Below, one piece after another: positions 1 to 21,784 of a stretch of DNA of 21,784 bases. Source of the DNA: a virus; IMG/VR virus record IMGVR_UViG_3300042288_001301, positions 1-21,784 of that record; one strand, given 5' to 3'. Positions within the stretch are counted from its first letter, which is position 1; each line of letters starts with the position of its first letter. The notes below the pieces were generated by a model. It searched no databases. It was not told the origin of the DNA and was given only the letters and a program-made list of their open reading frames with translations. Position numbers and translations under genes: made by a program.

Positions 1-285
1 AACGGTTTCACCCGCACCGATCCGAGCACCTTCACCGAGGATGAGATCCTCATTGCTGGTTTCACCGGCCCCTATGTTGAACCGCCTTACGACCCTGCCA
101 CGGAGCAACTCGACTGGGCGGATGGTATCTACACCGTCGTTTCACTGCCGCCTGCGCCACCCGCGCCTGAACCCTTGGACCTCACCGCCACTGCTAATGG
201 CATCCTCGCCGCAGCAGCTACGGGTGACGCTAAGCTACTTGCCACGTTGTTGAGCGATCTCTTGGCAGCGGCTAAGCAAGTATGA
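1..285 (+). CDS. C-terminal part of a probable phage structural protein (5' truncated)
   Basis: An open frame runs from the first base to a TGA at 283-285 and shows 94 residues with no start inside, so the gene begins before the window. The visible part starts NGFTRTDPSTFTEDEI, has a Pro/Ala-rich linker (LPPAPPAPEP) and ends in an Ala/Leu-rich helix (LLATLLSDLLAAAKQV). It is GC-rich with C-ending codons. I do not recognise the family. A tail or other virion protein is an inference from composition and from the glycosyltransferase immediately downstream. Confidence is good that it is coding and low for its role. Confidence 0.7.
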   Translation, partial: NGFTRTDPSTFTEDEILIAGFTGPYVEPPYDPATEQLDWADGIYTVVSLPPAPPAPEPLDLTATANGILAAAATGDAKLLATLLSDLLAAAKQV

Positions 286-292
286 TCGTTGA

Positions 293-1894
293 ATGAAGCC
301 ACGCCTACACTTAATCGGTATTTTTCATACCCAGCACACTCAGTCTTATAGCCATTGCGCTTTCACGGGCAAAGCCTTGCGCTTTCCCAAGATGATGCAG
401 GACCAAGGCTATGAAGTGATTGAGTACAGTAATGAAGGAAGTGAAGGTGGTGCTGATGAGTACATCACCATGCTCGACGCAGCGGAGTTCAACACGCTAT
501 TCAAACGCAGCTCTACCGACTTCCACGGCAACGACGCCACCGTTGGCAGCGAAGCCCACCAAATCTTTGAGCAACGCCTTATCCCCGCCTTACGCGAGCA
601 CCTCCAGCCACAAGACATCATCTGTCACCCGTTTGGCCATGCGCACCAACAGCTCATGGCTGAGTTCCCCGGTCACCAGCACGTTGAGACTGGCATCGGC
701 TACCCCACGCTGATGCCAAATAGTTTTCGTATTTTTGAAAGCTACGCATGGATGCACTACCACCAAGGCAAAGAAGGTCGCAATGGAAAGAACTACGAAT
801 GGGTGGTGCCTAATTATTACGACTTGGATGACTGGGAGCCTAATTATGAACCTGGTCAATACCTTGCCTTCTTGGGTCGCATTACTCCCCTGAAGGGCAT
901 TGATACGATCAAGGCGATTGCCGACCACAGTCCTTGGCCCATTGTGCTCCATGGCCAAGGAGATCCGTCTCCCTGGACCCATCCAAACATTGAATATAGA
1001 GGGCCAATAACAGGGCGCAAGCGTTCTGATTTTCTGCGCAATGCTCGCGCTTTATTGGCTCCAACAGTATTCACTGAGCCGTTTTGCGGCATGGCCGTTG
1101 AAGCCATGCTATGTGGCACTCCAGTGGTGTCAGTAGATTATGGTGCCATGACCGAAACTGTCATTCCTGGGGTTAGCGGATTTCATTGTCACACTTTGCA
1201 GGATTGGGTGGATGGTATTCATGGCGTGGGGAGTTTAGACCGTCAAATGATTGCCACAATTGCTCGCAATAAATGGTCGCTAGAAGCTTGCGGGAAGCGT
1301 TATGACAAAATCTTCCAGCAACTAAACGCCTTGTACCGCAATGGTTGGTACGAACTTAGGGAGATTAGTTTCAATCAAATTACACACGAAGAAACCCCTT
1401 TTGCTGAACGTTTAGCAGAATGGATTTCTACCAATATCAATCCGGCAAGCGTATTGGACGTTGGCTGCGGCCCTGGTATTTATGTGGACGCATTGAGGAG
1501 TAGGGGAATTTCCGCTATTGGCATTGATACTGATGATCGCGTGGTAGGCAAGCCTTATCTGCGTCAAGAAAGTCTATTTGAAAATGAAGATACAGCCGAA
1601 GTCGTAATCTGCCTTGAAGTTGCCGAGCATATTGCAGAGGAACAAGCAGGCAACGTAGCGGCTTGTGTTGCTGCCAATGTCAAACCCGGCGGCATCTTAA
1701 TTTGGAGCGCTGCACACCCCGGCCAAGGCGGCACTGGCCACATTAACTGCCAGCCAAAAACTTACTGGGCGGAACTATTAACTTGGCACGGCCTTGCACG
1801 CGACGAGGAACTAGAGCAACGGCTAGTGGATCATGCTAAAAATGGTTATCACATGGGCTGGTTTGTCCAGAACGCCATGGTATTCAAGCGTTAG
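293..1894 (+). CDS. Glycosyltransferase (GT4-like) fused to a SAM-dependent methyltransferase
   Basis: 533 residues with two domains. Residues about 1-345 look like a GT-B glycosyltransferase: the nucleotide-sugar half carries YLAFLGRITPLKGID (190-204) and the E-x7-E motif TEPFCGMAVEAMLCGTPVV (261-279; Glu262 and Glu270), as in GT4 retaining enzymes. Residues about 365-533 are a class I methyltransferase with motif I VLDVGCGPG (387-395) and an acidic post-motif (GIDTDD, 410-415). It would transfer a sugar from an activated donor and methylate an acceptor, perhaps on a virion protein or host surface glycan; the acceptor is unknown. ATG 293 follows the upstream stop by 7 bases. Base composition shifts from GC-rich at the 5' end to AT-richer in the second half, which fits a mosaic or fused origin. 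Confidence 0.85.
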   Translation: MKPRLHLIGIFHTQHTQSYSHCAFTGKALRFPKMMQDQGYEVIEYSNEGSEGGADEYITMLDAAEFNTLFKRSSTDFHGNDATVGSEAHQIFEQRLIPALREHLQPQDIICHPFGHAHQQLMAEFPGHQHVETGIGYPTLMPNSFRIFESYAWMHYHQGKEGRNGKNYEWVVPNYYDLDDWEPNYEPGQYLAFLGRITPLKGIDTIKAIADHSPWPIVLHGQGDPSPWTHPNIEYRGPITGRKRSDFLRNARALLAPTVFTEPFCGMAVEAMLCGTPVVSVDYGAMTETVIPGVSGFHCHTLQDWVDGIHGVGSLDRQMIATIARNKWSLEACGKRYDKIFQQLNALYRNGWYELREISFNQITHEETPFAERLAEWISTNINPASVLDVGCGPGIYVDALRSRGISAIGIDTDDRVVGKPYLRQESLFENEDTAEVVICLEVAEHIAEEQAGNVAACVAANVKPGGILIWSAAHPGQGGTGHINCQPKTYWAELLTWHGLARDEELEQRLVDHAKNGYHMGWFVQNAMVFKR

Positions 1895-2032
1895 TGCTTG
1901 ATATTTTTAGGCATTGCGCAATGCGGGTGATATGGATGCACACAATGTATATACATTTTTGAAACCATTGCCAAACCCGCCGAAAACAGACACAGCCCGA
2001 CAACGATTTCCATGGCCACTAAAAAGCTTGTT
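1895..2032. other. Convergent intergenic stretch with two perfect palindromes
   Basis: This 138-base gap separates the glycosyltransferase (plus) from the minus-strand envelope cassette. It holds a perfect 14-base palindrome GCATTGCGCAATGC (1911-1924) and a perfect 12-base palindrome ATGTATATACAT (1945-1956). Neither has a following T-run typical of an intrinsic terminator. They could be operators or weak hairpins protecting the 3' ends of the converging transcripts. I see no convincing gene here. Confidence 0.5.
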
Positions 2033-2422
2033 TTATTGTAGCTTCCAGGTGATGCGCAATTCTCCCCCCAAAGCCTTCACGTCATCGCTCGCGCTTTCTG
2101 GAGCTTCATGAACAATCATCACCGATGGCACCACTGCATTCGGCAATGGCGTGATAGTGGCTTGCGGAAATAGTTCTTGGGCCTTTTCGGCAAGCTTGTC
2201 GGCAATAATCTTTCTCTCCTCTTTCTCCCATTGCTCCACTAGCTCTTTCGCTTGCGCATCCACTTTTTTGAGCGTATTGTGCGTTTTCCATTCAGTCCAA
2301 AACGGGAAGCAATATTCAAGGAGCAAGGGAAACCATGGGAACAGGCGAACGCGAGACCATTGCTTGGCCACTTCTAGCGCCAGCTCATAACAGAGCGCAA
2401 GAAGAACCGTCTGCTTGCTCAT
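2033..2422 (-). CDS. Small protein with hydrophobic N-terminus and charged helix, possible lysis accessory
   Basis: 129 residues, family not recognised. The N-terminal third is hydrophobic and aromatic (RLFPWFPLLLEYCFPFW, about 25-41), followed by a strongly charged, probably coiled-coil helix rich in Lys/Glu (about 48-90), then a Pro/Val region and a short C-terminal strand. The ATG overlaps the stop of the L,D-transpeptidase-like gene in an ATGA, so it is translationally coupled to it. A membrane anchor plus coiled coil beside a peptidoglycan enzyme would suit a spanin-like or other lysis accessory protein; that is inference from layout only. Confidence 0.7.
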   Translation of the reverse strand: MSKQTVLLALCYELALEVAKQWSRVRLFPWFPLLLEYCFPFWTEWKTHNTLKKVDAQAKELVEQWEKEERKIIADKLAEKAQELFPQATITPLPNAVVPSVMIVHEAPESASDDVKALGGELRITWKLQ

Positions 2423-2931
2423 CCTTCTTGATAAACACTGACGAAGACCTTCCCTTTCCTGTAGAGAGGAAGCACCTTGTCAATTAGATGGCGGTTATGC
2501 GTGCGAAGACAACCATGAGTGCCTACAAGGGGCTGCATGGGCGCCCAGGCGCCAGGCCATCCCAAGGCAGAGCCACCACCATGAAGGCCAATCCCAGCCC
2601 GTCCAATGCCCGTCTCTTGGTTTTCTAGGTCAATCATGTCATAGAAGGCCCAGCCATAAGCCATTAGGGTGCGGTCAAAAGCAGGATTATTTCCATTGAT
2701 GGAATAATCGTTGTAGAGCTGACCAAGCCTGTAGAGGCCAGGAGGCGTGTCAGACCTTTGCACTTTCCATTCGTAGTCACTGTACTGACCACGCGCAAGA
2801 CACGGCACTTCCCATAGAAGCTTTCCCTCAAAAGAGAAAGCTTTCATTGTCTCCGTTTTGTCGTTTACTACTAAATGAGAATCATTTGCAGTAAAACCAA
2901 AATCCTGCGGGCGCTTCTTGGGGCCAATCAT
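2419..2931 (-). CDS. L,D-transpeptidase (YkuD-fold) family protein, putative peptidoglycan enzyme
   Basis: 170 residues. The C-terminal half has the L,D-transpeptidase signature: a first His in IGLHGGGSA (His117) and the catalytic-Cys block THGCLRTHN (138-146, Cys141), matching the family's [S/T]-H-G-C-x-R motif. The region before it (about 40-80) resembles the usual strand-rich start of the domain (DTPPGLYRLG). Known members form or rearrange peptide crosslinks in murein; a phage copy could remodel the wall or act in lysis. No signal peptide is visible, so export would need a holin or another route. The ATG follows the upstream stop with no gap (TAA then ATG) and its TGA overlaps the next ATG. 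Confidence 0.85.
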   Translation of the reverse strand: MIGPKKRPQDFGFTANDSHLVVNDKTETMKAFSFEGKLLWEVPCLARGQYSDYEWKVQRSDTPPGLYRLGQLYNDYSINGNNPAFDRTLMAYGWAFYDMIDLENQETGIGRAGIGLHGGGSALGWPGAWAPMQPLVGTHGCLRTHNRHLIDKVLPLYRKGKVFVSVYQEG

Positions 2932-3075
2932 TTACGGCTTAGCGCGAAAGATGGTCTTCAGACCTTCCATAAGCAGTTGTAAGATGTTATTGCTTTTCCA
3001 CGGCGAGTGATCAAGAATTTGATCTGCAGCAGCAACAAGAATGCCGCCAATCACAAACCACTGAATGGGTTCCAT
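2932..3075 (-). CDS. 47-residue small membrane protein
   Basis: A short frame begins at the ATG at 3075 and stops at a TAA immediately before the ATG of the L,D-transpeptidase-like gene. The protein starts MEPIQWFVIGGILVAAAD, a short hydrophobic segment of about 13 residues, then a polar stretch with HSPWKSNNILQLL and an amphipathic basic tail ending FRAKP. Small phage proteins of this design are common next to lysis genes, and I recall similar ones from phages, but I cannot assign a family. Perfect packing between neighbours supports it as a real gene. A holin or holin-like role is possible but unproven. Confidence 0.75.
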   Translation of the reverse strand: MEPIQWFVIGGILVAAADQILDHSPWKSNNILQLLMEGLKTIFRAKP

Positions 3076-3098
3076 GCTTCTGAAGCGTTTTCTAAATC

Positions 3099-3308
3099 CT
3101 AACGCTTGATTTCCAAAGATCGCACACGCGACTCTAAGGCTCTAATATTCTCCGTCAGATCATCAAGTTTTTCAGTGATATTTTCCACTTGAGTGGTAAT
3201 TTTCACTTGCTGATGGCCAATGCTCATCATCATGCCACCAGTGGCAAGAAGCATGCCAGCCGTAATGCTAACAGCCAAGTTAGCAAGCTTATCCTGCCAT
3301 TCTTCCAT
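3099..3308 (-). CDS. Small membrane protein with C-terminal coiled coil, holin- or spanin-like
   Basis: 69 residues from ATG 3308 (MEEWQDKLANLAV); an in-frame ATG at 3332 would add eight residues. One transmembrane segment lies at about residues 11-31 (VSITAGMLLATGGMMMS), followed by a heptad-like coiled coil (about 36-66, with VENITEKLDDLTENIRALE) and a basic end. This N-in, one-pass plus coiled-coil architecture is seen in many small phage membrane proteins of lysis regions, including those of cyanophages. It is the first gene of the minus-strand cassette, 23 bases ahead of the 47-residue membrane protein. The role is inferred from architecture and position. Confidence 0.75.
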   Translation of the reverse strand: MEEWQDKLANLAVSITAGMLLATGGMMMSIGHQQVKITTQVENITEKLDDLTENIRALESRVRSLEIKR

Positions 3309-3399
3309 TGGTCGTTGATAGCATTTTCTCACATTCTACATCTATCACCGTTGTCTCTTTTGGTCTTGTAAGCTTAAGGCAGGTCAATTGAATATTGCC

Positions 3400-3891
3400 A
3401 TGGGGATGAGAAATGGACCAAATGAACTCCTCCATTCGCTCACTGAATTACGCCCAGGCGACGCCAAAAGACGTTATCGAAAAAGTATCTTTGAAGACTT
3501 TCCCACGAGGGGAGCGTTAGGTCATTGCACTTGCGCTTATTGCGGCGTGTGGAATGAAAAGCTAACCATTGATCACATTGTCCCCAAAAGCAAAGGCGGT
3601 CCGCACTTTGCAAAATGGAACAACATCCCTTCATGTTTGGCATGCAATGCAGACAAAGGAAGCCTGCCATTGTTTGAATGGTGGAGGCCCAAACAGTTCT
3701 GGTCCCAAAAGCGAGAAGAAACACTTCTTGCCTGGATTCACGCTCATAGTTTTGTGAGCGCTCACACTGACATTGGAGATTGGGAGCAATGGATGGAAGA
3801 AACTCAACGGGTGCTGCCCATTCATGAACGTCCCAAAGAAAAAGCGGCCTTTATGTGGCCGCCTTCTTTGCAAGTGAGACTAGCTAGTTAG
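3400..3891 (+). CDS. HNH endonuclease
   Basis: 163 residues from ATG 3400; a TTG at 3388 and an ATG at 3406 are alternatives. It has a complete HNH / His-Me finger core: a first zinc pair in CAYCG (45-49), the catalytic block LTIDHIVPKSKGG (55-67, Asp58-His59), Asn in the central WNNIP, and a second zinc pair CLACN (79-83). Known members nick or cut DNA. In phages they are homing endonucleases, packaging cofactors or stand-alone nucleases; no intron or terminase is beside it, so a free-standing homing type is likely. It is a lone plus-strand gene between two minus-strand blocks. Its 3' coding end contains the terminator of the opposing operon, and its stop overlaps the stop of the DUF3310 gene. 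Confidence 0.9.
   Translation: MGMRNGPNELLHSLTELRPGDAKRRYRKSIFEDFPTRGALGHCTCAYCGVWNEKLTIDHIVPKSKGGPHFAKWNNIPSCLACNADKGSLPLFEWWRPKQFWSQKREETLLAWIHAHSFVSAHTDIGDWEQWMEETQRVLPIHERPKEKAAFMWPPSLQVRLAS
3835..3862 (-). terminator. Minus-strand intrinsic terminator inside the 3' end of the HNH gene
   Basis: Stem GCGGCC (3844-3849) pairs with GGCCGC (3857-3862) around a 7-base loop. Read on the minus strand the hairpin is followed by TTTTTCTTT (complement of 3835-3843). It would end the DUF3310-ThyX transcript about 25 bases past the DUF3310 stop. Confidence 0.7.
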
Positions 3892-4274
3892 CTAACCGGC
3901 TGAAAGAATGGTTCCGAAGGTCCCTGTCTGGTGCCAGGCAAGGGGCAGAAGCCATCAGGGCATCCGCTGGCCATGTAATCATCAGGGTCGTATTGAACAC
4001 TTGACACTGCCTCCATTGTTTCCTTCACTGCCTTGCCAAGCAGGGCCTCTTCCAGCTCGCGAAGGGCAATCAGGCGTTCCAGATACCATTGGGCTTTCTT
4101 AAGGTCTTCAGCGCCATTCTTTTTGGAATAGCGCCAAACGTATTTCTGGACATTACCTTTGAGAAAACCCTTGAATTCTTCCACACTCATGGAAGCCTCA
4201 ATGGCTTCAATACATTGAATGCTTCCGAAGCTGTCTGCATAATGTGCAGGGCTATTCACTGGATCGTTCATCAT
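3888..4274 (-). CDS. DUF3310 family phage protein
   Basis: 128 residues. The N-terminal two thirds match the DUF3310 pattern: VNSPAHY (6-12), IQCIEAIEASM (19-29), then FKGFLKGNVQKYVWRY (34-49) and KNGAEDLKKAQWYLERLI (52-69). The family is widespread in phages and annotated as a possible nucleotide-kinase-related protein; its biochemical role is not settled. The Pro/Cys-containing tail after about residue 95 is variable. Its ATG overlaps the ThyX stop (ATGA), so it is coupled to thymidylate synthesis, which fits a job in nucleotide metabolism. Its stop overlaps that of the converging HNH gene. Confidence 0.9.
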   Translation of the reverse strand: MMNDPVNSPAHYADSFGSIQCIEAIEASMSVEEFKGFLKGNVQKYVWRYSKKNGAEDLKKAQWYLERLIALRELEEALLGKAVKETMEAVSSVQYDPDDYMASGCPDGFCPLPGTRQGPSEPFFQPVS

Positions 4275-4984
4275 CAGAATTGGTAGTTGTTTGCTTGAAA
4301 GGCTTCAAAAGCTTCAGGGGCAATGGGAGTAGCAAGCTCTAGGAGGGCTTTTGCGTAAGCAACAATCTCCCCTTGAGCGCCATGGCCAATGCGCAGAGCA
4401 ATGAAATGGAGCAGGGCTTGCAGAGAGCACGTCCAAGTGAAGGAGGTGTACATACAAGCGGGCAGGACACCCCTTGCCTGCTCTCTGCTAATACCCGCCA
4501 TCACCATGGCTCCATAAGCCTCCTGGGCTGCCTGGATGGCCTCTGCATAGGCATTGAAGGCAATGGCTGCTTCACGCTTTGCAGCAGGACCGTCTGAAGC
4601 TTGGCGATTATTTTCGCTTTGCTTCATGAATTCCAAAGGCACGTAAAAGTCCACGTCGTCTGCTGGGCAGTAACGAAAGCTTTTCTCATTCCAACCCAGT
4701 TGATCATCAACGTAAGTGGATGCCACTGTATGCTTCCACCATTGGCGAGCAATAAACAGTGGTGCTTTGACGTGCCATTTGAAGACCACGCCCCTAAAAG
4801 GGGAAGTGTGGTGCTCGCGAGCCAAGTAGTTGAGAAGTTTTGCATCCTTGGCGGAAAACTCCTCAGAGCGAGCTTCAAAGCTTTGGCGAGCATCATTGAC
4901 AATGGAAAGACTGTTTCCCATGGAGTCAACCAGCATCACCAGGCTTTTCCCATCGCCCAGTGGATCAAGAAGCGGGAGCGTCAT
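4274..4984 (-). CDS. thyX: Flavin-dependent thymidylate synthase ThyX, divergent signature
   Basis: 236 residues, the usual ThyX length. It makes dTMP from dUMP using FAD, NADPH and methylene-tetrahydrofolate. Supporting blocks: HTSPFRG (59-65), ARQWWKHTVAS (79-89), NEKSFRY (99-105), GISREQARGVLP (164-175), and FTWTCSLQALLHF (182-194) with ALRIGHGAQGEI (196-207). The family signature RHR-x7-S is changed: KHT (84-86) stands at the RHR position and there are extra residues before the NE-x-S-x-RY block. The Arg expected in the C-terminal helix seems to be Gln189. It may still be active, since related variants occur in cyanobacteria and phages, but it should not be assumed canonical. The start overlaps a 37-residue gene by 20 bases. 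Confidence 0.92.
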   Translation of the reverse strand: MTLPLLDPLGDGKSLVMLVDSMGNSLSIVNDARQSFEARSEEFSAKDAKLLNYLAREHHTSPFRGVVFKWHVKAPLFIARQWWKHTVASTYVDDQLGWNEKSFRYCPADDVDFYVPLEFMKQSENNRQASDGPAAKREAAIAFNAYAEAIQAAQEAYGAMVMAGISREQARGVLPACMYTSFTWTCSLQALLHFIALRIGHGAQGEIVAYAKALLELATPIAPEAFEAFQANNYQF

Positions 4985-5078
4985 CTGATGGCTTCATGGA
5001 AGGAGAGGAGGCATGCCAATCATAGTCGTAGCAGTGCTTTTCGGCAAGCCGTCTTTTCTTTTTCGGGCCTTTCGCCAT
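4965..5078 (-). CDS. 37-residue basic protein upstream of thyX
   Basis: Frame from ATG 5078 to 4965: MAKGPKKKRRLAEKHCYD at the start, then a Ser/Pro-rich acidic end (MKPSDDAPAS). A longer in-frame ATG at 5210 would run through the opposite-strand gene beginning at 5136, so the short start is preferred. It overlaps the thyX start by 20 bases in another frame, which suggests coupling. The Lys/Arg-rich N-terminus could bind nucleic acid. Function is unknown and the reality of the gene is moderately supported. Confidence 0.5.
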   Translation of the reverse strand: MAKGPKKKRRLAEKHCYDYDWHASSPSMKPSDDAPAS

Positions 5079-5135
5079 GGTTTTTACACTTGCTTCGCTA
5101 TTTGCGAATAGCCTATGGAAAGAAGGACGACAACG

Positions 5136-5501
5136 ATGAGCTTTGTAATTCCTGTGCAGCTTGCCTACAATGGCAAAAACTACATGAGTCAGATGGGGCC
5201 TTTCAATCATTCAACTGAGCGCGAGTTTGCTCTCACCGTGAACCGTCGCGCCATTGATGATTGCACAAGCCTGGAGCAGCTCAAGCCCGTAACCAAAAAT
5301 CTTCTGGAAGGCTGGTCATCCATGCAAACCGCCTTCCAAGATTTAATGATTGAAAACATCAAGCTTCGTCAAGCTCTTGACAAAAGCCGATTGGATGTTG
5401 AAGCCGCCGAAGAACTGTTGGTGCAGGCTAGTTCCGTAATTGACGGTCTGACAAAAAAGAAGCAATCAGCGCAAGCCAGGCGGAATCTTTGGCCATGGTA
5501 G
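5136..5501 (+). CDS. Hypothetical phage protein with C-terminal coiled coil
   Basis: 121 residues from ATG 5136 (MSFVIPVQLAYNGKNYMSQ). This start is preferred over ATG 5115 because AAGGA (5123-5127) lies 8 bases before it. The N-terminal half looks globular. Residues about 60-113 form a helical, heptad-rich region (LLEGWSSMQTAFQDLMIEN, then LRQALDKSRLDVEAAEELL). I do not recognise the family. It is the only plus-strand gene in this stretch, divergent from the thyX operon, and its last 74 bases overlap the 3' end of the converging nuclease gene. Confidence 0.75.
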   Translation: MSFVIPVQLAYNGKNYMSQMGPFNHSTEREFALTVNRRAIDDCTSLEQLKPVTKNLLEGWSSMQTAFQDLMIENIKLRQALDKSRLDVEAAEELLVQASSVIDGLTKKKQSAQARRNLWPW

Positions 5502-5802
5502 ACGTGAGCAAAAAAATGGTCCAATTGCTCGTATAAGCGAGATTGTATTTGCGACAATCTCTTTCATAACCAGAGCCAGTGACGTGGCGGCCACGATTGT
5601 AAACGCCACCTTGGATTTCGATGCCAGTGCGAGAGATGGGATGAGCAAAATCTAGGCGGTAGCGCTTGGAACGTTTTGACTTAGCGTGGCGCTCTTGAAA
5701 ATCTTTTTCCCACGCATCAATATCAGAAAATTCTCTTTCAAGAATTAACTTGGGATAGTGTGCTTGCCAGAGGCTGAGAAACTGATCTTCAAGAGCGCTC
5801 AA
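5428..5802 (-). CDS. PD-(D/E)XK-type nuclease, small Vsr/resolvase-like
   Basis: 124 residues from a TTG start at 5802 (MSALEDQFLSLWQ). The core YRLDFAHP (48-55, Asp51) and GIEIQGGVYNRGRHV (60-74, Glu62-x-Gln64) matches a small restriction-like fold in which the usual Lys is Gln. The pattern GYERDCRKYNLAY (78-90) and the ending strand are also typical of Holliday-resolvase-like or mismatch-repair-like phage nucleases. It probably cuts branched or double-stranded DNA in recombination. It lies 3 bases after the dCTP-deaminase-family gene in the same operon. Its C-terminal coding end overlaps the opposite gene by 74 bases. Confidence 0.8.
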   Translation of the reverse strand: MSALEDQFLSLWQAHYPKLILEREFSDIDAWEKDFQERHAKSKRSKRYRLDFAHPISRTGIEIQGGVYNRGRHVTGSGYERDCRKYNLAYTSNWTIFLLTSTMAKDSAWLALIASFLSDRQLRN

Positions 5803-5805
5803 CAG

Positions 5806-6399
5806 CTAGACAGCAGCTAGATGCACTGTAGCGCCTTGATTCTGGTAGTGGCCAGAATAGGCTTCTTGCACATCACTGGTAAGGCGATAGAGCATGATTT
5901 GCACAATCCCTTCATTCGCATAGATGCGAGCCGTGAAAGGCGTTGGATTGGCAATGTGCATGGTCAAATAACCAGACCAGCCAGGCTCAATGGGCGTCAC
6001 GTTGATAATGATGCCACAGCGAGCGTAGGTGCTTTTCCCATCGCATAAGCCCATCACATTGGTGGGCATGGAAATCAGCTCAAGGCTGGTTCCAAGACCA
6101 AAAGAAAAAGGAGGAAGCTCAAAGAATGCACTTCCTTCGCGATGAACCAACCCAGATCGGTATGGAATGCTGTCATCCGCTTTCTTGGGGTCTAGCGTGA
6201 GATTGGGCCTGTAATCTCCTTCGTCTGTGAAGACGAGAAACTCTTTCGGGGAAAGGCGAATGTCATAACCTGCCTGGGAAAGGCCATACGAGATGGCCTT
6301 AGTCCCGTTGGACAGGGAGCGTCGCTTTTCCCCAACGTAAGGCGTAAAAATGTCAAGCTCAGCAAGCTCGGCAATTTCCTTATCGTTGAGGAGGCTCAT
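5806..6399 (-). CDS. dcd: dCTP deaminase / dUTPase superfamily protein with altered catalytic position
   Basis: 197 residues, the usual Dcd length. Family blocks: SYGLSQAGYDIRLS (37-50), GKSTYARCGI (121-130), NVTPIEPGWSGYLTM (133-147), NEGIVQIMLYR (162-172) and a C-terminal YSGHYQNQGAT (181-191). Known members convert dCTP to dUTP (some also to dUMP), which would feed ThyX in the neighbouring operon. In Dcd the catalytic Glu sits in a VLEF-type strand after the Pro-Gly-Trp turn. Here that strand reads LTMHIAN, placing His148 (codon CAC) there. The enzyme may be inactive as a deaminase or have shifted chemistry. It is packed 3 bases from both operon neighbours. Confidence 0.87.
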   Translation of the reverse strand: MSLLNDKEIAELAELDIFTPYVGEKRRSLSNGTKAISYGLSQAGYDIRLSPKEFLVFTDEGDYRPNLTLDPKKADDSIPYRSGLVHREGSAFFELPPFSFGLGTSLELISMPTNVMGLCDGKSTYARCGIIINVTPIEPGWSGYLTMHIANPTPFTARIYANEGIVQIMLYRLTSDVQEAYSGHYQNQGATVHLAAV

Positions 6400-6402
6400 G
6401 GC

Positions 6403-6657
6403 TCAGAACAGATCGTCGGAACTGCCGCCACGATTGTCCCAGACGCTGGCGTAGCCTTTGGGGGCTTCGCGATCAGCACCTTTCACCTTTACGCTGCCCG
6501 TATAGCCAGGCGCACGATCAGAGGTTTTCTTGGTGTTTTCCCACACTGCAAGATCAAGGGAATAGTTGCCACGCTCATTGGGGCCAGCCTGCTTAAGTGC
6601 ATTGAGCACGTCAGGGGTGAGGTCGATTGCAGCAGTGATAGGGGGCCGATTGGCCAT
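6403..6657 (-). CDS. 84-residue hypothetical protein
   Basis: Starts MANRPPITAAIDLTPDV and has a GGAG Shine-Dalgarno about 8 bases before the ATG on the minus strand, so it is a well-supported gene. It is polar with a short helix (LTPDVLNALKQAG), a central LAVWENTKK segment and a Gly/Asp-rich end (GGSSDDLF). I do not recognise a family. The acidic C-terminal tail ending in Phe recalls phage single-strand-binding proteins, but the length and the lack of an OB-fold pattern make that only a weak idea. It sits between the exonuclease and the dCTP-deaminase-family gene. Confidence 0.75.
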   Translation of the reverse strand: MANRPPITAAIDLTPDVLNALKQAGPNERGNYSLDLAVWENTKKTSDRAPGYTGSVKVKGADREAPKGYASVWDNRGGSSDDLF

Positions 6658-6704
6658 GGTGTTTCTCCGTAGGAGGGATGGTAGCCCGTTTGGGCCCGCT
6701 CATC

Positions 6705-7469
6705 TTACCCCCTATCCTCTGTAAGGGCAAATGCCCTGCCGCCTGGGTAGTGCGCCTTGAAGTATCTCTTAACAGTGTCGTGCATGATGCGCTGTTGGCT
6801 AATCAGCTCAAACCCATCAAGGTGGAGCAATTGCAGAGAGGGCTCCACCTCTTTGTTCTCAGGGTCGTAGCAGGCGATCACGCACCATGCCTCATCAATG
6901 GAACAAGAATAAAGTTGTTCTGCTGCCATGGCATAGGCGCCCAATTGCCGCTTGTAATCTGCCAGTTGGTAATCAGGCTTTTCTTTGTAGCTGGTTTTCC
7001 AATCGACGAGCGCCACTGATCCATCCCCCATCGCCGCCACCATATCCAGCGTGCCGCTGTAGCCAATGTGATCTTCCTCGTGCCACCATGCCACGGCGCT
7101 TTCTACAAGGATGGGCGTTTCAATGGTGGCAAGGAATGGCTCCACTGCTTCAAAATATGGCAGCCAGTCTGGGGCTTTCTCTAGGTGATGCTCAATGTCT
7201 TCTCCATTGAAATGATCCTCAATCACGCCGTGCATCCATGTGCCGCGATTAGCAGCAAGCCTGGTGCGCCTCTTTGCCTCCTCCTCCCCCACTCGTTTGC
7301 GCCAGTTGATTAACGCCATGATCTTTCCCACGGGAGCCATGGAAGAAAGCACAGTGGTGGTAGAGGGCAGGAGCATGCCCTCTGGTACGTTTGGAAAGCC
7401 CAAGCATTGGTAGTGTCTTTTGCCGTTGAGACTAATGCGACGAGGCTCAAAAGGCTGTAGAGCAAGCAT
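6705..7469 (-). CDS. PD-(D/E)XK exonuclease (Cas4/RecB-like)
   Basis: 254 residues. The nuclease core is complete: RGTWMHGVIEDHF (75-87), Glu123 in LVESAVAWW, SGTLDMVAAM (138-147, Asp142), VALVDWKTS (152-160, Asp156-x-Lys158), and the Q-x3-Y motif YKRQLGAYAMA (172-182, Gln175 and Tyr179). This arrangement is typical of RecB-family / Cas4-like phage exonucleases that resect DNA ends. Paired with the annealing protein encoded upstream (7728-8702), it forms a likely exonuclease-annealase recombination pair like Red-alpha/Red-beta. The leader before its ATG is pyrimidine-rich (CTTGCCTCCCTTCCC) with no Shine-Dalgarno. Confidence 0.88.
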   Translation of the reverse strand: MLALQPFEPRRISLNGKRHYQCLGFPNVPEGMLLPSTTTVLSSMAPVGKIMALINWRKRVGEEEAKRRTRLAANRGTWMHGVIEDHFNGEDIEHHLEKAPDWLPYFEAVEPFLATIETPILVESAVAWWHEEDHIGYSGTLDMVAAMGDGSVALVDWKTSYKEKPDYQLADYKRQLGAYAMAAEQLYSCSIDEAWCVIACYDPENKEVEPSLQLLHLDGFELISQQRIMHDTVKRYFKAHYPGGRAFALTEDRG

Positions 7470-7507
7470 GGGAAGGGAGGCAAGACCCAGATCGTAACAG
7501 GCCTTTC

Positions 7508-7648
7508 CTATCGTGACGGCACGCAGTAGTTACCGCTGCGATAGTAACCCAATGGGCAAGAGCCGCCGTTGTAAGGCAAGGGCTGGTTGCAGGCCATCAC
7601 TGGCATTGGACACAGAAAGAAAACAATGGAGCAAGCAAGGATTTTCAT
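7508..7648 (-). CDS. 46-residue secreted Cys-containing peptide
   Basis: A short frame runs from ATG 7648 to a TAG at 7508-7510. It begins with a textbook signal peptide (MKILACSIVFFLCPMPVMA, cleavage after about residue 19). The mature part has about 27 residues rich in Gly, Tyr and Cys, with NGGSCPLGYYRSGNYCVPS near its end. The C-P-x-G-Y-Y-x-S-G-x-Y-C-V-P pattern recalls small secreted peptides I have seen in cyanobacteria and their phages. It probably ends up in the periplasm. The role is unknown. It sits alone between the annealing-protein gene and the exonuclease gene, in an otherwise recombination-related run. Confidence 0.75.
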   Translation of the reverse strand: MKILACSIVFFLCPMPVMACNQPLPYNGGSCPLGYYRSGNYCVPSR

Positions 7649-7698
7649 AGTTCAGAAATTAAGTAGCCGTCGCCATCAGTGACAATTTCCCCAGCAAC

Positions 7699-7717
7699 GG
7701 CCCGCGCTAGGCGGGCC
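7699..7717 (-). terminator. Strong hairpin after the annealing-protein gene
   Basis: GGCCCGC (7699-7705) pairs with GCGGGCC (7711-7717) around a 5-base loop, 11 bases past the stop of the annealing-protein gene. No T-run follows, so it may be an attenuator or 3'-end stabiliser rather than a full terminator. Confidence 0.5.
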
Positions 7718-7727
7718 GAAGCCAGGT

Positions 7728-8702
7728 CTATTGCTTTCCCTGAACGAACACTTGCACTCCCTTAATGGCCTGCTCAACAGTGCCTTCAGTGCAAATGGCT
7801 CGCAGCGCATCAATTTCCTTTGCCATTGCGGCTTTGGTAATCTTGATGCCTTTTTCCTTAGTCCATGAGGTGACCATGGTTGTGATGACATTGGCAAACA
7901 TTGCACTGTCCTTCACGTCGTCGCCCTTGGAAAGGCCGATGCCTTCCAAGCCTGCCTTCACGGCTTGCATACTGTTCTTGCGCTCTCCATAGCCAAGGGG
8001 GTCTGCATCCCCGAAAGCAAGAAGCGCTGCCTTGCCATCAAACTCACTGGTTCCATTGGCGGCAGAAGATTCAATTGTTCCAACTGCAGGAGTAGCGTTT
8101 TCAACTGGCGCTGCCTTCTCTGCTGGCCGCGCAACAGGCTTCGGCGTTTCCTGTTGGAGCGGGAGTTTGGGAGTTGCTTTTTCATCGTCTGCCTTAGGGA
8201 TGTCTTCGCCGGAATAGAGCTTGAGACCAAGGCCAGTGAAGGTGGCAATGCACTTCACGCTGGCGCGTTGGATGTTGTCGCTCACCTGACGAGCATCAAG
8301 CTCTTTTACTGCATTGTGCTTGTTGTCCATGATGGGAAACACCAGCGCAGGAGTGCGACGAGCTCCGTCCGTCAGATAGGGACGCAGAAGCCAGCAACCT
8401 TCTTTACCAAACACAGGCCAGCCAATGGTGCTCTCCTCAAAAGCAACGAACAGAGCAGGGAACTGTTCTTTCAAATAGCGGAAAGCAAAAGGCCAGGAAA
8501 GGTAGGACAGGCCTTTGTAGTTTTTCTCTACATGCTCACCAATGGGAAGTTCATAGGCAGTGGTAAAAGCCTCGGGGGAGATTTCAAGAGGAGTGAACAT
8601 GCCAAGCGAGCGTTCGGTCATCATGGTCTGAGAAACATTGTCCATGGACTGAAAATCAGCGGGGTTGTAGGTGAAGATGGTATGAGAGGGCAGGCTAATC
8701 AC
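7728..8702 (-). CDS. Single-strand annealing protein, DUF1071/Sak-like
   Basis: 324 residues from a GTG at 8702 whose GTGA overlaps the upstream stop. The N-terminal domain (about 60-175) matches the DUF1071 pattern: NYKGLSYLSWPFAFRYLKEQ (61-80), an internal LRPYLTDG, a central PIMDNKHNAV and then RASVKCIATFTGLGLKLYSG (146-165). This family belongs to the Rad52/Red-beta-like annealases, which pair single strands during phage recombination. A Pro/Ala/Glu-rich linker (about 172-212) leads to a separate C-terminal helical domain (about 220-324). It probably works with the exonuclease encoded downstream. ATG 8645 is an alternative start, but the GTGA coupling favours 8702. Confidence 0.82.
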   Translation of the reverse strand: MISLPSHTIFTYNPADFQSMDNVSQTMMTERSLGMFTPLEISPEAFTTAYELPIGEHVEKNYKGLSYLSWPFAFRYLKEQFPALFVAFEESTIGWPVFGKEGCWLLRPYLTDGARRTPALVFPIMDNKHNAVKELDARQVSDNIQRASVKCIATFTGLGLKLYSGEDIPKADDEKATPKLPLQQETPKPVARPAEKAAPVENATPAVGTIESSAANGTSEFDGKAALLAFGDADPLGYGERKNSMQAVKAGLEGIGLSKGDDVKDSAMFANVITTMVTSWTKEKGIKITKAAMAKEIDALRAICTEGTVEQAIKGVQVFVQGKQ

Positions 8703-8962
8703 GGTTCAATGGAGGAATCGAATTTGTAACTGTTGTCATAAAAAATGACAAGCTTTTGAGGTTTTTCGCCTTCGTATGTGACAAGGCTGGAACCCGGAAG
8801 CGGCCAATCAGTAACCAAGCGAATATCACTCACTCGCTCAGTATTCTTCTCGTCATACCCTTCCTCCATTGCTCCTTGTTCAAAACAAAGAAGCACTTCA
8901 ATGTCGGGGCCAGCAACGGCTTGCGCTTTGTTAAGAAGTTGAAGCAGCTCGGACAGTTTCAT
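8699..8962 (-). CDS. 87-residue hypothetical protein
   Basis: Starts MKLSELLQLLNKAQAVAGPD, an amphipathic helix, followed by a strand-rich acidic domain (IEVLLCFEQGAMEEG, then SDIRLVTDW) and a C-terminal KLVIFYDNSY segment. I do not recognise the family, though small acidic proteins of this layout are frequent in phage early operons. Its ATG overlaps the stop of the upstream gene (ATGA), and its TGA overlaps the GTG of the annealing-protein gene, so it is coupled on both sides. Confidence 0.75.
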   Translation of the reverse strand: MKLSELLQLLNKAQAVAGPDIEVLLCFEQGAMEEGYDEKNTERVSDIRLVTDWPLPGSSLVTYEGEKPQKLVIFYDNSYKFDSSIEP

Positions 8963-9192
8963 GGTGCGTCGGAATGATTAGAAAGAACGGCGTAGTCAAT
9001 ACAGGCTTCCCATGCCTCGTTTGCAAAAGCATTGCTGCCTTCCCATGCGGGCACCGATCTAATGAGGCGCTCAAGGGTTTCAGAACGGGACAGGCAGGCG
9101 TGATCAGCAATGCTGCAAAGATGGCTGTATGCAGTGTCGGACAGGGTGAAGTGCTTGCGATGCTTGCCGCCCTCATAAGGGCTTCTGGGCAT
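8959..9192 (-). CDS. Small putative ribbon-helix-helix-like DNA-binding protein
   Basis: 77 residues from ATG 9192 (MPRSPYEGGKHRKHFTLSD). An in-frame start at 9393 would add a low-complexity His/Ser-rich stretch and collide with the plus-strand primase gene, so it was not used. The KHFTLSDTAYSHLCSIAD segment followed by LSRSETLERLIRS is the pattern of a ribbon-helix-helix repressor (strand, helix, turn, helix), as in CopG/Arc proteins. A transcription regulator of the early operon is plausible, since it is the first gene of the long minus-strand block next to the divergent gap. The assignment is by pattern only. Confidence 0.6.
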   Translation of the reverse strand: MPRSPYEGGKHRKHFTLSDTAYSHLCSIADHACLSRSETLERLIRSVPAWEGSNAFANEAWEACIDYAVLSNHSDAP

Positions 9193-9334
9193 GGTTGATG
9201 CTCGTGGTTCAGGCCCACAATAGCCAGCGAGAAGCCTTTCGCAAGCATGGTGGCCATCAGAATGTCTTATGGTTGCCGCTGGTTGCGACTGCTGAACGGA
9301 ACTGGCATGATGGTGGACGCCGTTCCCATTGCTC
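9193..9334. other. Divergent intergenic region between replication operons
   Basis: 142 bases separate the start of the minus-strand recombination operon (9192) and the primase-helicase (9335). Promoters in both directions are expected here. I could not pick out a convincing -35/-10 pair or an operator. Confidence 0.35.
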
Positions 9335-11296
9335 ATGTCATTCTCAATACTGGACCACCTTGATTCACTTGAGAAAAGCAACGAGCCTGGCAAGTATCAG
9401 TGTCCAGCTTGTGGAGGGAATGACTTTACTGTCAACAAAAACACGGGCGGCTACAACTGCTGGCACGATCCATCCCCTGCTCATCGCGCTGAAATTCGCG
9501 ACACCCTAGCCCCTCTCACTCGCTGGGAGAAACCCTCGCGGGATCCTGGTCGCTATCAGTTTGACTACAGGAATGGCGATGGGAGGGAAGTGGTGAGGGT
9601 GCATCGTGATGACACCTCAGGCAGCAAGAAGATTTGGCAAGAATTTCCCACCATTAAAGAAGGCGGCAATCACAAAACTCAACTGCAGGAAGTAAAGGCT
9701 GGCATCCTTCCATACAAATATTCGGAAGCAGTTGCTGAAAGTGAAAAGACTGGCCTCCCTGTGTTCATTGTTGAAGGGGAGCTGACTTGTGAGGCCATGT
9801 GGGCCATTGGCCTGCCTTGTGTCACCTTCCTTGGCGGAAGCAAGCAGTATCGCACCAATGGCGACTACTCCCATCTGTTTAGAAGCGTTCAGGCGGTGCT
9901 GTGCCCTGATAGGGACCAGCAGGGCGTGGCCTTCATGGCAGAAGTGGCAGCCGACAATCCTGGCGCACAGTGGCTTTATGCAGATCCTCGCAGTTGGGAA
10001 TGGGACAATCTTCCAACTGGCAACGGCTATGACATTGCCGACTACATCGAAGAAGGCGCCACTAAAGACGACTTGCTGGCTTCCATTGGAACCAATCGTC
10101 ACCAACGGCGAGATGGTAAGCCATCGTATGAAGAAATCATTTCCACCATTGAAGGTTTTGTTGGGTTGTATGCCAATGATGCTCGCATTGCTTACGAAGC
10201 TTCTGCATGGTTAGAGCAACATGGCGTGAAGATGAGTCAGCAAAATGTTGACAAGATCGTTGAAGAAGCGAAGGGGCGCATCTATGGCAGGGAAGAAATT
10301 GAAACCATTGATGCCATGACCATCGCCAATTCAGACAAGGCTAGGGAATGGCTCATTGCAGGCATCATGCCCCTTGGCAGTGTGATGCTCTTGGCGGCAT
10401 CCGGCGGTACTGGAAAAAGTACTGTTGCTTACAACTGGGCGCTAAACATTGCTCAGGGCCAGCCATGGAGCGGAAGGCGTTGCATGAAAGGCAAAAGCCT
10501 CATCATTCAAAGTGACGAACCCTTGGTAGACACCAGCGAGAAGCTGGGAGTGATTGGCTATCAAGATGCAGCTTTGGAACCGGGCACCATTTGTTTCTGG
10601 GAAAGCTGGCGCTTTGCCCACATGAAACAGCTAGAAGACTATGTGAGAAGGCACCGCCCTTTGTTCGTCACCATTGATAGTCTCACTGCCTGCCTTGCAG
10701 GAATGAATGTTGACTTAATCAAGAGCAATGCTGGCGATGTAATTTACGGCCTGCGAGATATTGCTAATACCTATCGCTGTTCAATTCTCATTCTTCACCA
10801 TTTGAACAAGAGTGGTGGCCTGCGAGATTCGACCAGCTTTGTAGACAACGTTAGTGAGGTGGTGAAGCTCACTCGCTCTGAAGGCAACTTCGACCCCAAT
10901 GAATTCACTCTTGAATGGCTTAAGAGTAGGAGTGGCCTGACGGGCAAGCATTCCCTGCAGCGTGATAGTTTGAACTATGGCTGGCGTTATACAGGCCCCA
11001 TTGGTGGTTCGCTGGAGGAACTGGATCAAGCCGTCAACACCATCAACATGCGAAAGACTGAGCGTTTTAACAAGCAGCAAGTGGCCTCTTTGGCTGGCAA
11101 TTGGGACGTGGCAGCTATTGGCAAGATGCTGGAAGTGGCCAGGAGGCAAGGGCTTATCACCAGTAGCTTTCAAGATGGTCCCAATGGAGAAAAGACAAGG
11201 ATGTATCAATCTTGGGACTATCAAGAGCCTGAGTTCAACTTTGACCCTGCCCCTCAGTCTGCCCCTGCAGAGGCAGAAGAAGAAGACTTTTTCTAG
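9335..11296 (+). CDS. Primase-helicase: zinc finger, TOPRIM and RepA-like ATPase
   Basis: 653 residues from ATG 9335; a TTG two codons earlier is an alternative. Domain order: an N-terminal zinc-binding domain (CPACGG, 23-28, with Cys42 and His44); a TOPRIM domain with VEGELTCEAMWAIG (147-160, Glu148) and CPDRDQQG (190-197, Asp192 and Asp194); a helical linker (about 260-325); then a RecA-fold helicase of the AAA_25/RepA type with Walker A SGGTGKST (356-363) and Walker B LFVTIDS (443-449), followed by LILHHLNKSGGLRDST (485-500). The C-terminus has a winged-helix-like region and an acidic tail ending EEEDFF. It would unwind DNA and lay primers at the phage fork. No DNA polymerase gene is in the window. 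Confidence 0.92.
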   Translation: MSFSILDHLDSLEKSNEPGKYQCPACGGNDFTVNKNTGGYNCWHDPSPAHRAEIRDTLAPLTRWEKPSRDPGRYQFDYRNGDGREVVRVHRDDTSGSKKIWQEFPTIKEGGNHKTQLQEVKAGILPYKYSEAVAESEKTGLPVFIVEGELTCEAMWAIGLPCVTFLGGSKQYRTNGDYSHLFRSVQAVLCPDRDQQGVAFMAEVAADNPGAQWLYADPRSWEWDNLPTGNGYDIADYIEEGATKDDLLASIGTNRHQRRDGKPSYEEIISTIEGFVGLYANDARIAYEASAWLEQHGVKMSQQNVDKIVEEAKGRIYGREEIETIDAMTIANSDKAREWLIAGIMPLGSVMLLAASGGTGKSTVAYNWALNIAQGQPWSGRRCMKGKSLIIQSDEPLVDTSEKLGVIGYQDAALEPGTICFWESWRFAHMKQLEDYVRRHRPLFVTIDSLTACLAGMNVDLIKSNAGDVIYGLRDIANTYRCSILILHHLNKSGGLRDSTSFVDNVSEVVKLTRSEGNFDPNEFTLEWLKSRSGLTGKHSLQRDSLNYGWRYTGPIGGSLEELDQAVNTINMRKTERFNKQQVASLAGNWDVAAIGKMLEVARRQGLITSSFQDGPNGEKTRMYQSWDYQEPEFNFDPAPQSAPAEAEEEDFF

Positions 11297-11322
11297 ACTG
11301 TTTTCATTCCATTGAAAAGACC

Positions 11323-11472
11323 ATGGCTATCATCTGGGACCAATCGCCTCAAGCTTCCGAAGAGGAAATTGAAAAGATCATTGAAGAAGCTGAGCAAGAT
11401 TATGAAGTGAAAGCAGAAGTGGAGGAAAAGGCTAGGCAGCTAAAAAGCCCCTTTCGGGGCTTCGGTAATTAA
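11323..11472 (+). CDS. 49-residue acidic helical protein
   Basis: Begins at ATG 11323, 26 bases after the primase-helicase stop: MAIIWDQSPQASEEEIEKI, then a long Glu-rich helix (EEAEQDYEVKAEVEEKARQL) and a short end KSPFRGFGN. It is likely co-transcribed with the primase. Its last codons form the stem of a minus-strand terminator (11445-11462). The family is not recognised; the acidic helix could bind a partner protein. Confidence 0.6.
   Translation: MAIIWDQSPQASEEEIEKIIEEAEQDYEVKAEVEEKARQLKSPFRGFGN
11440..11462 (-). terminator. Minus-strand terminator with GAAA loop
   Basis: AAGCCCC (11445-11451) pairs with GGGGCTT (11456-11462). On the minus strand the loop is GAAA and the stem is followed by TTTAG, giving a run of five T. 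It would end the transcript of the two small minus genes (11520-11866). It lies inside the coding end of the 49-residue plus gene. Confidence 0.65.
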
Positions 11473-11510
11473 AGGATGGGTCTCAATCCTTAATAAGCTT
11501 CGCCTCTATT

Positions 11511-11535
11511 AAAGGCTCCTTACGGGGCCTTTTTG
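11511..11535 (+). terminator. Plus-strand intrinsic terminator of the primase operon
   Basis: AAAGGCTCC (11511-11519) pairs with GGGGCCTTT (11524-11532) around TTAC, followed by a T-run (TTTTTG). It overlaps the stop codon of the converging minus gene, so the two terminators are interleaved with the opposing genes. Confidence 0.8.
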
Positions 11536-11687
11536 TTTGCCTTGTTGGTCTGCCAGCGAAGACGCTCCATCTCTCGGCGCTCGCTTCTGTCCTTGCCATA
11601 GAGCCAATCCTGCATGGACTGACCAGGCTTTGGGCCGTTGCGAGGCAGACGAATGATCTTGCCTTGATCGGGCTCGGAAGGGTTCAC
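11520..11687 (-). CDS. 55-residue basic protein, GTG start coupled to upstream gene
   Basis: The frame is open upstream, but the sensible start is the GTG at 11687, whose GTGA contains the stop of the upstream gene, the same coupling as at 8699-8702. From there it reads MNPSEPDQGKIIRLPRNG, then PGQSMQDWLYGKDRSERRE and a basic end (NKANKKAP). Longer versions (to 11798 or 11832) add Arg/Ser/Pro-rich sequence typical of an out-of-frame reading and overlap the upstream gene heavily. Function unknown; the basic helix suggests nucleic-acid binding. Confidence 0.6.
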   Translation of the reverse strand: MNPSEPDQGKIIRLPRNGPKPGQSMQDWLYGKDRSERREMERLRWQTNKANKKAP

Positions 11688-11866
11688 TTGAGACGCGTGC
11701 GGGGGACAAGGCGAGGATCGCTGTGCTTGTAGGTGATGAGCCAATGGGTGATGGCTTCCTTGTCCACCTGCGGCTTGGCGCACCACCTTTCCAGCCATTC
11801 CTTGGAATGACCATTGGCGCTAAGCCATTCATCCGTGTGAATTTCAGGGGCTATGCCGTAGTCCAT
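11684..11866 (-). CDS. 60-residue hypothetical protein
   Basis: MDYGIAPEIHTDEWLSANG at the start, then HSKEWLERWCAKPQ and a basic end (VPRTRLK). It is Trp-rich (four residues) and mainly helical. The family is not recognised. It is the first gene of a two-gene minus operon reading out of the repeat-rich intergenic region and is coupled to the next gene by a GTGA overlap. No clear Shine-Dalgarno is seen. Confidence 0.6.
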   Translation of the reverse strand: MDYGIAPEIHTDEWLSANGHSKEWLERWCAKPQVDKEAITHWLITYKHSDPRLVPRTRLK

Positions 11867-12151
11867 TGATTTGGAGGAAAGGACTTCCCAATGCTAGCCC
11901 CATCGTCAAATTTTATGTGCCAATAAGAAACTGGCACACTGCTTATTGATTTTCGGAAAAATCTCTTTACTCTGGTTCTCGTAAGGGCTCACTTACGCGC
12001 ACTTACTGCAGAGAGAGCTTGTGATAAAGCGAAAGCCCTGCAACCCTTTCGCTAGAGCGCCTACGCGCACCAGCGAGCCCCCAGGCGAGCTTTTTCACGG
12101 CGCTCTTCTCTTCAATTCCCCTCTAAACTACTGAGGCGAATTTCTTTCTTC
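11867..12151. other. Repeat-rich divergent intergenic region: origin or structured-RNA candidate
   Basis: At 285 bases this is the largest non-coding gap in the window. It contains: an inverted repeat TGTGCCA/TGGCACA (11916-11922, 11932-11938); CGTAAG/CTTACG (11980-11985, 11992-11997); two CACTTAC copies 10 bases apart (11990, 12000); TACGCGCAC twice (11994, 12062); an 8-bp perfect hairpin AGCGAAAG/CTTTCGCT (12028-12035, 12046-12053); AGAGCGCC/GGCGCTCT (12054-12061, 12099-12106), directly abutting it; and GCGAGC twice (12073, 12085). It could be a replication origin near the primase gene, a structured RNA, or a regulatory region for both flanking operons. Confidence 0.5.
11946..11973 (+). promoter_or_regulatory. 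Possible sigma70-type promoter in the divergent region
   Basis: TTGATT (11946-11951), 16 bases, TACTCT (11968-11973). It would transcribe the hairpins at 11980-12106 and then the gene at 12152. The match is moderate and by eye. Confidence 0.4.
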
Positions 12152-12397
12152 ATGATCAAACCGCCCTTTCCTCCTGATCGTCTTCCGACTATGGAGCATG
12201 CGGGAGTTACTATTGAACCTTTCGTTCACCATGGTTTCTCTCAACCAAATCGTGGCCCCTCTCCTAAATCTCGCACTCTCTATGGTGCTCGTGATACTGC
12301 AGGTGAACGCCACTGGCGAGGAAGTTATGAAGAAATCGCATCTTTAATTGATCGCAACTTTGAAACCCCTGCTCTTGCTAGCGGCCTTGCATCATGA
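12152..12397 (+). CDS. 81-residue hypothetical protein
   Basis: Starts MIKPPFPPDRLPTMEHAGV after a pyrimidine-rich leader (TTTCTTTCTTC) without a Shine-Dalgarno. The N-terminal half is Pro/His-rich and probably extended; residues about 47-75 form a helix (ERHWRGSYEEIASLIDRNF). It is the first gene of the plus-strand run after the repeat-rich gap. Its TGA overlaps the next ATG (ATGA). The family is not recognised. Confidence 0.7.
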   Translation: MIKPPFPPDRLPTMEHAGVTIEPFVHHGFSQPNRGPSPKSRTLYGARDTAGERHWRGSYEEIASLIDRNFETPALASGLAS

Positions 12398-12705
12398 CTG
12401 ACATTGAACAGTTCCTCAAGGAACTAGAAAGCATCAAGGCAAATCAAAAAGCATTGGCTGAAAAGGAAGCACAATGCAAAGCAGACCTTCTGGCAGCAAT
12501 GCAGGAAGATGGCCTTGAAAAAGAAGAAAGCCCTTATGGCACCATTCGCATTCAGCGTCGTTATGACAAGGACTATGGAAGCGAAATCAGGGCGATGGAG
12601 GAAGAGCTTAAGGCTGCCAAGAAGCTAAAAGACGACCTGGGTGATTATGAAATCCTGGGCTTCAAGGATAGCTTGGTGTACACACCTCCCAAGGATTTGT
12701 TCTGA
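12394..12705 (+). CDS. Coiled-coil phage protein of 103 residues
   Basis: MTDIEQFLKELESIKANQKA opens a long charged coiled coil (about 1-45), followed by a short beta segment (SPYGTIRIQRRYDKDYG, 46-62), a second helix (AMEEELKAAKKLKDDLG) and a strand-forming end. The helix-hairpin-helix layout recalls phage Gam/Gp157-like proteins, but I cannot confirm it. It is coupled to the upstream gene by ATGA and is 2 bases from the next ATG. Confidence 0.75.
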   Translation: MTDIEQFLKELESIKANQKALAEKEAQCKADLLAAMQEDGLEKEESPYGTIRIQRRYDKDYGSEIRAMEEELKAAKKLKDDLGDYEILGFKDSLVYTPPKDLF

Positions 12706-12707
12706 CA

Positions 12708-12830
12708 ATGGACAAGGATGCCATTGAGCGCCTGATTGACGCAAAAATTCTTGCTCATGAAAGGCGCATTGGTTGGATTAGCGGCATTGCAGGAGCACTC
12801 TTCATGGGTGCTCTTTTTCTTTTACAATAA
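12708..12830 (+). CDS. 40-residue small membrane protein
   Basis: Starts at ATG 12708, 2 bases after the previous stop. The N-terminal half is a charged helix (MDKDAIERLIDAKILAHERR). Residues 21-40 are one hydrophobic transmembrane segment (IGWISGIAGALFMGALFLLQ). The tail-anchored design would place the charged part in the cytoplasm. Tight packing and clean hydrophobicity support a real gene. It is one of several tiny membrane proteins in the window. Function unknown. Confidence 0.7.
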   Translation: MDKDAIERLIDAKILAHERRIGWISGIAGALFMGALFLLQ

Positions 12831-12850
12831 GTCAGCATTTCCTGACGGCC

Positions 12851-13030
12851 ATGAGCCTCGCCACTCCCTCTCCATCGCCCTTCCTTTCTCAAGAGGAATG
12901 GCAAGAACTGCAAGCATTACGCAAGGCTATTACAGACAATCCTGCTAGTGTTGCACCATGGAAGCAAGAGCAATTTAGTGCCTTGTTTGCTCGTTCTCTC
13001 ATGGGGAAAGGTGATCCTTCCTTCGACTAA
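12851..13030 (+). CDS. 59-residue hypothetical protein
   Basis: ATG 12851 to TAA 13028-13030. The protein begins with a Ser/Pro-rich leader (MSLATPSPSPFLSQEEWQE), then a helix (LQALRKAITD) and ASVAPWKQEQFSALFARSL, and ends DPSFD. It stops 2 bases before the next ATG, in keeping with the tight packing here. The family is not recognised. It probably forms a small helical domain. Confidence 0.65.
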   Translation: MSLATPSPSPFLSQEEWQELQALRKAITDNPASVAPWKQEQFSALFARSLMGKGDPSFD

Positions 13031-13032
13031 AC

Positions 13033-13788
13033 ATGGCCCGTCCAGATATTTCTTTTGAAAGCACCGAGCAGCAGTTGGAATACAGCCTGAAGGTGCTCAC
13101 ACAAGCAGGCTTCACTCCATTGCAAATTGAACGCATTCGCAATGAAGTGGGTGTTGGTAAAAACAAGATTCCTTACGACAAGGAAAGCACCGGCTGGCGA
13201 CGGTTCATGGTGCAAGAACTTCTTGCTGCTCGCATGAGCAATAGGCAAATCTCTGAAGTGCTCAATCTGTCCAAGGAAACGGTTAATGCCGACAGGAAGC
13301 ATAATCGTGACATTTGGACCCAGGAAATCCTTAAAAGTCAAGACACATGGCGGGCGCAATTACTTCGTGAACAGGCAGAGCTTAAAGAGATGGCAGTACA
13401 AGGCTTTCATGCCAGCAAGAAAAAGCGCATTACTACTACCAACGATCGCACTAATGAAACCACCACGAGAACCGAGGAAACGGCTGGAGAAAGTAGCTTT
13501 TTGACAGTCGCAAAAGGCTGCCTTGAGCAGCAAGCTAAAATCCTTGGTCTGTTTGACATTAAGCCCCAGCAAGAAGAGAAAAGCGGCTACAAGAACTTTT
13601 TGGATAGTCTTTCGTCTCAAATTGCCAAGATCAAAGAGGCAGAACAAACAGCTACAGACCGTGCTGTGGCCATTGAAGCCAAGGCAGAATTTGATGAAAA
13701 TGGCGAACCCACTGGTCAAAGCAGGCCAATGCTTTCAGCATACGTTGAAAACGACGAGGACGATGAAAGCGAAGATGATGAAGAATAA
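13033..13788 (+). CDS. Helix-turn-helix protein, terminase-small-subunit-like
   Basis: 251 residues. A predicted helix-turn-helix lies at about 62-88 (LLAARMSNRQISEVLNLS, then KETVNADRKH), preceded by a WRRFMVQELL helix. The middle is helical with LLREQAELKEMAV and a Thr/Arg-rich loop. A later block (about 155-180) reads FLTVAKGCLEQQAKILGLFD, a pattern I associate with small terminase subunits. The C-terminus is strongly acidic (NDEDDESEDDEE). It would bind DNA, perhaps at a packaging or regulatory site. No large terminase gene follows in this window, so a regulator or replication role is equally possible. Confidence 0.65.
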   Translation: MARPDISFESTEQQLEYSLKVLTQAGFTPLQIERIRNEVGVGKNKIPYDKESTGWRRFMVQELLAARMSNRQISEVLNLSKETVNADRKHNRDIWTQEILKSQDTWRAQLLREQAELKEMAVQGFHASKKKRITTTNDRTNETTTRTEETAGESSFLTVAKGCLEQQAKILGLFDIKPQQEEKSGYKNFLDSLSSQIAKIKEAEQTATDRAVAIEAKAEFDENGEPTGQSRPMLSAYVENDEDDESEDDEE

Positions 13789-13857
13789 TTTCTTTGTGAT
13801 GTGCCCCTTGACAATGGCGCACCCAACAGGCACACTGGCATTGCCCCTCACTTTCCC

Positions 13858-14316
13858 ATGGACTTTTCTAGCGTTAACGATTTCCTAAAGAAAGCCACCT
13901 CGGCTAAAAACCAAGAGCGCCAGGTGATTGATGATGAGCTCGACCCGTTTCTTTCAGATCCGGCCACTTTTGGTGTGACGCCTGAACTGGCAAGGACCAT
14001 TGATGGCTTGAAGCACAAATATGGCGATGAAGCTTTCCGTCAAATTGGCATCTTCTGCCTAGGAAAATGGCTAGAAGTTCATCAGGAAATATTGAACCAG
14101 CACATTGAAAACGACGCAATGGATGGAGCGTTGTTGACAATGAATGACATCAGCAAGCTGACACTAACCATTCAAACCGTTGATGGCATTGGCAGTTTTG
14201 GTGGTGATGAAGATTGGAAGCGCATGCTGAAAAACAGCGTTGGGCAAGCGTTTCTGGAACACCTTGAAGAAGATGGTCTTGACCCTATGTCCTTTTTTGG
14301 CAGGAGGAAATCATGA
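13858..14316 (+). CDS. Hypothetical helical phage protein
   Basis: 152 residues from ATG 13858 (MDFSSVNDFLKKATSAKNQ), chosen because a pyrimidine-rich CCTCACTTTCCC precedes it as for other genes here; a GTG at 13801 would add 19 low-complexity residues. The protein is mostly helical with LARTIDGLKHKYGDEAFRQI in the middle and an acidic C-terminal helix ending MSFFGRRKS. The family is not recognised. Its stop overlaps the next ATG (ATGA). Confidence 0.75.
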   Translation: MDFSSVNDFLKKATSAKNQERQVIDDELDPFLSDPATFGVTPELARTIDGLKHKYGDEAFRQIGIFCLGKWLEVHQEILNQHIENDAMDGALLTMNDISKLTLTIQTVDGIGSFGGDEDWKRMLKNSVGQAFLEHLEEDGLDPMSFFGRRKS

Positions 14317-14486
14317 TCAACAGCAACGTGATGGACACTTACGCCATCTACTTTGAAGACGGTGATCAGTTTTCACTGACGGCCAAAGACAGCTTCTATG
14401 CCCATCAAATGGCTTTAGAACTCGTGCCCAACAAAAAGGTGGTCAAGATAGAAAAGCTTGGGCAACAAGAGGGTGGTGAACCATGA
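14313..14486 (+). CDS. 57-residue hypothetical protein
   Basis: ATG 14313 has a strong Shine-Dalgarno, AGGAGG at 14302-14307, five bases upstream, and overlaps the previous stop. The protein has a strand-helix look: MINSNVMDTYAIYFEDGDQ, then SLTAKDSFYAHQMALELVP and KKVVKIEKLG. It ends in an ATGA overlap with the next gene. The alternating pattern suggests a small beta-alpha-beta domain. No family recognised. Confidence 0.75.
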   Translation: MINSNVMDTYAIYFEDGDQFSLTAKDSFYAHQMALELVPNKKVVKIEKLGQQEGGEP

Positions 14487-14827
14487 CTTCCCCATCGCTC
14501 CCTCCCATGATTAGCCTTTGCATTCCACCAGTGCTTAAGGCTGAAGCAGAGCGCTTGGCTGCTGAAGAGCCATCGGTGCATCCAGCATGGAGCAAGATTT
14601 CAGCACGAGGCAAGCACTTTGTTCTTCGCACTTCCTCCATTGAAGACATTGAAGAAGTGGCCGACTGGGCGCGATCATGGCTGACAGAGCCTGCAGAGCC
14701 TCTAGACAAGGCTCGTAGGCAGGCTTTTCAGAACGTTGTAGAGCGAGCAGGGCGCCATGTGCATTTGGCTCCCATTGGCTCTTGCCACTTCCTGGCAACT
14801 GGCTGGAAGCGCAAGGAAAGCCAGTAA
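14483..14827 (+). CDS. 114-residue hypothetical protein
   Basis: MTSPSLPPMISLCIPPVLKA begins a helical protein with ERLAAEEPSVHPAWSKI, a central SIEDIEEVADWARSWL helix (about 52-67) and a basic RRQAFQNVVERAGRHVH segment. It ends GWKRKESQ. Start overlaps the stop of the upstream gene. No family recognised. It is the last gene of the coupled run starting at 13858; a likely promoter follows at 14857. Confidence 0.7.
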   Translation: MTSPSLPPMISLCIPPVLKAEAERLAAEEPSVHPAWSKISARGKHFVLRTSSIEDIEEVADWARSWLTEPAEPLDKARRQAFQNVVERAGRHVHLAPIGSCHFLATGWKRKESQ

Positions 14828-14856
14828 CACATAAGGACAAGTGATGGTTCCAGGGA

Positions 14857-14886
14857 TTGACAGGGCCTGGGGCTAGGCGGCAGTAT
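14857..14886 (+). promoter_or_regulatory. Possible promoter with consensus -35
   Basis: TTGACA (14857-14862), 18 bases, CAGTAT (14881-14886). It lies in the 83-base gap before the gene at 14911. GC-rich flanks (AGGGA before and GGGCCT after) resemble the TTGACC boxes at 18236 and 18997. Confidence 0.45.
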
Positions 14887-14910
14887 TGGCAAGTGTTCTT
14901 CACCACCACC

Positions 14911-15246
14911 ATGACCACCATCATTGATCAGCGAGCTTACGGCACCAATGCCTTCGTCAAGTATGACTACGGCATGCAAATTGTTATGAACGCAGGATCC
15001 CCTTGCGTGGAATGGAGCTTTCGCGTGAAAGATTTGCAGCAGTGGCTTACCACCTTGGAAGAAACCATGGTGAGAGAAGAGAATGCTGGCAATCGTCGTG
15101 ATCTGGAAAGCATGTATTTCAGCCTTAAGGCTGCTCACAATCTCCATTTGAAGCAACACAAAGAGATTGTCACTGAAGCGCCCACGGCTGATGATCTTCT
15201 GGCTTACTTGGCTGACTATGCCGCTGCCGTGGGAGGACAAGGCTGA
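14911..15246 (+). CDS. 111-residue hypothetical protein
   Basis: Starts MTTIIDQRAYGTNAFVKYD after a CU/CA-rich leader; an upstream in-frame start (14857) would add 18 residues across the putative promoter. It has strands (MQIVMNAGSPCVEWSFRVK), then a helical DLQQWLTTLEETMVREE segment and an Ala-rich C-terminal helix. Function unknown. A GGAGGA near its 3' end serves as Shine-Dalgarno for the next gene. Confidence 0.7.
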   Translation: MTTIIDQRAYGTNAFVKYDYGMQIVMNAGSPCVEWSFRVKDLQQWLTTLEETMVREENAGNRRDLESMYFSLKAAHNLHLKQHKEIVTEAPTADDLLAYLADYAAAVGGQG

Positions 15247-15611
15247 TGACTGATTCCTTTATCGCACCACCGCCGGAGCTGATGCAGCAGTGGTGGGAGC
15301 AAGCCGATCAGTATCAAGACGATCCAAAGACTTACTTCGACTTTATAGTTACCGAAGTAGCCCAATGGGGCGCCGACCAAGAACTGGAGGCGTGCTGTGA
15401 ATTATTAAGACAATTCGGTTCTAATGAAACACTGCCAAGACTTCAACGTGTTCGTCGACCCGAGCCGCCGAGCTTGAAGGAAGAAGCACTCAAGGGATTT
15501 GACACTATAGCGAGCATTGTCCTTGACGAATATAGTGGAACTACATTCTACGAGCAATATAAAAAGGTTACTGATACCGTCATCCGCGCACTGGAGGCGC
15601 TACCTGAATGA
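15246..15611 (+). CDS. Picocyanobacterial-type hypothetical protein (PPPELxxQW family)
   Basis: 121 residues. Start ATG 15246 shares a base with the previous stop (TGATG), with GGAGGA eight bases upstream. The N-terminus FIAPPPELMQQWWEQAD and the central WGADQELEACCELLRQFG are features I recall from a family of short hypothetical proteins in marine and freshwater Synechococcus and their phages. This is the best hint at the host. The rest contains RRPEPPSLKEEALKGFD and a C-terminal helix. Function is not known. Confidence 0.8.
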   Translation: MTDSFIAPPPELMQQWWEQADQYQDDPKTYFDFIVTEVAQWGADQELEACCELLRQFGSNETLPRLQRVRRPEPPSLKEEALKGFDTIASIVLDEYSGTTFYEQYKKVTDTVIRALEALPE

Positions 15612-15877
15612 CTGAACTATCACCACAAGCGCAGGCGGTGTTGGATGCAGTGGCCTCCCAAATGGAAGGCGAATGGATCTCTCCTGACTTCATTCCCTAT
15701 GAAGCAAAGAAAATCGCCGCCGCCCTGCGGGCTGCTGCTCATCAGGTGGTGCCGGAGCCTCCGATGATCGTTGAGGGTGGTCGCACTTATGAGGAAGCGT
15801 GGACCGCCACCGTCCATGACGACATTCGCCGCCGTTTTCTCGCCATCGCCGCCGAGCTGGAGGGTGGCAATGACTGA
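15608..15877 (+). CDS. Picocyanobacterial-type hypothetical protein, 89 residues
   Basis: MTELSPQAQAVLDAVASQM opens the protein; the centre has KKIAAALRAAAHQVVPEP, and the end is RRFLAIAAELEGGND. I recall a similar N-terminus plus AAALRAAA-x-QVVP and LAIAAELEGG in short Synechococcus proteins that occur next to the two families flanking this gene. ATG 15608 overlaps the upstream stop (ATGA) with GGAGG (15593-15597) 10 bases before it. Function is unknown. The Ala/Gly/GC-rich composition is unlike the AT-richer phage genes around. Confidence 0.75.
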   Translation: MTELSPQAQAVLDAVASQMEGEWISPDFIPYEAKKIAAALRAAAHQVVPEPPMIVEGGRTYEEAWTATVHDDIRRRFLAIAAELEGGND

Positions 15878-16226
15878 CTTCCGTGCGCTGTGCGCTGAGC
15901 TGGTTGAGCTAGATCAAGCAGAGCCAGGCGATTACGCCAACTGGAGGCAAAACTGGAACGCTGCCATAGCCCGCGCCCGCGCCGCGCTGGAGGCCCAGCC
16001 CGAGCCGCAGGGGCCGACCCAGGCTGAACTTAGAACTTTTGCTTGTAAGTGGTGGCACTCATTTGGTTTCGTTAAAAACAAAGCGACTTGTACTTGGGTA
16101 ATTGATCAGATTGCGCCAGAGCATTTTGTTGATTTCTCTCGCGATCTACTTGCCCGCTGGGGCCGCCCCGCCATCGAGCCGGTGCCGGTGAGCGAGCCCC
16201 TGCCGGGGCCCGAGGGGAACATGTGA
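15870..16226 (+). CDS. Picocyanobacterial-type hypothetical protein (DFRALCAEL family), probably shortened
   Basis: 118 residues from ATG 15870, with GGAGGG at 15859-15864 five bases upstream, and an 8-base overlap with the previous gene. It begins MTDFRALCAELVELDQAE, has an Ala/Arg-rich helix (ARARAALEAQPEPQGPTQ) and near the end LLARWGRPAIEPVPVSEPLP. I recall family members in Synechococcus with the same ending that continue much further into a Trp-rich domain; here the frame stops at GPEGNM, so it is probably cut short. The ends are GC-rich while 16030-16110 is AT-rich, a mosaic look. Confidence 0.75.
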   Translation: MTDFRALCAELVELDQAEPGDYANWRQNWNAAIARARAALEAQPEPQGPTQAELRTFACKWWHSFGFVKNKATCTWVIDQIAPEHFVDFSRDLLARWGRPAIEPVPVSEPLPGPEGNM

Positions 16227-16456
16227 TGACCCAAGAGCCTGATTTTCGCGCATTATGCGCCAAACTCATGGACCGATGGACTAAAGGAAAAGACTATTGG
16301 TCTGTTCTAGCTCAAATCCAAAGCGCACTAGCTTATGATCCTCGTAACGACGACGACTACGACTCCTACGAATACGCTACAGAACCTATTCCCTATGACA
16401 CAACATGGGCGAAAACAAACCCCCCTGACGATGGAGGAATGGAAGGAACTATATGA
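16226..16456 (+). CDS. Tandem paralogue of the preceding DFRALCA protein
   Basis: 76 residues from ATG 16226 (TGATG overlap with the upstream stop; a GTG at 16223 is in frame). Its start MTQEPDFRALCAKLMDRWT matches the preceding protein's MTDFRALCAELVELDQAE at the DFRALCA(E/K)L core. This points to a duplication followed by divergence. The rest is acidic and Tyr/Asp-rich (RNDDDYDSYEYATEP) and ends GGMEGTI. It is AT-richer than its neighbour. Function is unknown. Confidence 0.7.
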   Translation: MTQEPDFRALCAKLMDRWTKGKDYWSVLAQIQSALAYDPRNDDDYDSYEYATEPIPYDTTWAKTNPPDDGGMEGTI

Positions 16457-16499
16457 ATGGTACGTTTACATTCTGTATCGAAATGCTGTTGACTATTAA
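16431..16499 (+). CDS. Possible 22-residue peptide at the end of the run
   Basis: A frame from ATG 16431 overlaps the end of the previous gene and encodes MEEWKELYEWYVYILYRNA plus VDY, stopping 2 bases before the terminator stem. Composition is Trp/Tyr-rich and helical. It may be real, or the tail of a decayed gene. Weak evidence. Confidence 0.25.
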   Translation: MEEWKELYEWYVYILYRNAVDY

Positions 16500-16501
16500 C
16501 T

Positions 16502-16523
16502 AAGGGCCGTAAGGCCCTTTTTT
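16502..16523 (+). terminator. Strong intrinsic terminator
   Basis: AAGGGCC (16502-16508) pairs with GGCCCTT (16513-16519) around GTAA and is followed by TTTT, a near-perfect rho-independent terminator closing the 12152-16499 run. Confidence 0.9.
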
Positions 16524-16560
16524 CTTGCCTAATCACGCCCCGCCTATTGCAAGACAAAAG

Positions 16561-16582
16561 AAAAGAGGAGCTTTCGCTCCTC
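16561..16582 (-). terminator. Minus-strand intrinsic terminator with GAAA loop
   Basis: GAGGAGC (16565-16571) pairs with GCTCCTC (16576-16582). On the minus strand the loop is GAAA and the stem is followed by TTTTCTTTT. It implies a transcript arriving from the right on the minus strand. Confidence 0.75.
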
Positions 16583-16587
16583 CTTCT

Positions 16588-16695
16588 TTACAAGCCTCCG
16601 ATGAGCTTCTTTTCTTGGCGCATCTTCAACCAAGAGAATGGAAACCTCACTCGCCCAATGCGCGATGGAGGCCCTTGCGGAATCCTCCTTTCCAT
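16588..16695 (-). CDS. Possible 35-residue basic peptide
   Basis: Frame from ATG 16695 to a TAA at 16588-16590, ending 5 bases before the minus-strand terminator stem. It reads MERRIPQGPPSRIGRVRFP, then FSWLKMRQEKKLIGGL, strongly basic. The good terminator in the right orientation is the main support, because no other minus-strand gene is seen upstream. The rest of 16524-16877 shows no convincing gene. It could instead be an antisense or non-coding transcript. Confidence 0.3.
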   Translation of the reverse strand: MERRIPQGPPSRIGRVRFPFSWLKMRQEKKLIGGL

Positions 16696-16834
16696 TCAAA
16701 CCCGTCCACCCTCACGGCTCAAAGAGGAGGTTGTTACGCCTCAGGACCGACTTGCTTGGAAAGCATAGCACCTCCTGCGTCGAAACAGGCCATTGGCAAT
16801 GGAAGGGAGAAATGTGGTACGGTGAACACTGTCA

Positions 16835-16846
16835 GGAGGCGACTCC
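16835..16846 (+). repeat. Diverged GCGA-loop hairpin upstream of the rlpA-like gene
   Basis: GGAG (16835-16838), loop GCGA (16839-16842), CTCC (16843-16846), followed by a mostly pyrimidine 31-base spacer to the ATG at 16878. It has the same GNRA-type loop as the four GAGGC hairpins at 18274-20532, with a shorter stem. Confidence 0.4.
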
Positions 16847-16877
16847 CTGACCCTCGCTATTTACTTTCTCTTTACAA

Positions 16878-17237
16878 ATGCTTCGTTTCTTTTCCATTGC
16901 TTCCATTGCTCTCAGCGCCTTGGCGCCCCTTGCAGTGGAGGCTAAATCGTCGTGCGGCACTGCCAGCTACTATGGTCTCAATGATGGCTTTGCAGGCCGT
17001 CTCACTGCCAACGGAGAGCGCTTCGTTCCCTCCAGGCTTACCACTGCCCATCCATCGCTTCCTTTTGGCACCAGGCTTCGCGTGACTAACCAAAACAACG
17101 GCAGGAGCGTTGTGGTTAGCGTGAATGATCGTGGCCCCTACTATGGCAGCCGCATCATTGATCTTTCTCATGGGGCGTTTGCTCAAATCGCCAGCACCAG
17201 TCAGGGACTTGCCAGTGTCTGTATCAGCAGGCTGTAA
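16878..17237 (+). CDS. RlpA-like secreted protein (double-psi beta-barrel)
   Basis: 119 residues. A signal peptide covers about 1-22 (LRFFSIASIALSALAPLAV, then EA). The mature part is essentially one RlpA domain: CGTASYYG (26-33), GRLTANGERF (40-49, Glu47), TAHPSLPFGTRLRVTN (56-71, His58) and VVVSVNDRGPYYGSRIIDLS (78-97, Asp84). Glu, His and Asp occur at the positions I associate with RlpA lytic transglycosylase activity, which cuts glycan strands lacking stem peptides. It probably acts in the periplasm on the cell wall, for lysis or superinfection control. It lacks the SPOR domain of many host RlpA proteins. A terminator follows. Confidence 0.87.
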   Translation: MLRFFSIASIALSALAPLAVEAKSSCGTASYYGLNDGFAGRLTANGERFVPSRLTTAHPSLPFGTRLRVTNQNNGRSVVVSVNDRGPYYGSRIIDLSHGAFAQIASTSQGLASVCISRL

Positions 17238-17256
17238 TTCTTAGCGCAAGCTCTGC

Positions 17257-17290
17257 AAGGCGTCCCTCGACTGGGGGGCGTCTTTTTTTT
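17257..17290 (+). terminator. Intrinsic terminator after the rlpA-like gene
   Basis: AAGGCGTCCC (17257-17266) pairs, with two G-T pairs, to GGGGCGTCTT (17275-17284), followed by an uninterrupted T-run to 17290. Confidence 0.85.
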
Positions 17291-17322
17291 GCGTTACATT
17301 GACTTGGCTAATTTCGTTTTCA

Positions 17323-17736
17323 ATGCAATTAGAGTTAATTCCTGGAATTGGAGAATGCTTTTCGGACTGCATTGCGACAAAAGAATGCAGCACCTGTCGT
17401 CGTCGATTGCCGGAAAATTGCTTTGAAGTAAATTATTTGAACTTAAAAGGACAACCTCGCTACTCATCGCGTTGCAATAGCTGCAAAAAGAACGCTATAG
17501 ATCACCTTAAAAAATTAAAAAAAATACATCCCCCACCGCCGAAGGGAACGCTTTGTGCAGTACCTGGCTGCGTAAGACTAGGCACATGCCTTGATCATGA
17601 TCATAATTCTGGAAGGGCTCGTGGATATATCTGCGGTCCTCATAATTCCGCTTTTGCTTACTGCAATGATTCTGTTGGTGGAGTACAGGCACTTTTGGAA
17701 TACGCGCAGCAATGGGAGGCTAAAGGGTCTGGCTAA
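17323..17736 (+). CDS. Recombination endonuclease VII family protein
   Basis: 137 residues from ATG 17323; a TTG at 17299 would add eight. The C-terminal half has the endonuclease VII core: Cys pair LCAVPGCV (77-84), catalytic CLDHDHNSGRARGYIC (89-104, Asp91-His92 to His94) and CGPHNSAFAY (104-113, Asn108), ending in the typical GGVQALLEYA helix. An extra N-terminal zinc ribbon (CSTC 22-25, CNSC 51-54) precedes it. T4 gp49 and relatives resolve Holliday junctions and trim branched DNA before packaging. It stands alone between a terminator and a new promoter. It is AT-rich compared with its neighbours, which could mark recent acquisition. Confidence 0.9.
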   Translation: MQLELIPGIGECFSDCIATKECSTCRRRLPENCFEVNYLNLKGQPRYSSRCNSCKKNAIDHLKKLKKIHPPPPKGTLCAVPGCVRLGTCLDHDHNSGRARGYICGPHNSAFAYCNDSVGGVQALLEYAQQWEAKGSG

Positions 17737-17780
17737 CTTTGTAATAGTCCTTTACAAACCCCGCAGGATCCGGCCGATCG

Positions 17781-17786
17781 TGTAAT
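17781..17786 (+). promoter_or_regulatory. Possible -10 box (TGTAAT)
   Basis: TGTAAT lies 23 bases before the ATG at 17810, with a pyrimidine-rich leader between. No clear -35 is visible. An inverted repeat TTTGTAA/TTACAAA (17738-17744, 17752-17758) sits just upstream. Confidence 0.35.
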
Positions 17787-17809
17787 GTGCTCTCGTCGCC
17801 TCGCTTCCG

Positions 17810-18007
17810 ATGAACAACCTCCCCTCCATTGTTTCTTTCTTCTCCATCTCCTGTGGCATGAGTATGCTCACTCTGGCCGCCTTAGTGCATACGCCCGAGC
17901 CGCAAGATAGCCCGGCAATGCTTCGCCAATGCCTAAACATTCACCCTGAGCGCTATTGCCGCCTCACTTACGCTCCGTCTACAGTGAAGGCAATGGAAAG
18001 TAAGTGA
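17810..18007 (+). CDS. 65-residue protein with signal peptide or membrane anchor
   Basis: MNNLPSIVSFFSISCGMSML, then TLAALV, forms a hydrophobic N-terminal segment to about residue 26. The remainder is a small polar domain with EPQDSPAMLRQCLNIHPERY and CRLTYAPSTV. The C-x-x-H-P-E-R-Y-C-R block seems conserved in similar small cyanophage proteins as I recall them. It is probably secreted or membrane-anchored with one disulphide. Its stop overlaps the next ATG (TGATG). Function unknown. Confidence 0.65.
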   Translation: MNNLPSIVSFFSISCGMSMLTLAALVHTPEPQDSPAMLRQCLNIHPERYCRLTYAPSTVKAMESK

Positions 18008-18213
18008 TGTTTGAGCCTGGCGCAATTGTTGATCTCAACGACCACATCTTTGGCTGGAGAGGACAATATAAAGTGCTCCCTAAGAAGGCAGAAACCTCCC
18101 TAGTCAAGATTAAGAATCTGGGGACAAACAGTGAGCAGTTTGTCAGTGCTGACAGGCTTCGCAGGAGTCGTTTGTCACAATTCTTCATCAAGGGCCTTGC
18201 GCCTAAACGATAA
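18007..18213 (+). CDS. 68-residue small beta-rich hypothetical protein
   Basis: Starts MFEPGAIVDLNDHIFGWRG at ATG 18007; a GTG at 18004 is an alternative. The pattern PGAIVDLNDHIFGWRGQYKV, followed by SLVKIKNLGTNSEQFVSADR, suggests a small SH3- or KOW-like barrel. A basic end (RRSRLSQFF, then LAPKR) could bind RNA or DNA. It is coupled to the upstream membrane or secreted protein by a one-base overlap. Function unknown. Confidence 0.65.
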   Translation: MFEPGAIVDLNDHIFGWRGQYKVLPKKAETSLVKIKNLGTNSEQFVSADRLRRSRLSQFFIKGLAPKR

Positions 18214-18235
18214 ACAACTCTGATGGTTCAGGGGC

Positions 18236-18264
18236 TTGACCGGGGCTCCGTCCATGGGCATTAT
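18236..18264 (+). promoter_or_regulatory. Promoter of hairpin cassette 1
   Basis: TTGACC (18236-18241), 17 bases, CATTAT (18259-18264). The predicted start of transcription falls at about 18271, the first base of the AAC preceding the hairpin, so the RNA would begin with the hairpin. Confidence 0.55.
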
Positions 18265-18273
18265 GGCTTCAAC

Positions 18274-18287
18274 GAGGCGCGAGCCTC
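18274..18287 (+). repeat. 5' leader hairpin, copy 1 (GAGGC-GCGA-GCCTC)
   Basis: Stem GAGGC/GCCTC with loop GCGA, preceded by AAC. A 16-base pyrimidine spacer with one A (18288-18303) leads to ATG 18304. Only the plus-strand RNA gives a GNRA-type loop. Confidence 0.85.
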
Positions 18288-18303
18288 TCATTCCTTTCTT
18301 TCC

Positions 18304-18609
18304 ATGACCACCTACCTCCTCGGCTACGCAACCAAAACCCCCATCGTGCGCGGTTTCCTTCGCCACGCTGGTAGCAGCATCGTCAGCGTGGAATTCGTCA
18401 AGGCTGACGGCAGCCTCCGCAAGATCCAATTCAATCCTTGCGACCGCCAGGAAATCAAAGGCACTGGCAAGCCCTCTACCAATGCTTCCATTGTTCGCTG
18501 CCGCGACTTTGCAGTGGCCCGCAAGGATGGGCAGGGCGCTTGGCGTTCCTTTGACTGCGAGCGTGTGGTGAGCATCACTGCCAAAGGCGAGACGCTGGTG
18601 CTGGCCTGA
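18304..18609 (+). CDS. Hairpin-cassette gene 1: small SH3-barrel-like protein (DUF2693-like)
   Basis: 101 residues from ATG 18304 (MTTYLLGYATKTPIVRGFL). The longer in-frame start at 18223 would put the promoter and hairpin inside the coding sequence. The pattern VSVEFVKADGSLRKIQFNP (28-46), later WRSFDCERVVSITAKGET (81-98), resembles small phage proteins with an SH3-like barrel (DUF2693-type), in which K-x-DG-x-R and WRSF are typical. Codons are strongly C-ending, unlike the AT-richer genes upstream, which suggests high expression. Function unknown. Confidence 0.75.
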   Translation: MTTYLLGYATKTPIVRGFLRHAGSSIVSVEFVKADGSLRKIQFNPCDRQEIKGTGKPSTNASIVRCRDFAVARKDGQGAWRSFDCERVVSITAKGETLVLA

Positions 18610-18630
18610 TCGTTTGTAAACAATTGTGAC

Positions 18631-18650
18631 AGGGGCCAATCCAGGCCCCT
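18631..18650 (+). terminator. Terminator-like hairpin between cassettes 1 and 2
   Basis: AGGGGCC (18631-18637) pairs with GGCCCCT (18644-18650) around AATCCA. Only a weak T-rich stretch follows (CTGTCCTGTATTGTT), which merges with the next -10 box. Confidence 0.6.
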
Positions 18651-18658
18651 CTGTCCTG

Positions 18659-18664
18659 TATTGT
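18659..18664 (+). promoter_or_regulatory. -10 box of hairpin cassette 2
   Basis: TATTGT ends 8 bases before the hairpin stem, compared with 9 bases in the three other copies. No -35 is obvious; the terminator hairpin occupies that place. Confidence 0.45.
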
Positions 18665-18672
18665 TCTCTCAC

Positions 18673-18686
18673 GAGGCGCGAGCCTC
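18673..18686 (+). repeat. 5' leader hairpin, copy 2 (GAGGC-GCGA-GCCTC)
   Basis: Identical 14 bases, preceded by CAC rather than AAC. An 18-base spacer with no purine at all (18687-18704) leads to ATG 18705. Confidence 0.85.
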
Positions 18687-18704
18687 TCCTTTCCTTTCCT
18701 TCCC

Positions 18705-18965
18705 ATGGCAACCATTCCCACTGTCCACCTCAACGGCACCGGCTTCACCGATCTGCGCGACGGCTACGCTGCTGCGTACGATGCCATTGACAAGGCCATT
18801 GACGCCCTGGCGAAAGCCGAGCTCAATGGGAGGGATTTCTATCCGCAGGGCCCTGATGCCTACTATCACGCTCGCAAGGAGCGCGATCAGGCCTTCTACC
18901 GCCTGCATGCTGTTCACGACTACGTGGGCGAGATGCTGGCTGGCATTTGCGACCAACAGCGCTGA
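18705..18965 (+). CDS. Hairpin-cassette gene 2: hypothetical helical protein
   Basis: 86 residues. MATIPTVHLNGTGFTDLRDG begins a strand-then-helix pattern, followed by an Ala-rich helix (AIDKAIDALAKAELNGRDF) and YPQGPDAYYHARKERDQAFY. I recall unrelated phages coding small proteins with HLNGT near the start, GRD-x-YPQGP in the middle and a final helix, so this is a known but uncharacterised family. Codons are strongly C-ending. Function unknown. Confidence 0.8.
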   Translation: MATIPTVHLNGTGFTDLRDGYAAAYDAIDKAIDALAKAELNGRDFYPQGPDAYYHARKERDQAFYRLHAVHDYVGEMLAGICDQQR

Positions 18966-18991
18966 AGCGCCAAAGCGTGAAGCTTTGTAAC

Positions 18992-19011
18992 GGGGCTTGA
19001 CCTCAGGCCCC
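18992..19011 (+). terminator. Hairpin between cassette gene 2 and the DUF932 gene
   Basis: GGGGCTTG (18992-18999) pairs, with one G-T pair, to CAGGCCCC (19004-19011) around ACCT. It overlaps the -35 box of the next promoter, so terminator and promoter share bases. Confidence 0.5.
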
Positions 19012-19025
19012 AAATGAACTAATTT
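18997..19025 (+). promoter_or_regulatory. Promoter of the DUF932 gene
   Basis: TTGACC (18997-19002), 17 bases, TAATTT (19020-19025). GGGGCTTGACC is shared exactly with the promoter at 18236. A leader of about 25 bases precedes ATG 19058, without the GAGGC hairpin. Confidence 0.55.
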
Positions 19026-19057
19026 TCCTTTCGTCAGCCAACTTTCCTCTCAAAGCC

Positions 19058-20059
19058 ATGAGCCACCAATTCACCTCCGGCGTGTTCTTCAACAATGAGC
19101 CCGCCTGGCACAAGCTTGGCACCGTCCTCGACGGCACCCAGCCCGCCCGTGAAGCTTTCGCCACTGCCAACGCAGACTGGGGCACCATCAGCACTCCCGT
19201 GTTTGATCCTGCTGGTGAGCCCATCCCTGGCTACCAGGCCATCACTCGCGGCGACACTGGCAATGTGCTCTCCATCCAAAGCGAAAGCTATGCCATCGTT
19301 CAAAACGAACAGCTCATCAGGGTGGCAGAAGCCCTGCATGAAGATGCAACGATGGATGCCGTGGTGGTGCTCAACGAAGGGCGCAAGGTTGCATTCACCG
19401 CCAAGGTGAACAATTCCGAAGCTGATGTGCTCCCTGGTGACACCATCCACCAATACCTTGTTGGTTGCACTTCTCACGATGGCACTATTGCCTTCCAGGT
19501 GATGTTCAGCCCCATTCGTGTGGTGTGTCAGAACACGCTTTCCTACGCTCTGGGCCGTGCTGCTGCTGGTGCATCCACCAAGAAGATGCGCATTCGCCAT
19601 ACCAAGAACGCCAACGCTCTCATTGATCACCTCCCCTCGATCATTGATATGCAGCGCCAGCAGTTCACTGCGGGCATTGATGAGCTGAAGGCAATGGCCG
19701 CCAAGCCCTGCACTTCCGCTCTGTTCCGTCAGTATTGCGAAAGCGTGTTTGCTGACCAACTGGTGGGCATGACCAACGACAAGCGGGGCGACAAGAGCAC
19801 TGCCCGCTCCAAGAAGCTGGAAGACCTCACTGCCTGGGACAACGTGGCCAACAAGTTCCATGGGGAAGGCATTGGCTTTGATATTCCTGGCGTGCAGGGC
19901 ACCATGTGGGGCGCCTATCAAGCCATCACGGAGTATTTCTCGCACGATGCAGGCCGTGCCGTGGATTCCATTGATGCTGCCCGCCAGCGGCTGGAAAGCC
20001 TCTACTGGGGCACTGGTGCTGCCACCATCGCCAAGGCCCACTCCCTGGCTCTGGCCTGA
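19058..20059 (+). CDS. DUF932 family phage/plasmid-like protein
   Basis: 333 residues. Family hallmarks: FFNNEPAWHKLGTVLDG (10-26), GYQAITRGDTGNVLSIQSE (58-76), YAIVQNEQLI (78-87), and FQVMFSPIRVVCQNTLSYAL (147-166), as in the DUF932 / phage-plasmid TIGR03299 group. The C-terminal third is helical and more variable (DAARQRLESLYWGTG). The family is widespread in phages and plasmids, but its activity is not established. Its length fits the family and codons are heavily C-ending, which suggests abundant expression. The start follows a CU-rich leader without a Shine-Dalgarno. Confidence 0.92.
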   Translation: MSHQFTSGVFFNNEPAWHKLGTVLDGTQPAREAFATANADWGTISTPVFDPAGEPIPGYQAITRGDTGNVLSIQSESYAIVQNEQLIRVAEALHEDATMDAVVVLNEGRKVAFTAKVNNSEADVLPGDTIHQYLVGCTSHDGTIAFQVMFSPIRVVCQNTLSYALGRAAAGASTKKMRIRHTKNANALIDHLPSIIDMQRQQFTAGIDELKAMAAKPCTSALFRQYCESVFADQLVGMTNDKRGDKSTARSKKLEDLTAWDNVANKFHGEGIGFDIPGVQGTMWGAYQAITEYFSHDAGRAVDSIDAARQRLESLYWGTGAATIAKAHSLALA

Positions 20060-20080
20060 GCGTTGCAATGGAGGGAAATG

Positions 20081-20110
20081 GGGCTGGGGGCTTGCGCTCC
20101 TGGCCCTTTT
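20081..20110 (+). terminator. Terminator after the DUF932 gene
   Basis: GGGCTGGGGG (20081-20090) pairs over 10 positions, with G-T pairs, to CTCCTGGCCC (20097-20106) around CTTGCG, followed by TTTT (20107-20110). Confidence 0.75.
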
Positions 20111-20120
20111 CGCTTACTGT
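20092..20120 (+). promoter_or_regulatory. Promoter of hairpin cassette 3
   Basis: TTGCGC (20092-20097), 17 bases, TACTGT (20115-20120), ending 9 bases before the hairpin stem. The -35 lies in the loop of the upstream terminator. Confidence 0.45.
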
Positions 20121-20129
20121 TCTTTCAAC

Positions 20130-20143
20130 GAGGCGCGAGCCTC
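20130..20143 (+). repeat. 5' leader hairpin, copy 3 (GAGGC-GCGA-GCCTC)
   Basis: Identical 14 bases preceded by AAC. A 15-base spacer, mostly pyrimidine with three purines (20144-20158), leads to ATG 20159. Confidence 0.85.
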
Positions 20144-20158
20144 ACCGCCTTTCACTCC

Positions 20159-20464
20159 ATGGCTGCTTCCTTCTCCACCCTGACCGCCACTGAGCGTTGC
20201 CTTGTCGCGGCTCCCGCCAACGCATGGGAGGTGTGCGCCGCTGTTCACGACTTTGGCGGCATCGTTGACTGTGCAGTGCGTAGCTTCAACGGCAAGAAAG
20301 TGCTCAATGCCGTCAAGCTGGGCAACGACTGCTTCGACGTCACCCTGGTGAATCACAACCATCTCCAAGGCAGGCTTGTTAAGGGCTCCACCATTCGCTT
20401 CACCACCACCGGCACTTGGCTCAAGGAATGGCTGGAAGCAGTGGGTTCCACCGTCACTTTGTGA
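20159..20464 (+). CDS. Hairpin-cassette gene 3: hypothetical beta-rich protein
   Basis: 101 residues from ATG 20159 (MAASFSTLTATERCLVAAP). The in-frame start at 20063 would run through the terminator and hairpin. It has a strand-rich centre (GGIVDCAVRSFNGKKVLNAV, then CFDVTLVNHNHLQGRLVKG) and a Trp-containing end (TGTWLKEWLEAVG). The family is not recognised. Its sequence is unrelated to the other cassette genes, so only the 5' module is shared. Codons are C-ending. Confidence 0.75.
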   Translation: MAASFSTLTATERCLVAAPANAWEVCAAVHDFGGIVDCAVRSFNGKKVLNAVKLGNDCFDVTLVNHNHLQGRLVKGSTIRFTTTGTWLKEWLEAVGSTVTL

Positions 20465-20475
20465 AGAAACAACGG

Positions 20476-20497
20476 AAGGGGCGCTTGGGCGCCCTTT
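20476..20497 (+). terminator. Terminator after cassette gene 3
   Basis: AAGGGGCGC (20476-20484) pairs with GCGCCCTTT (20489-20497), one G-T pair, around TTGG. It lies directly upstream of the next -10 box. Confidence 0.75.
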
Positions 20498-20503
20498 CTG
20501 GCT

Positions 20504-20509
20504 TATTAT
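20504..20509 (+). promoter_or_regulatory. -10 box of hairpin cassette 4
   Basis: TATTAT, 5 of 6 matches to TATAAT, ends 9 bases before the hairpin stem. No -35 at a normal distance; the terminator stem is there instead. Confidence 0.5.
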
Positions 20510-20518
20510 TCCCTCAAC

Positions 20519-20532
20519 GAGGCGCGAGCCTC
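20519..20532 (+). repeat. 5' leader hairpin, copy 4 (GAGGC-GCGA-GCCTC)
   Basis: Identical 14 bases preceded by AAC. A 16-base spacer with no purine (20533-20548) leads to ATG 20549. Confidence 0.85.
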
Positions 20533-20548
20533 TCCCTTCCTTCTTCCC

Positions 20549-20785
20549 ATGACCTCCTCCTTCATCCAAGACCAGCTCATTTCCATGGTTGCTCGCTTCA
20601 TCTGCGAAGCCAAGGCTGGTGACATGCTCATGCTTCCTGCCATGGCAGCCCTCCACAAGCGTGAAGATGGCCGCATCTGCATGAGCCGCCGAGGAAGCCT
20701 GCCCATGCCACTGTGGGAGCCCCTGAGCCACGATATTGTTGCCACCATTGTTAGGTGGAGCAAAGAAGACCTGCAGGCCGCCTGA
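20549..20785 (+). CDS. Hairpin-cassette gene 4: hypothetical helical protein
   Basis: 78 residues: MTSSFIQDQLISMVARFICE, then a Met-rich helix (AGDMLMLPAMAALHKR), a basic turn (DGRICMSRRGSLPMP) and a C-terminal helix with HDIVATIVRWSKEDLQAA. No family recognised. Its TGA lies in the loop of a hairpin (20775-20792). Codons are C-ending as in the other cassette genes. Confidence 0.75.
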   Translation: MTSSFIQDQLISMVARFICEAKAGDMLMLPAMAALHKREDGRICMSRRGSLPMPLWEPLSHDIVATIVRWSKEDLQAA

Positions 20786-20792
20786 GCGGCCT
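20775..20792 (+). terminator. Hairpin spanning the stop of cassette gene 4
   Basis: AGGCCGC (20775-20781) pairs with GCGGCCT (20786-20792) and the 4-base loop CTGA contains the TGA stop. It is followed by CTCCCCCC, not a T-run, so termination is uncertain. Confidence 0.45.
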
Positions 20793-20797
20793 CTCCC

Positions 20798-20824
20798 CCC
20801 TCCGCACCCTCCGAACCCTCCGCA
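20798..20824 (+). repeat. Three tandem 9-base repeats (CCCTCCGMA)
   Basis: CCCTCCGCA, CCCTCCGAA, CCCTCCGCA follow head to tail and are trailed by GCCTCC. They sit in the pyrimidine-rich leader of the gene starting at 20839. Confidence 0.7.
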
Positions 20825-20838
20825 GCCTCCCTAGAACC

Positions 20839-21027
20839 GTGCAAGACACCATCAACATCCTGGCCATCAGCAATAAAGGCCGTAGCCGCATCGGCACCAC
20901 CATCACCACTGCCATTGTTGAGCAGAATTTCCACGACAAGCTTTTCATTGTGCTTCCGCAGTTCAATCAATGCCGATGGATTAAAAGGAACAACGATCCT
21001 GACTTTCGCATTATCCCTGAGGATTGA
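20839..21027 (+). CDS. 62-residue hypothetical protein (GTG start)
   Basis: GTG 20839 gives MQDTINILAISNKGRSRIG, then TTITTAIVEQNFHDKLFIVL, and a Cys/Trp/Arg-containing end (FNQCRWIKRNNDPDF). A longer in-frame start (20755) would cross the 9-base repeats and the hairpin, so it is not favoured. The strand-turn pattern suggests a small beta barrel. Its stop lies 2 bases before the next ATG. Function unknown. Confidence 0.65.
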   Translation: MQDTINILAISNKGRSRIGTTITTAIVEQNFHDKLFIVLPQFNQCRWIKRNNDPDFRIIPED

Positions 21028-21029
21028 TC

Positions 21030-21224
21030 ATGCCTTACTCTCTCGTTCTTGATGATGAATGGGGCATTCCATTCACTGCTAAAACCTTCGCTTCTATTGA
21101 AGAAGTGCAAGATGAAATTAAGACAATGGACGAAGCATTGGACGATGCAGGACTAAGCGCCGCTCATGACATTCGTTGCATTATTGACCAGCTCAAAGAA
21201 ATTATTGAGGCCGAAAAAGCCTGA
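21030..21224 (+). CDS. 64-residue hypothetical acidic protein
   Basis: ATG 21030 with GAGGA (21019-21023) six bases upstream, a proper Shine-Dalgarno. It begins MPYSLVLDDEWGIPFTAKT, then two helices (SIEEVQDEIKTMDEALDDAG and IDQLKEIIEAEKA). Codons are AT-rich, unlike the cassette genes. No family recognised. Confidence 0.75.
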   Translation: MPYSLVLDDEWGIPFTAKTFASIEEVQDEIKTMDEALDDAGLSAAHDIRCIIDQLKEIIEAEKA

Positions 21225-21229
21225 AACCC

Positions 21230-21535
21230 ATGCACACCATCCGCAACTACAACAGCAACGGGCCTTACTTTCCTTCCACCCAGGGAGTGTATCAAGCAGC
21301 GCGTCTCCGTGAATTGATCATGCACGTCAGAGTGTGCATGCAAGATGGAGACTACCAAATTGGCGTGTTTGATGATGATGGTCAATGCAAAGGTATTTGG
21401 ACTGATGAAGCAGAGCCTGAGCCTGATGGTGAAGGAGGCATGGTTCTAGGAAGACCCGCTTATGTGCTATATCGCCCTGGTGACATCCCTGCAGGCTTGT
21501 GGAACTTGATGCTTTCTAAATTCAAGAGGGTTTGA
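21230..21535 (+). CDS. 101-residue hypothetical protein
   Basis: MHTIRNYNSNGPYFPSTQGV begins a mixed alpha/beta protein, with QAARLRELIMHVRVCMQDGD, a strand GVFDDDGQCKGIWTD, an acidic EAEPEPDGEGG loop and a final GLWNLMLSKFKRV helix. It follows the previous stop by 5 bases and precedes the next ATG by 2 bases. Function unknown. Confidence 0.7.
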   Translation: MHTIRNYNSNGPYFPSTQGVYQAARLRELIMHVRVCMQDGDYQIGVFDDDGQCKGIWTDEAEPEPDGEGGMVLGRPAYVLYRPGDIPAGLWNLMLSKFKRV

Positions 21536-21537
21536 CC

Positions 21538-21784
21538 ATGGGAACCAATTATTATTTGCATGCTCCTAAATGCTTGCACTGTGGTAAAGAAGTAGAAGAA
21601 CCATTGCATCTTGGCAAAAGCTCGGCAGGGTGGTGCTTTGGCTTGCACGTGTATCCCGAAAAAGATTTACACAATTGGGGCGATATGTGGAGCCATATTC
21701 ATTACAAGGTGGAAGAAAAAGATTATGAAATTAGAAACGAGTATGGAGATTCCATTGATCCTGCTCTTTTCTTTTCCAGTGTTT
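21538..21784 (+). CDS. Zinc-ribbon phage protein, 3' truncated by window end
   Basis: ATG 21538 starts MGTNYYLHAPKCLHCGKEVE, and the frame stays open to the last base. The MGTNYYL start, the single visible C-x-x-C knuckle (CLHC) and the following LHLGKSSAGWCFGLHV are hallmarks of a small phage protein family I recall from many siphoviruses and myoviruses; its role is not known. A later HNWGDMWSHI segment is also typical. At least 82 residues are visible. Confidence 0.8.
   Translation, partial: MGTNYYLHAPKCLHCGKEVEEPLHLGKSSAGWCFGLHVYPEKDLHNWGDMWSHIHYKVEEKDYEIRNEYGDSIDPALFFSSV

Follow-up and report, generated by a model that had tools for sequence, protein, structure and literature searches.

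Introduction

How should one read a short hairpin that recurs, letter by letter, in front of four unrelated genes of a virus? The question is raised by a stretch of 21,784 nt, covering positions 1 to 21,784 of the IMG/VR record IMGVR_UViG_3300042288_001301 and referred to below as the window, for which a preliminary description had proposed an autonomous expression module with a 5' hairpin and, as an alternative, a DNA repeat favouring the exchange of cassettes. The reading favoured here, to which we give about an even chance, combines a promoter for the host RNA polymerase, a stabilising hairpin at the 5' end of the messenger and a mobile cassette resembling the promoter-early stem-loop cassettes (PeSLs) of T4-like phages.

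The four leader copies of the window

The sequence GAGGCGCGAGCCTC, i.e., GAGGC-GCGA-GCCTC, occurs in four exact copies, all on the + strand (Table 1), and no further exact copy exists in the rest of the 21,784-nt window. When up to three mismatches are allowed, 11 matches are found in the window against 2.4 expected, and none of 100 shuffles yields as many. The four-copy hairpin leader is confirmed as real and far from chance. As first described, the end of the hairpin precedes the ATG by 15-18 nt in all four copies, the -10-like boxes CATTAT, TATTGT, TACTGT and TATTAT end 8-9 nt 5' of the stem, and the spacers are pyrimidine-rich and devoid of a Shine-Dalgarno sequence. Good Shine-Dalgarno sequences had been claimed for four other genes of the window; they are clear at 14313, 15246 and 15870, and only a weak one occurs at 21030. 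Similarly, the terminator-like hairpins said to precede three of the four leaders are clear for leaders 3 and 4, whereas leader 2 is preceded by a GC stem with a poor T tail that is absent from the terminator scan, and leader 1 has no such hairpin upstream, a promoter-like TTGACC-17-CATTAT site occurring there instead.

Table 1. Coordinates of the leaders, genes and neighbouring features of the small-gene island (window numbering)
Feature	Position	Strand	Remark
Leader 1, promoter-like TTGACC-17-CATTAT	18236..18264	+	same placement with respect to the hairpin as in other family members
Leader 1, predicted 5' UTR	18271..18303	+	hairpin 18274-18287, pyrimidine spacer 18288-18303; start inferred
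Gene 1, 101 aa	18304..18609	+	phrog_2267 (function unknown)
GC-rich inverted repeat just 5' of leader 2	18631..18650	+	weakly terminator-like; sequence
Leader 2, -10-like box TATTGT	18659..18664	+	
Leader 2, predicted 5' UTR	18671..18704	+	hairpin 18673-18686
Gene 2, 86 aa	18705..18965	+	no family; S-CBS4 and S-H1 possess homologs
Promoter-like TTGACC-17-TAATTT of the DUF932 gene	18997..19025	+	no GNRA hairpin; sequence
DUF932 gene, 333 aa, mid-island	19058..20059	+	pyrimidine-rich leader without hairpin
Terminator-like hairpin 5' of leader 3	20080..20107	+	terminator scan
Leader 3, -10-like box TACTGT	20115..20120	+	
Leader 3, predicted 5' UTR	20127..20158	+	hairpin 20130-20143
Gene 3, 101 aa	20159..20464	+	other genes in its place in L025 and L068
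Terminator-like hairpin 5' of leader 4	20473..20500	+	terminator scan
Leader 4, -10-like box TATTAT	20504..20509	+	
Leader 4, predicted 5' UTR	20516..20548	+	hairpin 20519-20532
Gene 4, 78 aa	20549..20785	+	homolog in S-CBS4 carries the leader

A leader family in cyanophage genomes

The leaders of the window belong to a family whose members share a common layout, consisting of an upstream hairpin or terminator, a TATTGT-like -10 box, a "CA" start, 2-3 nt, a hairpin whose tetraloop is G[C/A]GA, a pyrimidine-rich spacer of 14-20 nt, and the ATG. Pattern scans of IMG/VR yielded well over 100 distinct leaders from dozens of contigs, these counts referring to distinct sequences rather than to independent events, since many of the contigs are closely related. 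The small proteins encoded behind the leaders belong to some 30 unrelated families or more. The leaders are gathered in one island per phage genome, before the starts of open reading frames, and are not scattered in coding sequence, where an equal share of copies would have spoken against the proposed module. Many of the 88 stretches retrieved by the first pattern scan were chance matches without box or context, and were left out of the counts. Two pattern scans had GCGA or GNGA preset; the scan fixing only GGCCCCTTT-N4-7-TATTGTT is blind to the loop and is the fair one for judging loop preference. Of the 54 distinct tails that it retrieved, 28 contain at the right place a GNRA hairpin with four or five of the five pairs, where shuffled sequences gave 0.4. 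The fetched loci contained 138 distinct GNRA leaders, where each of the other tetraloop classes searched gave 0-2, and a box-free search for hairpins located 12-23 nt before the start of an open reading frame gave 178 GNRA hairpins versus 3-10 for each of six other loop classes. At the sequence level, a GC hairpin lies upstream of 109 of the 138 leaders.

Contigs of up to 107 kb contain one to five matches to a covariance model of the leader, usually clustered within a few kb on one strand, and no match was found in phage S-H1 nor in four records that had entered by chance matches. A BLAST search of annotated phages with a 48-nt leader, a query both too short and too variable, gave no match. 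The exact arrangement TATTGT..GAGGCGCGAGCCTC..ATG is absent from 84,980 genomes of bacteria and archaea, and in 11 picocyanobacterial genomes, with 150 candidates scored in each, the covariance model found nothing above chance (best E 0.38).

Among annotated phages, the nearest is Synechococcus phage S-CBS4, a siphovirus (PMC6157547). Four leaders occur in the last 3 kb of its genome, at about 66.7, 67.1, 67.6 and 68.7 kb, with the boxes TAGGAT, TATATT, TATAGT and TATAGT and with GAGA or GCGA loops; they are missed when a TATTGT-like box is required, and seen with TANNNT. A covariance model built from the IMG/VR leaders alone finds two of them with an E value of about 1e-4. The reading of the box as a -10 element is backed by the change from TATTGT to TATAGT in S-CBS4. 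In front of gene 4, the stem is GAGGC/GCCTC in the window and GGGCCG/CGGTCC in the S-CBS4 homolog. No leader was found in S-H1, despite the gene 2 homolog present there.

Covariation of the stem and constraint on the loop

With box, start and GNRA loop held fixed and pairing not required, all five pairs are formed in 84 of 96 leaders. Several of the exceptions arise where the same hairpins were read in a shifted register. In a stem-blind set of 31 distinct 14-mers, paired cells reach 93.5% against 71.8% after shuffling, two-sided changes occur at all five pairs, and covariation amounts to 0.68 versus 0.30 in shuffled sequences, with slid controls at or below 0.22; one further set of leaders, selected for pairing, is illustrative only. 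Stems therefore covary in relatives at all five pairs, where the preliminary description had taken a lack of covariation as grounds for abandoning the module. One-sided changes, mostly located on the 3' arm, are mostly of the G-U type, 31 out of 34 being 5'G-3'U; such changes keep an RNA helix and break a DNA palindrome. Within several families of homologs, moreover, five to eight stems of different sequence are found, each of them paired. Because pairing is kept while the letters change, the hairpin must act at the level of RNA.

Compared with the stem, the loop is narrowly restricted. It reads GCGA or GAGA in 135 of 138 leaders, the 43 distinct stem-loop cores possess only GCGA, GAGA and the rare GCAA, and a loop-blind tally in fixed context gives GCGA 36, GAGA 16, GCAA 2 and three others once each. 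UNCG loops are absent from the leaders, and GAAA or GUGA hardly occur. This choice is narrower than stability alone predicts, and a loop-binding factor is possible. That the hairpin primarily serves to bind an RNA-binding protein, of phage or host, which reads the G[C/A]GA loop and exerts a regulon-wide control of translation or stability, is unlikely but deserves to be kept in view, taking into account that the loop varies far less than the stem (three loops among 43 cores) and that hairpins are alike within a genome, as if matched to one factor. However, recombination equally explains the likeness within genomes, and the shared ancestry of related leaders alone would keep the loops alike. 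It is just as tentatively suggested that the G[C/A]GA hairpin may label the members of a phage-wide post-transcriptional regulon, its tetraloop being read by a phage-encoded or captured host factor; the stability or translation of every message of the island would then be controlled as that of a set, which genes could join or leave by recombination at the leader.

Promoter geometry and predicted 5' end

The favoured reading, that of a promoter followed by a stabilising 5'-terminal hairpin, is consistent with the spacing between box and hairpin, which amounts to 8-9 nt in 105 of 138 leaders. In an alignment anchored at the box, C (95/133) and A (93/133) predominate at the sixth and seventh positions behind it, and 107 of the 133 leaders have a CA at +7/+8. 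This position corresponds to the classical distance between a -10 element and the start site. A transcript had been expected to begin at or just before the hairpin; the canonical start is accordingly predicted 2-3 nt 5' of it, with a free 5' overhang of 2-3 nt in 103 of 133 leaders, so that the hairpin would form before any other structure of the message. No conserved -35 region is visible in most of the aligned copies.

A classical -35 element was considered for all copies and rejected, since TTGACC at 17 nt occurs only in leader 1 and in front of the DUF932 gene, in the latter case within the loop of a GGGGC...GCCCC hairpin.

The leader 5' UTRs of the window are predicted to fold into the hairpin alone (-9.3 to -9.4 kcal/mol), and in the family the spacer and AUG are mostly unpaired, with a mean of 0.75 in folding; with longer transcripts, 31 of 130 leaders favour another structure.

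The predicted start also bears on the idea that the hairpin is the boxB-like part of a nut-type antitermination site, allowing readthrough of the terminators between cassettes, with TTCTTTCAAC as a boxA-like element. A 5-bp stem with a GNRA loop, the strong terminator-like hairpins found after genes, and the occurrence of TTCTTTCAAC upstream in many copies all agree with such a site, which is nevertheless improbable: the element is absent from the leaders of S-CBS4, where TCTGTCATC and GGTTCCA replace the pyrimidine stretch, yet the -10 box is kept, and in most copies boxA would fall 5' of the predicted start.

Genes behind the leaders

In agreement with the first impression that the encoded proteins are unrelated, the four leader genes were assigned to different families. 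None of them matched a Pfam family, and a phage family was found for gene 1 only (phrog_2267). Their bias towards C-ending codons, also noticed from the start, is readily visible, the C3 value ranging from 0.46 to 0.52 in the leader genes versus 0.19 to 0.33 in the other listed genes of the window. Across the family, leader genes reach 0.43 and others 0.29 (P 2e-11). This enrichment is in line with a strong expression of the leader genes. The DUF932 gene at 19058 shows the same bias (C3 0.45) though it has no hairpin. In some homologous genes, such as relatives of gene 2, the box is likewise kept and the hairpin absent, which indicates that the hairpin is not essential everywhere.

Exchange of genes at the leaders

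Between 17733 and 20162, through leader 3 up to ATGG, the window and the contig L025 show an identity of about 96%. Past this point the genes are unrelated, the window containing one gene and L025 two, with another leader between them, and the identity (96%) resumes at 20514, at the CAAC that precedes hairpin 4. A second contig, L068, shows the same exchange boundaries relative to the window, at 92-95% identity and with homology resuming at 20514. Moreover, identical hairpins are more frequent within contigs (22%) than between contigs (6%; 0 of 500 permutations). These exact boundaries, together with the likeness of hairpins within contigs, indicate that the leaders are recombination points where genes located between two leaders are swapped.

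The DNA repeat favouring cassette exchange, initially put forward as the alternative to an RNA leader, has thus received direct evidence from the boundaries with L025 and L068, and both an RNA leader and a DNA exchange repeat are supported, without being alternatives. A repeat working at the DNA level alone, as a linker for recombination or a palindrome bound by protein, with an incidental RNA hairpin, would equally produce clean gene swaps between leader copies and concerted evolution within contigs. It is, however, quite improbable in view of the compensatory and G-U changes in the stem, the fixed orientation of the GNRA loop, and the fixed distances to box and ATG.

Proposed mode of action

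Under the favoured reading of promoter, stabilising hairpin and mobile cassette, each copy would represent a complete gene-start module of a cyanophage small-gene island. The sequences themselves show the recurrent layout, the covariation at the RNA level, the exact boundaries of exchange and the codon bias; promoter activity, start site, timing of expression, stabilisation and the way in which ribosomes are loaded are inferred. The host RNA polymerase would read the TATTGT/TATAGT-like -10 box and start at the conserved CA 7 nt downstream, to give a transcript in which 2-3 free nucleotides precede a hairpin of 5-7 bp capped by the G[C/A]GA tetraloop. This 5'-terminal hairpin would shield the end from pyrophosphate removal, from 5'-tethered RNase E and from 5' exonuclease, resulting in a longer-lived messenger, while the unstructured, pyrimidine-rich stretch of 14-20 nt would load ribosomes without a Shine-Dalgarno sequence. 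Since the same 40-60 bp recur before many genes, they would also offer a landing site for homologous recombination. Of the expression module first proposed, the RNA leader itself is supported by direct evidence, and its role would be one of stabilisation, recruitment of a factor or control of translation.

A structured 5' end is known to stabilise bacterial mRNA, RppH and RNase E requiring single-stranded 5' ends, and in Bacillus, where RNase J attacks from the 5' end, a hairpin located there or close by protects the mRNA (PMC3997798). Cyanobacterial RNase E shows a similar catalysis, and infection by phage P-SSP7 raises the RNase E of its Prochlorococcus host (PMC10989914). A 5'-terminal hairpin on small phage genes that are presumably strongly expressed fits this biology of RNase E and 5' ends. 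However, the pyrophosphate-removing enzyme of B. subtilis needs at least two free 5' nucleotides (PMC3997798), so that an overhang of 2-3 nt may still permit pyrophosphate removal.

The least probable of the readings, an early attenuator or pause site near the promoter made of hairpin and pyrimidine tract, accords with the terminator-like listing of two of the hairpins by the scan but hardly with a stem of only five pairs, a tail rich in C rather than U, and a hairpin beginning 2-3 nt from the predicted start, before a stable elongation complex exists.

Comparison with known systems

The leader resembles the lambda nut site in that a short hairpin of 5 bp, its loop GNRA-like, would lie close to the transcript start, and differs from it by the apparent lack of a conserved boxA and by its association with mostly single-gene units. 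PhotoRC-II, wcaG and manA, the cyanophage 5' UTR RNAs of Rfam (PMC2864571), are likewise structured, but their genes and structures differ, and an Rfam covariance scan of the window leaders matched no family, even at E values up to 1. The haloviruses HF2 and HGTV-1 (PMC8707807, PMC3950731) also possess repeated promoter modules between genes, accompanied by an inverted repeat in HGTV-1; these are, however, archaeal TATA-type promoters, which are not known to be followed by a covarying hairpin at the 5' end of the mRNA.

No earlier description of the leader was found in the literature searched. It would provide a defined and portable expression module for a poorly known group of cyanophages, a covarying RNA element new to Rfam, and an explanation for the wiring and swapping of many small cyanophage genes of unknown function. 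The four copies of the cultured S-CBS4 make promoter position, mRNA protection and loop recognition directly testable, and the leader may also serve as an expression leader for Synechococcus.

Two further systems enter into the favoured reading. The PeSLs of T4-like phages (Arbiol et al. 2010 and Comeau et al. 2014, as cited in PMC4503421) resemble the present cassettes, as far as the citing papers describe them, by the repetition within one genome of a promoter and a terminator or stem-loop between small non-conserved genes, observed here at the sequence level, and by boundaries of gene replacement that coincide with the modules, as seen between the window and L025 or L068; recombination of this kind is described for PeSLs (PMC4503421, PMC3950731). 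In contrast to PeSLs, the leaders occur in S-CBS4-like cyanosiphoviruses with a different promoter, and carry at the predicted mRNA 5' end a separate hairpin with a covarying stem and a G[C/A]GA loop. The T4-type early promoter of a T4-like myovirus was not recognized in the aligned leaders, which have no conserved -35 and whose nearest isolate is a siphovirus. In the cyanomyovirus S-PM2, dense PeSLs were not found (PMC4503421).

The second system comprises the 5'-terminal stabilising stem-loops of E. coli ompA and papA and of B. subtilis aprE, to the extent that they are reported in PMC3997798. In these, a hairpin is located at or within a few nucleotides (about 4) of the 5' end, and the predicted overhang of 2-3 nt would place the hairpin of the leaders in a similar position; a block of RppH, RNase E or RNase J would be expected, and in the leaders structure is kept rather than sequence. 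The ompA-type stem-loops belong to single host genes, whereas one design is shared here by some 30 unrelated phage gene families, combined with the lack of a Shine-Dalgarno sequence, a restricted tetraloop and a stabilisation that is predicted. In its mode of action the leader would combine an ompA-type stabiliser with a PeSL-type cassette, and it is counted as a member of neither group.

Variation of the leader hairpin

The leader hairpin can be lost, since the homologs of the second leader-bearing gene of the window (gene 2, position 18705) found in loci L078, L101, L119, L035, L144 and others retain the terminator and the TATTGT box and possess a short leader, TTGTTCGCGC..., devoid of any hairpin. 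A second subclass of leaders, characterized by 7-bp stems (GAGGCGA/TCGCCTC, GAGACGG/CCGTCTC), occurs in L007, L026, L041, L072, L078, L131 and L145 in front of genes from two further families of proteins, numbered 9 and 12. One of these two families resembles a membrane protein or a protein with a signal peptide.

Upstream of the DUF932 gene of the window, the promoter-like TTGACC is separated from TAATTT by 17 nt. An extra hairpin with a pentaloop, GGGCA-GCGAC-TGCCC, precedes the DUF932 homologs in L014, L072 and L088 and is missing from the window copy.

Annotation and neighboring features

In the cultured Synechococcus phage S-CBS4, the annotated start of gp101 is located about 78 nt downstream of the leader ATG and is probably wrong, because the form conserved among relatives is the longer one of 128 aa. 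The name "Rnase E", also borne by S-CBS4 gp086, looks inherited rather than functional for the window protein, for which Pfam yields weak helix-turn-helix matches only. Absent from the window, an array of ten copies of CCGTARAATATW within about 225 bp occurs downstream of the leader island, the cluster of leader-bearing small genes, in L090 and L162, and resembles iterons.

Coordinates of the features discussed
Feature	Location	Strand
Promoter-like TTGACC of the DUF932 gene, inside the loop of an upstream GGGGC...GCCCC hairpin	window 18990-19025	
S-CBS4 gp101	L095 27577-28008	
Protein matching the PHROG named "Rnase E"	window 13033-13788	
CCGTARAATATW array	L090 ~3526-3751; L162 ~2825-3050	-
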